Of a stretch of 64,000 nt of DNA, positions 1-64,000 are shown one piece after another. A program made the position numbers and the translations under genes. Source of the stretch: Ferrithrix thermotolerans DSM 19514 (GTDB lineage Bacteria; Actinomycetota; Acidimicrobiia; Acidimicrobiales; CAIXPF01); the NCBI GenBank assembly GCA_945906305.1, contig CAMDQT010000005.1:62001-126000 (forward strand), given 5' to 3'. The notes below the pieces were generated by a model. That model saw only the letters and a program-made list of their open reading frames with translations, was not told where the DNA came from and did no database searches. Numbering within the stretch: position 1 is the first letter of the stretch; each line of letters begins with the position of its first letter.

Positions 1-95
1 GCGAGGAGCGCCATGCGCACCTCCTCTTGCCATACCTCTCGGTCCGAAAGTGCGTCGAAGGGGTTCTGGAACAAGGTGGCGTATCCGACATGCAT
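1..95 (-). CDS. Luciferase-like (LLM class) flavin-dependent oxidoreductase, 5' fragment cut by the window edge
   Basis: Only the first 31 codons lie in the window, reading leftwards from an ATG at 95. The N-terminus (MHVGYATLFQNP, then DREVWQEEVRMALLAE-like text) matches the first beta-strand and helix of flavin-dependent luciferase-like monooxygenases, where a Y..FQNP segment precedes the first alpha helix. The start is supported by a TANNNT box six bases upstream and the absence of a Shine-Dalgarno sequence. The substrate cannot be guessed. The call rests on a short fragment, so the subfamily is uncertain. Confidence 0.6.
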   Translation of the reverse strand, partial: MHVGYATLFQNPFDALSDREVWQEEVRMALL

Positions 96-101
96 GACCG
101 A

Positions 102-107
102 ACGGTA
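102..107 (-). promoter_or_regulatory. Putative -10 box of a leaderless promoter (TACCGT)
   Basis: TACCGT on the minus strand ends six bases before the ATG at 95. No Shine-Dalgarno sequence is visible, which fits a transcript that begins at the start codon. Confidence 0.45.
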
Positions 108-211
108 CAAGAGATGGACGCATGACGTCGCCTGCCCCGGCCTGCAGTTCTCACCCCCGCCGACCTGACGCCTAACATGCGGCGTTCACAATGCGCCGTT
201 GGGGGTTGCAC

Positions 212-1351
212 ATGGGTCCGTTACACGGGCTGAAGATCGTCGAGTTGTTCTGCATCGGTCCGGGGCCATACGCCGGCATGTTGCTCTCCGACATGGGAGC
301 CGACGTGGTGCTGGTGGACCGGGCCGAGGAAGTTGACTACGGCTACCCCGACTACGAGTACCGCTACCTGTACCGCAACCGTCGCTCAATCCGGCTCGAC
401 CTCAAGACCGCCGAGGGGCGCGAGGCCGTCCTACGGCTGGTCGAAGAGGCGGACGGCCTCATCGAAGGGTTCCGGCCCGGTGTTGCGGAGCGGCTCGGCC
501 TCGGGCCTGATGACTGCCTGGCCCGAAACCCGCGCCTGGTCTATGGCCGAATGACCGGATGGGGTCAGCAAGGCCCGCTGGCCCAACGCGCCGGGTTCGA
601 CATCAACTTCATGTCCACGACCGGTGGGTTGTGGGCCATCGGCGACGAGGACCGGCCACCGGTCCCCCCGCTCATCCTGGCCGGCGACTTCGGCGGTGGT
701 GGAGTGTTCCTGGCCTTGGGCATGACCGCGGCGCTGCTCGAAGCATCTCACTCCGGCCAGGGCCAGGTGGTCGACGCGGCCATCTCGGACGGCACGTTGA
801 ACCTCATGGCCTACTTCTACGGTGGCCTGCACGGTGGCACTTGGGTCAACCAGCGCAAGGCGAACCTGGTCGATGGTGGCGACTGGCGCTATGGGGCCTG
901 GGAATGTGCGGACGGCAAGTACGTTTCCACTGCGCTGCTGCAGCCCAAGTTCCTGCGCAACTTCGTGGCCAAGACCGGCATCGACTTCTCCGAACTAGGC
1001 GACCCCACCGACCGGGCCAATTTCCCCGCCTATCGAACGCGCATGGCGGCGTTGTTCCGCACCCGCACCCGTGACGAGTGGGCGGCGATCTTCGATGACG
1101 ATGACGACACCGTCATGGCAGTTCTCGATCTACTCGAGGCCCCTGACCACCCCCAAAACGCCCTGCGTAACTCGTTCGTGCAGGTAGGCGGCACCAACCA
1201 GCCGGCCCCCGCCCCTCGCTTCAGCCGTACCGCCTCGGCGATCAGGGGTCTGTCACCGCGCCCCGGCCAAGGGGGCGAGGAGGCCCTCGCCGAGTGGGGG
1301 TTTTCAGCGGCTGAGATCGACCACCTGCGCGGCGCGGGCGCCTTCGGCTGA
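212..1351 (+). CDS. CaiB/BaiF (CoA-transferase family III) protein, alpha-methylacyl-CoA-racemase-like but lacking the racemase His
   Basis: The 379-residue protein has the family III fold and closely resembles actinobacterial alpha-methylacyl-CoA racemase (MCR/AMACR). Visible landmarks are GLKIVE near the N-terminus, GFRPGVAERLGLGP, the GFDINF segment (128-133), GDFGGGG (158-164) and the C-terminal PAPRFSRTAS. In MCR the catalytic pair is His126 and Asp156 with Glu241 nearby. Here the corresponding residues are Phe129, Asp159 and Gln244, so the Asp that is also the nucleophile in CoA-transferases remains while the His and Glu are lost. It may be a CoA-transferase or an inactive racemase homologue. 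I chose ATG 212 over the in-frame ATG 191 because the family begins with G-P-L-x-G-L-K. It is a single gene on its strand. Confidence 0.8.
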   Translation: MGPLHGLKIVELFCIGPGPYAGMLLSDMGADVVLVDRAEEVDYGYPDYEYRYLYRNRRSIRLDLKTAEGREAVLRLVEEADGLIEGFRPGVAERLGLGPDDCLARNPRLVYGRMTGWGQQGPLAQRAGFDINFMSTTGGLWAIGDEDRPPVPPLILAGDFGGGGVFLALGMTAALLEASHSGQGQVVDAAISDGTLNLMAYFYGGLHGGTWVNQRKANLVDGGDWRYGAWECADGKYVSTALLQPKFLRNFVAKTGIDFSELGDPTDRANFPAYRTRMAALFRTRTRDEWAAIFDDDDDTVMAVLDLLEAPDHPQNALRNSFVQVGGTNQPAPAPRFSRTASAIRGLSPRPGQGGEEALAEWGFSAAEIDHLRGAGAFG

Positions 1352-1398
1352 ACCCACCGCGGTGCTGCGCTTGAACTAGCCCGGCCGCCGGGCGGTTC

Positions 1399-2205
1399 TC
1401 AGCGACCCTCGAAGGTGGGCGTGCGCTTCTCCCGCAAGGCCTGGACGCCCTCGCGATGATCCGCCGAGGTCAGCGTGATGGCCTCCGCGGTGGAGGCGTA
1501 ATCGAACGCCGCGGAAATATCGAGGTCGAGGCCTCGGTACACCGCGGCCTTGGCCAAGGACAGAGCCAAGGGCGGACCCTGCGCCAAGCGGGCCGCGAAC
1601 GTACGCGTCTCGGCCAGCAGTTCATCGTGGGGCACCACGCGAGAAACCAGTCCGATCCGCTCGGCCTCGAAGGCGTCGATGAGATCACCGGTCCAGATCA
1701 TCTCCAGCGCCTTGGCGATGCCCACCGTGCGGGGCAGCAGGTACGTACCCCCAGTCCCGGGGAACAGGCCGATCTTGGCGAACACCTCGCCGAAACGAGC
1801 CCGGTCCGAGGCGAAGCGGATGTCACAGGCCAGGGCGATGTCACAACCTCCGCCCGCGGCCACGCCGTTCACGGCCGCGATGACTGGCTTCTCGCATTCG
1901 CGAATGGCCAGCACCATCTTTTGGGTCTGCTTCAGCCACAAGCGGCGGTCGAAGGGGCCGGGAGGGCCCCCATGGAGGCGGTCGCCGGACTCGCCCAGCT
2001 GGCGTACGTCACCACCGGCGGAGAAGCCTCGGCCGGCCCCGGTGATGATCACCACGCGAACGGATCGATCCAGGTTGGCCTCCTGCAGGGCGGCGATGGT
2101 GTCTGCCTGGATGCCCTTTGACATCGGGTTGAGCTTCTCTGGTTCGTTGAGGGTGATGGTGGCGATGTGGGAGGCCACCTCGTAGATCACCGATTCGTAG
2201 CTCAT
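1399..2205 (-). CDS. Enoyl-CoA hydratase/isomerase family protein
   Basis: A 268-residue crotonase-fold protein beginning MSYESVIYEV. The oxyanion-hole segments are visible as GFSAGGD and VNGVAAGGGCDIAL. Compared with rat mitochondrial enoyl-CoA hydratase, the second catalytic Glu (Glu164) is kept in KALEMIWTG, but the first (Glu144) falls in FGEVFAKIGL and is not a Glu. This pattern is common in crotonase subfamilies that may hydrate, isomerise or do other CoA chemistry, so the exact reaction is open. It is the last gene of the minus-strand operon starting at 5978, eight bases after the methyltransferase. Confidence 0.85.
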   Translation of the reverse strand: MSYESVIYEVASHIATITLNEPEKLNPMSKGIQADTIAALQEANLDRSVRVVIITGAGRGFSAGGDVRQLGESGDRLHGGPPGPFDRRLWLKQTQKMVLAIRECEKPVIAAVNGVAAGGGCDIALACDIRFASDRARFGEVFAKIGLFPGTGGTYLLPRTVGIAKALEMIWTGDLIDAFEAERIGLVSRVVPHDELLAETRTFAARLAQGPPLALSLAKAAVYRGLDLDISAAFDYASTAEAITLTSADHREGVQALREKRTPTFEGR

Positions 2206-2213
2206 GGCGGCGC

Positions 2214-3305
2214 TCAGACCCGGACCGGCGGCTTCGCCGACAGCCAATAGTCGTTGGTTCGGTCGTGCGGAGCGTTGGCCCGCTCGGTGTTGGTGAACCC
2301 GGCCGCGGCGAGGCGTTTTTGGATCTCCTCGCGACCCCAGGCGGCACCCACACCCTCGCCCTCGGGGGCGGCGAGGGAAACCTGCATGCAATGCATCGTG
2401 GACACCGAATACAGAAAGGGGGCGTGGGAACGGCCGTGGTTGTCGTGCACGTGGGTCGAGGCATTCGGCTCGACGCAGAGGTAGCGGCCGCCCGGCCGCA
2501 GCGCCTGATAAATGGCGGCGAACACCGGGTCGGGTCGGGGCTGGTCGTGAATGGCATCGAAGCTGGCCATCATGTCGAAGGACTCGCGCTGGGCCATCTG
2601 CGCCGCGTCGACCACCACGAAGCTCACATTGGTGTTGTCGAGTTCTTCGGCCTCCGCCCGACCCCGGGCGATCGCCTCTTCGGAGATGTCGAACCCGACA
2701 AAGCGGCTGTTGGCAAAAGCCTGACCCAGGACGTTCACCGCGTGGCCGGACCCGCAGCCCACGTCGGCGAAGTCGATGCCACTGTTCAGGCCGTCCTCGA
2801 GGCCGGGAATCTGCGGCACGACGTGCTGCAGCAGGCCGTTGTCGAAACGCTGGGCAGACACCTCGGCCATGAGCCGGTGGAAGGACGTGTACTTGGTGTA
2901 CGGCACGCCCTGGCCGGTACGAAACGATTCGACGACGTCGTCCTCGACCTTGCCCATCTGACCGATGAACTGCAGGCCGTTGGACAGGTTCAACGTGCCC
3001 GCCGCCCGGGTGAGCAGGCCGGCATGTTCCGCCGGCAAGTGGTAGTGCCCAGTCTCGGGGTCGTGGTCCACGATGCCGCCGACCGTGACCGCGTTGAGCC
3101 ACTCCTGCACCGGTCGCACGTGCAGGCCCGCGGCGGTGGCGATGTCGCCCGCCGTGGAAGGTGGCAGGGATGACATCACGTCGAACAGCCCGGTGCGATG
3201 ACCGAGCGAGCACATGAGTGCCATGGCTCCGCCGTTCATCACGGACACCATCTGATTGAGGAAGGCCTTGGCCCGGTCTTTGTCGAAGCTGGTGGCAGTG
3301 GTCAC
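2214..3305 (-). CDS. SAM-dependent methyltransferase with N-terminal winged-helix domain
   Basis: The 363-residue protein has two parts. Residues about 15-110 form a winged-helix, MarR-like dimerisation region (GHRTGLFDVMSSLPPSTAGD and following), and about 165-300 a class I methyltransferase domain with the SAM motif DVGCGSGHAVNVLG and the acidic FVGFDIS after beta-2. This architecture is shared with mycobacterial Rv2258c-like proteins. The start is GTG at 3305, preceded by a GGGGGA stretch. It is the fourth gene in the dioxygenase operon, so a small oxygenated metabolite is a reasonable but unproven methyl acceptor. Confidence 0.85.
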   Translation of the reverse strand: MTTATSFDKDRAKAFLNQMVSVMNGGAMALMCSLGHRTGLFDVMSSLPPSTAGDIATAAGLHVRPVQEWLNAVTVGGIVDHDPETGHYHLPAEHAGLLTRAAGTLNLSNGLQFIGQMGKVEDDVVESFRTGQGVPYTKYTSFHRLMAEVSAQRFDNGLLQHVVPQIPGLEDGLNSGIDFADVGCGSGHAVNVLGQAFANSRFVGFDISEEAIARGRAEAEELDNTNVSFVVVDAAQMAQRESFDMMASFDAIHDQPRPDPVFAAIYQALRPGGRYLCVEPNASTHVHDNHGRSHAPFLYSVSTMHCMQVSLAAPEGEGVGAAWGREEIQKRLAAAGFTNTERANAPHDRTNDYWLSAKPPVRV

Positions 3306-3361
3306 ATCCCCCAGCCTTGCGGTTCGCGGCCCGCCCCGCCAGTTTGTCGGGTGGCGAGGGT

Positions 3362-4147
3362 TCAGCGCGGCATGGCGAAGCCGCCTGACACGCTGAGCAC
3401 CTGCCCGCTGAGTTGGCGCGCCTGGGCTGAGGCAAGGAAAACAACGGACCAGGCGATGTCCACCGCCTCAGATCGACGGCGCAGCGGAATTCCCGACTCG
3501 ATGTTGCGAATTTGGCTTTCGCCCATCTTGATGTCGGCCTGCCACAGACTGTGCTCGCCGATGGTCCCCTCGTCGGGAATGACCAGACCCGGACACACGG
3601 TGTTGGCCCGAATGCCGAAACGGCCGTATTCCTTGGCGATAGTCCGAGTGAAGGACATGACCCCGGCCTTCATCCCGCCATAGTCGGCCATGCGGAACTC
3701 GCCAAACCCGGCGTCACTGGAAATCGACACGATTGACCCCTCGCGCCGCTCAACCATTCCGGGTAGCACGGCGCGGGTGGCGTTGAGGGTGGGGAAGAAG
3801 TTCAGCCGATAGGCCTGTTCCCAGCGCTGCGGGCTCAGGTCCAAAAAGAACTCGGCGGTACCGTTCCAGCCGACGTTATTGACCAGCACGGACACCGGCC
3901 CGAGGTCGGCATTGACCGCGAGCGCAGCCGCCGCAGTGGCCTCCACGTCGGTGAGATCGACGGTGTATGCGGTGGCGCGACCACCGGCATCGTTGATCTC
4001 GCCCACGGTGCGCCGGGCCATCGCTTCATCCCGGTCGAATACCGCCACCACGGCGGCCTCCCGGGCGAACTCCTGGGAAATGGCCCGACCAATGTTGGAC
4101 GCGCCTCCGGTGACGATGACGACGCGGTCACGCAATCCGAGGTCCAT
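3362..4147 (-). CDS. Short-chain dehydrogenase/reductase (SDR), candidate dihydrodiol dehydrogenase of the dioxygenase operon
   Basis: A classical SDR of 261 residues. The cofactor loop is TGGASNIG (13-20), NNVG stands at 90-93, and the catalytic residues are Ser143, Tyr156 and Lys160 (YGGMK). The ATG at 4147 is preferred to the in-frame GTG at 4156 because an AAAAAGG sequence lies eight bases before it. It lies 53 bases downstream of the Rieske beta subunit on the same strand. In ring-hydroxylating pathways an SDR at this place often oxidises the cis-dihydrodiol; that role is inferred from context. Confidence 0.88.
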   Translation of the reverse strand: MDLGLRDRVVIVTGGASNIGRAISQEFAREAAVVAVFDRDEAMARRTVGEINDAGGRATAYTVDLTDVEATAAAALAVNADLGPVSVLVNNVGWNGTAEFFLDLSPQRWEQAYRLNFFPTLNATRAVLPGMVERREGSIVSISSDAGFGEFRMADYGGMKAGVMSFTRTIAKEYGRFGIRANTVCPGLVIPDEGTIGEHSLWQADIKMGESQIRNIESGIPLRRRSEAVDIAWSVVFLASAQARQLSGQVLSVSGGFAMPR

Positions 4148-4173
4148 GGCAAACACCTTTTTCAGAGCAGCAA

Positions 4174-4212
4174 CAGGGGGTTTAAAGCAGGAACAGGGGT
4201 TTAAAGCAGGAA
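4174..4212. repeat. Tandem duplication of a 19-20 bp unit spanning the stop codon of the dioxygenase beta gene
   Basis: Two adjacent copies (4174-4193 and 4194-4212) differ only by one extra G. The right copy contains the TAA stop and last codons of the beta subunit (reading leftwards), and the left copy repeats them in the intergenic gap. A third, degenerate copy seems to follow towards 4158. Confidence 0.8.
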
Positions 4213-4716
4213 CGTGAGGTTGGGCTGGGGCTCGGTGGCCGTTACCAACTCCACCGTTTTGGCCGCCATGCGCAGCCTGCCTTCGACCCGGCGCAGGCGG
4301 TAGGTGACCCTGGCGGGCCAGACCTGCAACCGGGCGCTGGACTGCGCCGCCAACTCATAGACGATTTGGGTGGCAGTGACGACGTACTCCCCGGCCACCT
4401 CGCCCGCCGGTTGGCATTCGATGTTGGTCACGGCGCGACACATCGGCGAGGCCGGGGTCTGAGCGTGTCGTTTGCCGGTCTGCAGTTGACGGATACGGGT
4501 GGCCAAACGCGCTCGGTTGTCGTTGACATAGGACAGCGCGGCGGCGCGATCACCGGTGGCGGGGCCGGCGGGAATCCAATACTGCATGTCATCGGTGACC
4601 AGGGCCTCCCACTCCCCATACTGAGAGGTATCAGCAAGGCGTGCCTCGCGGAAGACAAAGGCCTCGATCTCACGCCGCTCGGCCTCATCACAGGTCGGCA
4701 CCCGGTCCTCGCTCAT
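4201..4716 (-). CDS. Aromatic-ring-hydroxylating dioxygenase beta subunit
   Basis: The 171-residue protein has the NTF2/SnoaL-like cone fold of dioxygenase small subunits: an N-terminal helix with EAERREIEAFVFREARLAD, then YGEWEALVTDDMQYWIPAGP, and a hydrophobic C-terminus ending NLTFLL, as is typical of the family. It plays a structural role beside the catalytic alpha subunit. Its ATG overlaps the alpha stop codon (ATGA), so translation is probably coupled. The codons around its stop are tandemly duplicated. Confidence 0.9.
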   Translation of the reverse strand: MSEDRVPTCDEAERREIEAFVFREARLADTSQYGEWEALVTDDMQYWIPAGPATGDRAAALSYVNDNRARLATRIRQLQTGKRHAQTPASPMCRAVTNIECQPAGEVAGEYVVTATQIVYELAAQSSARLQVWPARVTYRLRRVEGRLRMAAKTVELVTATEPQPNLTFLL

Positions 4717-5978
4717 CGGGCCATCACCGTACGGTACTGACGCCAGAAGCCCCGGTTGGTGGTCTCATCGGAGATGAGAGCGGCGCGGCGCCCGTCTGGG
4801 CCGCGCTCCTCGCGGCCCAGCCCCCGGCTCATATCCACCCAGCCCCGACGGGCCTCGGCATCGTCGATGCTCGTGGCCGACATGGCAAGTTGCATCCGCT
4901 CGGCGGTGATCGCATCGTCGGGCACGATGAAGGCCGCGGGCCCCATGGCCGCCTCCGACTGCCGCAGCAGGCGGCGGTTGAAGGACTCGTCGACGCCTTC
5001 GAACTGCACCGCGGTATGCCAATGCACCATCCGATCCGCGGCAATCGGCTCAATGATGGCGATATTCAGTTCGCCGAGAAACAGGTTGGGGAATATCAGC
5101 CCATGCGGGGGCCCGTCCCACAACAGCCGGGCCGCCGCAGGCACGCCACGGGCACTTTCCAAGGCCGCGCAATAACCGGGCACCTTGTCGCGGCTCGTCC
5201 CCAGCCACGCCAGCTCGCGACGATAACTCGGACGAAAATCGAGTTCGACATGGCCGTCGCCCCAGTCCACGGCCCGGGACTGGTTGCCAGACTCGCCTCC
5301 CAGCACCGTCTCTTGGTAGTAGGTATCGGGGGCCGAGGACACCATCGAGGCGTGAACCCAGTTCAGGTGGTAGCCGTCGTTGTCGCTCTCGGGCCACATT
5401 TTCCAGTTCGAACCGACAGCATGACCGAGCCAATTCGGCCCCAGCCCGATCGAGCCAGTCGGCGACAGGTCGCACAACCGGTCGATCATGTCGCTACCAC
5501 CGATGCCGAGATGATCCGCGAGCGAGCCCGCCGACCCATCGAGGTTGGCGAAGACGAACCCGCGATAACTCTCGACCTGACCGGCGCGGTCCAGGCCCAG
5601 CGCCGCATGGTCCTTCTCGAAACCGGCGGGATAGGGCACCGCCCGCAGCGTTCCGTCCAGAGCAAAGTTCCAGGCGTGATAGGTGCACTGGAAGGAGCTG
5701 TCAGAACCCCGATGCTCCCAGCACAAGGCCGTTCCGCGGTGCGAGCAGCGGTTGGCCAGCACGTTCAGCGCACCGGAACGATCCCGGACGAGGATCATGG
5801 GGGCGCGGCCGATGCGGCGAGTCACCCATTGACCAGGTTCGGCCACCTCGCTCTCATGACCGACGAACACCCAGCCACGGCTGAAAATCTGGCGCATTTC
5901 CTCGGCGAATACACCCGGATCTTGATAGAGGCTGCCGTGGACCTGATCCGCGCCGACGAGCTGATGATAGGCGGTCAT
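4713..5978 (-). CDS. Rieske non-heme iron dioxygenase, alpha (catalytic) subunit
   Basis: The 421-residue protein carries the Rieske [2Fe-2S] ligands Cys78, His80, Cys98 and His101 (C-x-H-x17-C-x2-H). It also has the mononuclear iron site Asp201, His204 and His209 in DNDGYHLNWVH, with a C-terminal acidic ligand candidate in VPDDAITAERMQ. It should insert dioxygen into a ring and needs electrons from a ferredoxin/reductase, neither of which is encoded nearby. The start is ATG 5978, six bases after a TATGGT box; an in-frame TTG at 6011 is less likely. It heads the operon alpha-beta-SDR-methyltransferase-hydratase. Confidence 0.92.
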   Translation of the reverse strand: MTAYHQLVGADQVHGSLYQDPGVFAEEMRQIFSRGWVFVGHESEVAEPGQWVTRRIGRAPMILVRDRSGALNVLANRCSHRGTALCWEHRGSDSSFQCTYHAWNFALDGTLRAVPYPAGFEKDHAALGLDRAGQVESYRGFVFANLDGSAGSLADHLGIGGSDMIDRLCDLSPTGSIGLGPNWLGHAVGSNWKMWPESDNDGYHLNWVHASMVSSAPDTYYQETVLGGESGNQSRAVDWGDGHVELDFRPSYRRELAWLGTSRDKVPGYCAALESARGVPAAARLLWDGPPHGLIFPNLFLGELNIAIIEPIAADRMVHWHTAVQFEGVDESFNRRLLRQSEAAMGPAAFIVPDDAITAERMQLAMSATSIDDAEARRGWVDMSRGLGREERGPDGRRAALISDETTNRGFWRQYRTVMAR

Positions 5979-5984
5979 CACCGC

Positions 5985-5990
5985 ACCATA
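5985..5990 (-). promoter_or_regulatory. Putative -10 box (TATGGT) of the dioxygenase operon
   Basis: TATGGT ends six bases before ATG 5978 on the minus strand, and no Shine-Dalgarno sequence is present. This supports ATG 5978 as start and a leaderless operon transcript. Confidence 0.5.
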
Positions 5991-6085
5991 ACGCGCCCCT
6001 TCATGGCCCAACCCAGCCCGATCCGCTGCGGTTGACCCCCTGCGATGCCCCGGAGAGCGTCACCCAGCTACGCGATGCCCCCGGC

Positions 6086-6091
6086 TACGCT
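6086..6091 (+). promoter_or_regulatory. Putative -10 box (TACGCT) before the GGDEF-EAL gene
   Basis: TACGCT ends eight bases before ATG 6100, with no Shine-Dalgarno sequence between. The divergent dioxygenase promoter lies about 100 bases away. Confidence 0.4.
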
Positions 6092-6099
6092 GCGATTAC

Positions 6100-8196
6100 A
6101 TGTCCTATCGCCGAGCTGGCCGTGTCGTGGCCCGTCTCGGCGTGCTGATGGAGAGCACCGCGCTCGTCGCGGTGGACGAGGAACCCTTCGACCGTAGCTG
6201 CGCTCGCATCACACGCGAGCTGTCGGCCTACCTCGACGCCGAAACCTCCATTGAGTGGGCGGACAGCACCGCCCGATCCGAAGTGGTGTCCTCGCCGCAA
6301 ACCGCGGGGTGTCACCTCGTGGTAGATCTCAGCGTCGGTGAACAGCCCTTGGGCCGCATGTCCGTACAACGGCCCAGCGGCGAGCATTTCGATACCGAAG
6401 ATCGTCGATTGGTACACGACGTTGCCGCCCAAATTGTCAGCGGCTGGGCGCTGCGCAAATACTCCGGCGACAGCGACCAACGACACGCGCTCCTGGCCAG
6501 CTTCGAAGACTCTGCGGTCGCCTCGCTGCTCCTCACCGACTCGGGCGAAATCGTGCTCGCGAACCGGGCCTTCGGCAATTTGCTGGGCACCGCACCCGAG
6601 CAGCTACACGGCCGTCACTGGACGGAGCTGCGCGACGCGCCAGAACCGTCGGTCCCATCGCTAGCGACCAGCAGCGCGGGCGGCACAGCGGCAGATCCCG
6701 ACCTACGAGTTGGCCCTCGCCATCAACAACATCGCCTCCGTCGGCACGACGGCACCACAGTGCGGGCCCACGTCCTTCTCGCCGCGCTCCCACCTGACAG
6801 TTTGGCTGGCCAGCACCGGGCCGAACTGCTCCAGGTGCTCGCCGTGTCCGCCACCGACCTCGAACCGCCGGACGAGCTCACCGGGGTCGCCACGCGGCAC
6901 GCCGCGCTGCGTCATCTCGATACGGTGCTCGCCGAACCCCACCGCAGCTCGGCCCGAGTCACCCTCGGCGTCATCGGTCTCGATCACTTCAACGCCCTCA
7001 ACAACGCCTATGGCCAAGGAGTCGGCGACGAGGCGTTGCGCGAGGTGGCCCGTGTGCTGTGCGAAGCCGTTCGCCCCATCGACGTGGTCGGTCGTCTCGG
7101 CGGTGACGAGTTCATCGTCGTGTTCGACGAGGTGGAACCCGACGAGGGCAACGCCCTTGGTGCGCTGGTGGCGCTGGCCCTCGATGGGCTCGTCGTGCAC
7201 AGCAGCGACGGCATCCGCCATGCCGTTGGGGCGAGTATCGGTTTGGCCTGGTCAGCAGATTCTGCGGACAGTCGCCAGCTGCTCGCCAGTGCCTATCGCG
7301 GCTTGCGCGAGGCCAAGCGTCGGGGCCGCGGCCGACTATGGCAGCACCGCAGTGGTTCGACCGAATCCCCTGACGCAGGGTCCATCACCGCCCGTGAGCT
7401 CCAGTTGGCCATCAATCACAATGAGTTCACGCTGCTGTACCAGCCCATCGTGACCAGCGTGGGCCACCACCTGCGCGGCGTCGAAGCCCTACTGCGCTGG
7501 GATCACCCCAGCGGACGCCGACTGAGCCCAGACCGTTTCCTGCCTCAACTGCTCGAAAGCGGCCAGATCAACGCCGTGGGCTGGTGGGCAGTGGCCGAGG
7601 CAGTCAACCAGCTGGCCGACTGGCGGTCACGGCCCGGTGGCTCAGAACTGATGCTCAACGTCAACGTCAGTCCGGCCGAACTCGCCGACCCAAAGCTCGC
7701 TCGCGTCATCAGCACGGCCATCGCCCGGGCCGGGATCGACCCGACGGCGGTATGCGTCGAGTTGACCGAACAGGCCCTCGACGGAATGGTGCTCTCCAAC
7801 AGCGGCCTGCGCCGCTTGTCCGAGACCGGGGTGCGTCTCGCCCTCGATGATCTCGGCACGGGGGTATCGACGCTCAGCCATCTTCGGATGCGCCCACTGC
7901 ACGGCATCAAGATCGACCGCAGCTTCATCGAGGGCCTTGAGGACACCGACACCGACCGCTCCATCGTCCGCGCGCTGATCACCATGGCCCACGGCCTTGG
8001 CCTTGAAGTCACCGCCGAAGGCGTGGAGAGCACGGCGCAGGCCGCATGGCTCGCCTCGGTAGGTTGTCACCTCTTGCAGGGTTGGCGCTTCAGTCGCGCC
8101 GTTGAGGCGACTGCCATCACCCACATGGTTGGACTCCAGCCCACCCGTGGCGGCTTGGACAGTCTCGAACGGGTGACCTCGGCCTACCAGGTCTGA
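6100..8196 (+). CDS. c-di-GMP enzyme with GAF-like, PAS, GGDEF and EAL domains
   Basis: The 698-residue soluble protein appears to have a GAF-like sensor (about 25-120), a PAS domain (about 130-230), a GGDEF domain (about 270-415) and an EAL domain (about 430-680). GGDEF is intact at 334-338, with the inhibitory I-site RPID at 325-328. The EAL site is also intact: Glu462-Ala-Leu, NVNVSP, VELTE, LDDLGTG, KIDRSFI, TAEGVE and LQGW. Both synthesis and hydrolysis of c-di-GMP are therefore plausible. No membrane segment is visible, so the input signal is probably cytoplasmic. A second in-frame ATG at 6148 is an alternative start. Confidence 0.92.
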   Translation: MSYRRAGRVVARLGVLMESTALVAVDEEPFDRSCARITRELSAYLDAETSIEWADSTARSEVVSSPQTAGCHLVVDLSVGEQPLGRMSVQRPSGEHFDTEDRRLVHDVAAQIVSGWALRKYSGDSDQRHALLASFEDSAVASLLLTDSGEIVLANRAFGNLLGTAPEQLHGRHWTELRDAPEPSVPSLATSSAGGTAADPDLRVGPRHQQHRLRRHDGTTVRAHVLLAALPPDSLAGQHRAELLQVLAVSATDLEPPDELTGVATRHAALRHLDTVLAEPHRSSARVTLGVIGLDHFNALNNAYGQGVGDEALREVARVLCEAVRPIDVVGRLGGDEFIVVFDEVEPDEGNALGALVALALDGLVVHSSDGIRHAVGASIGLAWSADSADSRQLLASAYRGLREAKRRGRGRLWQHRSGSTESPDAGSITARELQLAINHNEFTLLYQPIVTSVGHHLRGVEALLRWDHPSGRRLSPDRFLPQLLESGQINAVGWWAVAEAVNQLADWRSRPGGSELMLNVNVSPAELADPKLARVISTAIARAGIDPTAVCVELTEQALDGMVLSNSGLRRLSETGVRLALDDLGTGVSTLSHLRMRPLHGIKIDRSFIEGLEDTDTDRSIVRALITMAHGLGLEVTAEGVESTAQAAWLASVGCHLLQGWRFSRAVEATAITHMVGLQPTRGGLDSLERVTSAYQV

Positions 8197-8309
8197 AACC
8201 CACGGCGGCGAGTCTGCTCATGGATGGTGCCGCAATAGACTGGCTGACCGAACAATTCGTCTAGGCCAGTCGTGCCACTTCGGTCGCACCTTCAACTCAG
8301 AGGACACCA

Positions 8310-8945
8310 ATGCCCCCAGCGTCGCAGTCAGCCCGCACCACGGCCGACGCCGGTCGCCAAAGCACGGCGAGCCCGGCCGAGCAGAGTGTTCGCAACTATC
8401 TCAACTTCCTGGCCGATCGCACCCAGTCAAAGAACGCCAAGGAGATCGCTCGTCTCGAAGCGTTGATCGCATCCACCAGCGACCAGATTGAACGGCTGCG
8501 GCTGTTTGCGTCCCTGGAAGAGACAAGACGACCCAACATTGACCTACTCGTGGCGAACTTCGTTCGTGACGCCAAGGACTGGGCAGAGGCCGAGTCCATC
8601 CCCGCGGTGGCGTTCCTCCAGCTCGGCGTCAGCGAGGCGGTGCTGCACAAGGCCGGTATCGGCAAGGGCCGCCGCAGCACGGCACGGCGCCGTAGTGCCG
8701 TAAGTGCGACGCGGCGCGTCTCCGTCGAGGACATCAAGGTCTGGGCCCTCGAGCAGAGCGACGACATGACCATCAAAGACGTAACCGTTTCGCTCGGCGG
8801 CAGCCTGGTGACCGCCAAAAAGGCGCTGTATGAACTCGTGGCGGACGGTTCGGTGGCCCCCATCGGGCCCGCACCGGACCGCAAGGGACCAGGCCGGGCG
8901 CCCGCTCGATTCGTCGTGGTCAAAAAGCGTCGAGCGCGAGTCTGA
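8310..8945 (+). CDS. Basic hypothetical protein, possibly DNA-binding
   Basis: The 211-residue protein is not a family I can name with confidence. It has a low-complexity Ser/Thr/Ala start, a helical, probably coiled-coil stretch (about 38-70, with AKEIARLEAL and SDQIERLRLF), a basic linker GKGRRSTARRRS (about 119-130) and a C-terminal segment resembling a winged helix (VSVEDIKVWALEQ to LYELVADGSV). It ends in the Lys/Arg-rich KKRRARV. A nucleoid-associated or regulatory role is inferred from charge and layout only. AGAGGA lies six bases before the ATG. Confidence 0.7.
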   Translation: MPPASQSARTTADAGRQSTASPAEQSVRNYLNFLADRTQSKNAKEIARLEALIASTSDQIERLRLFASLEETRRPNIDLLVANFVRDAKDWAEAESIPAVAFLQLGVSEAVLHKAGIGKGRRSTARRRSAVSATRRVSVEDIKVWALEQSDDMTIKDVTVSLGGSLVTAKKALYELVADGSVAPIGPAPDRKGPGRAPARFVVVKKRRARV

Positions 8946-8980
8946 GAGTACCGAGTCATAACGCGCTGCGCCGCCACCGA

Positions 8981-8986
8981 TAGCGT
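8981..8986 (+). promoter_or_regulatory. Putative -10 box (TAGCGT) before ilvA
   Basis: TAGCGT ends seven bases before ATG 8994. An in-frame GTG at 8985 falls inside this box, which argues that ATG 8994 is the real start. Confidence 0.5.
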
Positions 8987-8993
8987 GGCCGCG

Positions 8994-10541
8994 ATGGGCC
9001 ACGCAAGACATGACGGGTCGGAGAACAACTACCTCAACCGCATCCTGACCACCGTGGTCTACGACGTGGTGGAGGAAACTCCCCTTGATGAGGCACCGCT
9101 ATTGAGCGAACGCATGGGCCATCGCGTGCTGCTCAAGCGCGAAGACCTCCAGCCGGTCTTCTCCTTCAAGATCCGTGGGGCCTACAACAAAATGGCGCGG
9201 TTGCCGGTCGCGGCCCTTCGCCACGGGGTCATCGCCTCCTCCGCGGGCAACCACGCCCAGGGTGTGGCCCTGTCCGCGCAACGCCTCGGTTGCCGGGCGG
9301 TCATCGTGATGCCGGACACCACTCCGAAGGTGAAAGTCGACGCCGTGAGCAGGCGGGGGGCCGAGGTAGTACTGCACGGGGAGACCTACACCGAGGCCCA
9401 CGCCCACGCCCTGCAACTGTTGGGCCGCGATCGGCTCACCTTCATTCACCCCTTCGACGATCCCGACGTCATCGCCGGACAGGGCACCGTCGGCTTGGAG
9501 ATTCTCCGCCAACACCCCCGAGCGTTGCATGCGGTGTTCGTGCCCATCGGTGGCGGAGGACTCATCTCCGGCATCGCCAGTTACGTAAAGGCCGTGCGTC
9601 CGGACATCAAGGTGATCGGGGTACAGACCGAGGACAGCGACGCAATGGCCCAATCGGTCAGTGCAGGACGATCCGTCACCCTGCACTCAGTCGGGCTGTT
9701 CTCCGACGGCACCGCGGTCAAGACCGTAGGCGAGGAGACCTTCCGTCTTACCCGGGCCCTCGTCGACGAGATCGTGCTGGTGAACAACGACGCGCTGTGT
9801 GCAGCCATCAAGGACGTCTTCAGCGACACCCGGACCATCCTCGAACCTGCTGGAGCGCTCTCGGTGGCCGGCATGAAGCAGTACCTCGACCGTCACGCAG
9901 GCGGGAAGGAGGTATCCAATCCGGTGGTTGCGGTGTGCTCGGGGGCCAACATGAACTTCGACCGGTTGCGTTTCGTGGCCGAACGGGCAGAGATCGGCGA
10001 GCAGCGAGAGGCGGTGTTCGCGGTGGCCATCCCTGAACACCGCGGCAGCTTCCGCCGTTTCTGCGAGTTGGTCGGGGACCGCAACGTCACCGAATTCAAC
10101 TATCGCATCAACAGCTCAGACCTCGCCTACGTGTTCGTCGGGGTGCAGATCAGCCGTCGTGCGGAAGCCGCAGACATCGCTCAGCGTTTCCAGGCCGCGG
10201 GGTTCGACACGGTGGACCTCACCGACGATGAACTCGCCAAGCTGCATCTTCGCCATCTCGTAGGCGGCCACTCACCGCTGGCTGTACAGGAACGGCTCTA
10301 CCGCTTCGAGTTTCCGGAACGCCCGGGTGCCCTGCTGCGCTTCTTGTCCGCGATGCGCCCGGAATGGAACATTTCGTTGTTCCACTACCGCAACCATGGC
10401 GCCGACTTCGGCCGCGTACTGGTCGGTATCCAAGTGCCACGGGGCGACGACGCCAGACTTGGCGAGTTCCTTCAGACCGTGGGCTATCCCTATCACGAGG
10501 AAACCGACCACCCGGGCTACCGGATGTTCCTGGCCCCCTGA
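8994..10541 (+). CDS. ilvA: Threonine ammonia-lyase, biosynthetic
   Basis: A 515-residue PLP enzyme that deaminates threonine to 2-oxobutanoate, the first step of isoleucine synthesis. The PLP lysine is Lys59 in SFKIRGAYNKM. SSAGNHAQG binds substrate and phosphate, and the Gly-rich PIGGGGLISG loop follows. The C-terminal third holds two ACT-like regulatory repeats (starting near AVFAVAIPEHRGSF and LYRFEFPERPGALL), as in E. coli IlvA of nearly the same length (514), so isoleucine feedback is expected. It is preceded by a leaderless-type promoter and converges with the glcD-like gene. Confidence 0.95.
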   Translation: MGHARHDGSENNYLNRILTTVVYDVVEETPLDEAPLLSERMGHRVLLKREDLQPVFSFKIRGAYNKMARLPVAALRHGVIASSAGNHAQGVALSAQRLGCRAVIVMPDTTPKVKVDAVSRRGAEVVLHGETYTEAHAHALQLLGRDRLTFIHPFDDPDVIAGQGTVGLEILRQHPRALHAVFVPIGGGGLISGIASYVKAVRPDIKVIGVQTEDSDAMAQSVSAGRSVTLHSVGLFSDGTAVKTVGEETFRLTRALVDEIVLVNNDALCAAIKDVFSDTRTILEPAGALSVAGMKQYLDRHAGGKEVSNPVVAVCSGANMNFDRLRFVAERAEIGEQREAVFAVAIPEHRGSFRRFCELVGDRNVTEFNYRINSSDLAYVFVGVQISRRAEAADIAQRFQAAGFDTVDLTDDELAKLHLRHLVGGHSPLAVQERLYRFEFPERPGALLRFLSAMRPEWNISLFHYRNHGADFGRVLVGIQVPRGDDARLGEFLQTVGYPYHEETDHPGYRMFLAP

Positions 10542-10577
10542 GGACCGTCACCAACGGCGATTCGAAGCCCGATCGGG

Positions 10578-11942
10578 TCAAAGCGCCTTTCCAGGGTTTA
10601 GCCGATGTTCGGGGTCGAAGGTGTCGCGCACCCGCCGCTGGATGGCCAGTTGCAGCGGATCGAGCTCATCGTCGAGGAACTGACGTTTCAGCGTGCCCAC
10701 CCCGTGTTCCCCCGCGATTGTGCCCCCCAGTCGCAGTGCCAGCGCCACGATCTCCGCGAAGGCCGTCTTGGCCCGGGCGACCTCGTCGGCGTCGTTGCCG
10801 TCGAACACGAGCAACGGGTGCATGTTGCCGTCACCGGCGTGGCCGATGGTGGGCAACATCACCCGGTTTCGCCGGCCGATCTGCACGATCCCGTCAAGCA
10901 ACTGCGGTAGGTGCTGGCGCGGAACCGCCACGTCCTCGGGCAGCATGGCCTTGCCCAGCTTCTCGAATGCCGGCCACACCCGACGACGAACCTCGATGAA
11001 CTGGTCGCCCTCGGCGGGATCCTTGACGTGGTACACGCTGGAACTGCCGTGCTGCCGACAGATGTCGGCCATGGCCGCTATCGACTCGGCCGAGCCGAGT
11101 CCGGCGGTCTGGATGAGCAGCAGGCAGGCCGCGTCGGTGTCGAGTTCCATGTTGTAGACCGCCTCCACCTGGACCAGACAGGCCTGGTCCATGATCTCCA
11201 TCAGAACGGGCTCGTAGCCCTGGCGGAAGATGTCCACAATCGCGGCCCCGGCTGGCGCCAAGTCGTCGAAATAGGCCACCGCAGTGGCCGGTGGCGGTGG
11301 TGGCGGTACCAGCTTGAGGGTGATCTCGGTGATGATGCCGAGCGTTCCCTCCGACCCGACGAACAGACCGGTGAGATCGAGCCCAGTGGTGGACTTGAGG
11401 GTACGGCGGCCGGTGGTGAGCACCTCGCCCGAGGCCAGCACCACCTCAAGTGCGATCACGTAGTCGCGGGTGACGCCATATTTCACACAGCACAGTCCCC
11501 CGGCGTTGGTCGCGACGTTGCCGCCGATACTCGACATCTCGAAGCTGGCTGGATCGGGCGGATAGAACAGCCCGTGCGCGGCGACGGCCTTCTTCAACTC
11601 GCTGTTGATGACTCCGGGCTGCACTCGCACCATGCGATTCGTGGTATCGATCTCGAGGATTCGGTCCATGCGGTGCATCGAAACCACGACACAACCATCC
11701 ACCGCGTTGGCGGCGCCAGTGAGCCCGGTGCCTGCCCCACGGGTTACGACCGGCACACCGGCGGCATTGGCGGCGGCGACCGCCGCCACCACTTGGGCGG
11801 TGTTGCGGGGCACCACAAGCACGGCTGCGGTCCCGCCCTGCTCGAACACTGCCCGATCCTGAGCGTAGGCGGCGAGCACATCGGCGTCGGTCTGGATGCA
11901 ATCAGCCGGCAACCGGGCGGCGAGTTCGTCGAGCAAGCTCAT
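10578..11942 (-). CDS. FAD-linked oxidase, glycolate oxidase GlcD-like
   Basis: The 454-residue protein has the PCMH-type FAD domain (VVTRGAGTGLTG, SSIGGNVATNAGG, GSEGTLGIITE) and the C-terminal FAD-linked oxidase domain with GHAGDGNMHP and GEHGVGTLKR. These are typical of GlcD and D-lactate or D-2-hydroxyacid dehydrogenases. No GlcE or GlcF partner is adjacent, so a single-subunit 2-hydroxyacid dehydrogenase is also possible. The start is ATG 11942, preceded by AGGATGAC; a longer in-frame start exists at 11963. It diverges from the luciferase-like gene at 12021. Confidence 0.9.
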   Translation of the reverse strand: MSLLDELAARLPADCIQTDADVLAAYAQDRAVFEQGGTAAVLVVPRNTAQVVAAVAAANAAGVPVVTRGAGTGLTGAANAVDGCVVVSMHRMDRILEIDTTNRMVRVQPGVINSELKKAVAAHGLFYPPDPASFEMSSIGGNVATNAGGLCCVKYGVTRDYVIALEVVLASGEVLTTGRRTLKSTTGLDLTGLFVGSEGTLGIITEITLKLVPPPPPPATAVAYFDDLAPAGAAIVDIFRQGYEPVLMEIMDQACLVQVEAVYNMELDTDAACLLLIQTAGLGSAESIAAMADICRQHGSSSVYHVKDPAEGDQFIEVRRRVWPAFEKLGKAMLPEDVAVPRQHLPQLLDGIVQIGRRNRVMLPTIGHAGDGNMHPLLVFDGNDADEVARAKTAFAEIVALALRLGGTIAGEHGVGTLKRQFLDDELDPLQLAIQRRVRDTFDPEHRLNPGKAL

Positions 11943-12006
11943 GTCGTCATCCTGGCAGGCCATTGGACTTCGTTACGACCGCGGTGTCGGCTCCCGGTGG
12001 TCCCGA

Positions 12007-12012
12007 TAGCGT
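12007..12012 (+). promoter_or_regulatory. Putative -10 box (TAGCGT) before the luciferase-like gene
   Basis: TAGCGT ends eight bases before ATG 12021, with no Shine-Dalgarno sequence. Confidence 0.4.
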
Positions 12013-12020
12013 CAGTGGCC

Positions 12021-13013
12021 ATGAAGATCGACGCTCGCCTGCGCAACGGTTTGACCCACGCCGCCCGAGACGCCGCCGAGGCCGAGGAGATCGGCTTCGA
12101 TGGCGCGTGGAGCAGCGAGAACGAGTCCGACGCCTTCCTGCCCCTCGGCCTCGCCGCCGCGGCCACCAGCCGGCTCGAACTCGGCCCATCAGTCGCCATT
12201 GCCTTGTCCCGCACCCCAATGACGGTGGCCTATCTCGCCCACGACCTGCAACGCTTCAGCGAGGGTCGCTTCATCCTCGGCCTGGGCAGCCAGGTACGAC
12301 CCCACATCGAGAAACGCTTCGGCATGCCGTGGTCGAAACCCGCAGCCCGGATGCGCAGCTTTGTGGAGGCACTGCGGGCTATCTGGGCAAGCTGGGAAAG
12401 CGGCGAGCCGCTGCGCTACGAGAGCGAGTTCTACCGCCATACCCTCATGACCCCGCATTTCACCCCACCCGCCCACCATTTCGGCGTGCCGAAGGTGTAC
12501 TTAGCGGCGGTGGGCCCGCTGATGACCGAGGTGGCGGGCGAGGTAGCCGACGGGCTTCTCGCCCACCCGTTTTTGACCGAGCGCTACTTGCGCGAGGTGA
12601 TCGTGCCGCGAGTGCAGGCCGGACGGGCCAAGGCGGGTCTCGGACTCGACGGCTTCGAGATTGGCCTCTCGGCGTTCGTCGCGGTGGACGAGGCCGACGT
12701 CGAAGCGGTCCGCCGCCAAATCTCCTTCTACGGCTCGACGCCTGCCTACCGCCCAGTATTGGACCTTCACGGATGGGGAGCGCTGCAAAGCGAACTGAAC
12801 GCGCTGTCCAAGCTCGGTCGCTGGGACGACATGGTTCGCCTGGTGGACGACGAGGTGCTTCACGCCATGTGCTGCGTCGGTAGCCCCGCCGAGATCGCCA
12901 CCGACCTGCGCCGACGCTACGGGGACGTGGCCCAACGGGTGCGCTTCAACCGGCCCGGCGAAGTACCTCCACCCTCCCGCTTCGCGCCCCTGGTCGATGC
13001 CATGCGGAGCTGA
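12021..13013 (+). CDS. LLM class (probably F420-dependent) oxidoreductase
   Basis: A 330-residue TIM-barrel protein of the luciferase-like family. Typical segments are EAEEIGFDGAWSSE, ELGPSVAIALSRTPM, FSEGRFILGLGSQVRPHIEKRFG and a VGSPAEIATDLR segment near the C-terminus. Actinobacterial members of this type usually carry F420 (or FMN) and oxidise alcohols or small ketones, but the substrate cannot be read from sequence. The very long open frame upstream of 12021 is antisense to the GlcD gene and is not part of it. A second LLM gene follows, converging from the other strand. Confidence 0.88.
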   Translation: MKIDARLRNGLTHAARDAAEAEEIGFDGAWSSENESDAFLPLGLAAAATSRLELGPSVAIALSRTPMTVAYLAHDLQRFSEGRFILGLGSQVRPHIEKRFGMPWSKPAARMRSFVEALRAIWASWESGEPLRYESEFYRHTLMTPHFTPPAHHFGVPKVYLAAVGPLMTEVAGEVADGLLAHPFLTERYLREVIVPRVQAGRAKAGLGLDGFEIGLSAFVAVDEADVEAVRRQISFYGSTPAYRPVLDLHGWGALQSELNALSKLGRWDDMVRLVDDEVLHAMCCVGSPAEIATDLRRRYGDVAQRVRFNRPGEVPPPSRFAPLVDAMRS

Positions 13014-13036
13014 CTGGACCGATACTGCCGCAGCGT

Positions 13037-13897
13037 TCAGACCGACGGACCGAAGTGGTCGATAAGCGGTTGCAGCTCATCGAGCTTGCGGCGCTCGTCG
13101 GTGGCTGGATAGGGACGTACCAACAGCGCCGCCCACTGGAAGCCGAGTGCGGCCAGACGCTCGAGTTCGGCCATCTTCGGGGCCGGTGCGTACACCCCGA
13201 GGGTGATCGAGGCCGGATCGCGTCCCACCCCCTCACAGGCCCGGTGCAGTTGCTCGACCGCTTCGTGGTTGGCGTCGCGATAGATCGGCATCCAACCGTC
13301 GCCGTATTCCACCACGTGGTCGAGCAGGCCATGTACCGCCGCCCCACCCAGCCATACTGGTGGGTGTGGATCTTGGACCGGTTTAGGCCAGGCCCAGGAC
13401 GACTCAAAGGACACATACTCGCCCGCGAAGGACGCTTCCTGCTCAGTCCACAGCGCCTTCATGGCCAGCACGTGCTCACGGCCCTTGGCTCGGCGGGTGG
13501 AAAAATTCACTCCGTGATGGGCCATCTCCTCCCGGTTCCAGCCGAACCCGATGCCAAAGCGCACCCGACCGTTGGAGAGGTGATCGACCGTGGCGACCTC
13601 TTTGGCCGTCCAGAACGGGTCGCGCTGGGCCACCAGGCACACCCCGGTTCCGAGCAGAATCCGTTCGGTCACCGCCGCCGCGGCGGACAGCGCGCAGAAG
13701 ATGTCAACATTCCGCTTGTACTCCTCGAGCAGCGGACTGTCGGTCTTCATGCCTCCGGGCGGAGTCTTACGCGACGTGGGGATGTGGCTGTGGTCGGGTA
13801 GCCACAGCGAGTGCCAACCGCGCTCCTCGACCTCGCGGGCGAGGGCCACGACGCCAAGTGACTCGTCGGTGGGGAAGGCGAAAATACCGAGGTCCAT
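13037..13897 (-). CDS. LLM class (probably F420-dependent) oxidoreductase
   Basis: The 286-residue protein begins MDLGIFAFPTDESL. Landmarks are EVEERGWHSLWLPDHSHIP, ILLGTGVCLVAQRDPFWTAKEVATVDHLSNGRV (split here as separate strands), GIGFGWNREEMAHHG and PPVWLGG. The NREEMAHHG segment is frequent in actinobacterial F420-dependent members. Its role is redox chemistry on an unknown small molecule. It converges with the LLM gene at 12021, so the two are probably regulated separately. The start is supported by a TACCGT box seven bases upstream. Confidence 0.88.
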   Translation of the reverse strand: MDLGIFAFPTDESLGVVALAREVEERGWHSLWLPDHSHIPTSRKTPPGGMKTDSPLLEEYKRNVDIFCALSAAAAVTERILLGTGVCLVAQRDPFWTAKEVATVDHLSNGRVRFGIGFGWNREEMAHHGVNFSTRRAKGREHVLAMKALWTEQEASFAGEYVSFESSWAWPKPVQDPHPPVWLGGAAVHGLLDHVVEYGDGWMPIYRDANHEAVEQLHRACEGVGRDPASITLGVYAPAPKMAELERLAALGFQWAALLVRPYPATDERRKLDELQPLIDHFGPSV

Positions 13898-13904
13898 TCA
13901 ACGC

Positions 13905-13910
13905 ACGGTA
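13905..13910 (-). promoter_or_regulatory. Putative -10 box (TACCGT)
   Basis: TACCGT on the minus strand ends seven bases before ATG 13897, and no Shine-Dalgarno sequence is visible. Confidence 0.45.
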
Positions 13911-14041
13911 GGCGACGAGAACCGCTCGCTCGACCCGGGCTGCTTTTCGGCAGCGACCCACCCAGGTAGCTTGTCGGTAATCGGCCGTCTCCGCTGGAGC
14001 CGAGTCGGTCCCCATCCCGACGAAAGGCGACGATTTACACC

Positions 14042-15592
14042 ATGAAGGTTGCCCTGACCCTTCGTGACCACCTGCAACGGGCGGTCACCGTGTACCCCGA
14101 TCGTGTCGCACTCCTCGACGAGCCGGACCAGCCGGCACAGTCCTGGGGCTCACTGACCTGGCGGGAGGTTGACCGCCGAGCCCGGGCCCAGGCCGCGGGC
14201 CTGGACGCCCTCGGTGTTCCCGCCGGCGGCCGGGTAGCGATGGTTTCGCACAACTCTGCCCGACTGTTCACCTCGTTCTTCGGGGTGTCCAACTGGGGCC
14301 GAATCTTCGTGCCGATCAACTTCCGGCTCTCCGCCGACGAGGTCGAGTACATCGTCGGCCATTGCGGCGCCGACATCCTGCTTATCGACCCCGAACTCGA
14401 GGAGCACCTCGCCTCGGTGCAGCATCCCCGCAAGTACATCATGGGGGCAGCGTCGGACGCCGAGCTGTATCTGTTCGACCGCGAGCCGGCCGCGTGGGAA
14501 CCCGACGAGGACGCGACCGCCACGATCAACTACACCTCGGGCACCACCGCCCGCCCCAAAGGGGTCGAACAGACTCACCGCAGCCTGTGGCTCAACGCCG
14601 CCACCTTCGGTTGGCACTCTGGGGTGTCGGACCGCGACGTCTACCTGCACACCCTGCCGATGTTCCACTGCAATGGCTGGGGCCAGCCCTATTCCGCCAC
14701 CGCGATGGGTGTCACCAATGTGGTGCTGCGCAAGGTCGACGGAGCGGAGATCCTCCGCCGAGTGCAACAACACGGCGTGACCTACCTCTGTGGTGCACCG
14801 GCGGTGGTGGCCATGGTGCTCGAGGCCGCAGCCACCTGGGACGGACCGATCCCCGGCCGTGACCGGGTCCGCATGATCGTGGCTGGCGCTCCCCCGCCCA
14901 CCCGAACCATCGAACGCATGGAAACCGAGTTGGGTTGGGAGTTCATCCAGATTTACGGCCTCACCGAGACTGCTCCGCTGCTGACCATCAACCGCAGCCG
15001 CCGCGAGTGGGACGATCTAACTCCCAACGCACGGGCCCAGAATTTGAGCCGGGCTGGTGTTGCCGCGCTGGGCGTGACCATGCAGGTCAGCGAGGATGGC
15101 GAACTTCTGGCCCGCTCCAATGTGGTGCTCAAGTCGTACTGGAACCAGCCCGAGGCCACCGCCGATGCCATCCGGGTCCGAGACAGCGGCCTGGAGTTCT
15201 TCCATACCGGCGACGGCGGAGCCATCGATGACACGGGCTTCGTGGTCATCTCTGACCGCAAGAAGGACGTCATCATCTCCGGCGGAGAGAACGTCTCCTC
15301 CATCGAGGTGGAAGACGCGCTGTTCTCCCATCCGGCGGTGGCGGAGGTATGCGTGATCGGCGTGCCCTCCGAGCGCTGGGGTGAGACCATCAAGGCGCTC
15401 GTCGTGCTCAACCAAGCACAGACCGCCAGCGAGCAAGAGCTCATCGAGCACTGCCGTACCAAGCTGGCCCATTTCAAGTGCCCGACGTCGATCGAGTTTC
15501 GCGACGTGCTGGCGCGCACCGCCACCGGCAAGCTACAGAAGTTCGTGCTCCGGGCACCGTACTGGGAAGGCTTCACCAAGATGGTGAACTGA
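14042..15592 (+). CDS. Acyl-CoA synthetase / AMP-dependent ligase
   Basis: A 516-residue ANL-superfamily enzyme that activates a carboxylic acid via an acyl-AMP to its CoA thioester. The P-loop YTSGTTARPKGVE begins at residue 164, QIYGLTETAP is motif A5, and HTGDGGAIDDTGFVVISDRKKD and ISGGENVSS hold the hinge. ARTATGKLQKF contains the C-terminal catalytic Lys. Length and motifs match medium or long-chain fatty-acid or aryl-CoA ligases; the acid is not identifiable. ATG 14042 is taken as start; a GAAAGG lies rather far upstream. A phosphatase gene follows on the same strand after 62 bases. Confidence 0.92.
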   Translation: MKVALTLRDHLQRAVTVYPDRVALLDEPDQPAQSWGSLTWREVDRRARAQAAGLDALGVPAGGRVAMVSHNSARLFTSFFGVSNWGRIFVPINFRLSADEVEYIVGHCGADILLIDPELEEHLASVQHPRKYIMGAASDAELYLFDREPAAWEPDEDATATINYTSGTTARPKGVEQTHRSLWLNAATFGWHSGVSDRDVYLHTLPMFHCNGWGQPYSATAMGVTNVVLRKVDGAEILRRVQQHGVTYLCGAPAVVAMVLEAAATWDGPIPGRDRVRMIVAGAPPPTRTIERMETELGWEFIQIYGLTETAPLLTINRSRREWDDLTPNARAQNLSRAGVAALGVTMQVSEDGELLARSNVVLKSYWNQPEATADAIRVRDSGLEFFHTGDGGAIDDTGFVVISDRKKDVIISGGENVSSIEVEDALFSHPAVAEVCVIGVPSERWGETIKALVVLNQAQTASEQELIEHCRTKLAHFKCPTSIEFRDVLARTATGKLQKFVLRAPYWEGFTKMVN

Positions 15593-15654
15593 CCCCGCGG
15601 GCCGGTCGACCGTCCCGCGAGCTTCATCATCGACAACCTCACCCAGGAGTACCC

Positions 15655-16443
15655 ATGACCGCCCAAGTCGGCCCCCAGCCGGACTGGATCGACCTCGAAG
15701 GTGCCGTCAACGTCCGTGACGTGGGTGGCCTGCCCGCAGCCCGTGGACGCACCCGCCCCAACGTGTTGCTGCGGGCGGACGCCCTCGATGCCCTCTCGGC
15801 CGCCGACGTGTCCGAACTCGCCGATCGCCGCGGTCTGGGCGGGGTGATTGACCTACGCAGCGACGGCGAACGGGCCGAGCGGGGCCGCGGGAGGTTGGGC
15901 ACAAGGAATCAGGTCCGCTACACCGAACTACAGATCATCGACGAGGGCCAACTCGAACAGCGCCGAGCCGAACGCGAGCGCCGCCTCGCCGCAGGAACGC
16001 CCACCAGCGAGATCATGGCCGAGGGCTACGCCCAGCTACTCGACTGGGGCGCGGCCAGCTTTCTCGTCGCCTTCCGGGCCGTGCTGAACACCAGCGCGGC
16101 GCCCTGCGTGGTGCACTGTTCGGCCGGCAAGGACCGCACGGGAGTGCTGGTCGCGCTGCTACTGGGGGCAGCGGAGGTCGAACCCGAGGCCATCGTGGCC
16201 GACTATGCCGCGACGGGCCAACGCATGGCGGCAGTCATGGCCCGCCTGGAGACCGCCTCGCACTTCGCCGGGATGGCGGCCAACCTGCCCGCGTTCGCCT
16301 TTGACGCCCACCCCGAGACCATGGCGAGGTTTCTCACCCACCTCGATCAGCAGTGGGGCGGCCCTATCGGCTGGCTCGCCACCCATGGCATCACCGAGGC
16401 CGAACTCGAAGCCTGGGTGGCCCGCTTCATCGAATCGACCTGA
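15655..16443 (+). CDS. Tyrosine-protein phosphatase, DSP/MptpB-like
   Basis: A 262-residue phosphatase with the active-site loop HCSAGKDRTG at 154-163, where Cys155 is the nucleophile and Arg161 binds phosphate (HCx5R). The N-terminal NVRDVGGLPA and LLRADALDALSAADV segments are typical of the actinobacterial family that includes M. tuberculosis PtpB, which acts on phosphotyrosine or phosphoinositides. The HCSAGKDRTG loop has the extra Lys and Asp seen in PtpB-like lipid-active enzymes. AGGAG lies seven bases before the ATG. It converges with the CoA-transferase gene. Confidence 0.92.
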   Translation: MTAQVGPQPDWIDLEGAVNVRDVGGLPAARGRTRPNVLLRADALDALSAADVSELADRRGLGGVIDLRSDGERAERGRGRLGTRNQVRYTELQIIDEGQLEQRRAERERRLAAGTPTSEIMAEGYAQLLDWGAASFLVAFRAVLNTSAAPCVVHCSAGKDRTGVLVALLLGAAEVEPEAIVADYAATGQRMAAVMARLETASHFAGMAANLPAFAFDAHPETMARFLTHLDQQWGGPIGWLATHGITEAELEAWVARFIEST

Positions 16444-16510
16444 CCCGACAACCCCGCCGCGCCTGCGGTGGCGGCGACGGTGCGAGAGGCCCAGGGCGCG
16501 AGGGCCACGG

Positions 16511-17698
16511 TCAGACAACCCCGGCGGCGCGCAGTCGGGTGACCTCGTCCGGTGAGATGGCCAGTTCGGCCAAGATGGCGTCGGTGTGTTCGCCCAGCCG
16601 CGGCGCAGCCCGGCGCACCCCCCGGTTGGCCGGGTCTTCGCCCAAGGTGAGCGGCTGGCCGATCACCGCCGCGTCGGGCCGGTTCGGATGCTCAATCGGC
16701 TGCGCCAGACCGAGAGCGCAGACCTGAGGGTGGGCCCACATCTCACCGAGGTCGAGCACGGGGCCGGCGGGCACGCCGACGTCGAGGAAGGCGTCGATCC
16801 ACGCCGCAACCGGCCGGGTGCGGGTGACCGCAGCAATCAGCTCGTTGAGCTCGGCCCGGCGCCGCCCACGGGCACCGGGCTTGGCGTAGCGCTCGTCCTC
16901 GGCCCATTCGGGATGGCCGAGCACCCCGCACACCGCCACGAAGTGGGCGTTAGTACCAGGGGCGAGGTTGAACTCCCCATCCGAGGCCGGAAAGGTACCC
17001 ATCGGCACCGCCGTCGGGTGATGGTTGCCCTGCTGGGCTGGCACATCACCCTCAATGAGCACCCTGGCGGCCTGGAAATCCATCATCGCCACCAGAGCCT
17101 CGAGCAGCGAGGTGCGCACCCAGGCTCCCTCGCCGCTGCGGTCGCGGCGGATGACCGCCGCCAAGATGCCGAAGGCGAGGTATACCCCCGAAGAGCTGTC
17201 GGCCACCGCGTGGCCAGAACGTACCGGTCCTTGGCCTGGCAGCCCAGTGACCGACATCAGCCCCGACATGCCCTGCGCCACCTGGTCGTAACCGGGGCGA
17301 CGGGCCCACGGACCATCCTGGCCGAACCCCGAAATGCTGCCATAGACCAAGCGGGGGTTGATCAGCCGCAGCGCCGGCCAGTCCAGGCCCAAGCGCTCAG
17401 TCACGCCCGGCGCGAAGTTTTCCACCAGCACATCGGCCTGTTGTACTAGGCGCAGGAACAGCGCCTTGCCCTCGGGTAGCTTCAGGTCGAGGGTCAGGGA
17501 CTCGTTGTTGCGGCGCAGGTTCTGGAAGTCCGACCCCAGACGCGACCCAAGCGTGGTGGACCCGGACCGGTCCCCGGCCTCGGGCGGTCGTTCAATGGTG
17601 ATAACCCGTGCCCCCCAGTCCGCGAGCTGACGCACCGCGGTGGGCCCAGAGCGGAAGTTGGTGAGATCGAGCACAAGCAGATGGTCCAGGGCGAGCAC
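16511..17698 (-). CDS. CaiB/BaiF family III CoA-transferase
   Basis: About 395 residues, with LLVLDLTNFRSGPTAVRQLADWGA at the start of the fold (split across two elements), ENFAPGVTERLGLD, and GYDQVAQGMSGLMSVTG. Asp167 in GHAVADSSSG aligns with the nucleophilic Asp of formyl-CoA transferase. It should move CoA between carboxylic acids. It keeps the usual transferase features, unlike the racemase-like relative at 212-1351. The GTG at 17698 is the most plausible start because the family's first strand begins only a few residues later; the open frame continues upstream but there overlaps the divergent SDR gene. Confidence 0.85.
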   Translation of the reverse strand: MLALDHLLVLDLTNFRSGPTAVRQLADWGARVITIERPPEAGDRSGSTTLGSRLGSDFQNLRRNNESLTLDLKLPEGKALFLRLVQQADVLVENFAPGVTERLGLDWPALRLINPRLVYGSISGFGQDGPWARRPGYDQVAQGMSGLMSVTGLPGQGPVRSGHAVADSSSGVYLAFGILAAVIRRDRSGEGAWVRTSLLEALVAMMDFQAARVLIEGDVPAQQGNHHPTAVPMGTFPASDGEFNLAPGTNAHFVAVCGVLGHPEWAEDERYAKPGARGRRRAELNELIAAVTRTRPVAAWIDAFLDVGVPAGPVLDLGEMWAHPQVCALGLAQPIEHPNRPDAAVIGQPLTLGEDPANRGVRRAAPRLGEHTDAILAELAISPDEVTRLRAAGVV

Positions 17699-17764
17699 CC
17701 GAGCATTCCAGCACAGGCGGACAAGGCCCGCCGCGCTCACCGCGTCCGGTACATTTTCCCCTTT

Positions 17765-18565
17765 ATGGACCTGGGATTGAGCGGCAAGACGGCACTGGTG
17801 ACGGCCTCCTATCGGGGCACCGGACGGGGCATCGCCCGCGTCATGGCGGCCGAAGGGGCTTCGGTGCTCGTGCACGGCTTCGACCCCGACCCCGCCGAAG
17901 CCGTGGCGGCGGAACTGCGCGCCGCCGGCGGTGATGCCCGCGCCGTGGCCGGCGACCTGCTCAGCGACGCCGGGGTGGCGGCGCTGATGGCACAATGTGG
18001 CCCCGTCGACATCCTCGTTGCCAACTACGGCACCGCCGAGGGGGGCTCGTGGTTTGGTGAATCCACCGACGAGGCGGCGTGGTATGACAGCTACAACAAG
18101 AACGTGCTGAGCGCCGTTCGGGTGGTACGGGCGGCGGCAGGGCCCATGAAGGCCGCCGGCTGGGGGCGCATCATACTGATTGGTACGGTGGGCTCGGTGC
18201 GGCCAGGAACGCGCCAACCGCAGTACTACGTCGCCAAGGGCGCGCTGCCGGCCATGACCACCTCACTGGCCAAGGAACTCGGCGGGACGGGCATCACCGT
18301 AAACCTGGTCAGCCCCGGCATCATCGGCACCGACGAGGTTCGCGAGCGCTTCACCGAGCGGGCGGCGCGCCTGGGCCGGCCCACCGACTGGCCCTCGGTG
18401 CAGCAACTCATCTTCGAGCAGTTCATGGACCTACCCACCAAGCGAGTCCCCGACCCCGAGGATGTAGGCAGGGTGGTGGCGTTCTTGGCCGGGGAGACCG
18501 GCGCCTGCATTACCGGCGCCAACTACCACGTCGACGGTGGCGCCGCTGACGCCGTGACGCCCTAG
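17765..18565 (+). CDS. Short-chain dehydrogenase/reductase (SDR)
   Basis: A 266-residue SDR with a divergent cofactor loop TASYRGTGRG (13-22) and YxxxK as Tyr154 and Lys158. The residue 13 before the Tyr, normally the catalytic Ser, is Thr141, and the usual NNAG is ANYG. This resembles the 3-oxoacyl-ACP reductase-like group with altered motifs. The substrate is unknown. It diverges from the CoA-transferase gene with 66 bases between; TACATT lies nine bases before the ATG. Confidence 0.85.
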   Translation: MDLGLSGKTALVTASYRGTGRGIARVMAAEGASVLVHGFDPDPAEAVAAELRAAGGDARAVAGDLLSDAGVAALMAQCGPVDILVANYGTAEGGSWFGESTDEAAWYDSYNKNVLSAVRVVRAAAGPMKAAGWGRIILIGTVGSVRPGTRQPQYYVAKGALPAMTTSLAKELGGTGITVNLVSPGIIGTDEVRERFTERAARLGRPTDWPSVQQLIFEQFMDLPTKRVPDPEDVGRVVAFLAGETGACITGANYHVDGGAADAVTP

Positions 18566-18653
18566 GCCTGTAGCTGTCAGACTGGCCACCGTGACCGACA
18601 CCCGGTCGATCGCCTTGACCACTGAGGCGCTAGTTGCCCACGGGAGCACCGCG

Positions 18654-19115
18654 ATGGACATCAGGCGTATCACCGAGGTCGGCGTGGCAGTGCGCGATCT
18701 ACGCGCCGCCACCACGCTGCTCGTCGAACTGCTCGGCGGCGAAGCCGGGCCGGTGGTCGAGGTCGAGCGCTACACCATGCGATTCCGCATGGTTCGGGTG
18801 GGCAAGGTCGACTTCGAACTGATGGAACCGACCGCCCCGAGCGGGGTCATCCACGACTTCCTGGCGCGCCGGGGCGAGGGCTTACACCACATCGCTTTCG
18901 CCGTAGACGACATCGAGAACACCATGGCCACCCTGGCCGCCAAGCAGGTGGCCTGGGTGGACCCCGAGCCGATGAGCAGCCTCATGCCGGTCACCGACTA
19001 CGCCGGACGCACCTTCGCCAACAGCGAGATCCGCTTTGCCTTCACGCAACCGAAGTCGATTCTGGGCATCCTCTTCGAGTTCATCGAATACCCCGAGGGC
19101 TTCCAGACGCCCTGA
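18654..19115 (+). CDS. Vicinal oxygen chelate (VOC) protein, methylmalonyl-CoA-epimerase-like
   Basis: The 153-residue protein has the two beta-alpha-beta-beta-beta repeats of the glyoxalase/epimerase fold. Candidate metal ligands are the His in GLHHIAFAVDDIE and the Glu in LFEFIEY. The N-terminal His usual in methylmalonyl-CoA epimerase (DHIGIAV) is replaced in ITEVGVAV, so the metal site is incomplete or altered and epimerase activity is doubtful. ATG 18654 is chosen over an in-frame GTG at 18591 because GGGAG lies about eight bases before it. Confidence 0.78.
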   Translation: MDIRRITEVGVAVRDLRAATTLLVELLGGEAGPVVEVERYTMRFRMVRVGKVDFELMEPTAPSGVIHDFLARRGEGLHHIAFAVDDIENTMATLAAKQVAWVDPEPMSSLMPVTDYAGRTFANSEIRFAFTQPKSILGILFEFIEYPEGFQTP

Positions 19116-19172
19116 TCCCAGGTCCCCATCTGGCCGCCTTCGCGCCGCCAAGGCCTGGCCGGCGTGGTGCGC

Positions 19173-19931
19173 TCAACCCCGGCCGGCGAAGGGCATCTTG
19201 GTCGCCATGATGGTCATGAACGCGATGTTGGCATCGAGCGGTAGGGCGGCCATGTGCAAAACCGCATCGGCCACCGCCTGCACATCCATGACCGGCTCGA
19301 CCATGATCCGGCCGTCGGGCTGGGCCACGCCCTTCACCATCCGCTCCGTCATTGGGGTGTGAGCATTGCCGATGTCGATCTGTCCGCAGGCGATGTCGTA
19401 GCGGCGACCGTCGAGCGAAGTCGAGCGGGTGAGCCCGGTGATGGCGTGCTTGGTGGCGGTGTAGGGCGCCGAGTTCGGCCGCGGCACATGGGCCGAGATC
19501 GACCCGTTGTTAATAATGCGGCCACCGCGGGGGTCCTGGTCCTTCATGATCACAAACGCGGCCTGAGTACAGAAGAACGGGCCGTTGAGGTTCACCCCCA
19601 CCACGGTGAGCCACTGCGCCGGTGTCAACTCCTCGAGCGGGATTGGCGGGGCGCCACTGCCGGCGTTGTTGAACAGCACATCGAGGCGGCCGAAGCGAGC
19701 GACCGCGGCGGCGAACAACTGCTGAACTGCGACCGGATCGGATACATCCGCCGGGTGCACCAGCACCCTTTCGGGTTCCGCCCCAGACTGTGCGACGCTC
19801 TCGTTGAGCGCGTCGAGACGTCGGCCGCAGAGGACGACCGAGTAGCCGTGCTGGAGGAACGTCACCGCAGTGGCCCGGCCGATGCCGCTGCCAGCCCCGG
19901 TGATGAGCGCCACCCGGTTCGTCGTGGTCAT
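19173..19931 (-). CDS. Short-chain dehydrogenase/reductase (SDR)
   Basis: A classical 252-residue [11 protein letters not shown] (11-18) binds NAD(P), NNAG is at 88-91, and the catalytic triad is Ser144, Tyr157 and Lys161. It is followed on the same strand upstream by a DUF2237 gene and a SnoaL-like gene, with only 13 bases between SDR and DUF2237, so the three probably form an operon. The substrate is unknown. A GGGGA precedes the ATG. Confidence 0.9.
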
Positions 19932-19944
19932 GATCGGTCCCCGT

Positions 19945-20337
19945 TCACTTCTCGAGGCCGCTGAGGTCGCCGGGCACATCCACTGCGTGCTCCTGCAGCG
20001 CCTCGAACGGCACGATCTCCAACGCCTTCTCATGGGTACAGGCCAGCACCACGGGGGCGGCGGCACCATCGTGGTGCGCCCGCAGCCAGTTCACCGCCGT
20101 CACACACCATCGGTCACCGGGTACCAGACCAGGGAAGCGATACTGCGCCATTGGTGTGATCAAGTCGTTGCCAATGCTGCGCTGGTGGGCCAGGAACTCC
20201 GCGGTGACCACGGCGCAGATCGTGTGGCTGCCGAGGTCCTGGGGACCGGTGGAACAACAGCCGTCCCGATGAAAGCCCGTCAGCGGATCGATGCCGCACA
20301 GTTCGAGTTCACCGCCAAGGACGTTGCGCTCAGTCAT
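19945..20337 (-). CDS. DUF2237 family protein
   Basis: The 130-residue protein matches the conserved bacterial DUF2237/COG3651 family of unknown function. Diagnostic segments are [53 protein letters not shown] and [10 protein letters not shown]. Conserved cysteines are Cys14, Cys27, Cys28 and Cys41, suggesting a metal or redox role, which is unproven. Its ATG overlaps the stop of the upstream SnoaL-like gene (ATGA). Confidence 0.9.
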
Positions 20338-20753
20338 GAGGCTTCCCAGCCCATGGCGCGCGCCGCCACGACGGTGTCCGCGTATTCCTCGATGTTCACA
20401 ATGCGGCCTTCGCGCACCTCGTACACCCAGCAGTACTGGTTGTCGTAGGGCCGACCGGTGGCCTTGGCGGTGGCCTTCAAGCGCTGCTGCACCACGGCGA
20501 AGGCCCCGTCGACGATGGTGCGACGAACCTCAAGGTTGAAGGGCTGCTTGATGTCGAACATGGTCTTGACCAGCTCACGACCCAACGCGTCGGCGATGGC
20601 GGTGGCACCGGTGAGCGGAGCGATAGGGGCGGACTGCGGTGGATCCCAGTGACAGTCATCGGCGAGTAGTTCCAGCAGGCGCTCCCGGTTCCCGCGGCCC
20701 AGCGCCTCGTAGTAAGCCTCGATGACGGTGCGGGTGGTCTCGGTGTCGCTCAT
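20334..20753 (-). CDS. SnoaL-like / ketosteroid-isomerase-fold protein
   Basis: A 139-residue NTF2-like protein starting MSDTETTRTVIEAYYEALGRG. It contains LLADDCHWDPP and a C-terminal CWVYEVREGRIVNIEEYADT, both usual in polyketide cyclase or limonene-epoxide-hydrolase-like folds. The Arg/Asp pair needed for epoxide hydrolysis is not evident, so no reaction is assigned. The start lies downstream of an AGGATGG. It overlaps DUF2237 by four bases and heads the three-gene minus-strand operon. Confidence 0.82.
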   Translation of the reverse strand: MSDTETTRTVIEAYYEALGRGNRERLLELLADDCHWDPPQSAPIAPLTGATAIADALGRELVKTMFDIKQPFNLEVRRTIVDGAFAVVQQRLKATAKATGRPYDNQYCWVYEVREGRIVNIEEYADTVVAARAMGWEAS

Positions 20754-20876
20754 GACGCCATCCTGCCATCCGTGGCGCAGCAGCGCGGCGCGGAGGAACG
20801 GCGCGACCGAAAAGCTGGTTGGGACAGCCCAGGTCGGGCGAGGCTCACGGTCGCCTTTGCGTATCGGGAGTAGACC

Positions 20877-20882
20877 TAGGCT
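20877..20882 (+). promoter_or_regulatory. Putative -10 box (TAGGCT) before the N-acetyltransferase gene
   Basis: TAGGCT ends six bases before ATG 20889, with no Shine-Dalgarno sequence: a leaderless-type arrangement. Confidence 0.5.
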
Positions 20883-20888
20883 GGCTCG

Positions 20889-21725
20889 ATGAGCAGCCTG
20901 GACGGCGCCGGACCCCTCGAGCGGCGTGACCTTGACCAGTATTTCGCCCGGATCGGCCACGGTGGCGACCGCTCACCCACCTTGGCCACCCTCCAAGCGA
21001 TCGTGGCCCGACAGACCGAGGCCATCGCCTTCGAGAACCTCACGCCACTGACCGCAGCCCCAGTCGTTCTGGCCAGCCGCGACCTACAGGACAAGTTGGT
21101 AGCACGACGCCGCGGCGGCTACTGCTACGAATTGAACCTGCTCACCGCCGACGTACTGAGCTCGCTCGGCTACGCGGTAACCCCGCTCGCCGCTCGGGTG
21201 GTGTGGAACCGCGCCGAGAACGACGAGACCCCCCGCAACCACTTGTTGCTTCGTGTGGACCTGCCCGAAGGCCCCCATCTCGTGGACACCGGCTTTGGCG
21301 GGCTGACCCTCACTGGGGTGTTGCGCCTCGACGAGGGAGCAACCCAAACAACGCCCCACGAAACATTCCGACTTCAGGCCCGCGGCGATGGCTACGTGTT
21401 GCAGGTCGAACTACGCGGTGTTTGGCGCTCGGTGTACCTCTTCAACCTCGAGGCCGAGCTTCGCGTCGATGCCGAAGTGAGCAACTGGCACACCTCCACC
21501 CACCCCAGCTCGCTGTTCGTCAACCACCTCATCGCGGCGCGGCCCGCGGCCGATCGCCGGTTCGCGTTGAGCGACAACGTGCACACCGTGCACCACCGCG
21601 ACGGCTCACGCCAGCAGACCCAGTTGCGTAGCGTGGCGGAGTTGGAGACGGTCCTAGAGCGCGACTTCCTGCTCGATCTGTCGAACATCAGCGGACTGCG
21701 TGCCGCCCTGGCCCGGTTCGTTTAA
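20889..21725 (+). CDS. nat: Arylamine N-acetyltransferase
   Basis: A 278-residue NAT that transfers acetyl (or another acyl) from CoA to arylamines. The protease-like triad is complete: Cys79 in RRGGYCYE, His118 in RNHLLLRV and Asp133 in LVDTGFGG. Length equals the usual bacterial 275-285. In mycobacteria nat belongs to a cholesterol-catabolism cluster, where it may use propionyl-CoA; here the neighbour is an acyl-CoA dehydrogenase, compatible with but not proof of that link. Its TAA stop overlaps the stop of the converging gene in the palindrome TTAA. Confidence 0.93.
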   Translation: MSSLDGAGPLERRDLDQYFARIGHGGDRSPTLATLQAIVARQTEAIAFENLTPLTAAPVVLASRDLQDKLVARRRGGYCYELNLLTADVLSSLGYAVTPLAARVVWNRAENDETPRNHLLLRVDLPEGPHLVDTGFGGLTLTGVLRLDEGATQTTPHETFRLQARGDGYVLQVELRGVWRSVYLFNLEAELRVDAEVSNWHTSTHPSSLFVNHLIAARPAADRRFALSDNVHTVHHRDGSRQQTQLRSVAELETVLERDFLLDLSNISGLRAALARFV

Positions 21726-22927
21726 GCCTCGGCCGCCTGGGCTTCGGGCCGGTCGCGAAACAGCGACCGGGCAATGACCACGTTCTGGATCTCGGTGGCG
21801 CCGTCGAGATAGCTCGCCACCTTGGCCGCGGCGAAGTGGCGAGCGAGCGGATGGTCCTGGCGAAGCCCATCGGCGCCCATGACCGCCATGCATTGGGCGA
21901 TTCCGTCCAGCGCGACCCGGGTGGCGAACTTCTTGGCATGCGCCGCAGCCACCGACGCGCCCGGCGCGCCGTGCTGCACCGCTTGCGCCGCGTCATAGGC
22001 CAGTCGACGGGCGGCGACCAGATCGGTGGCCACATCGGCCAGCATCCACTGAACACCCTGGAAATCGGCCACCGTCTGGGCGAAGGCCGCCCGCCGGCGG
22101 GTGTGTGCCACCGCCCGCTCGAGGGCGTCGGCCAGCATGGCCGAACACATTGCAGCTACCACCGCCCGCGCCGCGTCGATACCCTCCATCGCCGCCCGGA
22201 ACCCGTGACCCACCGGGACGAAGAGGTCGTCCTCGCCCAACCGCACCGCCCGGAAGCCAAACCCCCCGGCGCCCATGGCATGGGCCCCCAACATGGCATA
22301 CGGATCGGTACGGACCACTCCCGGCCTATCGGCTTCGACCAGAAACGCGGCGATTCCGCGCCAACCTGCGTACGCATCGGTCTGGGCGTACACGGCCAGC
22401 ACGTCGGCATGGGCGGCATTGGTGATCCAACTCTTGTCGCCATCGAGCTGCCACCCACGACCGTCATGGTCTGGCGCCGCAGTCGTGCGAAGTGCCGCGG
22501 CGTCGCTGCCGCCGGTGGGTTCGGTGAGCAAAAAGGCACCCAAACGTTCGCCCGCGATCATCGGGCCCAGCAACGCCGCCCGTTGATGGTCCGCGCCGCG
22601 ACGGGCGATGGCCCCAACCAAATTGTTGTGCACCACCAACACGAAGGCGAAGGCCAGATCGACGCGGGCCAACTCCTCCATGACGCGGGCCATGGCCACC
22701 ACACCGATACCCCCGCCGCCAACCTCGACGGGAGCGAGCAGCCCGCCAAGCCCGGCCTCGGCCGCAAGGCTCACAACCTCACGGGGCAACGCCCGCGCCG
22801 CCTCCCACTGCGCGGCACCAGGGGCGAGGACCTCGCGCGCGAACGCCGCGGCCGTGCCGATGCGACGCCGTTCGTTTGGGCCGAGACCCAACTCGTCGTC
22901 CCCGGGGATGCCGGCCAGCGCTGCCAT
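21722..22927 (-). CDS. Acyl-CoA dehydrogenase
   Basis: A 401-residue FAD enzyme for alpha,beta-oxidation of an acyl-CoA. FLLTEPTGGSDAAALRT and WQLDGDKSWITNAAHADV are the family signatures. YLDGATEIQN near the C-terminus (about 375-385) holds the Glu that serves as catalytic base in most members. The start is supported by a TAGGGT box six bases upstream. It is transcribed back to back with another acyl-CoA dehydrogenase-fold gene at 22996; the two share a 68-base intergenic region. Confidence 0.92.
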   Translation of the reverse strand: MAALAGIPGDDELGLGPNERRRIGTAAAFAREVLAPGAAQWEAARALPREVVSLAAEAGLGGLLAPVEVGGGGIGVVAMARVMEELARVDLAFAFVLVVHNNLVGAIARRGADHQRAALLGPMIAGERLGAFLLTEPTGGSDAAALRTTAAPDHDGRGWQLDGDKSWITNAAHADVLAVYAQTDAYAGWRGIAAFLVEADRPGVVRTDPYAMLGAHAMGAGGFGFRAVRLGEDDLFVPVGHGFRAAMEGIDAARAVVAAMCSAMLADALERAVAHTRRRAAFAQTVADFQGVQWMLADVATDLVAARRLAYDAAQAVQHGAPGASVAAAHAKKFATRVALDGIAQCMAVMGADGLRQDHPLARHFAAAKVASYLDGATEIQNVVIARSLFRDRPEAQAAEA

Positions 22928-22933
22928 GGTCGG

Positions 22934-22939
22934 ACCCTA
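22934..22939 (-). promoter_or_regulatory. Putative -10 box (TAGGGT) of the acyl-CoA dehydrogenase gene
   Basis: TAGGGT on the minus strand ends six bases before ATG 22927. The opposite gene has the same hexamer at 22983-22988, making a compact divergent promoter pair. Confidence 0.5.
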
Positions 22940-22982
22940 GGCCACAGCGGCCATCGCTGGGCGAGCCCAGACGCTCACGCCC

Positions 22983-22988
22983 TAGGGT
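22983..22988 (+). promoter_or_regulatory. Putative -10 box (TAGGGT)
   Basis: TAGGGT ends seven bases before ATG 22996, with no Shine-Dalgarno sequence. Confidence 0.5.
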
Positions 22989-22995
22989 TGGGCCC

Positions 22996-24198
22996 ATGGC
23001 CACCAGCTCCGTGCGTGCGGGCACACCCACCTGGACCGAGCACCCGATCCTCGACGCGGTCCGCGCCCTAGGCCCCGAGATCGTGGCCTGTGGCGACGAG
23101 ATCGAACGCGCCGGCCGTCTGCCGGACACCCTGGCCGCGGCGTTGGGCCAGACGGGTGTTTTTCAGATGTACGTCCCGCGGTCGGTGGGCGGACTCGAGG
23201 TCCACCCACTCACGGCATTCGCCGTGGCCGAGGAGCTTGCCCGCCACGATGGGTCAACCGGCTGGTGTGCCCAGGTCTCCTCCGCAGTGACCGTGTTCCT
23301 CGCCTGGTTGAACCCCGATGAGCTCGCAGCGATGGTGGCGACGGGGCCATTACATGTCGCCGGATCCGCTCGACCTCTCGGAACGGCCGATGCCGTGCCC
23401 GGCGGCTACATCGTCCGGGGCCATTGGAACTACGCCAGCGGCGTACGGCACGCCAACTGGTTCCTCGGCACCTGCTTCGTCACCCGGCCCGACGGCCGCA
23501 AGGTTGCCCGATCGATGTTGATCCCCACCGCGGAGGGCACCATCGTGTCCAACTGGAACGTGATGGGTATGCGAGGCACCGGCAGCGACGACTTCGTGCT
23601 CGAGGAGGTCTTCGTGCCCGAAGCCCGCGTGGCGCAGCGCCGCTGGATCGAAAAGCGCAACGAACCCCTCTACGACCCCCGTCTGATGATGGTGGCCGCG
23701 TGGGCACCGACCGCGGGGGTCGGCATCGGCCTGGCCCGTGGGGCCATTGACGCCTTGGCGGCCATCGGGGCCCGTAGCTCCGCCGGATCACCCGTGGCTC
23801 TACGCGACCGCGAAGGCGTGCAGGAGGCGATGGGCCGCGCCGAAGTGATCGCCTCATCGGCGCGGGCCTATGTCGTGCAGGCCATCGGGGCCGCGTGGGA
23901 GGCGGTGGGAGATGTGCCCAACGCCGAGCTCGAAGGGCTGGTGGCCCGAGCCCAGTTGGCCATCACCCACTCTCTCAACGCGGCCGTGCAAGTGGCCGAT
24001 ATGGCGTTCCACGCGGCCGGCACGAACGCCATCTCCACCGCCAACCGGCTGGAGCGGTTCCTACGCGACGCCCATACCGCCGTGCAGCACTCGGCCGGCC
24101 AGCCGGTGCATATCCGCGCCGGGGGCCGGGTGCTCTTCGGGCTCGACCCCGGACCGGTGGACCCCACCCGTGAGGGCCCCGTCACTCCTCGCCCCTAA
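22996..24198 (+). CDS. Acyl-CoA-dehydrogenase-fold flavin enzyme, HsaA/flavin monooxygenase-like group
   Basis: A 400-residue protein with the acyl-CoA dehydrogenase fold (VPRSVGGLEVHP, GGYIVRGHWNYASGVRHANW, NVMGMRGTGSDDFVLEEVFVP). It lacks the GGSD/TEIQ signatures of true dehydrogenases. The GHWNYASGVRHA and MRGTGSDD segments are typical of the group that contains flavin-dependent hydroxylases such as HsaA and HpaB-type C2 components, which take reduced flavin from a separate reductase. No reductase is adjacent. Whether it dehydrogenates or hydroxylates is open. A related gene lies at 60906. Confidence 0.85.
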   Translation: MATSSVRAGTPTWTEHPILDAVRALGPEIVACGDEIERAGRLPDTLAAALGQTGVFQMYVPRSVGGLEVHPLTAFAVAEELARHDGSTGWCAQVSSAVTVFLAWLNPDELAAMVATGPLHVAGSARPLGTADAVPGGYIVRGHWNYASGVRHANWFLGTCFVTRPDGRKVARSMLIPTAEGTIVSNWNVMGMRGTGSDDFVLEEVFVPEARVAQRRWIEKRNEPLYDPRLMMVAAWAPTAGVGIGLARGAIDALAAIGARSSAGSPVALRDREGVQEAMGRAEVIASSARAYVVQAIGAAWEAVGDVPNAELEGLVARAQLAITHSLNAAVQVADMAFHAAGTNAISTANRLERFLRDAHTAVQHSAGQPVHIRAGGRVLFGLDPGPVDPTREGPVTPRP

Positions 24199-24225
24199 AC
24201 GCGTCGGCGGCTCGCACCCATCGGG

Positions 24226-24750
24226 TCAGCTCAGCTCTACCGGGGTCTCCTGCGGCTCGAGCCGATAGTGAAAATCGCAATGGGAGGCCCCGCCCATGAT
24301 CGTCTGGGTCCGGGTGAACTCGATGTGCTCGTTGAATCCCTCAATCATCGTGCCATCACGGTTACAGGACAGCAACGCCCCCAACTCGGCGATGCCTAGG
24401 GCGCGGTACATCTCCGCATACCGGCAACGGGTCACGTTGAAGGCATAGTCGCTATCGGTATGGGTGAGGACCTCGATGACCAGCGCGTCATCTTGGGTCC
24501 ATGCCGACATCGTGCCGGCGAAGGTGCGTAGGTCGTTGCCACCGACCAGTTCTGCCAGCCCCCTTCCCTGGGTGCGGGCCACGTCGACGACAACGTCGCG
24601 CGCGAGCTCCAGCACGCGTTGCCGACCGAACTCGGCCGCGAAGCGCTCAATGAGGGGGGCCACAATGCGGGCCTCGATCTCGCGCCGACGGAGCACACCA
24701 ATCTCGTTGAGGGTGTCGGGTGTGCTGGCGGCAGGGTCGCCGTTGGTCAT
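24226..24750 (-). CDS. L-2-amino-thiazoline-4-carboxylic acid hydrolase family protein
   Basis: The 174-residue protein fits the ATC hydrolase family known from pseudomonad conversion of aminothiazoline carboxylate to cysteine. Conserved elements are GVLRRREIEARIVAPLIE, VTRCRYAEMYRALG, LLSCNRDG, FTRTQTIM and ASHCDFHY. The three conserved cysteines Cys109, Cys129 and Cys158 are present. No partner carbamoyl-cysteine hydrolase is nearby, and many family members may do something else, so the reaction is tentative. GGAG precedes ATG 24750. It diverges from the PPOX gene. Confidence 0.78.
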   Translation of the reverse strand: MTNGDPAASTPDTLNEIGVLRRREIEARIVAPLIERFAAEFGRQRVLELARDVVVDVARTQGRGLAELVGGNDLRTFAGTMSAWTQDDALVIEVLTHTDSDYAFNVTRCRYAEMYRALGIAELGALLSCNRDGTMIEGFNEHIEFTRTQTIMGGASHCDFHYRLEPQETPVELS

Positions 24751-24872
24751 CGGGGCTCTCCTCGATCTACCGCCGCGGTACGGCGACGTGTCCAAGCCTG
24801 CCATGCCATTGGGTCAGTCGCCCGAACCAACCCACTATCGTCGATCGTTCACGGCGACCCCGGAGGTTTCCC

Positions 24873-25340
24873 ATGCCCGACGATGTCGAACCCGTCGACC
24901 TGATCGCGGTCCAGACGCTGTTGTCGACGGAGGCCGGGCTGTGCGTGCTGAGCCTGGCCCGACCCGACGGAACGGTCTCCTCGTCGCTGGTCAATGCTGG
25001 CCTGCTCGAACATCCCGATGGCCGCGGGCCGGTGCTGGGGTTGCTGGCGAGGTCCTCCGCCTACAAGACGCGACGGCTACGCCGCGATCCTCGAGCCACC
25101 TTGACCGTGAGTCGGGCGTGGCAGTGGCAGGCGGTCGAGGGTGCGGTGAGTTTGATCGGGCCCGAGGATTCCCACCCTGCCTGCCCTCAAGACGCGCTCC
25201 CGAGCCTGCTTCGAGCCATCTTTGTCGCGGCTGGCGGCACCCATGATGATTGGGACCATTTCGACGAGGTCATGGTCAGTGAGGCGCGTACCGCTCTCCT
25301 GCTCGTTCCTCGCCGGGTGTACGGCATCGCCCAGCGTTGA
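24873..25340 (+). CDS. PPOX-class, probably F420-dependent, flavin/deazaflavin-binding protein
   Basis: A 155-residue split-barrel protein. LCVLSLARPDGTVSSSLVNAGLLEH is the first barrel sheet, SAYKTRRLRRDPRATLTVS is the cofactor-phosphate-binding segment, and WQWQAVEGAVSLIGPED follows, as in the TIGR03618-type F420-binding group. Such proteins reduce or oxidise small substrates with F420, FMN or similar. GGAGG lies six bases before the ATG. The gene stands alone, upstream of the lhr leader. Confidence 0.82.
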   Translation: MPDDVEPVDLIAVQTLLSTEAGLCVLSLARPDGTVSSSLVNAGLLEHPDGRGPVLGLLARSSAYKTRRLRRDPRATLTVSRAWQWQAVEGAVSLIGPEDSHPACPQDALPSLLRAIFVAAGGTHDDWDHFDEVMVSEARTALLLVPRRVYGIAQR

Positions 25341-25397
25341 GAAACCGGCGGTACGGACACGCCGGCCGGCCGACACTTCAGTGTCATACCCCGGCCC

Positions 25398-25403
25398 TAA
25401 CCT
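25398..25403 (+). promoter_or_regulatory. Putative -10 box (TAACCT) of the lhr transcription unit
   Basis: TAACCT ends seven bases before the ATG at 25411 of a 23-codon frame, suggesting a leaderless transcript that begins with that small frame rather than with lhr. Confidence 0.45.
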
Positions 25404-25410
25404 GTCACTC

Positions 25411-25482
25411 ATGGTGGACCAGGTGGCCCCTTCAGGCCGAGCTGAGAGGCCCCGCGCCGCGCCCGGTGGCGTAGCCCGATGA
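25411..25482 (+). CDS. Small upstream reading frame overlapping the lhr start (candidate leader peptide)
   Basis: A 23-residue frame from ATG 25411 to TGA 25480-25482, starting MVDQVAPSGR and rich in Arg, Ala and Pro. Its stop overlaps lhr's ATG as ATGA. The lhr start itself has neither a Shine-Dalgarno sequence nor a TANNNT box at the right distance, whereas the small frame does have a box. Ribosomes may therefore reach lhr by termination-reinitiation. No homologue is known to me; the product may be irrelevant and only its translation functional. Confidence 0.4.
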   Translation: MVDQVAPSGRAERPRAAPGGVAR

Positions 25483-28400
25483 CCCTGGCGACAGGCCAGG
25501 CCACCCTGTTCGACCATCGGGCCCTTGACCTTTTCCATCCCGCCGTCCGGGCCTGGTTCGGGACTCGTTTTCCGGACGGTCCAACCCCGGCCCAGCTCGG
25601 CGGATGGCCGGCCATTACCGCCCGGCAAGACACCCTCATCGCGGCACCTACCGGTTCGGGCAAGACCCTCGCTGGTTTCCTCGTCGCCATTGACCAGCTC
25701 TACCGGGCCCACGCCGCGGGCGAGAACCTCCAGGGCCAGCTACGGGTGTTGTACGTGTCGCCGCTGCGAGCACTCGCCGTGGACATCAAGGAGAACCTCG
25801 AAGCGCCACTACGGGAGATCGCCGCCACGGCACGGCGCCTCGGCCTCGACCCGCCCGACATCGAAGTGAGCGTTCGCACCGGTGATACCACCCCCGCTGG
25901 TCGGGCCAAACTCGTCCGCCGCCCACCGAACCTGCTGATCACCACCCCAGAATCGCTGTACCTCCTGCTCACCGCCCCTCGAAGCCGGCAGATCCTGCGC
26001 CGCGTCGACACCGTCATCGTGGATGAGATCCACGCCCTCGCCCGCGACAAACGAGGAACCCATCTGGCGTTGTCCCTGGAACGACTCGAAGCCATCACCA
26101 CAGACAGGCCGGTTCGGATCGGCCTGTCCGCCACCCAACGACCGATCGAGACCGTGGCGCGGCTACTGGTAGGTAACCGAGACCGTGCGGGGTCAGCCCA
26201 ACCGGCCTGCACCGTGATCGACACCGGCCATCAACGCCACCTCGACCTAGCCCTCGAGCTGTCCGGTGGCGAGCTCGAGGCCCTCACCAGCGCGGCCGAA
26301 CTCGACGACGTACTCGACCGGATTGCCGAGTTGGTCCTGCTCCATCGCACGACGTTGGTGTTCGTCAACACCCGTCGCATGGCCGAACGGGTCGCCCACC
26401 TCCTCGGCGAGCGTCTCGGCGATGACGAGGTGGCCGCCCACCACGGCAGCCTGTCCAAAGATCGTCGACTGCGAGTCGAGAGCCGCCTGCGCGCCGGCGA
26501 GCTGCGGGCGCTGGTGGCTACCGCCTCGCTGGAACTCGGTATCGACGTCGGCCCCGTCGAGTTGGTCTGCCAAATTGGCTCGCCACGCAGTTTGGCCACT
26601 TTCCTGCAACGGGTCGGCCGGTCCGGGCACAACCGTTACGGCACCCCCAAGGGCCGGGTGTTCCCCCTCACCCGCGACGAACTCATCGAGTGTGCAGCCT
26701 TGCTCATCGGTGTGCATGGCGGGGCCCTCGATGCCATCGAACCTCCTGTCGCCCCGTTGGACATCCTCGCCCAGCAGCTCGTCGCGGAAGCGGCGACGCA
26801 ACGATGCGACGTTGAGGAGCTCTACCAGCTGGTGTGTCGGGCCGGCCCCTACCGCACCCTGGGCCGAGAGCAGTTCGACGCCGTGCTCGAGTTCGCCACC
26901 ACCGGGGTTCCTACCGGCCGGGGCGCCAAGGGCGACCATCTGCACTTCGACCGTATCAACGGCGAGGTCACCGGCCGTCGTGGGGCTCGCCTCGCCGCCA
27001 TCACCAGCGGCGGCGCCATCCCCGAACTGGCGGACTACCGGGTAGTGGCGGACCCCGATGACACCCTCGTCGGAACCGTCAACGAGGAATGGGCGGTGGA
27101 GTCCAGCGCCGGGGACGTGTTCCTGCTCGGCACCCACACCTGGCGAATCCGTCGCATCGAACCAGGCATCGTGAGGGTCCTCGACGCCGACGGTGCCGAA
27201 CCGACGGTGCCATTCTGGCAGGGCGAGTCGCCCGGTCGAACCCGGGAGCTTTCCGAGGAGGTGAGCCGGTTACGCGCGGTCGTAGATGGCTATCTCGCCG
27301 CCGAGGATGCCGCTGGAGCCCGGCGCTGGCTCATGGCCCAGGCGTCACTTCCCGAGGCCGCGGCCATCCAAATCGTCGCCTACCTCGCCGCGACCCGGGC
27401 GGTGCTCGGCCTGGTCCCCACCCGCGATGCAATGGTGATCGAACGGTTCTTCGATGACGCAGGCGGCATGCAACTCGTTCTGCACAGCCCTTATGGCATG
27501 AGGATCAATCGAGGGCTGGGGCTCGCGCTGCGCAAGCGGTTCTGCGTCACCTTCGATTTTGAACTGCAGGCCGCGGCGTCCGATGACAGCGTGGTCCTGT
27601 CGCTCGGACCCCAGCACAGCTTCGCCTTGGACAACGTGACGAAGTTTCTGCGCGCCGGTACGGTGGCGCAGGTACTGCAACAAGCCGTGCTCGTGCCGCC
27701 AAGCCCGCTGTTCGTGTCGCGCTGGCGCTGGAACCTCAACCGGTCGCTGACGGTCTTGCGTTGGAAGGCCGGGCGCAAGAACCCACCGGCCATCCAACGG
27801 ATGGAGGCCGACGACGTCATGGCCACGGTGTTCCCCCAGGCTGCGGCGTGCCAGGAGAACGTGAGCGGCCCATTGGAGATCCCCGACCATCCGCTGGTAG
27901 CCCAGACCATGCACGACACCCTGACCGAAGCCATCGATCTGAGCGGCCTCCAGGCGCTGTTGACTGCGATTGAGCTCGGCGAAGTCAATGTGGTGTGCCG
28001 CGACACGGTCGAACCCTCTCCGCTCTGCCACGAGATCCTGCTGGGCAAGCCGTTCACCTTCCTCGATGGTGCGGAAGCGGCAGACCGACGCACGCGGGCG
28101 GTGTCGTTGCGCCGGGGCCTGCCCATCGCCCTGGAGCAAGTCGGTGGGATCGACCCGGCGGCCATCGAACGGGTCGAGCAAGAGGTCGCACCCGACCCCC
28201 GCGATCCCGACGAACTGCACGATGTTCTCATCGGTCTGCTGAGCGTGACACCGAGACCGGCGTGGCAGAACTGGTTCGAGCAATTGTGTCAACGGGGGCG
28301 GGCGCAGATCGTCGACGTCGCCGGCACCGTCCGCTGGTGCGCTACCGAGTCGCTACCCCTCCTCGCCGCCCTGCACCCCGAAGCGCTGGTGGACATCGTG

Positions 28401-29921
28401 CCGGCCGATTTCGACCTTGCCGCGCGTACCGCGGTCCGCGGCCTGCTCGACACGAACGGGCCGCTGAGCGTCACTGATTTAGCGGTGCGCAGCGCGCTGA
28501 GCCTCTCGGCCACCACCATTGCCCTCGCGGTCCTCGAAGCGGAAGGCTTTGCCATCCAGGGCCAGTTCCGCCGACTCAGCCCATCTGTCGCTGACGACTG
28601 GCGTCGCGTCGACGCGGCGCGCACCGACCGTGATGACGCATCGGGCACCGAGTGGTGTTCCCGACGGGTCCTGGCCCGCATCCATGGCTACAGCCAGAAA
28701 CGCCGGCGGCGCGAGGTGAGCACCGCAACCGCCAGTGAGTTCATGCGGATGCTGCTGCGCTGGCAGCACGTGCACCCCGACACCCGCTTACACGGCGACG
28801 AGGGCGTCACGACGGTCATTGAACAACTCCAGGGTTGGGAAGCCCCTGCCGGCGCCTGGGAGCAGCATCTGCTCGCCGACCGGATCCATGACTACCGACC
28901 CGAGTTCCTCGACCGGCGAGGCCACGCCGGTGAGGTGGTCTGGGGTCGGCTCGGGTCGAGCGGTGGGGCCGTCAACACCACAACGGTCAACCCCACGACC
29001 GAGCGCGGTCGGCACGATCCAACCCCGCCTCCTTCCGCCACGCCGCAGGCCCTGACACCGTCGAACGGCCAAGGACCGGCCCGCACCGCCTCACGTAGCA
29101 CCCGGCTGGCGCTGTGCAGTCGGGCCGATCTGCCGTGGCTACTCGCGGCCGCCCGGGCCAGTCCGACGCCCAGCGTGGCCTGCACCGGACCGCTCGCTGC
29201 GGTTCACGCCGCGTTACAGGCCGGTGGGGCCCGATTCCTCCGCGAGCTCGTGGCCGACACGGGCCTTAGCCCGGCCGAGGTCGAAGCCGCCCTGTGGGAC
29301 GGGGTCCTCCATGGCCTGTTCACCGCCGACAGCTTCTGGGCGGTACGTTCCCTGTTCGACCAACGCCGCCCCGGCCGTGCTTTACCCACCGCAGGCGAAC
29401 CCCTCGACCCCGTGGCTCATCCCGGCCCGCACGCCCCGCCGCTGGCGTCGCGCCCGACCAGGCGCCTGCGGCGGGGGTCCGCGGCGCCTCGCCTCGCGGG
29501 CGAAGGCCGTTGGGCCCTGCTACCCAAGGCCCTTGAGATCGAAGAACCCGACGAACTCGCCGAAGCCGTTGCGGAGCAGTTGCTGGCCCGCTGGGGAGTG
29601 GTCTTCCGCGACCTCGCCGGGCGCGAAACCCTCGCCCTGCCGTGGCGTGACATCCTGTGGGCGTTGCGTCGCCTCGAAGCCCGCGGGACGATCCGTGGTG
29701 GCCGGTTCGTCAATGGATTCTCCGGTGAGCAGTATGCACTTCCTGAAGCGGTGGACCTGCTCGGCGAAATGACCCGTCGCCCACCGTGTGGGGAACGTAT
29801 CGTGATCAGCGCCGCCGACCCACTCAACCTGACCGGGGTGATCACCCCTGGCCCGAGGGTCGCGGCAGTCGCCACCCGCCGCATCGCCTATCTCGACGGC
29901 ATCGCCACCGAACAAGGCTGA
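25479..29921 (+). CDS. lhr: ATP-dependent helicase Lhr (long form)
   Basis: A 1480-residue superfamily 2 helicase, close to the about 1500 residues of mycobacterial and E. coli Lhr. Motif I APTGSGKT is at 56-63, motif II DEIH at 182-185 and motif III SATQ near 217. ATASLELGIDVGPVELV and FLQRVGRSGHNRYG hold motifs V and VI. It is followed by the winged-helix and beta-barrel Lhr core, then a large C-terminal extension. Between about residues 1155 and 1210 is a Pro/Thr/Asn-rich linker that probably joins C-terminal modules. Lhr is a 3'-5' DNA/RNA translocase linked to DNA repair. Translation may be coupled to the small frame at 25411. Confidence 0.95.
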   Translation: MTLATGQATLFDHRALDLFHPAVRAWFGTRFPDGPTPAQLGGWPAITARQDTLIAAPTGSGKTLAGFLVAIDQLYRAHAAGENLQGQLRVLYVSPLRALAVDIKENLEAPLREIAATARRLGLDPPDIEVSVRTGDTTPAGRAKLVRRPPNLLITTPESLYLLLTAPRSRQILRRVDTVIVDEIHALARDKRGTHLALSLERLEAITTDRPVRIGLSATQRPIETVARLLVGNRDRAGSAQPACTVIDTGHQRHLDLALELSGGELEALTSAAELDDVLDRIAELVLLHRTTLVFVNTRRMAERVAHLLGERLGDDEVAAHHGSLSKDRRLRVESRLRAGELRALVATASLELGIDVGPVELVCQIGSPRSLATFLQRVGRSGHNRYGTPKGRVFPLTRDELIECAALLIGVHGGALDAIEPPVAPLDILAQQLVAEAATQRCDVEELYQLVCRAGPYRTLGREQFDAVLEFATTGVPTGRGAKGDHLHFDRINGEVTGRRGARLAAITSGGAIPELADYRVVADPDDTLVGTVNEEWAVESSAGDVFLLGTHTWRIRRIEPGIVRVLDADGAEPTVPFWQGESPGRTRELSEEVSRLRAVVDGYLAAEDAAGARRWLMAQASLPEAAAIQIVAYLAATRAVLGLVPTRDAMVIERFFDDAGGMQLVLHSPYGMRINRGLGLALRKRFCVTFDFELQAAASDDSVVLSLGPQHSFALDNVTKFLRAGTVAQVLQQAVLVPPSPLFVSRWRWNLNRSLTVLRWKAGRKNPPAIQRMEADDVMATVFPQAAACQENVSGPLEIPDHPLVAQTMHDTLTEAIDLSGLQALLTAIELGEVNVVCRDTVEPSPLCHEILLGKPFTFLDGAEAADRRTRAVSLRRGLPIALEQVGGIDPAAIERVEQEVAPDPRDPDELHDVLIGLLSVTPRPAWQNWFEQLCQRGRAQIVDVAGTVRWCATESLPLLAALHPEALVDIVPADFDLAARTAVRGLLDTNGPLSVTDLAVRSALSLSATTIALAVLEAEGFAIQGQFRRLSPSVADDWRRVDAARTDRDDASGTEWCSRRVLARIHGYSQKRRRREVSTATASEFMRMLLRWQHVHPDTRLHGDEGVTTVIEQLQGWEAPAGAWEQHLLADRIHDYRPEFLDRRGHAGEVVWGRLGSSGGAVNTTTVNPTTERGRHDPTPPPSATPQALTPSNGQGPARTASRSTRLALCSRADLPWLLAAARASPTPSVACTGPLAAVHAALQAGGARFLRELVADTGLSPAEVEAALWDGVLHGLFTADSFWAVRSLFDQRRPGRALPTAGEPLDPVAHPGPHAPPLASRPTRRLRRGSAAPRLAGEGRWALLPKALEIEEPDELAEAVAEQLLARWGVVFRDLAGRETLALPWRDILWALRRLEARGTIRGGRFVNGFSGEQYALPEAVDLLGEMTRRPPCGERIVISAADPLNLTGVITPGPRVAAVATRRIAYLDGIATEQG

Positions 29922-29969
29922 GCATTGGCAGAGCCGGCCCCATCCGCCTCGACCACGACAGGACCAGCC

Positions 29970-30395
29970 GTGAGGACCCGTCCCCGCTTTCATCTCGCCT
30001 TTCCAGTTCATGACCTCGCCGTGGCCCGCCACTTCTATGGAGCCATCCTCGGCTGCCCCGAAGGCCGATCCGATGCGCACTGGGTCGACTTCGACCTGTA
30101 CGGCCATCAGATCGTCGCCCACCTCGCCCCGGAGGATGTCGGGCACCGTTCCACCTCCAGCGTGGACGGACACGCGGTTCCCGCCCGGCACTTCGGTCTG
30201 ATCCTCGCCGTGCCGCAATGGGCCGAACTCGTCCAACGGCTGCGCGACGCGAAGGTGACCTTCATCATCGAACCGGGTGTCCGCTTCGCCGGACTACCCG
30301 GTGAGCAGCACACCTGCTTCCTGCTCGACCCGAGCGGCAATGCGCTGGAGTTCAAAGCTTTCGCCGATGAGTCACAGATCTTCGCCACCGTCTGA
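29970..30395 (+). CDS. VOC family protein (glyoxalase/dioxygenase-like)
   Basis: A 141-residue VOC protein with the metal ligands apparently in place: His in RFHLAFPVHDL, His in RHFGLILAV and Glu in ALEFKAF. The GNALEFKAF ending is like that of small lyase/dioxygenase members. The GTG at 29970 is preferred to a TTG at 29925 because an AGGA lies about seven bases before it and the VOC fold starts right after. It follows lhr closely but a functional link is not evident. Confidence 0.8.
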   Translation: MRTRPRFHLAFPVHDLAVARHFYGAILGCPEGRSDAHWVDFDLYGHQIVAHLAPEDVGHRSTSSVDGHAVPARHFGLILAVPQWAELVQRLRDAKVTFIIEPGVRFAGLPGEQHTCFLLDPSGNALEFKAFADESQIFATV

Positions 30396-30494
30396 GCGGT
30401 CCCGCTTGGCCTACTCCCGCGATAGTGTCCCGGAACGAGGCCCCCAGTGCTCAGCCACCCAGTCACGTCACCCTGACAGGAGCACGCCACCGTC

Positions 30495-31967
30495 ATGAGC
30501 GAACTCGAGGCCCAAGGCCAACCGACCGCCAACTTTTTCGGGCGGATCGTGCCTTACAAGTGGCTCGTCGCGATGGCGTTCGTTCTCGGGCTGTTCATGG
30601 ACATCCTCGACACCACGATCGTGACCGTGGCGTTACCAACCCTGTCCGCGGAGTTCGGCGCCGACACCAACACCATTGAATGGGTGGTCACCGGTTACCT
30701 GCTCAGCCTGGCGTTGTGGATCCCTGCATCGGGGTGGCTGGGCGACCGTTTCGGCACCAAACGCTGCTTCATCTTCGCCCTGTTCAGTTTCACTTTGGCT
30801 TCAGGCCTGTGCGGTGCAGCCTGGAACATTGAGTCACTCATCGCATTCCGGGTCTTGCAGGGCGTCGGCGGCGGCATGCTCACCCCGGTCGGTACCGCCA
30901 TGCTGTACCGGGCGTTCCCACCGATAGAACGACCCAAAGCCTCCTCGCTACTGGCGATGGTCACCGTGCTCGCCCCGGCCATCGGCCCGGTCCTCGGTGG
31001 CCTCCTCGTCGAACAGGCATCGTGGCGCTGGATCTTCTACGTGAACCTGCCCATCGGTGTCATCGGCCTGGTCTTCTCGGCTAAGTACCTTGTCGAACAC
31101 ACCGAACCAACCGCAGGCGGCTTCGACCTCGCCGGATTCCTGTTGTCGGGCGTTGGGCTGGCTGGGCTGTTGTATGGCATGGCCGAGGGCCCAGTGCGGG
31201 GATGGACCCATCCACTTGTGCTCACCGCCCTCGTCGGCGCATTCGTCTGCTTCGCCGCCCTGGTCAAGGTGGAACTTGCCAAGCCCTTTCCCATGCTCGA
31301 CCTGCGGCTACTGGCCGACCGATCATTCCGCACCCCGAACCTGGTCTCCTTCGCCAGCTTTGGTGCCTTGCTGGGTCTGCTGTTCCTCCTCCCGCAATTC
31401 CTTCAGGGGCCCAGGGGGTTCAGTCCATTCGAGTCGGGCCTGGCGACCTTCCCCCAAGCGGTGGGTGTGCTGATCACCGCCCGCTATATCGGCGCCAAGC
31501 TCTACCCCACCTTCGGGCCTCGACGACTGGTGATGTTCGGCATGGCCGCCAATGCGATCATCACGCTGTGCTTCGTGTGGGTCGACCTCGACACCAGCGC
31601 CTGGACCATTCGGGCGCTGATGTTGGCCCGTGGCCTCACGCTGGGCTTCGGGTTCATCCCGTTGCAGGCGGCGGCGTTCGCTCGCATCAAGCCAGAGTCC
31701 ACCGGACGGGCTTCGGCCCTGTCCCAAGCCCAACGCCAAGCCGGCGCCGCCGTCGGTGTGGCCGTACTGGCCACCATCCTCATCGAACGTCGCGACGCCC
31801 TGGTCGGCGCGAAGACCGGGCAGGCCGCGGTCGAGGGCCTGATCCAGGCGTATCACCAGGCGTTCTTGGGATCGGTGATCCTCGCCGTGCTGGCATTCAT
31901 CGCCGGATCGTTCATCCGGGACAGCGACGCGGCACCGACCATGCGCCGTCCACCAAGCAAGAGCTGA
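30495..31967 (+). CDS. DHA2 family (EmrB/QacA type) multidrug MFS transporter
   Basis: A 490-residue membrane protein with about 14 predicted helices. The N-terminal FMDILDTTIVTVALPTL is the DHA2 signature, WVVTGYLLSLALWIPASGWLGDRFGTKR holds motif A (in separate elements), and AIGPVLGGLLVEQASWRWIFYVNLPIG is motif C of drug/proton antiporters. It most likely exports hydrophobic compounds with proton exchange. AGGAG lies some 12 bases before ATG 30495. No local TetR-type regulator is present, which is unusual for such pumps. Confidence 0.92.
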   Translation: MSELEAQGQPTANFFGRIVPYKWLVAMAFVLGLFMDILDTTIVTVALPTLSAEFGADTNTIEWVVTGYLLSLALWIPASGWLGDRFGTKRCFIFALFSFTLASGLCGAAWNIESLIAFRVLQGVGGGMLTPVGTAMLYRAFPPIERPKASSLLAMVTVLAPAIGPVLGGLLVEQASWRWIFYVNLPIGVIGLVFSAKYLVEHTEPTAGGFDLAGFLLSGVGLAGLLYGMAEGPVRGWTHPLVLTALVGAFVCFAALVKVELAKPFPMLDLRLLADRSFRTPNLVSFASFGALLGLLFLLPQFLQGPRGFSPFESGLATFPQAVGVLITARYIGAKLYPTFGPRRLVMFGMAANAIITLCFVWVDLDTSAWTIRALMLARGLTLGFGFIPLQAAAFARIKPESTGRASALSQAQRQAGAAVGVAVLATILIERRDALVGAKTGQAAVEGLIQAYHQAFLGSVILAVLAFIAGSFIRDSDAAPTMRRPPSKS

Positions 31968-32015
31968 CCGGGCCAGAATCCCTCCCCACCAGCACCAAGT
32001 AGCGCCTGGAGTTCT

Positions 32016-32690
32016 ATGGCTTTCACCGGGTTCCCAGCGGATGCGCTGACCTTTTACGCCGGCCTAGAAGCGGACAACAGCCGCACCTACTGGCTTGAGC
32101 ACAAGGCCGTCTATGACCACGAGGTCAAGGGCGTCATGTTGGACCTCGCCGAGGCCTTGGGCGAACGCTTCAGCCCGGTTTACCTGTTCCGACCGAACCG
32201 CGACGTGCGATTCAGCAAGGACAAGTCGCCGTACAAGACAGCCTGTGGCGCGGTGCACGAACGCGAGGGCGGCGCCATCAACTATGTGCAAATCTCCGCC
32301 GCCGGCCTGTTCGTGGCCACCGGCATGTACCACCTGGCCAAAGACCAGCTCGAACGGCTGCGCCTCGCCATCGACGACGACGGGACGGGACCGGCGTTCT
32401 CCTCCCTCGCGACGGAACTCCCTCGGCACAAGATCGAGCTGCGCCCAGGCATCGAGCCCCCCCTCAAACGGGCACCTCGGGGAATCTCCCCCGACCATCC
32501 CCGCATTGAATGGTTGCGCTGGAAAGGTGCGATCGCCGCCAAGGAGGTGGGTGCCCCAAGATGGATCCACACCGCCGCTGCCGCGCCACGCATCATCGAA
32601 CTGTGGGATGCGGCGGAGCCATTGAACCAATGGCTCGAACGCCACGTTGGGCCCAGCCAAAGCCAACCCGATGAGGCCGATCTACGCTGA
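32016..32690 (+). CDS. DUF2461 family protein
   Basis: The 224-residue protein matches the widespread DUF2461 family (TIGR02453): FTGFPADALTFYAGLEADNSRTYW at the start, FRPNRDVRFSKDKSPYKT in the middle and YVQISAAGLFVATGMYHLAKDQL following. The function is unknown; the conserved RDVRFSKDKSPYK segment suggests a binding pocket. GGAG lies six bases before the ATG. It sits 49 bases after the DHA2 transporter, so cotranscription is possible. Confidence 0.9.
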   Translation: MAFTGFPADALTFYAGLEADNSRTYWLEHKAVYDHEVKGVMLDLAEALGERFSPVYLFRPNRDVRFSKDKSPYKTACGAVHEREGGAINYVQISAAGLFVATGMYHLAKDQLERLRLAIDDDGTGPAFSSLATELPRHKIELRPGIEPPLKRAPRGISPDHPRIEWLRWKGAIAAKEVGAPRWIHTAAAAPRIIELWDAAEPLNQWLERHVGPSQSQPDEADLR

Positions 32691-32750
32691 GACCAGAGGC
32701 TGCAGGGGCGTGGTAGAACTGGTCGGCGCGCGTGTGCAGGGAGGGTGACC

Positions 32751-34376
32751 ATGACCGAAATTCAACGCGGTGCGACACCGACGACGAGCAGCTATGACGT
32801 CGTAGCAGTCGGTGCGGGCTTCGCTGGCATGTACCTGCTGCATCGCTTACGCGGCCTCGGCTTCACCGTGCGGGTCTACGAAACGGGGTCCGGCGTTGGG
32901 GGGACCTGGTACTGGAACCGCTATCCCGGTGCCCGCTGCGACGTTGGGAGCATCGAATATTCGTGCTCGTTCGATTCCGACCTCGAACAGGAATGGAACT
33001 GGTCGGAGAAGTTCGCCACCCAGCCGGAGATCCTCCGCTACGCCAATCACGTGGCGGATCGTTTCGAGTTGCGCCGCGATATCGAGTTCGACACCCGCGT
33101 GCTCAGCGCCACCTTCGACGAACAGAATCGGCGCTGGAAGATCCGCACCGACGGTGGCGAGGAGGTTTCGGCCCAGTTCTATGTGATGGCGAGCGGCTGT
33201 TTGTCCTCCTCGAAGAACCCAGAAATCGCCGGCATTGACGGCTTCGCCGGCCAGATTTACCACACCGCCCATTGGCCTCATGACCAGGTCGACTTCACCG
33301 CCCAGCGCGTGGCCGTGATCGGCACCGGTTCTTCCGCCATTCAGTCCATCCCGATCATCGCCGAGCAAGCCGCTCAGCTCACGGTGTTTCAGCGGACGCC
33401 AAACTTCAGCGTGCCCGCCCGCAATCGCCCGCTTGAACCGAACGAACTCAACGACGCCAAAGCCCACTACGGGGAGCTACGCGAGTTCATGCGCCACTCC
33501 CGGGGTGGACAGGTACGCGAGATGCCCGACAAGTCCGCCTTCGATGTCACCGACGAGGAGCGCACCGCCCGCTACATCGAGGGCTGGGATGCCGGCAACC
33601 TCGGCGGCCTGCTCGGTGCCTTCAAGGACCTCATGACCGACCGGGCCGCCAACGACACCGTGTCAGAGTTTCTCCGGGGCAAGATCCGTGAGATTGTCCA
33701 AGACCCACAAACGGCCGAGGCGCTCTGCCCCCAGGACCATCCCTTCGGCACCAAGCGACCGTGCCTCGACACGGACTATTACGCCACCTTCAACCGGGAC
33801 CACGTCCGCCTCGTTGATCTGCGCCGCACGCCCATCACCACCATCACGCCGTGCGGTATCGACACCACAGCGGAGTCCTTCGACTTCGACGCGATCGTGT
33901 TTGCCACCGGCTTCGATGCCATGACCGGTGCCATCGTCAACGTCGACATCCGCGGGGCCCAGGGCCTCAGCCTGCGCGACAAATGGGCCGAGGGGGCGCG
34001 CACCTACCTCGGCCTCGGCATCGCCGGGTTCCCCAACTTCTTCACCATCACCGGGCCGGGTAGCCCTTCGGTGCTGAGCAACATGATGGTGTCCATCGAA
34101 CAGCACGTGGACTGGATAGCTGACTGCCTCGACCACCTGCGTCGTCACGACGTGGCCACCATCGAGGCCGAAGCGGACGCCGAGACGCAGTGGGTGCAGC
34201 ACGTCAACGACGTGGGTGACCTGACCCTCTACCCCACCGCGAACTCCTGGTACATGGGGGCCAACGTGCCCGGCAAAGCCCGGGTTTTCCTGCCCTACGT
34301 CGGTGGTGTCGGCACCTACCGCGGCATCTGTGATGAGGTCGCGGCGGCGGGCTACAAGGGTTTCGTACTGTCATGA
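32751..34376 (+). CDS. Baeyer-Villiger monooxygenase (flavin-containing, type I)
   Basis: A 541-residue enzyme that would insert oxygen next to a ketone to give an ester or lactone, using FAD and NADPH. The FAD motif GAGFAG is at 21-26, the NADPH motif GTGSSA near 191, and the BVMO fingerprint FxGxxxHxxxW is complete: Phe165, Gly167, His171, Trp175-Pro. The preceding GGTWYWNRYPGARCDV is characteristic of CHMO/PAMO-like enzymes. ATG 32751 follows GGAGG by about eight bases. Its stop overlaps the start of an esterase gene (ATGA), suggesting the two act in sequence. Confidence 0.94.
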   Translation: MTEIQRGATPTTSSYDVVAVGAGFAGMYLLHRLRGLGFTVRVYETGSGVGGTWYWNRYPGARCDVGSIEYSCSFDSDLEQEWNWSEKFATQPEILRYANHVADRFELRRDIEFDTRVLSATFDEQNRRWKIRTDGGEEVSAQFYVMASGCLSSSKNPEIAGIDGFAGQIYHTAHWPHDQVDFTAQRVAVIGTGSSAIQSIPIIAEQAAQLTVFQRTPNFSVPARNRPLEPNELNDAKAHYGELREFMRHSRGGQVREMPDKSAFDVTDEERTARYIEGWDAGNLGGLLGAFKDLMTDRAANDTVSEFLRGKIREIVQDPQTAEALCPQDHPFGTKRPCLDTDYYATFNRDHVRLVDLRRTPITTITPCGIDTTAESFDFDAIVFATGFDAMTGAIVNVDIRGAQGLSLRDKWAEGARTYLGLGIAGFPNFFTITGPGSPSVLSNMMVSIEQHVDWIADCLDHLRRHDVATIEAEADAETQWVQHVNDVGDLTLYPTANSWYMGANVPGKARVFLPYVGGVGTYRGICDEVAAAGYKGFVLS

Positions 34377-35860
34377 ACATGGACCCCGCCCTTATCAACC
34401 TGCTCGATCAACTCGACCAAGCCGAGGATTTCACCGCACCACGCCTCGTGGAGTCCCTGCGCCGACATCCCGAGGCCAAGGCGTTGGTAGGGCCCGATGC
34501 CTTGCGAGCAGCGCGTGCCCTTGTCCGGTACGGCAACCTCGAGGACCTGTCCTTGGCCGCGGAACTCTCCTGGCAGGCCCATGGCGCCGGCGTTGCCGGG
34601 GCGGGCCGCGTCTTCGCCACCGCCATAGATCGCTACAGCGTGGCCCAATCGCGCCAGCAGCGATTCGGCACGTTCGGCTTCCAGTACAAAGGCGAACTCG
34701 TCCCCGCCCCACTCGACGGTTCGGTCAACGACGAACTGCGGGTGCAGCTTGGACTCGGCACCCTGGCGGACCTGCAGGCCGAACTTGACGAGGCCAACCG
34801 CGCCGCCGCCCGACAGCGCGCCGCGGAAACCGGCGGGGTGAGCCACAGCGAGGTCTACACCCGGATTTGGCGCGACCCCACCGAAGCTGAACTGCGCGCC
34901 CGTTGGGCCCAGGAAGGCCAACCGGCGTGGTCTGATGGCGACGAGTTGACCCTGGTATGTGACCGACCGATCGCGGGGGCCATCGTCGGCCCGCTGTTCG
35001 AGATCCCCATGTGGCGCGTTGGCGACCTGCTCGTGCTCACTGTTCGGGTGCACCGTTTGCAGGAGGCGGTGCTGACCTACGGGTTCTGGCCGCTCGACGA
35101 GAGCGGCCGACCCGCCTTTACCGAACGGCCCGAACCCGACGGTCGCTGGCGTGGCCCTGCGGCCCGGCCGGCCGAGCCCACCAACGACGTCATTGTGGGC
35201 ACCCTCGAGGAGCACCAAATCGACAGCCGCTCGCTGGGTCGGCCGCGCAAGGTGAGCGTCTACCGGCCCTCGGGCCACCGCGTCGACGAGCAGCTACCGG
35301 TGGTCTACGCCACCGACGGGCAGTGGGTCGGCGCGTACGCGCGTCGCGTCGATGCCGCCATCGAAGCGGGCCAAATCCCGCGCTGCGTGGTCGTGGCCTC
35401 CCATTCCAGCAGCCAACGTACCGGAGAGTACTTTCCCGGCTATGACCCGGCCGCCTACTCACGCCACGAGCACTTCCTAGTCGACGAGTTGCTGCCATGG
35501 GCCGAAGCCAATTTCGGCGTTGTCGCCGAGCCAAGCGGTCGAGCGATATTTGGTTGCTCCGATGGTGGGGCCCACGCGCTCGCCACCGCGATCAACCATT
35601 TCGAACGATTCGGTCACGCCATCGCCTATTCCTCGGGCATGCCGCCGAGCGGGTCCGAGCGGTGGCCGGCGGGCAAAGCTCCAAACATCCAGTTGTGTGC
35701 CGGGGTCCTCGAAGGCCAATTCCACCTGTCGACCTACGCCTGGCACGCGTACCTTGACATGACCGGCGTTACTCACCATTGGACCGAACGAGTGTGTGGC
35801 CACGAGTTCATCCAGTGGGTGGAAGAACTCCCCGCTGCCATCGGGCGAGCCTTCGGCTGA
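34373..35860 (+). CDS. Putative esterase (enterochelin-esterase/esterase D-like alpha/beta hydrolase)
   Basis: The 495-residue protein has an N-terminal region of about 190 residues without clear similarity, then an early-Ig-like segment (ELTLVCDRPIAGAIVGP). A C-terminal alpha/beta hydrolase of the Fes/esterase D type follows: KVSVYRPSG, LPVVYATDGQWV, and the nucleophile elbow GCSDGG with Ser396. A late His occurs in CGHEFIQW. It should hydrolyse an ester or lactone. ATG 34373 overlaps the BVMO stop, so the pair is translationally coupled. The large N-terminal extension is unusual for the family. Confidence 0.82.
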   Translation: MNMDPALINLLDQLDQAEDFTAPRLVESLRRHPEAKALVGPDALRAARALVRYGNLEDLSLAAELSWQAHGAGVAGAGRVFATAIDRYSVAQSRQQRFGTFGFQYKGELVPAPLDGSVNDELRVQLGLGTLADLQAELDEANRAAARQRAAETGGVSHSEVYTRIWRDPTEAELRARWAQEGQPAWSDGDELTLVCDRPIAGAIVGPLFEIPMWRVGDLLVLTVRVHRLQEAVLTYGFWPLDESGRPAFTERPEPDGRWRGPAARPAEPTNDVIVGTLEEHQIDSRSLGRPRKVSVYRPSGHRVDEQLPVVYATDGQWVGAYARRVDAAIEAGQIPRCVVVASHSSSQRTGEYFPGYDPAAYSRHEHFLVDELLPWAEANFGVVAEPSGRAIFGCSDGGAHALATAINHFERFGHAIAYSSGMPPSGSERWPAGKAPNIQLCAGVLEGQFHLSTYAWHAYLDMTGVTHHWTERVCGHEFIQWVEELPAAIGRAFG

Positions 35861-35874
35861 CCATCCGCTTCGCG

Positions 35875-36516
35875 TCAGCGCATGGAGATGGTGCCCATGA
35901 CGTCTTCGGTGCCCGCGGATGGCGCGGCGATCTCCACGATTCGCTCATCGACGTCGTCGTATTCCAGCCGTAGGGCCCGACACATGGTGGCGTGCAATCG
36001 ATAGCTGGCCACGGCATAGGTGAGTTCGATGATGGCGACCTCGCTCAACTCGGCCACCAGCACCGCAAAGGTACCATCCGGTACGCGTCCGCCGCCGAGC
36101 ACGAGATCATCGGCGTAGGCCAGCACGGCGCGTTCCAAAGGGGAGAAAACCTCCGCCGAAGCACTGGCCCATGCCGGTATGGCGGCAATCTGATCCTCGC
36201 GCACCCCCGCGGCGCGCGATGCCTTGCAGTGCTGGCTGAACACGAACTGGCTCTGCGCCGCGTAACCCGCCCGGGTTAGAGCCAACTCCCTCAATTTCGG
36301 CGACAGTTCCCGCTCGGGGCTGTTGAAGATACCGAACCCTGCGACCATGTGATCGAGCAGCGCCGGGGCCTGCGCGAACACCGACCACCAGTTACCCGGC
36401 GTGCCGGTGGCCGTGCCGGGCTCGGCCACCGGATCACGGTCGCCAAAGAGTCTTTGGTACATCGGCAGCACCGAAGCCGGGACTTCGCTGCGTGGGACCT
36501 GTCGAGTTCTCGTCAC
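35875..36516 (-). CDS. Carboxymuconolactone decarboxylase / AhpD-like protein
   Basis: A 213-residue all-helical protein of the CMD family: FGIFNSPERELSPKLRELALTRAGYAAQSQFVFSQHCKASRAAG covers the core helices (here given as adjacent elements LSPKLRELALTRAGY and QFVFSQHCKASRA). Many CMD members have CxxC thiols, but here only the second Cys (in SQHCKAS) remains, so peroxidase-type chemistry is unlikely. A lactone-related role beside the BVMO and esterase is attractive but unproven. GTG 36516 is chosen because TACAGT lies six bases upstream; TTG 36537 is an alternative. Confidence 0.82.
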   Translation of the reverse strand: MTRTRQVPRSEVPASVLPMYQRLFGDRDPVAEPGTATGTPGNWWSVFAQAPALLDHMVAGFGIFNSPERELSPKLRELALTRAGYAAQSQFVFSQHCKASRAAGVREDQIAAIPAWASASAEVFSPLERAVLAYADDLVLGGGRVPDGTFAVLVAELSEVAIIELTYAVASYRLHATMCRALRLEYDDVDERIVEIAAPSAGTEDVMGTISMR

Positions 36517-36522
36517 GGCGTT

Positions 36523-36528
36523 ACTGTA
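36523..36528 (-). promoter_or_regulatory. Putative -10 box (TACAGT)
   Basis: TACAGT on the minus strand ends six bases before GTG 36516 and supports that start; there is no Shine-Dalgarno sequence. Confidence 0.45.
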
Positions 36529-36569
36529 GGTGCTCAAGAGCGAGCCCGAACTTACGAAGGGAAGCCGTC

Positions 36570-37136
36570 ATGCCGGAGAACAGCGAATTCAAGTTAGGCG
36601 GAATAAACCATCTTGCGCTGGTGTCCAGCGACATGGCACGTACCGTGGACTTCTACACCAACGTGCTCGGTATGCCGCTCATCAAGACACTGGAGATCCC
36701 CGGCGGCGCGCAGCACTTCTTCTTCGACTGCGGCAACAACACCAGCGTCGCCTTCTTTTGGTTCCCTGAGGCCCCTGCTGCCCAACCCGGCATCTCCGGC
36801 GCGGGCAACCTCCCCGGCAGTGGGTCGCTCATCTCGGCGCACGGTTCGATGAACCACTTGGCGTTCGACGTGTCGCCCGAGCATTTCGACGAGTACGTCG
36901 ACAAGCTCAAGGCGAAAGGCGTTGCCGTGTCCATCGTGTTGAACCATGACGACAGCGAGAGCACCATCGCCCGCGAACTGCACCCCGGAGTGTTCGTGCG
37001 TTCGGTGTACTTCCACGACCCCGATGGCGTGGTGCTCGAGTTCGCAGCCTGGACCCGCAGCTTCGGGCCAGAAGATGTGCTCGTCGCCCCAGCCGACGCC
37101 CAGGGCCGCCGGATGGCCGCCGCAGCACGGGCCTGA
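36570..37136 (+). CDS. VOC family protein (glyoxalase/extradiol-dioxygenase-like)
   Basis: A 188-residue VOC protein with clear metal ligands: His in GINHLALVSSDM, His in SMNHLAFDV and Glu in GVVLEFAAWTR. The HFFFDCGNNTSVAFFWFPEAP segment fits a hydrophobic substrate pocket. It may be an isomerase, lyase or dioxygenase; no further assignment is justified. GAAGGGAAG lies shortly before the ATG. It ends at a strong hairpin shared with the converging epoxide-hydrolase-like gene. Confidence 0.85.
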   Translation: MPENSEFKLGGINHLALVSSDMARTVDFYTNVLGMPLIKTLEIPGGAQHFFFDCGNNTSVAFFWFPEAPAAQPGISGAGNLPGSGSLISAHGSMNHLAFDVSPEHFDEYVDKLKAKGVAVSIVLNHDDSESTIARELHPGVFVRSVYFHDPDGVVLEFAAWTRSFGPEDVLVAPADAQGRRMAAAARA

Positions 37137-37154
37137 GCGCCACCAAGGAGACCC

Positions 37155-37196
37155 GCACGTGGTCACCCACCCACAACGGGGCAGGTGACCACGTGC
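37155..37196. terminator. Perfect 13-bp inverted repeat between convergent genes, probable bidirectional terminator
   Basis: The arms 37155-37167 (GCACGTGGTCACC) and 37184-37196 are perfectly complementary around a 16-base loop. It lies between the VOC stop (37136) and the epoxide-hydrolase stop (37201). There is no U-tract, as is usual for GC-rich actinobacteria. Confidence 0.65.
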
Positions 37197-37200
37197 TCGC

Positions 37201-37572
37201 TCACTCGCCCTTGAGGGCCTTCATGAACATGCCGTTGTCGAAATAGTCACGCCAGAACGTGATCTTCCCATCGTTGACCTCCCACACCCCGGTGACCGGG
37301 AGGGCCAGGGACTTGCCCTTCATCTCGAAGCGGTCGACCCGTTCGTTCATGACGACGTTGCCGGTACTCGCCTGGCGCAGCACCTCGAACTCCACCGGTC
37401 CCTTGCTGCGGAACATCGGCCCGAGGAACTCCAACATCTTCTCATGGCCGCGCATATCGCCGATCGGCACGTTGTCGTAGTAGCAATCTTCCGCCACCAA
37501 CGCCATAGCGCTGTCCTGGTCCTTGCGGCCGACCGCCGCGATGAAATCGTTGACGACTTGCTCTGCACTCAT
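37201..37572 (-). CDS. Limonene-1,2-epoxide hydrolase-like protein
   Basis: A 123-residue NTF2-fold protein. All five residues that act in Rhodococcus limonene-1,2-epoxide hydrolase (Tyr53, Asn55, Arg99, Asp101, Asp132) have counterparts: Tyr32 and Asn34 in CYYDNVP, Arg78 and Asp80 in NERVD, and Asp109 in FWRDYF. Surrounding text (TGVWEVNDGKITFWRDYFD) also matches. Epoxide hydrolysis is therefore well supported; limonene as substrate is not, since steroid and lipid epoxides are also used by relatives. The start ATG 37572 follows a GGGGG stretch. Unlike the SnoaL-like neighbour genes at 20334 and 62649, this one keeps the catalytic set. Confidence 0.85.
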   Translation of the reverse strand: MSAEQVVNDFIAAVGRKDQDSAMALVAEDCYYDNVPIGDMRGHEKMLEFLGPMFRSKGPVEFEVLRQASTGNVVMNERVDRFEMKGKSLALPVTGVWEVNDGKITFWRDYFDNGMFMKALKGE

Positions 37573-37679
37573 CGGGAACCCCCTAGTAGCCGTGGTGGCT
37601 CGACCGTAGTGGCTGGCGGACCACCAAGGTGCAAGGCGAGACTGCAAAGGGCCGTCAGGGCAACCAGAAGCGGGGCGAT

Positions 37680-38222
37680 ATGACAGCGCAGTGGGTGCCC
37701 GAAGTGTTCCAGACACTGCTCGACAACGGCATTGGACAGGTGGCCTACGTACCCGACGCCGGGCTGGCCGCGCTGATAGAAATGGCCCAAGCCGAGCCAC
37801 GGGTCACCGCCGTCGCCTTGTCCAGCGAACAAGAGGGTGTCGCCCTTCTCGCCGGCGCCTGGCTGGGCGGACAACGCGGTGCCCTGCTGATGCAGTCCAG
37901 CGGCGTCGGCAACTGCATCAACCTGCTCAGCCTCACCCAGACGTGCCGCTTTCCGCTGCTGATGGTGGTGACCATGCGCGGCCAGTGGGGCGAAGCAAAC
38001 CCGTGGCAGGTCCCCATGGGCAGCACCGCCAAGGCGGTGCTCGAACAGGCCGGGCTGGTCGTTTTCGAAGTCGCCGAGGCCGACCGCGTGGCCGAGACCG
38101 TGGCCGCCGCCGCCACGATGGTCTTCAACGGCCCCCGCGCCGCCGCGGTGCTCATCAGTCAGCGGATTGTTGGCGCCAAAACCTTCACCGCGGCTGCCAC
38201 CGTCACTGGACAGCCCCGATGA
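37680..38222 (+). CDS. Thiamine-diphosphate-dependent decarboxylase, alpha (PYR-domain) subunit
   Basis: A 180-residue protein equal to the pyrimidine-binding half of a TPP enzyme. SSEQEGVALLAGAWLGG contains the activating Glu (50 or 52), and LLMQSSGVGNCINLL follows as in sulfopyruvate and phosphonopyruvate decarboxylase alpha subunits (ComD-like). The protein ends after this domain. Its stop overlaps the start of the PP-domain subunit (ATGA). It likely decarboxylates a 2-oxoacid, whose identity is unknown. The Shine-Dalgarno sequence is weak (GAAGCGGGG). Confidence 0.85.
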   Translation: MTAQWVPEVFQTLLDNGIGQVAYVPDAGLAALIEMAQAEPRVTAVALSSEQEGVALLAGAWLGGQRGALLMQSSGVGNCINLLSLTQTCRFPLLMVVTMRGQWGEANPWQVPMGSTAKAVLEQAGLVVFEVAEADRVAETVAAAATMVFNGPRAAAVLISQRIVGAKTFTAAATVTGQPR

Positions 38223-38836
38223 GCGACGTCAGGGTCGATGACAGCCGGTCGGACCGCTACCCGCTGCGCCGTCGTGAGGTGGTGGCAGCACTGCTCGCGG
38301 ACACTGAGGAGCTGCTCATCGTGACCGGGCTCGGCGCCCCGTCCTGGGACGCCGCCGCCGCAGGCGACCGCGATCGAACCTTCCCCCTGTGGGGAGCCAT
38401 GGGTGGCGCCGTGTCGATGGGACTCGGTCTGGCCCTGGCCCGACCGCAGGACCGGGTCCTGGTGCTCACCGGGGACGGCGAGTTGCTGATGGGCCTCGGA
38501 TCGTTGTCCACGGTCGGCTCCCAGCAGCCCGCCAACCTCGCGGTGGTCGTTCTGGACAACGAACGTTACGGGGAGACCGGCGGCCAGCGAACCCATACGG
38601 CCCGCCACACCGACCTCGCCGCGGTCGCCGCGGCCTGCGGTTGGCCGAGCACATGGACCGTCTCGGAGCAGACTGCGGCCGACGAGCTACCAGCACGGCT
38701 GTGGAGCGAGCGCGGGCCACGGCTCGCGGTAGTCAAGATCGCGGCCGCCAACGAGCCGCTGGTGATGCCGCCACGAGACGGCACCTGGCTCAAGGAACGC
38801 TTCCGCCGAGCACTGCAGGTCGCCCCGCACTCCTGA
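38219..38836 (+). CDS. Thiamine-diphosphate-dependent decarboxylase, beta (PP-domain) subunit
   Basis: A 205-residue protein equal to the diphosphate-binding half. The TPP motif runs from GDG at 85-87 to Asn114 (GDGELLMGLGSL ... VVLDNERYGETGG). WGAMGGAVSMGLGLALARP is the conserved lead-in. It resembles the ComE beta subunit of sulfopyruvate decarboxylase and the C-terminal half of phosphonopyruvate decarboxylase. It is translationally coupled to the alpha subunit and must pair with it for activity. The substrate is not identifiable from context. Confidence 0.87.
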   Translation: MSDVRVDDSRSDRYPLRRREVVAALLADTEELLIVTGLGAPSWDAAAAGDRDRTFPLWGAMGGAVSMGLGLALARPQDRVLVLTGDGELLMGLGSLSTVGSQQPANLAVVVLDNERYGETGGQRTHTARHTDLAAVAAACGWPSTWTVSEQTAADELPARLWSERGPRLAVVKIAAANEPLVMPPRDGTWLKERFRRALQVAPHS

Positions 38837-38855
38837 AGCACCGCGGACGCTTCGC

Positions 38856-39254
38856 TTACGCCAGCCGGTGGAACTCGTCGGCACCAGCGAGGACGGCGCC
38901 CCACACGTCACCGTCGCTGCCCGCAGATTGCACCGGTCGAGCCAGGTGCCACAGGCTGACCAGCTGTTCGCCGCTCTCGTCGAGCACATGATGGCCAGAC
39001 CAGGACCCCACCGAGCCGTGGGGGCTGAAATCCACCGCGAAGGCGAAGGCGTCGCCCACCGCGAAGCCATGAAGCGCATAGACCCGATCGGGGTACGGGC
39101 TTGCCGCCCCCGAGCGGAACGTGCCCAGCAAGGCGTGGCCGCCAGGCTCCGCTTCAAGCTGCACAATGGACCCGAGCCAGTTCTGCCACCGACCGACGAG
39201 TGTCGTGGGGCCACTCAGCACCTGCAAGCCCCGCAACTGTGTTTCGATCGCCAT
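38856..39254 (-). CDS. Avidin/streptavidin-family (biotin-binding-like) protein without signal peptide
   Basis: The 132-residue protein fits the avidin barrel from end to end: GRWQNWLGS, LLGTFRSG, FAVDFSPHGSVGSWSGHH, LVSLWHLARP and DVWGAVLAGADEFHR. Streptavidin biotin contacts map as Asn23 to Asn25, Ser27 to Ser29, Tyr43 to Phe46, Ser45 to Ser48, Trp79 to Phe76, Ser88 to Ser81, Trp92 to Trp85, Trp108 to Trp102, Leu110 to Leu104, Trp120 to Trp118 and Asp128 to Asp126; Thr90 becomes Gly83. The Trp-to-Asp spacing (8) is exact. Unlike known secreted avidins it starts directly (MAIETQL) with no signal peptide. GGAGGAGC immediately precedes ATG 39254 and decides the start. A family member is likely; biotin binding is inferred. 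Confidence 0.85.
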   Translation of the reverse strand: MAIETQLRGLQVLSGPTTLVGRWQNWLGSIVQLEAEPGGHALLGTFRSGAASPYPDRVYALHGFAVGDAFAFAVDFSPHGSVGSWSGHHVLDESGEQLVSLWHLARPVQSAGSDGDVWGAVLAGADEFHRLA

Positions 39255-39444
39255 GAGCGCTCCTCCGTCTGTCTGCTCTGATCCTGCCTTGGAACGGTCC
39301 GGATTTGAAGGGGCCATGGTCCCCCTCGAATCGACGCCCACCGCCCCGACGCGACCGGCCAACGCTGACCACGGGCCGAACTGCAAAAATGGCACCGCGC
39401 CGGGTCCCGAACAGCTCGGGTCCCGGCGCGGGCAGAACCATCGA

Positions 39445-41127
39445 TCAGCGAGGCGCGCCGCCGCGGATCAGCCGGCCGGGCAGGGCGCCGGTGTGCTCGC
39501 CGTTTTCGTAGGTGATCTCGCCGTGGCACACCGTCATTCGGTAGCCCTGGGCCCTTTGGATGAGACGCTTGCCACCGGCGGGAAGGTCGTAGACCATCTC
39601 CGGGTCCTCGAGGCGGAGATGCTCGTAGTCAATGAGGTTGAGGTCGGCCCGATAGCCGGGCGCGATGACCCCACGGTCGGTCAGCCCGTACAGGTTGGCG
39701 GTGTCCTGGGTCATCTTGTGCACCACGAACTCGACGGGCAATGTGTCGCCTTTAGTGCGGTCACGGGTCATGTAGCACAGCATGTAGGTGGGCACGCTGG
39801 CATCGCACAACACGCCGCAATGCGCGCCGCCATCAGACAGGCCGAATACCGAATGCTCATGCTTGATGGCCTCAATCTGCATGTCGAGGTTGCCCCGGTA
39901 CTTGCCGAACAGGAACAGAATCGGCCGCTGTTCGGCCATGACATCCATGAGCGCTTCGCGCACCCCGATGCCCTTGGCCTCGGCGATGCCGGCGATTGAA
40001 TCCTCATAGGAGGGCTCATAGCTGAGATCGGTCGGCAACACGTACATCTTGTGCCAGGTTGAGATCATCTTGTTGGTGTCAGCGAAGCGGGAGCTCTTGG
40101 CCTCCTCCGCCAGGACCTTGGCCCGGAATGCGGGGTCGAGAAGCATGGCTCGCTGCTCGGGGTAGGGCAGGTCCTTGATCTCGGTATAGGCCGGGAACTG
40201 CCGCATCGGGTTGAGGGTGCCCTCCAACGTCATCAGCACCGACGCCGGACGGGCGCCGACCTGCGGACGGATCTGTAACCCTTCGGCGTTCAGCTTGTCG
40301 GCAAGATCCCAGATGCCCTGCACCGCACCGGCAGCGGGCACCAGGAAGGTCATGGGCCGACCGGTGAGCCGGGCGATGTGTTCGATCCAGGTCAACTCCT
40401 CGACCTTGTCGAGATGGTCGGAGATGATCTCCATGGCGCCGTGGTCGAACCCGACGAATGCCTCGGCGATGGCCACCATCTCATCAGCGGCGGCGTTGGT
40501 GCCCGGAATCAGGTTTCCCGCCTTGTCGAGGTGGCCGTAGAAGCGTGACGTGGAGAACCCAAGCGCCCCGTCGGCGAGGGCTTGACGGGTGAGCTCGGAC
40601 ATAGTGGCCATGTCTTCGGACGTGGCGTCCTCGTAGCAACGCTCACCCATCACGTAGTGCCGCAAGGCCACATGGGGCACCTGGGCGCCGATGTCAACGG
40701 TGTACGGCGTGTCGATGACATCGAGATATTCGCCGAAGCTCTCCCAGCCCCACGGCAAGCCCTCGTGCAGCGCCGTGCCCGGAATGTCTTCGACGCTCTC
40801 CATCAACTCGACGAGTTCGTTCTCGCTGCCGGGCCGCACCGGGGCGAACCCGACTCCACAGTTGCCCATGACCACCGTGGTTACCCCGTGCCAGCTCGAC
40901 GGTGTGACCTGCTTGTCCCAACAGACCTGGCCATCGAAGTGGGTATGGATGTCCACAAACCCCGGGGTGAGCAGCTGACCCTGGGCGTCCACCACGCGCC
41001 CGGCGACGTGACCGCTCAGCTGGCCGACATGGGTGATACGGCCATCCTTGACCGCGACATCGGCCATGAAGCCCGGCGTACCCGTGCCGTCCACCACGAA
41101 CGCGTTGGTGATGAGTAGATCGTCCAC
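39445..41127 (-). CDS. Amidohydrolase, N-acyl-D-amino-acid deacylase (D-aminoacylase) family
   Basis: A 560-residue amidohydrolase. His61 and His63 in DIHTHFDGQ are metal ligands, MGNCGVGFAPV (Cys90) is the D-aminoacylase zinc-site segment, and GLSDGGAHCG holds the catalytic Asp. The protein ends with the small composite beta domain (GVIAPGYRADLNLID). It hydrolyses N-acyl amino-acid-like amides; the acyl group and D-configuration are family inferences. The GTG at 41127, preceded by GGGGGG, starts directly at the beta-strand LLITNAFVVDG; the open frame further upstream has no family similarity. Confidence 0.88.
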   Translation of the reverse strand: MDDLLITNAFVVDGTGTPGFMADVAVKDGRITHVGQLSGHVAGRVVDAQGQLLTPGFVDIHTHFDGQVCWDKQVTPSSWHGVTTVVMGNCGVGFAPVRPGSENELVELMESVEDIPGTALHEGLPWGWESFGEYLDVIDTPYTVDIGAQVPHVALRHYVMGERCYEDATSEDMATMSELTRQALADGALGFSTSRFYGHLDKAGNLIPGTNAAADEMVAIAEAFVGFDHGAMEIISDHLDKVEELTWIEHIARLTGRPMTFLVPAAGAVQGIWDLADKLNAEGLQIRPQVGARPASVLMTLEGTLNPMRQFPAYTEIKDLPYPEQRAMLLDPAFRAKVLAEEAKSSRFADTNKMISTWHKMYVLPTDLSYEPSYEDSIAGIAEAKGIGVREALMDVMAEQRPILFLFGKYRGNLDMQIEAIKHEHSVFGLSDGGAHCGVLCDASVPTYMLCYMTRDRTKGDTLPVEFVVHKMTQDTANLYGLTDRGVIAPGYRADLNLIDYEHLRLEDPEMVYDLPAGGKRLIQRAQGYRMTVCHGEITYENGEHTGALPGRLIRGGAPR

Positions 41128-41230
41128 GAAACCCCCCGAAACCCAACGGCGCACCCTGCACCAATGAGAAAGGTACCTGCCCCCGGTGGACCTTCGCCTA
41201 TCCTGCGGCGCACAGCAGAGGGGAATGCCC

Positions 41231-42055
41231 ATGTCCAGCCACGCGTCCTACGAAGCAATCCTCGTCGAACAGCACGACACGGTGGCCGTGATCACCTTGA
41301 ACCGACCCGAACGGCTCAATGCGTGGACCCCGACCATGGCCCGCGAGTTGAGTGCCGCGCTCACCACCGCCGACATGGATGACACCGTGCGGTCGATAGT
41401 GATCACCGGCTCGGGTCGGGCCTTTTGCGCCGGGGCCGACCTTGGCGCCGGCAGCGACACCTTCGACGACCGCGCCAACCGCGATCGCACGGCGGGAGAC
41501 CCCACCCCCGAGGTCCTGCCCTACCAGCTACATAAGCCAGTCATCGCGGCCATCAACGGTGCGGCGGTGGGCGTGGGCATCACCTACCCGTTGCTCGCCG
41601 ACGTTCGTATCGTCGCCGAGGACGCCAAGTTGCAGTTCGCCTTCGTCCGCCGCGGCCTGCTGCCCGAACTGGCCAGCCATGCCATCCTGCCGCGCGTCAT
41701 CGGCTTTTCCAATGCCGCGGATCTGCTGCTGAGCGGCCGCATGTTCTCCGGCCGCGAGGCCGCCGCCCGGGGACTGGCATCAGAGGCGGTGCCCGCGGCG
41801 GAGGTCCTCGACGCGGCCCTGCGGCGCGCCCACGAGTATGCACTGGCGGCGCCGGTTTCAGTGGCGGCAACCAAACGACTGCTGTGGCAGAACCTCGGTG
41901 CTGACATCGCGGCCACCGTTGCGGTGGAGGTCCCCGTGTTCGCATGGTTCGGCCGCCAGCCTGACGCCCACGAAGGGGTGACCTCCTTCCTGGAGAAACG
42001 CGAGCCCCGCTGGACCATGAGCGCAACCACGCACGTTCCGCCTTGGCCCAGCTGA
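41231..42055 (+). CDS. Enoyl-CoA hydratase/isomerase family protein
   Basis: A 274-residue crotonase with FCAGADLGAG and AAINGAAVGVGIT oxyanion-hole segments. The two catalytic Glu of classical hydratase are not both kept: the first lies in FVRRGLLPE at a non-Glu position, and the second is Asp in NAADLLLSG. This FVRRG type is widespread in actinobacteria, with unassigned reactions. ATG 41231 is preferred to ATG 41225 because GAGGGG lies seven bases before it. It diverges from the amidohydrolase. Confidence 0.85.
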   Translation: MSSHASYEAILVEQHDTVAVITLNRPERLNAWTPTMARELSAALTTADMDDTVRSIVITGSGRAFCAGADLGAGSDTFDDRANRDRTAGDPTPEVLPYQLHKPVIAAINGAAVGVGITYPLLADVRIVAEDAKLQFAFVRRGLLPELASHAILPRVIGFSNAADLLLSGRMFSGREAAARGLASEAVPAAEVLDAALRRAHEYALAAPVSVAATKRLLWQNLGADIAATVAVEVPVFAWFGRQPDAHEGVTSFLEKREPRWTMSATTHVPPWPS

Positions 42056-42116
42056 GCTCGGGCGGCGTCGAACGCCGTATGGGCGCCGCAGCGGCCGGTT
42101 AACCTGGCCAACCACG

Positions 42117-43289
42117 ATGCGGGTGCGGATCTTTCTCGGGGTTGCCACCGTGGCTGCGACTGTCGCCACGTTGGGGGTGTTGGTGTCAGGTGGGCCAGTC
42201 CAGTCCCTACACCTGCTGCGCACCGTCGTCCCGATACATCGCTTGGTGCCGGCCACGGACTCCGCGGCCGCCGGAAGAGAAATCGAGACTCCCCCAACCA
42301 CGGCGGCCTTGGCGGCATCCTCGCAGCACGAACGTTCGATTACTGACTCATGCCGCGGGGCCGAGGACGCCGTGGCCTCGCTCGGCCCGTATCCGGCGGC
42401 CGGAACGAACGCCGAGGCGGAGCAAAGCACCGGCGCCGAAGCTGACCCGCTCGACGGTGACACGGCGGCTTCCGAGCGCTGGAGCATCATCAACACCGAG
42501 GGCGACATCGACGCATCGGACCGGGCCGACTACGAGCAGATGGCGCTCGCCCACCAGGGCGAAGGGGGGCCCGAACCGCTGGTACTGCGCTGGACCACGG
42601 AGATAGTCGGCTCGCCCGTGGTCGAGCTCGAAGAGGTCGCCTGCGTCGCCGCGGCCGCCTACCGTGACCCCCGAGGCTGGAACCTCGACGGAGCGATCAT
42701 TTTCGAACGCGTCGAGACCACCGAGGAGGCCGACTTCGTCTTGGTGTTGGCCGAAGCGGTCTACGTGCCCGACTTCTCCGATTCGTGTCTGCCCTGGCTG
42801 ACAGGTCTTCCCGACGCGAGCTGCACGGTGGGCAACTACGTGATCATCAACGACCTACGCTGGCGGGACGGCGCGCTGGGCGATCCCATTCCGCTTGAGG
42901 TGTTCTGGATCCACGAGATCAACCACGAGACTGGCCACTGGCTGGGTCAGGGCCATTTCAGCTGTCTAGGCGGTGTCGCGGCGGTCAACCAGCAGCAATT
43001 CCGTTCCCTGGACGGCTGTAGCGCCAACACCTGGCCACTGGAGTTCGAGAGGGCCATGGTCGCCGTCCGATTCGGGCTGTGGCCCTCAGTGGGCGCGTAC
43101 GAGCCTTACGACGAACTGGGCTGGTACAGCGGCGAGGAGTCCACCGACATCTTCGACGAGTACGAAATGGATGAGCCCGAGTACGAGTACGAGTACGAAC
43201 CCGAACCCGAACCCGAACCCGAACCCGAACCCGAACCCGAACCCGAACCCGAACCCGAACCCGAACCCGAACCCGAACCGACGGACTGA
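42117..43289 (+). CDS. Secreted DUF3152-like zinc metalloprotease-fold protein with Glu-Pro repeat tail
   Basis: A 390-residue protein with an N-terminal signal or anchor (MRVRIFLGVATVAATVATLG). A low-complexity Ala/Thr/Glu region runs to about 120, followed by a domain with the metzincin-type signature H270-E271-x-x-H274-x-x-G277-x-x-H280 (HETGHWLGQGH). An overlapping HExxH (266-270) precedes it. The domain looks like actinobacterial DUF3152. The C-terminus is first Glu/Tyr-rich (EYEYEYE), then 14 Glu-Pro dipeptides (361-388), which may extend into or through the cell wall. Protease activity is inferred from the motif only. Confidence 0.75.
   Translation: MRVRIFLGVATVAATVATLGVLVSGGPVQSLHLLRTVVPIHRLVPATDSAAAGREIETPPTTAALAASSQHERSITDSCRGAEDAVASLGPYPAAGTNAEAEQSTGAEADPLDGDTAASERWSIINTEGDIDASDRADYEQMALAHQGEGGPEPLVLRWTTEIVGSPVVELEEVACVAAAAYRDPRGWNLDGAIIFERVETTEEADFVLVLAEAVYVPDFSDSCLPWLTGLPDASCTVGNYVIINDLRWRDGALGDPIPLEVFWIHEINHETGHWLGQGHFSCLGGVAAVNQQQFRSLDGCSANTWPLEFERAMVAVRFGLWPSVGAYEPYDELGWYSGEESTDIFDEYEMDEPEYEYEYEPEPEPEPEPEPEPEPEPEPEPEPEPEPTD
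43197..43280 (+). repeat. Hexanucleotide tandem repeat (GAACCC)x13 plus GAACCG, encoding 14 Glu-Pro units
   Basis: Fourteen six-base units fill 84 bases just before the stop codon of the secreted protein. Because the unit is two codons, gain or loss of units changes tail length without frameshift. Such perfect repeats are prone to slippage. Confidence 0.95.
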
Positions 43290-43315
43290 ACGGCGCCAAG
43301 CGACGACGGCGTCAG

Positions 43316-44281
43316 TTACTTAGTAGGCGTGCGCTTGCCGTAGTTCTTGAAGGTGTCGTTGAGGTGGGTAATCACCGACGCCAGCTTGGCATTGCGGCCT
43401 TCGAGCAGACGCGGTGCGAACTGCGCCAACCCCGCGACATCCCAGCGGCCCTCGGTCACGATGATCTTGTCCTCGTTCAGCGACCAACCGCCGTAGAGGC
43501 CGACCTCGTTGCCACCGACATGGAACACGCCACCGGTGAAGGGGCAATCAGCAGTCATGAGATAGGCAACCAGCGGGCTGATGTTGGCCGGATCGAACAC
43601 GTCGAACTCGCTTGGGTCCTCGGGAGGCGCGACGACATCGCCCAGTCCAGGGGTCTGCAACGTCATACGCGTCCGAGCTACCGGGGCGAGACAGTTGGCC
43701 CGCACGCCGTAGCGGCTGAGCTCTTGGGCCATCACGATGGTGGCGGCGGCGATCCCGGCCTTCGCCGCGGTGTAGTTGGTCTGGCCCGGGTTACCCAACA
43801 TGGCACCCGACGCGGTGTTGACGATGGCGGCGTTGACCGGCGCTCCGGTCTCCTTGGACTTCTCCCGCCAGTAGGCGGAAGCCCACCTTGATGGCACGAA
43901 ATGGCCCTTGAGGTGCACGGCGACAACCGCATCCCACTCGGCCTCGGTCATGTTGACCAGCACGCGGTCACGCAGAATGCCGGCATTGTTGACCAGACCG
44001 TGCAGGTCACCGAAGGCCTCGACCGCGGTGTTGATGAGTCGCTGGCCGCCCTCCCAGTCGGTCACCGAGTCGGTGTTGGCCACCGCCTCGCCGCCCATGG
44101 CCTTGATCTCAGCCACGACCTCCTGCGCCGGGCCAGCGTCTGCGCCGCTCCCATCCACGTTGCCGCCGAGGTCATTGATGACCAGCTTGGCGCCTTCAGA
44201 GGCCAACAGCAGCGCATGCTCACGACCGATGCCGCGGCCTGCGCCGGTGACGATGATTACCCGTCCGTCTAGTGCTCCCAT
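43316..44281 (-). CDS. Short-chain dehydrogenase, 17-beta-HSD4/peroxisomal multifunctional-like
   Basis: A 321-residue SDR longer than the classical 250. TGAGRGIG (12-19) binds NAD(P), INDLGGNVDGSGAD is typical of the hydroxyacyl-CoA/HSD17B4 group, NNAG is at 98-101, and the catalytic residues are Ser158, Tyr170 and Lys174. It may oxidise a 3-hydroxyacyl-CoA. A further acyl-CoA enzyme (41231) lies nearby but on the other strand. The start ATG 44281 is supported by a TACGAT box seven bases upstream. Confidence 0.9.
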   Translation of the reverse strand: MGALDGRVIIVTGAGRGIGREHALLLASEGAKLVINDLGGNVDGSGADAGPAQEVVAEIKAMGGEAVANTDSVTDWEGGQRLINTAVEAFGDLHGLVNNAGILRDRVLVNMTEAEWDAVVAVHLKGHFVPSRWASAYWREKSKETGAPVNAAIVNTASGAMLGNPGQTNYTAAKAGIAAATIVMAQELSRYGVRANCLAPVARTRMTLQTPGLGDVVAPPEDPSEFDVFDPANISPLVAYLMTADCPFTGGVFHVGGNEVGLYGGWSLNEDKIIVTEGRWDVAGLAQFAPRLLEGRNAKLASVITHLNDTFKNYGKRTPTK

Positions 44282-44288
44282 GAGACCG

Positions 44289-44294
44289 ATCGTA
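44289..44294 (-). promoter_or_regulatory. Putative -10 box (TACGAT)
   Basis: TACGAT on the minus strand ends seven bases before ATG 44281, with no Shine-Dalgarno sequence. Confidence 0.45.
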
Positions 44295-44374
44295 GTGGCC
44301 TGACCAGCCGGGTTCGAAGCCGACCCTCGCCGCGTGCTCGCCGGCGATTCGGCGACGATTCGTGGCGATCGGTC

Positions 44375-45688
44375 CTAGTCGGCTGGCTCCTCGCTGGTTG
44401 GGTCGGCCAAAGGCTCCGCATCGGCCACCGGCCCCGCCCTCGGACCGCCTCGCTTGGACACAGCCAGGCGTTGGGTCGGGTAGATGCCGCGATGGGTGCA
44501 AAACACATAAGCACCGACACACCCAACCGCCAGCGGGATGATGAGGTCCGCGCCGAACAACTCCACCCCCATCACGGTGCACGCCAGCGGGGTGTTGGAC
44601 ACCGCGCCGAACACCGCCACCAGGCCGACGGCCGCCAACACCGGCACCGGCACCTGCAACGGTCCGGCCAACGCCGCACCCAGGGTGCTGCCCATTACGA
44701 ACAGCGGGGTGACCTCACCCCCAGGAAAGCCACTGGCCAAGGTCACCGATGTGAACAGCAGCTTGAGGGCGAACACGGCGAGGGACAACTCGACCCCGAC
44801 CAGAGCCTCGTCGGCCAGCGGCAACGACAACCCGAGGTACTGCCGGCCGAAGACGGTGGCCAGTCCAACGATGGCCAGGCCGCCGAGCATCGGGCGCAAC
44901 GGCGGCCAACCCACCCGCGACGCGAGCAGCGCCTTGAGTCGATGGGTCAGCAGGACGAACGCCGTGCCGGCCAAGCCGAACGCCACGGCCGCGACGGCGA
45001 CCTTGACGAGCAGGACCCCATCCAGTGATGCCAAAACTGGCGCACGGACCGCGTGGCGAGCGCCCAGCGCTCGACACACCGAGTCGCCGATCACTGCCGC
45101 GGTCAACGCCGGGACCAGAGCCTCGAAGTGCATGCGGCCGATCGAGGGCACCTCAAGGGCAAACACGGTGCCGGCCATGGGCACCCCGAACACGGCCCCG
45201 AATCCTCCGGCCAGCGCCGCGATCAGAAGCAGGCGACGGTCATGCTCGTCGAGACGGCATACCCGGGCGAAGCAATCGCTGAGGCTGCCCGCCATCTGCA
45301 GCGCCGTTCCTTCCCGACCGGCGGAGCCGCCGAAAAGGTGCGTCGCCCACGTTCCGACCAGCACCAGAGGCGCCATGCGCCGCGGCACCCAGTCCTGGCG
45401 CTGGTGGATCTCATCGATGAGCAGCCCGACCCCAGCGCGGCTGCGGCCAGCGAGATAGTGCTGGGCCGAACCGATGCCAAGACCCGCCAGAGGCAGCAGG
45501 TACAGCAGCCACGGGTGTGAGATGCGGGTCTCGGTGACCCAATCCAGCCCGGCGAGAAACACTGCGGACGAAACCCCCGCCAGGACCCCTGCCACCGCTC
45601 CGAGCGCCATCGCGCGGACGAGGCACAGCACCGGGCGAGCCTCCCCGACCAGCAATTGGCGGGCTCGTTGCAGATGCGTTCGGTCCAT
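44375..45688 (-). CDS. CLC-family anion channel/antiporter
   Basis: A 437-residue membrane protein with the CLC fold. The gating glutamate is Glu126 in FGGSAGREGTALQ, followed by AALAGGFGAVFGVPMAGTVFALE and the FPGGEVTPLFVMGS selectivity segment. There are no C-terminal CBS domains. The REGT form, rather than the canonical REGP, recalls fluoride-exporting CLC-F proteins as I remember them; fluoride versus chloride needs an alignment. ATG 45688 follows AAGGGG by six bases. The in-frame extension upstream comes from a GGCCAG repeat and is not coding. Confidence 0.88.
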   Translation of the reverse strand: MDRTHLQRARQLLVGEARPVLCLVRAMALGAVAGVLAGVSSAVFLAGLDWVTETRISHPWLLYLLPLAGLGIGSAQHYLAGRSRAGVGLLIDEIHQRQDWVPRRMAPLVLVGTWATHLFGGSAGREGTALQMAGSLSDCFARVCRLDEHDRRLLLIAALAGGFGAVFGVPMAGTVFALEVPSIGRMHFEALVPALTAAVIGDSVCRALGARHAVRAPVLASLDGVLLVKVAVAAVAFGLAGTAFVLLTHRLKALLASRVGWPPLRPMLGGLAIVGLATVFGRQYLGLSLPLADEALVGVELSLAVFALKLLFTSVTLASGFPGGEVTPLFVMGSTLGAALAGPLQVPVPVLAAVGLVAVFGAVSNTPLACTVMGVELFGADLIIPLAVGCVGAYVFCTHRGIYPTQRLAVSKRGGPRAGPVADAEPLADPTSEEPAD

Positions 45689-45767
45689 GCTCAGCCCCTT
45701 ACGATACCGGCGAATGCCCGCGGCCGCCGCGCGGCATTGTCGTTCTCGGGGTATCGTGCGGGAGTCG

Positions 45768-45797
45768 GGCCAGGGCCAGGGCCAGGGCCAAGGCCAA
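45768..45797. repeat. Short hexanucleotide tandem repeat GGCCA(G/A), five units
   Basis: Three GGCCAG units and two GGCCAA units lie in the intergenic region between the divergent CLC (starts 45688) and amidohydrolase (starts 45861) genes. Length variation here could affect promoter spacing. Confidence 0.8.
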
Positions 45798-45860
45798 GGC
45801 ACGGGCCGGCACGGCACGCACCCTTGCTAGTTAGTCGCACGTTGACAGGAGCTTCCGCAC

Positions 45861-47045
45861 ATGGAACTGCAGGCCGAACACAAGCTGAAATATGCCGGGG
45901 CGGTCGACGCTGACGGTCACATCCTCGAGCCGAAGGATCTCTGGGAGCGCTACCTCGAGCCCAAGTACCGTGACCGGGCGCTGCGCTTCATCCGCGACGA
46001 CAACAACCTTGAGCAACTCGTCTACGACAACAAGCCCTCCAAGATGGCGGCCAAGGGTATGCCCTCAACGCTCGGGGCGATGGGCTGCACCGACCTGGCA
46101 AAGCTGCAGTTCGACCCCGAGCAAACCTACGAGCGGAACTCGCCGTACGGCTCGACTGATCCCAGGCAGCGCCTGGATCTGCTCGATTCCGAGGGCATCG
46201 ACGCGGCGCTGATCTACACGACCGTCGGCTTGCTGTGGGAGGCCGAGGTCAAAGACCCGGAGCTGTCCCAGGCCTACACCAGGGCCTATAACCGCTGGGT
46301 CACGGAATGGTGCCGCGGCGGCGAAGGCCGCCTGTTCGCCACCGCCCATCTATCCCTAACGGACCCCACGGGCGCGGCGGCGGAGATCACCAGGGCGGTC
46401 GGCGAGGGTGCCGTCGGCGGGTACGTCGCTCCGTTCACCCACGATGCCAAGCCGTTCGGCCACCCCGACCACGACATTCTCTTTGCCACGTGCCAGGACC
46501 TCGACGTCCCACTGGCGCTACATCCCACCTTCGAGCCGCAGTGGACAAAGGGCGAGCGGATGGGTACCTGGGAGAATGTCAAGAACCTCAGGCTGCTGCC
46601 GATGGTGATGGCTTCGGACGGTGTACGCCAACAGTTCACAACCCTGTTCGACTACGGGGTCTTCGACAAGTTCCCCAAGCTGCGCGTCGTGGTGCTTGAA
46701 TCGGGCGCGGGGTGGATCGGCTACTGGCTCGACCGTCTCGACGCGGTGTTCAAGCACACCCCGCTGGCCAAGCGGGTGCCGCTGGAAAACCCGCCGAGCT
46801 GGTATTTCGAGAACCGTTGCTGGATCTCCTGTGACCCTGACGAACGTACCGTGCCGCACCTCGCCGAGCGCTTCGGTGCTGACCGGTTCATGTGGGCTTC
46901 CGACTTCCCCCACGTTGACCATACGCCAGAGTATGTGAAGGACTTGGAGGACCTTGCGGGGATGTTCCCCGACGAGACCCGTCGAGCCTTCCTCGGCGAC
47001 AACGTACGCAAGCTGTTCAAGCTGCCGACGCCAGCCACCGTGTAA
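45861..47045 (+). CDS. Amidohydrolase family protein (ACMSD-like, PF04909)
   Basis: A 394-residue metal-dependent hydrolase or decarboxylase. VDADGHILEP near the N-terminus holds the Asp-x-His metal site in the variant form of this family, PLALHPTFEP gives a further His, and MWASDFPHVD the Asp/His near the C-terminus. The members include 2-amino-3-carboxymuconate semialdehyde decarboxylase and gamma-resorcylate decarboxylase relatives, so a decarboxylation on a ring-derived acid is possible. AGGAG lies ten bases before ATG 45861. Confidence 0.85.
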   Translation: MELQAEHKLKYAGAVDADGHILEPKDLWERYLEPKYRDRALRFIRDDNNLEQLVYDNKPSKMAAKGMPSTLGAMGCTDLAKLQFDPEQTYERNSPYGSTDPRQRLDLLDSEGIDAALIYTTVGLLWEAEVKDPELSQAYTRAYNRWVTEWCRGGEGRLFATAHLSLTDPTGAAAEITRAVGEGAVGGYVAPFTHDAKPFGHPDHDILFATCQDLDVPLALHPTFEPQWTKGERMGTWENVKNLRLLPMVMASDGVRQQFTTLFDYGVFDKFPKLRVVVLESGAGWIGYWLDRLDAVFKHTPLAKRVPLENPPSWYFENRCWISCDPDERTVPHLAERFGADRFMWASDFPHVDHTPEYVKDLEDLAGMFPDETRRAFLGDNVRKLFKLPTPATV

Positions 47046-47104
47046 GCACGCCACGGTCCGGGCCCAGGCGGCTCGGACCGTAGCGCGGCAGCCGATCGTG
47101 GTGC

Positions 47105-48040
47105 TCAGCGGTCGAGCCTGGCCACCTGCGGAAAGAGACCGGCCCGACCCAACAGGGCCGGTACCTCGTGACGGAGTTGCCGGGCGAGCCAATCGGTCAC
47201 TCCGAGCAGGGCATCGAGATCGATACCAGTGTCATAACCCATGCGCTCGAGCATCCAGGCCACGTCCTCAGTGGCGATGTTACCGGTGGCGTTCGGCGCG
47301 AAGGGACAGCCACCCACCCCGCCGAGCGAGGCATCGAGCCGACGCACCCCGGCCGCCACCGCCGCCGCAGCATTGGCGAGACCGGTATTGCGGGTGTTGT
47401 GGAAGTGCCCTCGCAACGCCACGTCGCCGACCAGGTCGCCCAACACCGCGAATCGCTCGGTGACGTCGGTGGGTACGCCACAGCCAATCGAATCGGCGAG
47501 GACCACCTCTGCCGGGCACGCCTCAAGTACCCGTTTGGCCACCTCGACCACAGTGGCGGTAGGCACCTCACCCTCGTAGGGGCAGCCGAAGCCCATGGAG
47601 ATGGTGACGGTGGGCCGGACCCCATCGGCGTGGGCCCGCCGGGCGAGACGGTCCCACCCCGCGATCAGATCGTGCACGGTCGAGCCTTGGTTCTTGTCGG
47701 CGAAGGTCTCCGTGGTGGTCACCACCATGTTGATCTCCTCCACCCCAGCAGCAAGGGCCCGCTCGTAGCCCCGCTCGTTGAGGACCAACGCGGTAAAGCT
47801 GACACCGTCGCGTCGAGGAAGACCGGCGAGGACCGCTTCGGCGTCTGCCATCTGCGGCACTCGGGTGGGATGGGCAAAGCTGACGGCCTCGATCCGGCGC
47901 AGCCCGGCCGCCACCGCAGATTCGATGAGTGCCACCTTGGTGGCCGTCGATAACAGCATCGCTTCGTTCTGGATACCGTCGCGGGCGCACACCTCGATGA
48001 TCTGCACCGCTGGACGCCGCGCCTCGATCTGCTGGCTCAC
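47105..48040 (-). CDS. Hydroxymethylglutaryl-CoA lyase (HMGL-like)
   Basis: A 311-residue TIM-barrel lyase. EVCARDGIQNE (Arg20-Asp21) and GHFHNTRNTGLAN are metal and substrate elements. SLGGVGGCPFAPNATGN contains the catalytic Cys245 of HMG-CoA lyases, and NIATEDV completes the signature. It would split HMG-CoA into acetoacetate and acetyl-CoA (leucine or acyclic-terpene breakdown). The start is GTG 48040, overlapping the stop of the upstream transporter (GTGA), so the two are coupled. Confidence 0.9.
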   Translation of the reverse strand: MSQQIEARRPAVQIIEVCARDGIQNEAMLLSTATKVALIESAVAAGLRRIEAVSFAHPTRVPQMADAEAVLAGLPRRDGVSFTALVLNERGYERALAAGVEEINMVVTTTETFADKNQGSTVHDLIAGWDRLARRAHADGVRPTVTISMGFGCPYEGEVPTATVVEVAKRVLEACPAEVVLADSIGCGVPTDVTERFAVLGDLVGDVALRGHFHNTRNTGLANAAAAVAAGVRRLDASLGGVGGCPFAPNATGNIATEDVAWMLERMGYDTGIDLDALLGVTDWLARQLRHEVPALLGRAGLFPQVARLDR

Positions 48041-49359
48041 CGTTGGACCCCCTTGTCCGGCCCAAGCGTAATGGCGCTGTTCGCTCCGGCATCGCCCGAG
48101 GCGGGTGCCGCGTCGTTGAGCGGCGCCAGGCGACGGGCGGCTGAACCCAGCCGCCACGAGCAGAACGCGCCGGCCATCGACAGCACCGAGGCCGCCACAA
48201 ACACCGCCACGAAAGACTCAGCCCGGTCCGCGATGATGCCCGCAATCTGCGGGCCGGCCAGCTGCGTGGCGCCGAAGACGAAGGTGAGCGAACCGAATGC
48301 CGCGCCGAACGCCCGGCCATGCAGGTGATCGGCCACCACCGCACCGATGGCGGTCGGTGTGCCCGACACACTCAGTCCGAAGCCGATTGCCGCCAAGACC
48401 ACCGGCACGAACGAAGCGGTCAGTGCCAACAATGGGGCGCACGCCATGATGAGAAAGCCCGCCACCATCAGCCTCGGTCGGCCGAAACGGTCAGACAGCC
48501 GCCCGAATGCAACCCCGCCGAACACCGAGGCCAAACCCAACAACGACAACACGTTGTTGGTGGAGGACGGAGACCAGCCTGCGTCTTGGAGTTGGGTGAC
48601 GAAGAAGTAGAAGAACAACGAGTAGCCCGCGCCGAACAGGCCGAAGGCACCCACCAGATAGGTCCAACCCGGCACCTGACGGATGACCGTGGTAGGCACT
48701 CGGGCCGGGCTCTCCGCGTCAGATATGGTCCGGGGACTGCGCACCAAAAGCGCCACGGCGATGCACACCACCAGGGCCACCCCCGCCTCGATGGCATAGA
48801 CCGGCCGCCAGGCCCCCACCCCGGTAACGGCACGCACGGCGTTGGTCAACGGCCCGATCACGAAAATGCCCAGACCGATGCCGGAGCCCACCACTCCAAG
48901 GGCCAGGCCGCCCCGGGCGGGGCCGACCAGCGACGCCGCCAATCCGGGAGCGGGTACCCACACCCCAGCGCTGCCCAGCCCAGCGATGAACAGTCCAATG
49001 GCCAGGGTTTTGAACCCCGATGCCGTGGCCAGCACGGCCAGCCCCACGGTGGACATCGCCAACCCGGCCTTGATGATGGTGGCGGGCTCCCGCCAAGTTG
49101 ATAGCCACGACACCAGGCCGGTGCCCGCCAGGTAGGCGCCGAGGCTGACAGTACCCAGGCTGCCCGCCCGGGCCAGCGAGCCCAGCAGATCGTCGTTAAT
49201 GGCCCTGAGCAATACCGGGTAGGTGAACCGGCCGAAGGACTGCGCCACCATCGACGACAACAAGATCAGCCCCAGAAAAAGAATCACCCGGGGCGCGAGA
49301 CGATCGGTCCGCGCGTCCCAGGGCGGACCAGATCCCGACGGTACCTGCTCCGCGCTCAA
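48037..49359 (-). CDS. Major facilitator superfamily transporter
   Basis: A 440-residue protein with about 12 helices. GRLSDRFGRPRLMVAG is motif A of the C-terminal half, and SFGRFTYPVLLRAINDDLLGS and GLGSAGVWVPAPGLAASLV are typical of the YbfB/monocarboxylate-like MFS branch. It is translationally coupled to the HMG-CoA lyase gene; a carboxylic acid substrate is a plausible inference. The start is taken as TTG 49359, because no ATG lies before the first helix; this is uncertain. Confidence 0.85.
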   Translation of the reverse strand: MSAEQVPSGSGPPWDARTDRLAPRVILFLGLILLSSMVAQSFGRFTYPVLLRAINDDLLGSLARAGSLGTVSLGAYLAGTGLVSWLSTWREPATIIKAGLAMSTVGLAVLATASGFKTLAIGLFIAGLGSAGVWVPAPGLAASLVGPARGGLALGVVGSGIGLGIFVIGPLTNAVRAVTGVGAWRPVYAIEAGVALVVCIAVALLVRSPRTISDAESPARVPTTVIRQVPGWTYLVGAFGLFGAGYSLFFYFFVTQLQDAGWSPSSTNNVLSLLGLASVFGGVAFGRLSDRFGRPRLMVAGFLIMACAPLLALTASFVPVVLAAIGFGLSVSGTPTAIGAVVADHLHGRAFGAAFGSLTFVFGATQLAGPQIAGIIADRAESFVAVFVAASVLSMAGAFCSWRLGSAARRLAPLNDAAPASGDAGANSAITLGPDKGVQR

Positions 49360-49593
49360 CGGATTCGACCATCACGATGAGGGCTGGTCGGACTCCAGCC
49401 TTGGTGATCGTGTTTCGCCGAATTCATCGATCCCTCCGTCACCATTGCCAAGACCGTGGCCGCGGTGCAACCGTGAACCTATCGTTTCGCGCCACCGTGG
49501 CGCCGCGCCCTTGGACCCTGCGGGCCGAGCACGTGGCGGGCCCGGCAGCCGGTAGAACCGGCCCAGGGATCGACAACCAGCGCGCTCCTCCGT

Positions 49594-49615
49594 GGCGATT
49601 CGACGTCGATTCGCC
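49594..49615. repeat. 22-bp near-palindrome upstream of the luciferase-like gene
   Basis: The element GGCGATTCGAC/GTCGATTCGCC is palindromic except for one T-T pair per arm. It differs at only two of 22 positions from the core of the hairpin at 53731-53752. It ends 17 bases before ATG 49633 and overlaps the position expected for a -35 region, so it could be an operator. The rest of 49360-49632 shows nothing else I can name. Confidence 0.5.
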
Positions 49616-49620
49616 GCGCC

Positions 49621-49626
49621 TAGGCT
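49621..49626 (+). promoter_or_regulatory. Putative -10 box (TAGGCT)
   Basis: TAGGCT ends six bases before ATG 49633, with no Shine-Dalgarno sequence; the near-palindrome at 49594-49615 lies directly upstream. Confidence 0.5.
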
Positions 49627-49632
49627 TCCGCC

Positions 49633-50571
49633 ATGACCAAGGTCGGCTACCTCCTCCCCACCCGCGAAGCAATCATGGCCGCCCAGCCCGCGACGGCCCG
49701 CCTGCTGCACCTCGCCGAGCAGGCCGAGCGGTTGGGGTTCGACTCGGTATGGGTCGGTGACTCGCTCCTCGCCCGCACCCGCCACGAGCCGCTGACCCTG
49801 CTCGCGGCGCTCGCCGCCCGTACCGAACGAGTGCAGCTTGGCACGGCCGTACTCTTGGCCGGCCTACGTAACCCCGTGGTGTTGGCCCAGATCGTGGCCA
49901 CGGTGGACCGCCTCGCCGAGGGACGCCTCATCCTCGGGGTGGGCGTCGCCGCGGACACCCCGGCGGTGCGAGCCGAGTTCGCCGCCGCTGGCGTGGCCTT
50001 CGAGCAGCGGGTTGGCCGTCTGGTCCATGGTCTGCGGCTGTGTCGCGAGCTGTGGAGCGGCGAGTCCGTCGAGTGGGATGGCCCGTACTGGACGCTGAGC
50101 GGGCAAAGCCTGCAACCGACCCCGCACCGGCCCGGTGGACCGCCAATCTGGGTCGGTGGATCCGCCGCCGCGGCCTTAGCCCGGGCTGGCCGACGCTACG
50201 ACGGATGGTTTCCCGTCGGCGGCGAAGTCGCGGGATTCAAATCCGGTATGCAAACGGTGCGTCAAGCTGCCGCCGATGCCGGCCGCGACGCCGCAGCCAT
50301 AACTGGTGCCGCCTACATCACCGTGGCCATCCACGATCGGCCCGAAGAGGCCGAGGCGATGGTCGAGCGCTACCTCGCCGGCTACTACGCGCCCGCACCA
50401 GCGGCGGTCATGCGCAAGCTGCAAAACTGTTACGCCGGGCCGATCGAAGGTGCGGCGGAGTACCTCACCGGTTTCGTTGAGGCGGGGGCACAGCATCTGT
50501 GCCTGCGCTTCTGCGGGGACCACGACGAGAACCTGGAGCGCTTCGCCGCCATCGCCGCCCAGTTGGATTGA
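49633..50571 (+). CDS. LLM class (probably F420-dependent) oxidoreductase
   Basis: A 312-residue luciferase-like barrel: MTKVGYLLPTRE, QAERLGFDSVWVGDSLLARTRHEPLTLL, TAVLLAGLRNPVVLAQ, LAEGRLILGVGVA and PPIWVGGSA are typical (given as separate elements). The protein likely uses reduced F420 or FMN. The substrate is unknown. An acyl-CoA thioesterase-like gene follows on the same strand after about 50 bases, so both may share the promoter at 49621. Confidence 0.88.
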   Translation: MTKVGYLLPTREAIMAAQPATARLLHLAEQAERLGFDSVWVGDSLLARTRHEPLTLLAALAARTERVQLGTAVLLAGLRNPVVLAQIVATVDRLAEGRLILGVGVAADTPAVRAEFAAAGVAFEQRVGRLVHGLRLCRELWSGESVEWDGPYWTLSGQSLQPTPHRPGGPPIWVGGSAAAALARAGRRYDGWFPVGGEVAGFKSGMQTVRQAAADAGRDAAAITGAAYITVAIHDRPEEAEAMVERYLAGYYAPAPAAVMRKLQNCYAGPIEGAAEYLTGFVEAGAQHLCLRFCGDHDENLERFAAIAAQLD

Positions 50572-50623
50572 AACGGCTGAGTTCGGTTTGTTCGCCGCCA
50601 CCCGACGCGGTCAGGCTCGGTCA

Positions 50624-51415
50624 GTGGACTGGATCGATTTCCTCCAATTGCAGCGCACGCCGGACCCCACACAGTGGCTGCTGCCAGTGACCGATTCGGT
50701 CACCGGCGGCGCAGGGCAACTGTTCGGCGGATGCGGGGTCGGAGCGGCGGCGGCGCTGCTCGAGGAACTCACCGGCAAACCGCTGGCCTGGGTGACCGCC
50801 CAGTTCCTCTCCAACGCCTTTCCGCCCGAGCAGTTGGAACTGCAAGTCGACATAGCCGTGCAGGGTCACAACTTCTCCCAGGCTCGGGCGACGGGTCGAG
50901 TTGGCGACCGCGAGGTCTTCACCGTGCTGGCCGCGTTGGGCACCAAGCGTTTCGACGGTTGCGGCCAATGGCGGACCATGCCGGACGTACCCGACCCGCC
51001 GCGCTGCGCTCCCTGCACGGATTTCGGTCCGCAGCCGGGCGGCTTGAGTCGGCGGCTCGAACGCCGGGTGGCGGTCGGACCCTGGGGTGACGAGAAGTGC
51101 AGCCCGACAGGCACCATGCGGGTCTGGGTCCGGCTACCCGAACGACTCGTCGGCACGACCGTCGGGTTGTGCATCGCGGCGGACTTCCTGCCCATGGGTC
51201 TGCGCGCCGCCATCGGCCGGTCGTTGTTCGGGACCAGCCTGGACAACACCGTGCGCTTCGTGGCCCGGGCCGACACCGAATGGGTGCTGGCCGACATGCA
51301 GACCGAAACCCTGGTGCAGGGCGTCGGTCACGGATCAGTGCAGTTGTTCTCCTCGGACGGCGAGTTGCTCGCGATCGCCTCGCAGAGTTGTGCGCTGCGC
51401 GAGATGAATGACTGA
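50624..51415 (+). CDS. Acyl-CoA thioesterase-like (double hotdog) protein
   Basis: A 263-residue protein with two hotdog halves. GGCGVGAAAALLEELTGKPLAWVTAQFLSNAFPPEQ is the N-terminal helix and strands of TesB/PaaI-like thioesterases (here given in adjacent parts GGCGVGAAAALLEEL and WVTAQFLSNAFPPEQ). RVWVRLPERL and FLPMGLRAAIGRSLFGTSLDNT belong to the second half. It would hydrolyse an acyl-CoA or be a related non-catalytic hotdog protein. GTG 50624 is the likely start, just before the first conserved residues; there is no clear ribosome-binding site. Confidence 0.8.
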   Translation: MDWIDFLQLQRTPDPTQWLLPVTDSVTGGAGQLFGGCGVGAAAALLEELTGKPLAWVTAQFLSNAFPPEQLELQVDIAVQGHNFSQARATGRVGDREVFTVLAALGTKRFDGCGQWRTMPDVPDPPRCAPCTDFGPQPGGLSRRLERRVAVGPWGDEKCSPTGTMRVWVRLPERLVGTTVGLCIAADFLPMGLRAAIGRSLFGTSLDNTVRFVARADTEWVLADMQTETLVQGVGHGSVQLFSSDGELLAIASQSCALREMND

Positions 51416-51425
51416 CCGCCGGGCG

Positions 51426-51821
51426 TCAGGTCAGCTCGAAATAGGTCCGCAACGGCTCTGGGGTGCGTTCACGGTCGAACTCGAACAATTCGAGCAATAC
51501 CGCGTCGGGCCCCGAGACCATGGCATAACGGAACTGTTCCGCCTCCTTGATCCCCCGGGGAACTGCGACCCCCCCGGCCTGTAGGCGAGCCACCACCGCC
51601 GGTAAATCGGTGACGTTCATGCCGAGGTGGTTGATGGGACCGCGTTGGTTGGGAGCCTGGTCGTAGAAATTGAGCCGCCCCGACCCCACCCGCACCAAGA
51701 CGTTGCGGGAATTGGCGAGGGCCACGTCGGCGACCACCTCGGCATCGAAGAACCGGGTGTAAAACCCCAAGGCCCCGTCGAGGTCGGCGGACATCAAATG
51801 GGCATGATGAAAGCTGGTCAT
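51426..51821 (-). CDS. VOC family protein
   Basis: A 131-residue VOC protein with His ligands in SFHHAHLMSADL and INHLGMNVTDL and a Glu in LLELFEFDRE. One metal-binding VOC unit per chain fits a dimer. GGAG lies about ten bases before ATG 51821. It converges with the thioesterase gene and diverges from the second Baeyer-Villiger gene. The open frame upstream of 51821 is antisense to that gene and not real. Confidence 0.83.
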   Translation of the reverse strand: MTSFHHAHLMSADLDGALGFYTRFFDAEVVADVALANSRNVLVRVGSGRLNFYDQAPNQRGPINHLGMNVTDLPAVVARLQAGGVAVPRGIKEAEQFRYAMVSGPDAVLLELFEFDRERTPEPLRTYFELT

Positions 51822-51983
51822 GGCGGCAGTCTCCACTGTTTGTCGCTGCCTGACACCGACCGAACCTGCGCTGGACGTGGCGCGGTTCGAGCAGCGTGCG
51901 ATACTGGCGGCACACCGCGTCCCATTGAGGAGGCCGCGGCACGGGCAACGCAGGGGCGCTAGCACCACGGCCAAGGGGAGACC

Positions 51984-53693
51984 ATGACGACGAAGACCCA
52001 GGAGTACTACGACGCCATCAAGGTGCGTTTCGGCGAGGAGCGCGACCTTCGGCTGTCCTATCGGCCCGAGGGCACATCGCAGTACATCACCGAACTTGCA
52101 GGCAACCTTGCCCGCTACGAAGAAGACACCTTCGCGCCCGAGGTCACGCCGCGCGAGGCCATCAACGACCACGTCGAGGTCCTGTTCATCGGCGGCGGAT
52201 TTTCGGCGCTGCTGACTTCGGGCCGCTTGCGCGAGCGAGGCGTGGAGTCGATCCGCATCGTGGAGCGCGGCGGCGACGTCGGCGGCACCTGGTATTGGAA
52301 CCGTTATCCCGGTATCGCCTGCGACGTGGTCGCCTACGACTACCTCCCGCTGCTCGACGAAACCGGCTACATCCCGTCGCGCCACTACGCCGGCGGCGAG
52401 GAGATCTACAAGTACTGCCAGCTCATCGCCCGCAAGTACGACCTCTACGGCCTCGCCGTGTTCCAGACCACCGTCACGTCCACCACCTGGGACGAAGCCG
52501 CCAAGGTTTGGCGGGTCACCACTGACCGCGGCGACACCATGACCGCCACGTTCGTGATCTGCGCCAATGGCACGCTCACCAAGCCCAAGCTGGCCCGAAT
52601 CGCCGGCATGGAGAGCTTCGCCAAGCACTCCTTCCATACCTCGCGCTGGGATTACGACTACACCGGCTCCGACCTTGAGAACCTCAGCGACAAGGTCGTT
52701 GGGATCATTGGAACCGGTGCCACAGCAGTGCAGGCCATCCCCCACCTCGGCGCCAACGCCAAGGAACTGTTCGTATTCCAGCGCACGCCATCCTCGATCG
52801 ACGTGCGCGACGACTGGGAGACGGACCCCGCGTGGGCGGCAAAGCTCACCTCGGGTTGGCAAGCCGCACGGCGTGAAAAAGCCTTCACCGAGCCCCCCCT
52901 GACCAACCTGCAGCTGGACCGTCGAACCACCTACACCGCAGAGCAGAAACTTCAGGCGCAGGAGAACTCAAACATCGACTACATGATGCGCATCCACAAG
53001 CGCATCGACGAGATCGTCGAGGACAAAACCACCGCCGACGCCCTCAAGCCGTGGTACATGTTCATGTGCAAGCGGCCGTGCTTCCACAACGACTACCTCC
53101 CCACCTACAACCGGCCCAACGTGCACCTGATCGACACCCACGGCCAGGGCATCACCGAGATCGGCCCGGGTGGTCCGATCTTCGAAGGCAAGGAATACCA
53201 GCTCGACCTGCTCATCTACGCCACCGGCTTCGAGGTGCAAAAGACCGGCACGTGGAACCGTATTCTTGGCCAGGGCGGCTTGGACCTGCAGGACAAGTAC
53301 GTCGACGGTGTCCGCACCCTGCTCGGCATTCATACCCATGGGTATCCAAACATGTTCATCATGGGCGGCTACCAGGCGTCGTTCAACTTCAACCTGACCG
53401 ACGTGCTCCAGGCCCAGGGTGACCACATCTCCGCCTGCATCGACTACGCCCGTACCAATGGGTACTCGACCATTGATTGCACCGAATCGGCCGAGGACTG
53501 GTGGGTGGAACAGGTCATCGAGCACCGCGGCAAGACCAACCGCAACGCCGAATGCACCCCCGGTTATTACAACTTCGAAGGTGAATTCAACCGCCGCCAA
53601 GACGGCAACTACAACGGCGGGTTTCCCAAGTACTACGCCCACCTCGGTGGGGCCAGGGAAAAGATGACGGAGAACTTCGCCTTCGGGTCGTGA
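51984..53693 (+). CDS. Baeyer-Villiger monooxygenase-like flavoprotein (second copy, N-terminally extended)
   Basis: A 569-residue flavoprotein with an extra N-terminal stretch of about 60 residues (MTTKTQEYYDAIKVRFGEERD) as in acetone/PAMO-related and steroid monooxygenase-like enzymes. The FAD motif is GGGFSA, followed by GGTWYWNRYPGIACDV, and the NADPH motif is GTGATA. The BVMO fingerprint is altered: Phe212, Lys214 (normally Gly), His218, Trp222-Asp223. Catalysis is still plausible because this F-x-K-x-x-x-H form occurs in a recognised BVMO subgroup as far as I recall. GGGGAG precedes ATG 51984. Confidence 0.88.
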   Translation: MTTKTQEYYDAIKVRFGEERDLRLSYRPEGTSQYITELAGNLARYEEDTFAPEVTPREAINDHVEVLFIGGGFSALLTSGRLRERGVESIRIVERGGDVGGTWYWNRYPGIACDVVAYDYLPLLDETGYIPSRHYAGGEEIYKYCQLIARKYDLYGLAVFQTTVTSTTWDEAAKVWRVTTDRGDTMTATFVICANGTLTKPKLARIAGMESFAKHSFHTSRWDYDYTGSDLENLSDKVVGIIGTGATAVQAIPHLGANAKELFVFQRTPSSIDVRDDWETDPAWAAKLTSGWQAARREKAFTEPPLTNLQLDRRTTYTAEQKLQAQENSNIDYMMRIHKRIDEIVEDKTTADALKPWYMFMCKRPCFHNDYLPTYNRPNVHLIDTHGQGITEIGPGGPIFEGKEYQLDLLIYATGFEVQKTGTWNRILGQGGLDLQDKYVDGVRTLLGIHTHGYPNMFIMGGYQASFNFNLTDVLQAQGDHISACIDYARTNGYSTIDCTESAEDWWVEQVIEHRGKTNRNAECTPGYYNFEGEFNRRQDGNYNGGFPKYYAHLGGAREKMTENFAFGS

Positions 53694-53723
53694 TTTCTGC
53701 CCGCGGATACCGAATACCTTCCA

Positions 53724-53759
53724 CGAGGCTGGCGAATCGACATCGATTCGCCAGCCTCG
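53724..53759. terminator. Perfect 17-bp inverted repeat, probable bidirectional terminator
   Basis: The arms 53724-53740 and 53743-53759 are exactly complementary around a two-base centre, between the convergent BVMO (ends 53693) and DUF35 (ends 53770) genes. Its inner 22 bases match the near-palindrome at 49594-49615 at 20 positions. No U-tract follows. Confidence 0.7.
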
Positions 53760-53769
53760 GCGCGTGTGC

Positions 53770-54213
53770 TCAGCTCAACACCCGCCACTGCACCAGGGTG
53801 AAGGGGGTTGGGCTGTCGTTGTGGTCCTCGAAGACCGCTTGCACGCGGTCCCCGATGGCAAAACGCTGTAGCGGGTCACCCACGAGGTTGCCGACCATAC
53901 GGACCCCACCGCAATCGGGTAACTCGACGAGCACCACGGTATAGGGCACGGCATCGGCCAATGCGCTGTGCACCGGATGCCAGGGCCGCTGCCAGGAGTA
54001 CAACACCCCTTCGGGTGGCACCGACTCCCAGCCGATGGCCAAGGAACGGCAGCCATGGCAGTTCCATTCCGGACCCCATTGCCAAGTACCACATTGGCCA
54101 CAGTGCTGGACCCACAATTCGTGGCGCCGGGTGCCGTCCCAATAGGGACGGTCGAGCCCGTCGCGGGCCGGCACCGGAGCGGGCAGACCTTGCGGTAGGA
54201 CATACTCGCCCAT
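53770..54213 (-). CDS. DUF35 / OB-fold zinc-ribbon protein (thiolase partner)
   Basis: A 147-residue protein with a rubredoxin-like zinc ribbon (Cys38, Cys41, Cys52, Cys55) followed by an OB-fold domain (GVLYSWQRPWHPVH, PYTVVLVELPDCGGVRMVGNLVG). DUF35 proteins pair with thiolase-fold enzymes; ChsH2-DUF35 is required by the aldolase Ltp2 in steroid side-chain breakdown, and others serve HMG-CoA synthesis in archaea. Its ATG overlaps the stop of the thiolase-like gene (TGATG), so the two are translated together and almost certainly form a complex. Confidence 0.9.
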   Translation of the reverse strand: MGEYVLPQGLPAPVPARDGLDRPYWDGTRRHELWVQHCGQCGTWQWGPEWNCHGCRSLAIGWESVPPEGVLYSWQRPWHPVHSALADAVPYTVVLVELPDCGGVRMVGNLVGDPLQRFAIGDRVQAVFEDHNDSPTPFTLVQWRVLS

Positions 54214-55403
54214 CAGCCCAACACCTCTGCGCGGCCGAAGATGGCGGCGGAGACGACCTCGACCATCGGCCCCGCGTTGACGAAGCTGACCTTGGCCCCT
54301 GGCACCTGGTTGGTCGACTCGCCCCGCACCTGGCGTATGGCCTCGATCACCAAACCAAGACCGTGCATGTAGCACTCGGCCAGGTTGCCGCCGCTGGTGT
54401 TCAGCGGCAGCTTGCCGCGAGGGGCGATCAGGTTGTCGAAGGTGAGCACCTCATTGGCCGACTCGTAGGTACAGAACCCACTCTCGATGAGGCTCATCAC
54501 TACCGCCCCCGTGAAGTTTTCGTAGCTCTGCACCACATCGACCTCGGCCGGGGTCACCCCGGCCTGGGCAAACAGCCGCGGGATGACCGGCTTGAGCGAG
54601 GAGGTTACGTAATCGGGCTGGTTGTGGCCGGCGACGCCCGAGCGGCGGGGCCCACCCTGCTGGGCGGCGAGCACGTAGACCGGCCGATCGGAAAGGTCAC
54701 GGGCCCGCTCCGCCGACATGACGATCACCGCCGCCGCGCCGTCATTCTCAAGGCACAGGTCATAGAGGTGGAACGGCTCGGTGATCCAGCGGGAAGCGTC
54801 GTAGGCCTCCGCGGTGAGCGGACGGCCGTACATCACGGCACGAGGGTTGTTCTGCGCATGGTGATAGGCCGCGAGTGACACCGCCTTGAGGGTGTCAGGG
54901 CTGATGGCATGGTCGTGGAACAGCCGGGTGGTGCGCATCGCATAGGTCTGCGCCGGCGACATCACCCCGTACGGCACGGTCAGCGCTGCCGAACCGGAGA
55001 TCGTGCTGCTTTTAGCGCCCTGACCGAACCGGCCGAACTGGCCCTGGGCCAAACCGCGGTACGCGACCACACAATCCGCCGAACCTGACAGCACCGCCAA
55101 ACAGGCGTTTTGCACCGCCGCTGCCGCCCCGCCACCGCCACCGCCCCATTGCATGTTCGAATAACGGATCACCTCGCCGCCTAGCGCGGCAGAAAGCCGA
55201 GCCGGAGTGTTGCGGTCGTTGGAATAGGAGCAGAAGCCGTCGATGCTCGACGGTTCGATGCCGGCGTCGGCGCAGGCCGCAACGATGGCCTGTAGCACCA
55301 AGACAAACTCCGGATCGGGCGACTGCCCCCGCTTGTAGTACGTGGTCTCGCCGACGCCGACAACGGCGACGCGACCTCGAAGCGAGTGTTCAAGTTCCCC
55401 CAT
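54213..55403 (-). CDS. Thiolase-fold protein without the nucleophilic Cys, Ltp2-like retro-aldolase candidate
   Basis: A 396-residue thiolase-superfamily protein (SCP2/acetyl-CoA acetyltransferase-like). In real thiolases the first catalytic Cys sits in a CxS motif near residue 89; here that place is a glycine run (WGGGGGGAAAA, 86-96). The C-terminal GHPxG motif is replaced by ECYMHGLG. Tyr294 (QSYENFTG) and Tyr345 (ECYMHG) lie where, as I recall, the steroid aldolase Ltp2 has its essential tyrosines. Together with the DUF35 partner this suggests CoA-ester retro-aldol cleavage rather than thiolysis. A TAGGGT box six bases before ATG 55403 supports the start. Confidence 0.85.
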   Translation of the reverse strand: MGELEHSLRGRVAVVGVGETTYYKRGQSPDPEFVLVLQAIVAACADAGIEPSSIDGFCSYSNDRNTPARLSAALGGEVIRYSNMQWGGGGGGAAAAVQNACLAVLSGSADCVVAYRGLAQGQFGRFGQGAKSSTISGSAALTVPYGVMSPAQTYAMRTTRLFHDHAISPDTLKAVSLAAYHHAQNNPRAVMYGRPLTAEAYDASRWITEPFHLYDLCLENDGAAAVIVMSAERARDLSDRPVYVLAAQQGGPRRSGVAGHNQPDYVTSSLKPVIPRLFAQAGVTPAEVDVVQSYENFTGAVVMSLIESGFCTYESANEVLTFDNLIAPRGKLPLNTSGGNLAECYMHGLGLVIEAIRQVRGESTNQVPGAKVSFVNAGPMVEVVSAAIFGRAEVLG

Positions 55404-55409
55404 GCCTGG

Positions 55410-55415
55410 ACCCTA
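55410..55415 (-). promoter_or_regulatory. Putative -10 box (TAGGGT) of the thiolase-DUF35 operon
   Basis: TAGGGT on the minus strand ends six bases before ATG 55403, with no Shine-Dalgarno sequence. Confidence 0.5.
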
Positions 55416-55525
55416 CCGGGCCGATCCGATCGGCGCAGGCGAGGCGGCCACTGGCCCGGGTAACGTCGCCGTGCACAGCCTTGGGCAGCGCAGTCCGGGG
55501 TCGCTCGATTCACGAGGAGTCCGAC

Positions 55526-56398
55526 ATGAGCGGTCGTTTAGAGGCCAAGGTGGCCATCGTCACCGGTGGAGCGAGCGGCATGGGTTTGGGAACCGTCGAA
55601 CGGTTCCTCGCCGAAGGGGCTGCGGTCGTGGTGGCCGATTTGAACATCGCCAAGGGTGACGAAATGCTCGCCGCCGCGGCCGAACGCGGCCAGGCCGACC
55701 GGGTGCGCTTCAGCCGGACCGACGTGTCCGTCGAGGCCGATGTGGCAGCGTTGGTAGACCAGGCGGTGGAGTCCTTCGGCGGGCTGGACATCATGTTCAA
55801 CAACGCCGGTATCGGCGGTGCCTTCGGTCCGGTCACCGAACTCGAGGCTGACGCCTGGGACGAGACCTTTGCCATCGATGTGCGCTCGGTGTTCCTCGGC
55901 ATCAAGCACGCGGCGCGGGTCATGATCGCCGCGGGCAAGGGTGGCTCCATCATCAACACCGCCTCCGTCGCCGGCCTCGGTGGTGGCGCCGGTCCGGTCG
56001 CCTACTCCGCGGCCAAGGCCGCCGTGGCGAACCTGTCGGTCACCACCGCACTGGAACTTGCACCGCATCGCATTCGGGTCAATGCCATTTGCCCGGGGGT
56101 GATCTACACCCCGTTGATGCACCAGGGTGACGCCGATGCGGCCGACGAATGGGTCCACGCCCTGCAGCCATGGCCGGACCGGGGTCTGCCCCGCCACATT
56201 GCTGGCACCGCGTTGTGGCTCGCGTCCGATGACGCCACGTTCGTCACCGGCCAGGCCATTGCGGTGGATGGCGGACTGCTCGCCGCCGGGCCGCGGGTCA
56301 CCCAATTCGGCCACGTCTTCAAGGACCTGAACAAGCTGGTCGGTTTCGCCTACGGCACCACCGGCCAGAAGCCGCGGTATCGTCGCCTCGAAGGCTGA
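55526..56398 (+). CDS. Short-chain dehydrogenase/reductase (SDR)
   Basis: A 290-residue classical SDR: TGGASGMG (13-20), NNAG (92-95), Ser147, Tyr160 and Lys164 (YSAAK). An extended C-terminal tail of about 40 residues follows the usual VDGG end (AVDGGLLAAG). GAGGAG precedes ATG 55526. It diverges from the thiolase-DUF35 operon, and could act on the same hydroxylated intermediate; that is inference from position. Confidence 0.9.
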   Translation: MSGRLEAKVAIVTGGASGMGLGTVERFLAEGAAVVVADLNIAKGDEMLAAAAERGQADRVRFSRTDVSVEADVAALVDQAVESFGGLDIMFNNAGIGGAFGPVTELEADAWDETFAIDVRSVFLGIKHAARVMIAAGKGGSIINTASVAGLGGGAGPVAYSAAKAAVANLSVTTALELAPHRIRVNAICPGVIYTPLMHQGDADAADEWVHALQPWPDRGLPRHIAGTALWLASDDATFVTGQAIAVDGGLLAAGPRVTQFGHVFKDLNKLVGFAYGTTGQKPRYRRLEG

Positions 56399-56453
56399 GC
56401 CCCAGGCGGGGCCAACGTCGCCGCCAGATTCTGAGCGTCGGTGGCGGGAAGGC

Positions 56454-57635
56454 TCAGCTGGCCGCGCGTCGCTCTGGGCGGTCCGAAGGCACGGCGCCCC
56501 CGATCAGCAGCAGCACCCCGACCAACGCCACCGCGGCCATGGAACCGAAGCCAAGTCGGTAGCCGCCGTGGTCGATGAGCCGACCGGCTAGGTAGCCACC
56601 GACTGGCGCACCAATGTCGAAATACAGGTTGAAGGAACCCATCGCCTGGCCGCGCTCGGACTCAGGGGCCCGGTCCACAACCATGGCCAACAGCGTGGGA
56701 AAGATCCCGGCGTACCCGGCAGCGAAGAGGATCACCCCGAGGAACGCGCCGACGGGGTGGTCGAACAACGCCAGCACCGCCAGCCCTAACGCGCATCCGA
56801 CTGCACATGGGGTGGCCACCGCCCTGCGACCGAAGCGGTCGGCCAGGTTCCCCGACATTGATCGGGTGAGCATCACCGTCACGGACAAGGCAACGAACAA
56901 CCAACCCGACGATGCCATACCGATGTTGCGGGCGTAGAGCGCCAGGAAGGCACCGATGGTGGTCCAACCCACGCCGACGCAGAAATAAGGTATGCCCGGG
57001 CCCACCGCCACGGGATGGAAGAACCGCTTCCACAGCGGCAGCGGCACATAGTCGGCCCGTCGTCCACCCGTCTCCGGCAGCTTGAAAGCCAGCAGCGTCC
57101 CCCAGGCACTGGCCACAATCACCGCGACCCAAACCGAGCCGAAGCTCCAGCGGCTGATAAGCAACTCGGCCAGCGCTGGACCAGTGGCGAAACCGAGGTA
57201 AAAAAACAGGCTGTAACGGGCGAGGTAGGTGGCACGCCGGGCCGGTGGGGCGATATCAGCCACGGTGGCGGTGGCGGCGCCGTAGAACATGGCGTTGGAC
57301 ACACCCTGCAACATGCGCAGCACCAACACGGCGAACACGGAACGCACCCCGAGCAGCGCCACGCCGGTACACATCGTCAAGGCCGGGCCCGCGATGAGCA
57401 GCGGCTTGCGGCCGCGCGAGTCGAGAAACTTGCCCGACCAGGGACGCGCCAGCAGCGCGGCGATGGACTGCGAGCTCATCACCAGGCCGGCAACGGCAAG
57501 CGACGTGCCGAGATCTTCGTGCAGGTAAAGCGGGATTGCCGGGTACAACAATCCCTGAGAGACGAAGGTCCCCATCGCCGCAATGCACAACAGCCGCATA
57601 ATGGGGCCGGCTTGGTGATCCTGCGTCGGCTCCAA
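56454..57635 (-). CDS. Major facilitator superfamily transporter (DHA1-like)
   Basis: A 393-residue protein with 12 likely helices. RPWSGKFLDSRGRKPLLIAG is motif A, LRMLQGVSNAMFYGAA is the following conserved segment, and GNLADRFGRRAVATPC repeats motif A in the second half. The export substrate is unknown. TTG 57635 has AAGGGAAG six bases upstream; ATG 57599 is an alternative start that removes only 12 residues before the first helix. It diverges from the epimerase-like gene. Confidence 0.87.
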   Translation of the reverse strand: MEPTQDHQAGPIMRLLCIAAMGTFVSQGLLYPAIPLYLHEDLGTSLAVAGLVMSSQSIAALLARPWSGKFLDSRGRKPLLIAGPALTMCTGVALLGVRSVFAVLVLRMLQGVSNAMFYGAATATVADIAPPARRATYLARYSLFFYLGFATGPALAELLISRWSFGSVWVAVIVASAWGTLLAFKLPETGGRRADYVPLPLWKRFFHPVAVGPGIPYFCVGVGWTTIGAFLALYARNIGMASSGWLFVALSVTVMLTRSMSGNLADRFGRRAVATPCAVGCALGLAVLALFDHPVGAFLGVILFAAGYAGIFPTLLAMVVDRAPESERGQAMGSFNLYFDIGAPVGGYLAGRLIDHGGYRLGFGSMAAVALVGVLLLIGGAVPSDRPERRAAS

Positions 57636-57711
57636 CCGCCACTTCCCTTGCTGGGCGCAACCCCGCGACGACTGCGGTGCGGCCTTGATTCTTAGCGTAA
57701 CGGTTGCGTTG

Positions 57712-57717
57712 TAGGGT
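57712..57717 (+). promoter_or_regulatory. Putative -10 box (TAGGGT)
   Basis: TAGGGT ends seven bases before GTG 57725, with no Shine-Dalgarno sequence; it argues against the upstream in-frame TTG 57704. Confidence 0.45.
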
Positions 57718-57724
57718 CATCGGT

Positions 57725-58825
57725 GTGACGAACACTGCGCTGGTCATCGGGGGAACCGGCCCGACCGGTCCCCATGTCGTCAACGGTTTGATCGCCCGGG
57801 GCTACCAGGTGGCCATCGCCCATTCTGGACGCCACGAGAGCGAACTGATTCCCCCGACGGTCAGCCACATCCACACCGACGCCTTCGACGTCGCCCAGGT
57901 GGCGGCGGCATTGGCGGATAGCCGCTTCGATCTCGTGGTGTCGATGTACGGCCGGTTACGAGACCTTGCGGTGTACTTTGCTGGACGCTGCGGCCGGTTC
58001 GTTTCCGTCGGTGGAGCACCCGTGTACCGCGGTTTTGGCTGGCCGGAAGCGAACCATCCCTCCGGCATGGCGGTGCCGACCCGCGAGCACGACCCAAGGG
58101 CAGGCGTTGGGGACAACCCCAAGGTCATCAAGATGGGCGAGACCGAGGACGTGGTCTTCGCCCATCACCCCGACGCCACCCACTTGCGTTACCCCCGCGT
58201 GTATGGCCCGTGGCAAGTGCAACCCAAAGAGTGGTCCATCGTCCGCCGGGTGCTTGACGGTCGGCGGCGAATCATCCTGCCCGAGGCAGGACTCAGCATT
58301 GGGGTGCTGGTCTATTCGTTGAACGCCGCCGAGGCTCTGCTAAGCAGCATCGACCGGCCCGAGGTGGCCGCAGGCAAGGTCCTCAACGTGACCGACGAGC
58401 GATCGGTGAGCCTGGCGCAGTGGGTTGGCCTGCTGGGCGAAGGACTTGATCACGAGTTCGAGATCGTCGGCATGCCCTGGGAACTGGCCCGGCCCGGCTG
58501 GCCTCTCGGGGAGTGCACGACGCATCATCGCGTGCTCTCCAGCGAGTTGCTGCGAGGCGAGATCGGCTACCGCGACGTGCTCGGCGTGGAGCAGGCCCTG
58601 CCATCCACCGCCCGCTGGCTGGCCGATCACCCGCTCGAACGGGGCTCCGTCACCGAGCGTGGCCTCCAGGACCCCTTCGACTACGAGGCCGAGGATCGGC
58701 TCATCGACGCCTGGGAACGCGCCGTCGAGTCGGTACGGCCTGCGGCGCGGGCCGCGGACCCCGGCTGGGTCGACCGTTACGCCTACTCCTCCATCGACGC
58801 CCACTTGGGCATCGAGCGAGGCTGA
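57725..58825 (+). CDS. NAD-dependent epimerase/dehydratase family protein
   Basis: A 366-residue extended-SDR protein. VIGGTGPTGPHVV near the N-terminus is the GxxGxxG dinucleotide motif. SVGGAPVYRG occupies the strand that in UDP-sugar epimerases carries the catalytic Ser/Thr, and HLRYPRVYGPWQ follows. The canonical YxxxK is not clear, so this may be an isoflavone-reductase- or atypical-SDR-like reductase. It lies 13 bases before the hydratase gene, which suggests an operon and a common small-molecule pathway. Confidence 0.8.
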   Translation: MTNTALVIGGTGPTGPHVVNGLIARGYQVAIAHSGRHESELIPPTVSHIHTDAFDVAQVAAALADSRFDLVVSMYGRLRDLAVYFAGRCGRFVSVGGAPVYRGFGWPEANHPSGMAVPTREHDPRAGVGDNPKVIKMGETEDVVFAHHPDATHLRYPRVYGPWQVQPKEWSIVRRVLDGRRRIILPEAGLSIGVLVYSLNAAEALLSSIDRPEVAAGKVLNVTDERSVSLAQWVGLLGEGLDHEFEIVGMPWELARPGWPLGECTTHHRVLSSELLRGEIGYRDVLGVEQALPSTARWLADHPLERGSVTERGLQDPFDYEAEDRLIDAWERAVESVRPAARAADPGWVDRYAYSSIDAHLGIERG

Positions 58826-58838
58826 GCGAGGCTTCGAC

Positions 58839-59648
58839 ATGTCCACCATGACCGCGGCGATGATCGGGCAGTGGGCCCACGCCCACGAACAAGCCCGCCG
58901 CACCTCCACCCAAATCGAGCCGCCATCCTTTGCTCACCCCGAGATGGACCTCGACGATGCCTACGCCATCCAGCAGGCCTGGGTGGAGCTGCAGCAGACG
59001 GACGGTGCACGCATCGTGGGCCACAAGATCGGCCTGACCTCGCGAGCGATGCAGGCCTCGATGCAGATCAACGAACCCGACTTCGGTGTGCTACTCGACC
59101 ACATGATCTTCCCCGACGGCGCCGAACTACGGACCGATCAGTTCTGCGACCCCAAGATCGAGGTCGAGTTGGCGTTCGTCCTGGGCCGACCGCTCGCCGG
59201 GCTCGACGTAACCATGCTCGACGTGTTGTCCGCCACCGAGTACGTCCTGCCTGCCCTTGAACTGATCGACGCCCGGTCCTATCGGGTGCATCCCGATCTG
59301 AAACGCGCCCGGACGGTGCGCGACACCATCGCCGACAACGCGGCCGACGCCGGGGTCATCATGGGTGGCAGACCGATCGGGCCTCGGGAGATCGACCTGC
59401 GCTGGGTCGCCGCTTTGGCCTACCGCAACGGGACCATCGAGGAATCCGGGGTGGCCGCGGCGGTATTGAACCACCCAGCGAACGCGGTGGCCTGGCTGGC
59501 CCGTCGCTACACGGCTGTCGGCCGACGCCTCGAAGCGGGCCAGATCGTGCTCTCCGGCTCCTTCACCCGACCGCTCGATGCCCGCGGCGGCGACGTATTC
59601 CACGTCGATTACGGCTCGCTCGGTGCCATCACTTGCCGCTTCGTCTGA
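58839..59648 (+). CDS. 2-keto-4-pentenoate hydratase family protein
   Basis: A 269-residue member of the MhpD/fumarylacetoacetase-fold hydratase group. VGHKIGLTSRAMQ, GVLLDHMIFPDG and KIEVELAFVLGRPL (with the metal-binding Glu residues) and LPALELIDAR are diagnostic. The enzymes add water to 2-hydroxypenta-2,4-dienoate in meta-cleavage and steroid-ring pathways (TesE/HsaE) or decarboxylate 4-oxalocrotonate. No extradiol dioxygenase or aldolase is adjacent. GAGG lies eight bases before ATG 58839. It is probably cotranscribed with the epimerase-like gene. Confidence 0.9.
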   Translation: MSTMTAAMIGQWAHAHEQARRTSTQIEPPSFAHPEMDLDDAYAIQQAWVELQQTDGARIVGHKIGLTSRAMQASMQINEPDFGVLLDHMIFPDGAELRTDQFCDPKIEVELAFVLGRPLAGLDVTMLDVLSATEYVLPALELIDARSYRVHPDLKRARTVRDTIADNAADAGVIMGGRPIGPREIDLRWVAALAYRNGTIEESGVAAAVLNHPANAVAWLARRYTAVGRRLEAGQIVLSGSFTRPLDARGGDVFHVDYGSLGAITCRFV

Positions 59649-59676
59649 TCGGGTCACCGGGGCCCGACCAGGCGGC

Positions 59677-59682
59677 TACGGT
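59677..59682 (+). promoter_or_regulatory. Putative -10 box (TACGGT)
   Basis: TACGGT ends seven bases before ATG 59690, with no Shine-Dalgarno sequence. Confidence 0.4.
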
Positions 59683-59689
59683 GCACGCT

Positions 59690-60448
59690 ATGTCCCCTTT
59701 GACCGCGGCCGAAACGGTTCGGCGAGCCGCCGTGCCCATACTTGAGTTCTCCCGAGGCTGGATGATCAGCCCCGCGACCACCGCGAGGGGGCAGGAACTC
59801 GGCCTGCTACCCGGGCGGGGTTTTTGGGTGTGCGGGCGCAACGGCGTGCTCGGCGAGGTCGATGCCGACCTGGCCTGTGCGGCCATCGGCTTCATGCATC
59901 CCGAGGCGGTTCGGCGTTTCTGGGAACACCGCCCCGATGGCGTCACCTCACGCCAGCTCGCGGCGGAGTACGCCGGGTGTGCCTACCGCTGGGCGGGCCC
60001 GGCGCTCGCTTCGGTGCCGGAAACCAACCTCCGTCGCCTCAGCACCCTCGGCCGTATCGTGGCCGGCGCGGCCCTGCCCCAGATCGGTGCCCTGTTCGCC
60101 GGCTGGCGGGCCTTCCCCCAGCCCGAGGACCCCGCCGAGGCGGTCACCCTCACCCTGCACGTGCTGCGCGAACTGCGCGGCGGCGCTCATCTCGCCGCGG
60201 TGATCGGGTCCGGTCTACCCCCGTGGGCCGCCGCTTACACCGCACCGGCGCCCCGCGGCGGGGCGGGGTGGGTTCGCGATCTCGGCTGGCCCGAACCTGA
60301 CGGTGACCCGGCGCTGTTCTCATTACGACGGGACCAGGTGGAAGCGCAGACGTCGCTGCTGTGCGTAGATGCCTACAGCGCGCTTGACCCGGGCGAACGT
60401 TCCGAGTTCCTCGACCTGCTCGGCGAGGCGCGCGCCGCGATCGGCTAA
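59690..60448 (+). CDS. SCO6745-like family protein
   Basis: The 252-residue protein resembles the actinobacterial SCO6745 family, which has a helix-turn-helix-like C-terminal half and no known activity. Matching segments are EFSRGWMISPATTARGQELGL, GRGFWVCGRNGVLGEVDADLACAAIGFMHPEAV (as adjacent parts) and, near the C-terminus, the SLLCVDAYSALDPGE stretch. Whether it binds DNA is unknown. Its start is chosen by the TACGGT box. The VOC gene begins 20 bases downstream. Confidence 0.65.
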   Translation: MSPLTAAETVRRAAVPILEFSRGWMISPATTARGQELGLLPGRGFWVCGRNGVLGEVDADLACAAIGFMHPEAVRRFWEHRPDGVTSRQLAAEYAGCAYRWAGPALASVPETNLRRLSTLGRIVAGAALPQIGALFAGWRAFPQPEDPAEAVTLTLHVLRELRGGAHLAAVIGSGLPPWAAAYTAPAPRGGAGWVRDLGWPEPDGDPALFSLRRDQVEAQTSLLCVDAYSALDPGERSEFLDLLGEARAAIG

Positions 60449-60468
60449 GGGGCGGGTAACGACCTGCC

Positions 60469-60867
60469 ATGATCGGTCACCTCGGTCTGAACGTCGCCGA
60501 CCTCGCCGTCGCCCGGGCCTACTACCGCGAGTTGCTCCCGCTGTTGGGCTACGAGCTCTTCATCGATGACGCCCACCAGTTCGGCTACCGACCAGCGGAG
60601 TCACGACGGGGCGCGTACCTGTTCTTCTATCCGTCGTCAGAGGCAGGCACCTACCACCGTGATCGAACGGGCCTGCAACATCTTGCCTTCACGGTTGCTG
60701 GCCGGAAACAGGTCCGAGTGGCCCATGACCGCGCCGTCGCTCTCGGCTCCACCGTGCTACACGAACCCCAGGCCTTCGCCCAGTACCCGCCGCCGTACTA
60801 CGCCGCATTCTGGCTCGACCCGTGCGGCTTCATGCTCGAAGCGGTCTGTCACCACGACCGGGACTGA
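60469..60867 (+). CDS. VOC family protein
   Basis: A 132-residue VOC protein with His4 in IGHLGLNVADL, His in GLQHLAFTV and Glu in MLEAVCHH as likely metal ligands. YYRELLPLLGYELF is the usual first helix. It resembles the small glyoxalase-like proteins common in actinobacteria, with no known substrate. An AAGGGG stretch lies about 16 bases before the ATG. It ends close to the acyl-CoA dehydrogenase-like gene at 60906. Confidence 0.85.
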   Translation: MIGHLGLNVADLAVARAYYRELLPLLGYELFIDDAHQFGYRPAESRRGAYLFFYPSSEAGTYHRDRTGLQHLAFTVAGRKQVRVAHDRAVALGSTVLHEPQAFAQYPPPYYAAFWLDPCGFMLEAVCHHDRD

Positions 60868-60893
60868 CCGGCACGAGTGCGTCCAAAGCCGTC

Positions 60894-60899
60894 TACGCT
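60894..60899 (+). promoter_or_regulatory. Putative -10 box (TACGCT)
   Basis: TACGCT ends six bases before GTG 60906 and supports that start over the in-frame ATG 60927. Confidence 0.45.
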
Positions 60900-60905
60900 C
60901 CCGAC

Positions 60906-62093
60906 GTGACCGTCACCCCGACAACGATGACCCATGACGATGTGGTGGCCTGGGCCGAATCGATGGTGCCACGCCTGGCTGAACGAGCCGCTCAAGCCGA
61001 GCAGTTACGTCAACTGCCACCGGAGACCATCGCCGACTGTGACGCCGCAGGGATCTGGACGCTGGTCATTCCTCGCGCCCTGGGAGGCCACGGTTTGGGG
61101 TTGCGCACGCTGTGCGAACTAGCACGGACCCTGGCCCATGGTTGCGTGTCCACGGCGTGGACCACGTCGTTCCTGGTGCTGCACAACTGGTTCGTGCTGC
61201 GGGCCGAACCTGCCGTCCAAGAAGCGGTGTTCGGAGGCAGTCCCTTCATCCGCATGGCCACCCCCCTTGCTCCCTCCGGTGAGGCCGTGCCTGTCGATGG
61301 CGGCTACCGGCTCAGCGGTCAATGGCAGTGGGCGACGGGCATCATGCACAGCGACTGGGTCTCGGTCATGGCCTTCGTGCCCGGCCCGGAGCGCCCGACC
61401 CCGCGCCTATTCCTGCTACCGGTCGCCGATGTCGAGATCGTCGATGTGTGGCACACCTCCGGCATGCGCGCCACCGGCAGCCACGACGTCGCCGCCACGG
61501 ACCTTTTCGTCCCCCATGCCCGCTCCATGAGTGTGGATCAACTTCGGGGCGAGGATCCGCCCGGCTTCCACCTCCACGGCGACGCGTTCCTGCGCTACCC
61601 GATGACCCCGGTGCTGTGCCTCTACGCCGCGGGCAGCGCCGTCGGTGGCGCCGAGGCGGCGGTCGAAGCGGTCCGCCAACTCATGGGCGGACGCATCATG
61701 GCCCACACCGCGGCCGACCGGCAGGCCGACCAGGCCACGAGCCAGGCCCGCCTCGGCGAGGCACTGGCTACCGTCCGCGCATCCCGTGCGGTATGGTCCG
61801 CGGCGATCGACGAGCTATGCCGGGTCTACGACGCCGGTGGAACGATCCCCCGGGCCGAACGCGGTGGGCTCCGACTCGCCGCCGCCCACGCAGTGAAATT
61901 GGCGCGGGAAGCGGTGGAGATCGCCGGGGTCGGAGCAGGGGCAAACTCCTACTTTGAACCTGCGGCCTTCCAACGCATCGAACGTGATCTGGCCATGCTC
62001 AAAGGCCATGTCGTGTTCGACTGGGACCGGGTCACCCAGCTCGTCGGCCGCTTGGAGTTGGGGTTCGACCCCGCCCCCAGCGACATGCTCTGA
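60906..62093 (+). CDS. Acyl-CoA-dehydrogenase-fold flavin enzyme, HsaA/flavin monooxygenase-like group
   Basis: A 395-residue protein of the same group as 22996-24198: LVIPRALGGHGLGLRT, GGYRLSGQWQWATGIMHSDW, HTSGMRATGSHDVAATDLFVP and VEIAGVGAGANSYFEP. It lacks the dehydrogenase TEIQ motif. Such enzymes hydroxylate phenolic or other rings with reduced flavin (HsaA, C2 components) or carry out related dehydrogenations. No flavin reductase is near. The start GTG 60906 is supported by the TACGCT box. Confidence 0.86.
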   Translation: MTVTPTTMTHDDVVAWAESMVPRLAERAAQAEQLRQLPPETIADCDAAGIWTLVIPRALGGHGLGLRTLCELARTLAHGCVSTAWTTSFLVLHNWFVLRAEPAVQEAVFGGSPFIRMATPLAPSGEAVPVDGGYRLSGQWQWATGIMHSDWVSVMAFVPGPERPTPRLFLLPVADVEIVDVWHTSGMRATGSHDVAATDLFVPHARSMSVDQLRGEDPPGFHLHGDAFLRYPMTPVLCLYAAGSAVGGAEAAVEAVRQLMGGRIMAHTAADRQADQATSQARLGEALATVRASRAVWSAAIDELCRVYDAGGTIPRAERGGLRLAAAHAVKLAREAVEIAGVGAGANSYFEPAAFQRIERDLAMLKGHVVFDWDRVTQLVGRLELGFDPAPSDML

Positions 62094-62121
62094 GGGCGGA
62101 GCTCGACGCCGCCCTGGGTGC

Positions 62122-62610
62122 TCAGTGGGCGGATTCGGCGATGCGCTTGAGGCCCGCCAGGGTGGCGCCGATGCTTTCCTTGGCGTTGGCTACCCGTTGC
62201 GCGACCTCGCTGGCGCCGTTCTCGATCATGATCGGCGACAGATTGCGCAGCGCCCACTGCTCGGTCAGCAGCGTGTGATCGCCTTCCGCTTCGAGCACAT
62301 AACGCCAAAAGACGAAGTTCAACGCCACCCCGCCCGTGACAAAGGCGTAGGAGCGTCCCTCGTCGCGTTCGACGATCTCGACGAGGCCTTTCCATTCCTG
62401 CTCGCCGCGACGATTCACCCCAACGAATTGGTCACCGACCGCTCCGGTACCGGCCACGCCGTCGATCTTGCGCCAGTAGCCGCCGGTATTCTCCGAACTC
62501 CACTCGCCATAACGCTCCATGGCCGTCACCAGCTCCCACACCCGCAGTGGCGGGGCGGCAATGCGGATGGATTCCGAATGGCTGAACAGGGGGGCGGGCT
62601 CGTCGCTCAT
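62122..62610 (-). CDS. SRPBCC (START/polyketide cyclase-like) family protein
   Basis: A 162-residue hydrophobic-cavity protein: SESIRIAAPPLRVWELVTAMERYGEWS is the N-terminal strand-helix of SRPBCC proteins (given as SESIRIAAPPLRVWEL and VTAMERYGEWS). The middle has GDQFVGVNRRGEQEWKGLVEIV, and the long C-terminal helix begins NGASEVAQRVANAKESI. It probably binds or modifies a lipophilic ligand. No catalytic role can be assigned. It lies just downstream of a SnoaL-like gene on the same strand. Confidence 0.85.
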   Translation of the reverse strand: MSDEPAPLFSHSESIRIAAPPLRVWELVTAMERYGEWSSENTGGYWRKIDGVAGTGAVGDQFVGVNRRGEQEWKGLVEIVERDEGRSYAFVTGGVALNFVFWRYVLEAEGDHTLLTEQWALRNLSPIMIENGASEVAQRVANAKESIGATLAGLKRIAESAH

Positions 62611-62648
62611 GGAGAGCAGTCTGCCATGGTGTCGCCGCGGTCCCGTCC

Positions 62649-63056
62649 TCAGCGACGAAGCGAGGCGTCGAGTTGCAAGGCCTTGGCCTTGGCGTAGGTG
62701 AGCTTGTAGACAACCTTGTCACCCTGCCAGTGCAACAGGTCCAGCCCGCGCCACGCGGTCGGCTCACCTCGGGCCTCGAGGGTGCAAACCCAGCTCACCA
62801 TCACCTTTGCCGTCTCGGCATCGATGAACAGGTCCTGCTCAAGGAACTTCATCTCGCCGAAGCGACCGCTGAACTGGGGGGCGAACGCCGCCCGTACCTC
62901 ATCAAGGCCCTGGGCCGCGACACCGTCGAACTGGTCATAGACCCCTTCGGGAGCGAAGTACCCCATCATCGCGTCGAGATCGCAACGGTTGAAGGTGTCG
63001 AGAAAGTCCACCGTGAGCCGATGGAGCCGATCGCGTTCGGGGGACATATCCGTCAT
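62649..63056 (-). CDS. SnoaL-like / ketosteroid-isomerase-fold protein
   Basis: A 135-residue NTF2-like protein: FLDTFNRCDLDAMMGYFAPEGVYDQFDGVAAQG, WVCTLEARGEPTAWRGLDLLHW and KLTYAKA mark the fold (first segment spans two elements). The Asp/Arg pairs needed for epoxide hydrolysis or isomerisation are not clearly present. It sits between the transporter at 63073 and the SRPBCC gene on one strand, so the three may be cotranscribed. ATG 63056 follows GAGGT. Confidence 0.8.
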   Translation of the reverse strand: MTDMSPERDRLHRLTVDFLDTFNRCDLDAMMGYFAPEGVYDQFDGVAAQGLDEVRAAFAPQFSGRFGEMKFLEQDLFIDAETAKVMVSWVCTLEARGEPTAWRGLDLLHWQGDKVVYKLTYAKAKALQLDASLRR

Positions 63057-63072
63057 GGTTAGGACCTCGCTG

Positions 63073-64000
63073 TCAGCTCGAGGGGTGCAACACGCAGTAC
63101 GGCACCATCGGGGAGGAGGAGGCACCGGCGCGCTCGGCGCCCGACGTCGCCGCCCCTACCCCGGACACTGCGCCAAGGGCGAGCAGCGATGCCATTCCGG
63201 CCGCGGCGCCGATGCCGGGGGCACCGGCCACTCGGGCCGGCAACGGCGGGGCGGGTGCGTCGCTGACGAAGAGGTTGATGAAAGCAGCGAACACGCCGAG
63301 GGCGACCGCGATCCACCACACCACGTCGTAGGAGCCGGTGATATCGGCCAGCCTGCCGCCGTACCAAACGCCGATGAAGGCGCCGATCTGATGGGCCAGG
63401 AATACCACGCCGAACAACGAACCGGCATTGGCCACGCCGAACTGTCCAACCACGATTCCCGAGGTGAGCGGCACGGTCGACAACCACAACAAGCCCATCA
63501 CCGCCGCGAAACCGAGCGCCACCGTGGGGGTGTGCGGCAACAGCACCAGACCGGCGATGGCCACCGCCCTCAACCCGTAGATCACCGACAGCAACACGCC
63601 TTTGCGGAATCGACTAGCGAGCAGGCCGGCGCTGAAGGCCCCTAAGACGTTGAACAGGCCGATAAAGGCAATGGCTCGTGCTCCCACGGCCCTGGACATG
63701 CCGACATCGCCGAGGTAAGAAGGCAGGTGGGTACCGATGAAGGTGACGTGAAAGCCGCACACGAAGAACCCCAGGCACAAAAGGCCGTAGCTCGGGTGAC
63801 GCAAGGCCCGCCGGATGGCGACGCTGAAGGGCTCCGCCGCAACGGGGGCCGAGGCCACTACCGCGGCCGAAGCGTCGCCCGCGGTGGCGCGACGACGCTC
63901 GCGTAGCAACACCGACAAAACCACCACCAACAGCGCAACGGAGCCGAGCACGGCCATCGCCGAGCGCCAGCCGATGCGCACGTCCAACCAGCCCGCGGCG
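63073..64000 (-). CDS. Major facilitator superfamily transporter, C-terminal part (5' end outside the window)
   Basis: At least 309 residues without the start, which lies beyond 64000. The visible part is the second half of an MFS protein: RHPSYGLLCLGFFVCGFHVTFIGTHLP opens its first helix (two elements), followed by GLLASRFRKG (motif A), VVGQFGVANAGSLFGVVFLAHQIGAFIG and GGRLADITGSYD. The arrangement resembles oxalate/formate or monocarboxylate carriers. The C-terminal tail after about residue 235 of the visible part is Ala/Gly-rich. Confidence 0.85.
   Translation of the reverse strand, partial: AAGWLDVRIGWRSAMAVLGSVALLVVVLSVLLRERRRATAGDASAAVVASAPVAAEPFSVAIRRALRHPSYGLLCLGFFVCGFHVTFIGTHLPSYLGDVGMSRAVGARAIAFIGLFNVLGAFSAGLLASRFRKGVLLSVIYGLRAVAIAGLVLLPHTPTVALGFAAVMGLLWLSTVPLTSGIVVGQFGVANAGSLFGVVFLAHQIGAFIGVWYGGRLADITGSYDVVWWIAVALGVFAAFINLFVSDAPAPPLPARVAGAPGIGAAAGMASLLALGAVSGVGAATSGAERAGASSSPMVPYCVLHPSS

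What the first reader, a model, noticed from the sequence alone, without database searches (positions are those of the whole stretch)
38856..39254. Cytosolic avidin-like protein in an actinobacterial genome
The deduced 132-residue protein aligns with streptavidin and avidin over the whole barrel and keeps nine of twelve biotin-contact positions (Asn25, Ser29, Ser48, Ser81, Trp85, Trp102, Leu104, Trp118, Asp126), with Phe at two aromatic positions and Gly for Thr90. The strongly placed GGAGGAGC site fixes a start with no signal peptide, whereas the avidins known to me are secreted or egg-white proteins. An intracellular biotin binder would compete with biotinylated carboxylases or could act as a biotin store, sensor or defence protein. 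It stands between a TPP decarboxylase and an amidohydrolase, with no biotin genes nearby, so its role is unexplained.
Basis: partly seen in the sequence, partly recalled or inferred. Interest (0 to 1): 0.78.

Follow-up and report, generated by a model that had tools for sequence, protein, structure and literature searches.

The report
Leaderless bacterial avidin in lake Acidimicrobiia
The gene really encodes an avidin-family biotin-binding protein with no export signal, but roughly half of known bacterial avidins have no predicted signal and cytoplasmic fungal avidins are already known, so this is a new divergent family member of uncertain role rather than a first intracellular avidin.

Summary
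The minus-strand ORF 38856-39254 (132 aa) matches Pfam Avidin at E 1e-12, twice the curated cut-off. It keeps nine of twelve classical biotin contacts; the exceptions are Phe46 (Tyr43), Phe76 (Trp79) and Gly83 (Thr90). All four genomes held for its genus carry it (60-79% identity) under purifying selection, with the same start codon. Every avidin found in its class (13 genomes, eight genera) starts with no hydrophobic leader, and three have an in-frame stop just upstream. "Cytosolic" is therefore well supported as a prediction.

The claimed surprise is weaker. A 2021 survey reports predicted signal peptides in only about half of bacterial avidins. The fungal tamavidins are cytoplasmic avidins that poison grazers. 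What remains is a divergent, leaderless subfamily (own genus plus one distant genome) with altered pocket residues.

Its role is not shown. The genus lacks BioB and BioY, but BioB absence is the majority state in the class, so auxotrophy is no evidence. One other avidin in the class lies beside the biotin transporter gene bioY; this single case is a lead only. I favour cytosolic biotin sequestration, either as an anti-grazing antinutrient or as a biotin buffer. New member of a known kind.

The parts
38856..39254 (-). Leaderless avidin-family protein, 132 aa, ATG at 39254, stop at 38856-38858
   Evidence: Pfam PF01382 E 1e-12; PDB avidins; purifying selection
39260..39266 (-). Shine-Dalgarno GGAGGAG, five bases before the ATG
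   Evidence: Read directly; purine-rich site at about the same place in relatives
39204..39254 (-). N-terminal extension, residues 1-17 (pattern M[AT]IExQL), not a signal peptide; conserved within the genus
   Evidence: highest 9-residue hydropathy mean 1.31 against 2.91 for the streptavidin leader

Best explanation
This is a genuine avidin-family beta-barrel made without an export signal, so it most likely stays in the cytosol and binds biotin there, probably as a dimer or tetramer. The most likely way it acts is sequestration: it holds free biotin in a tight, hard-to-digest complex, so that protists eating these planktonic lake bacteria are deprived of the vitamin, as the cytoplasmic tamavidins do to nematodes and amoebae. 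Shown: family membership, conservation, start site, absence of a leader. Inferred: fold, biotin binding (about 0.75), cytosolic location (about 0.9), anti-grazing role (about 0.35). The confidence given here is for 'leaderless cytosolic biotin-binding avidin', not for the role.
For: Avidin profile match over the whole barrel. Nine of twelve contacts are kept, among them Asn25, Ser29, Ser48, Ser81, Asp126 and three pocket tryptophans, identical in all four genus members. The top 50 PDB structure matches to the predicted model are all avidins, probability 1.00. Present in 4 of 4 genus genomes with low dN/dS. All 13 avidins found in the class start without a hydrophobic leader. Cytoplasmic tamavidin is toxic to nematodes and Acanthamoeba and harmless to the producing E. 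coli (PMC6238071). The two relatives with titles are Acidimicrobiia MAGs whose isolate names (ErkenSummer, RH-23may17) suggest lake plankton.
Against: Trp79 to Phe and Thr90 to Gly may weaken binding, and G970, a relative in another family, also lacks Trp120. Model confidence is low (mean pLDDT 67.6, last strand drawn as a helix). There are no expression, abundance or grazing data. A leaderless protein could still leave the cell by lysis or an unknown route.
Confidence: 0.7

Rival explanations
1. Cytosolic biotin store or buffer. The cells cannot finish biotin synthesis, so a moderately tight avidin captures imported biotin and releases it for the biotin ligase; the weakened pocket (Phe for Trp79, Gly for Thr90) would make release possible.
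For: No BioB above cut-off and no BioY in any of the four genus genomes, while biotinyl/lipoyl carrier domains are present. In G042 the leaderless avidin lies tail to tail with bioY, 117 bases apart (L012 9409-9978 + and 10096-10530 -), in a genome without BioB. Adjacency by chance is roughly 2 in 2,600 genes.
Against: BioB is missing from 284 of 395 class genomes, so auxotrophy is the majority state. G374 has both avidin and BioB. BioY is beside avidin in one locus only, in convergent orientation, found after the fact; no BioY in the other avidin loci examined. Avidins usually release biotin very slowly (general knowledge).
Confidence: 0.25
2. Secreted avidin: an export route without a classical leader, or an upstream start that adds one, making it an extracellular antibiotic like streptavidin.
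For: The ORF stays open upstream to a GTG at 39395, and the 47 added residues include a mildly hydrophobic run.
Against: That run peaks at 1.37 against 2.91 for the streptavidin leader; the upstream frame is broken by gaps in relatives; G042, G916 and G970 have in-frame stops just upstream of the leaderless start.
Confidence: 0.08
3. Avidin-like barrel that no longer binds biotin and binds another ligand or has a structural role, as the fibropellins do.
For: Long stem branch of the subfamily (1.41 changes per site); Trp79, Thr90 and Tyr43 changed, and Trp120 lost in G970.
Against: The other nine contacts are identical in all four genus members; the changes put no bulky charged residue in the pocket, the kind of change shown to abolish binding (PMC8033661).
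Confidence: 0.2

Closest known systems
Bacterial avidins (streptavidin, rhizavidin, shwanavidin, agroavidin, burkavidins)
   Same: Avidin profile, most biotin contacts, single-domain size
   Different: 29-36% identity to streptavidin, chicken avidin and the avidins of other lineages in the class; Phe for Trp79, Gly for Thr90; conserved 17-residue N-terminal extension; no C-terminal tail; Acidimicrobiia are not named in the main text of the 2021 survey
Tamavidin 1 and 2 (Pleurotus cornucopiae)
   Same: Avidin family by sequence match; described as cytoplasmic (PMC6238071)
   Different: Fungal; binding and anti-grazer toxicity measured there, not here
Leaderless Streptomyces plasmid avidin (NZ_CP109361, WP_266656289.1)
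   Same: Actinobacterial and starts directly at the barrel (MPIDGEWYN), with no room for a leader
   Different: Keeps Trp79 and Thr90; carries a streptavidin-like C-terminal tail

Membership tests
Avidin family (PF01382) | Profile score above the curated cut-off over the full domain | tested here: met
   48.9 bits against 24, profile 2-116 of 116
Avidin family (PF01382) | Eight-stranded up-and-down barrel | tested here: inconclusive
   Low-confidence model from three sequences (67.6), C-terminus drawn as helix; nevertheless the top 50 PDB matches are all avidins
Avidin family (PF01382) | Biotin-contact residues | tested here: met
   9 of 12 identical to streptavidin; Tyr43 to Phe, Trp79 to Phe, Thr90 to Gly
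Avidin family (PF01382) | High-affinity biotin binding | not testable with these tools
   Needs purified protein
Tetrameric (strept)avidin type | Intersubunit tryptophan (Trp120) | tested here: met
   Trp118 here and in all four genus members; Ser in G970
Tetrameric (strept)avidin type | Tetramer in solution | not testable with these tools
   No multimer modelling available; needs gel filtration
Secreted avidins | N-terminal signal peptide | tested here: not met
   No hydrophobic core by hydropathy; SignalP itself not available

The most novel reading that the evidence does not exclude
Leaderless avidins of Acidimicrobiia serve the producer's own biotin economy, as an intracellular store or buffer linked with import in cells that cannot make biotin; the pair with bioY in one lineage would be the first genomic link between an avidin and biotin uptake that I know of.
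Probability: 0.2. Interest if true: 0.6.

Novelty: new member of a known kind. Interest (0 to 1): 0.32.

Why it matters
The natural job of bacterial avidins is unsettled, and most discussion assumes secretion. A class whose avidins all appear to lack an export signal, with the gene kept under selection throughout one genus, gives a clean system to ask whether cytosolic avidin protects against grazers or buffers the cell's own biotin. A divergent pocket (Phe for Trp79, Gly for Thr90) could also give a naturally reversible biotin binder.

Tried and rejected
Chance ORF or wrong start: rejected by profile score, dN/dS and start conservation. Biotin auxotrophy as evidence of function: rejected, because BioB is absent from 284 of 395 class genomes. 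Conserved functional partner: none across lineages; the TPP enzyme / amidohydrolase neighbourhood is shared only inside the genus, and is absent in G395; a CLC channel gene flanks it in one other genus only. Phage or mobile origin: no avidin found in the phage records or viral contigs; plasmid avidins exist in Streptomyces, Burkholderia, Xanthomonas, Rhizobium and others but are distant. A first region request failed on length, and one alignment query was too diverse to scan with.

Full report
The open frame lies on the minus strand, 38856-39254, and gives MAIETQLRGLQVLSGPTTLVGRWQNWLGS...DEFHRLA, 132 residues. Pfam gives Avidin as the only family, E 1e-12, 48.9 bits against a cut-off of 24, over the whole profile. 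The same search over 14 control genomes finds none. Sequence comparison with the PDB gives only avidins at significant E-values. An AlphaFold model from three sequences is poor (mean pLDDT 67.6, C-terminus drawn as a helix), yet the top 50 PDB structure matches are all avidins with probability 1.00.

Asn25, Ser29, Ser48, Ser81, Trp85, Trp102, Leu104, Trp118 and Asp126 match streptavidin Asn23, Ser27, Ser45, Ser88, Trp92, Trp108, Leu110, Trp120 and Asp128. Phe46 replaces Tyr43 (Tyr in G395), Phe76 replaces Trp79, and Gly83 replaces Thr90. My expectation, from general knowledge of streptavidin mutants, is that binding is kept but weaker; this was not measured.

All four genomes held for the genus have the gene; two genomes of sister genera do not. 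Searches that drew from the class and the order found avidins in 4 of 395 and 11 of 397 genomes, 13 distinct genomes in eight genera. The distribution is patchy, but the gene is fixed in this genus as sampled, with dN/dS about 0.14-0.16 between the window and its two nearer relatives and 0.29 against G395. Two relatives carry titles: Acidimicrobiia MAGs ErkenSummer_bin-0525 and RH-23may17-548; I infer lake plankton from the isolate names.

Start and export. In all four genus members the protein begins M[AT]IExQL, with a purine-rich site before it. Single-base gaps within about 75 bases upstream of the ATG break the frame between the window and its nearer relatives, so the longer GTG-started ORF is unlikely to be used. 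In the other lineages G042 has an in-frame TGA four codons before its GTG start, and G970 and G916 also have in-frame stops shortly upstream. None of the 13 has a leader by this measure, though start codons of the other lineages were chosen by me and not tested. SignalP was not available.

What is known. Laitinen and others (PMC8033661) surveyed bacterial avidins in Actinobacteria, Proteobacteria and Bacteroidetes, and found predicted signal peptides in about half. They also suggested reduced browsing by predators for aquatic bacteria with avidins. PMC6238071 describes the fungal tamavidins as cytoplasmic, toxic to nematodes, Acanthamoeba and Drosophila, and harmless when tamavidin 1 is made in E. 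coli and Ashbya. A Streptomyces plasmid encodes an avidin starting MPIDGEWYN, again without a leader. An avidin without an export signal is therefore not new.

Tree. The four genus sequences and G970, from another family, form one supported group (99/98) on a long stem (1.41), with G916 beside it (93/93). This group shares Phe at Trp79; the four genus members have Gly at Thr90 and G970 has Ala. It is a divergent subfamily.

Context and role. Neighbours in the window are a two-gene TPP enzyme, a limonene-epoxide-hydrolase-like protein, a glyoxalase-family protein and a CMD-family protein on one side, and an amidohydrolase and an enoyl-CoA hydratase on the other. The same order recurs in G227 and on the part of the contig held for G396, but not in G395. 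An enoyl-CoA hydratase gene on the opposite strand sits between avidin and amidohydrolase in G227, which argues against one operon. No partner is shared across lineages.

The genus has neither BioB above cut-off nor BioY, so it probably needs external biotin. But BioB is absent from 284 of 395 class genomes, so this says little. In G042, bioY ends 117 bases from the end of its avidin gene, tail to tail. Chance adjacency is about 2 in 2,600, but it is one case seen after the fact. I rank sequestration in the cytosol first, with anti-grazing use somewhat more likely than a biotin store because the former has a measured precedent in the tamavidins. Neither is shown here.

Noticed in passing
L012 9409-9978 (+) and 10096-10530 (-): In another order of the class (genome G042) a leaderless avidin gene lies tail to tail with bioY, the biotin transporter gene, in a genome without BioB.
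   Followed up: partly
window 42117-43289 (+): DUF3152 protein with a metzincin-like HETGHWLGQGH motif and a C-terminal (EP)n tail coded by 14 perfect copies of a 6-base repeat (43196-43279).
   Followed up: no
L010 about 540-690; window about 39310-39330: Short repeated GTCGATTCGG-type motifs upstream of the avidin start in G396 and G227, and a near-palindromic GGGGACCWTGGCCCC also present upstream of the gene in the window.
   Followed up: no
L025, L026, L027: In genus g470 the avidin gene sits next to a CLC chloride channel gene fused to CBS and TrkA_C domains (Pfam checked for L025 and L027).
   Followed up: no
class-wide: BioB is missing in 284 of 395 genomes of the class searched, so biotin auxotrophy looks like the majority state there.
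   Followed up: partly
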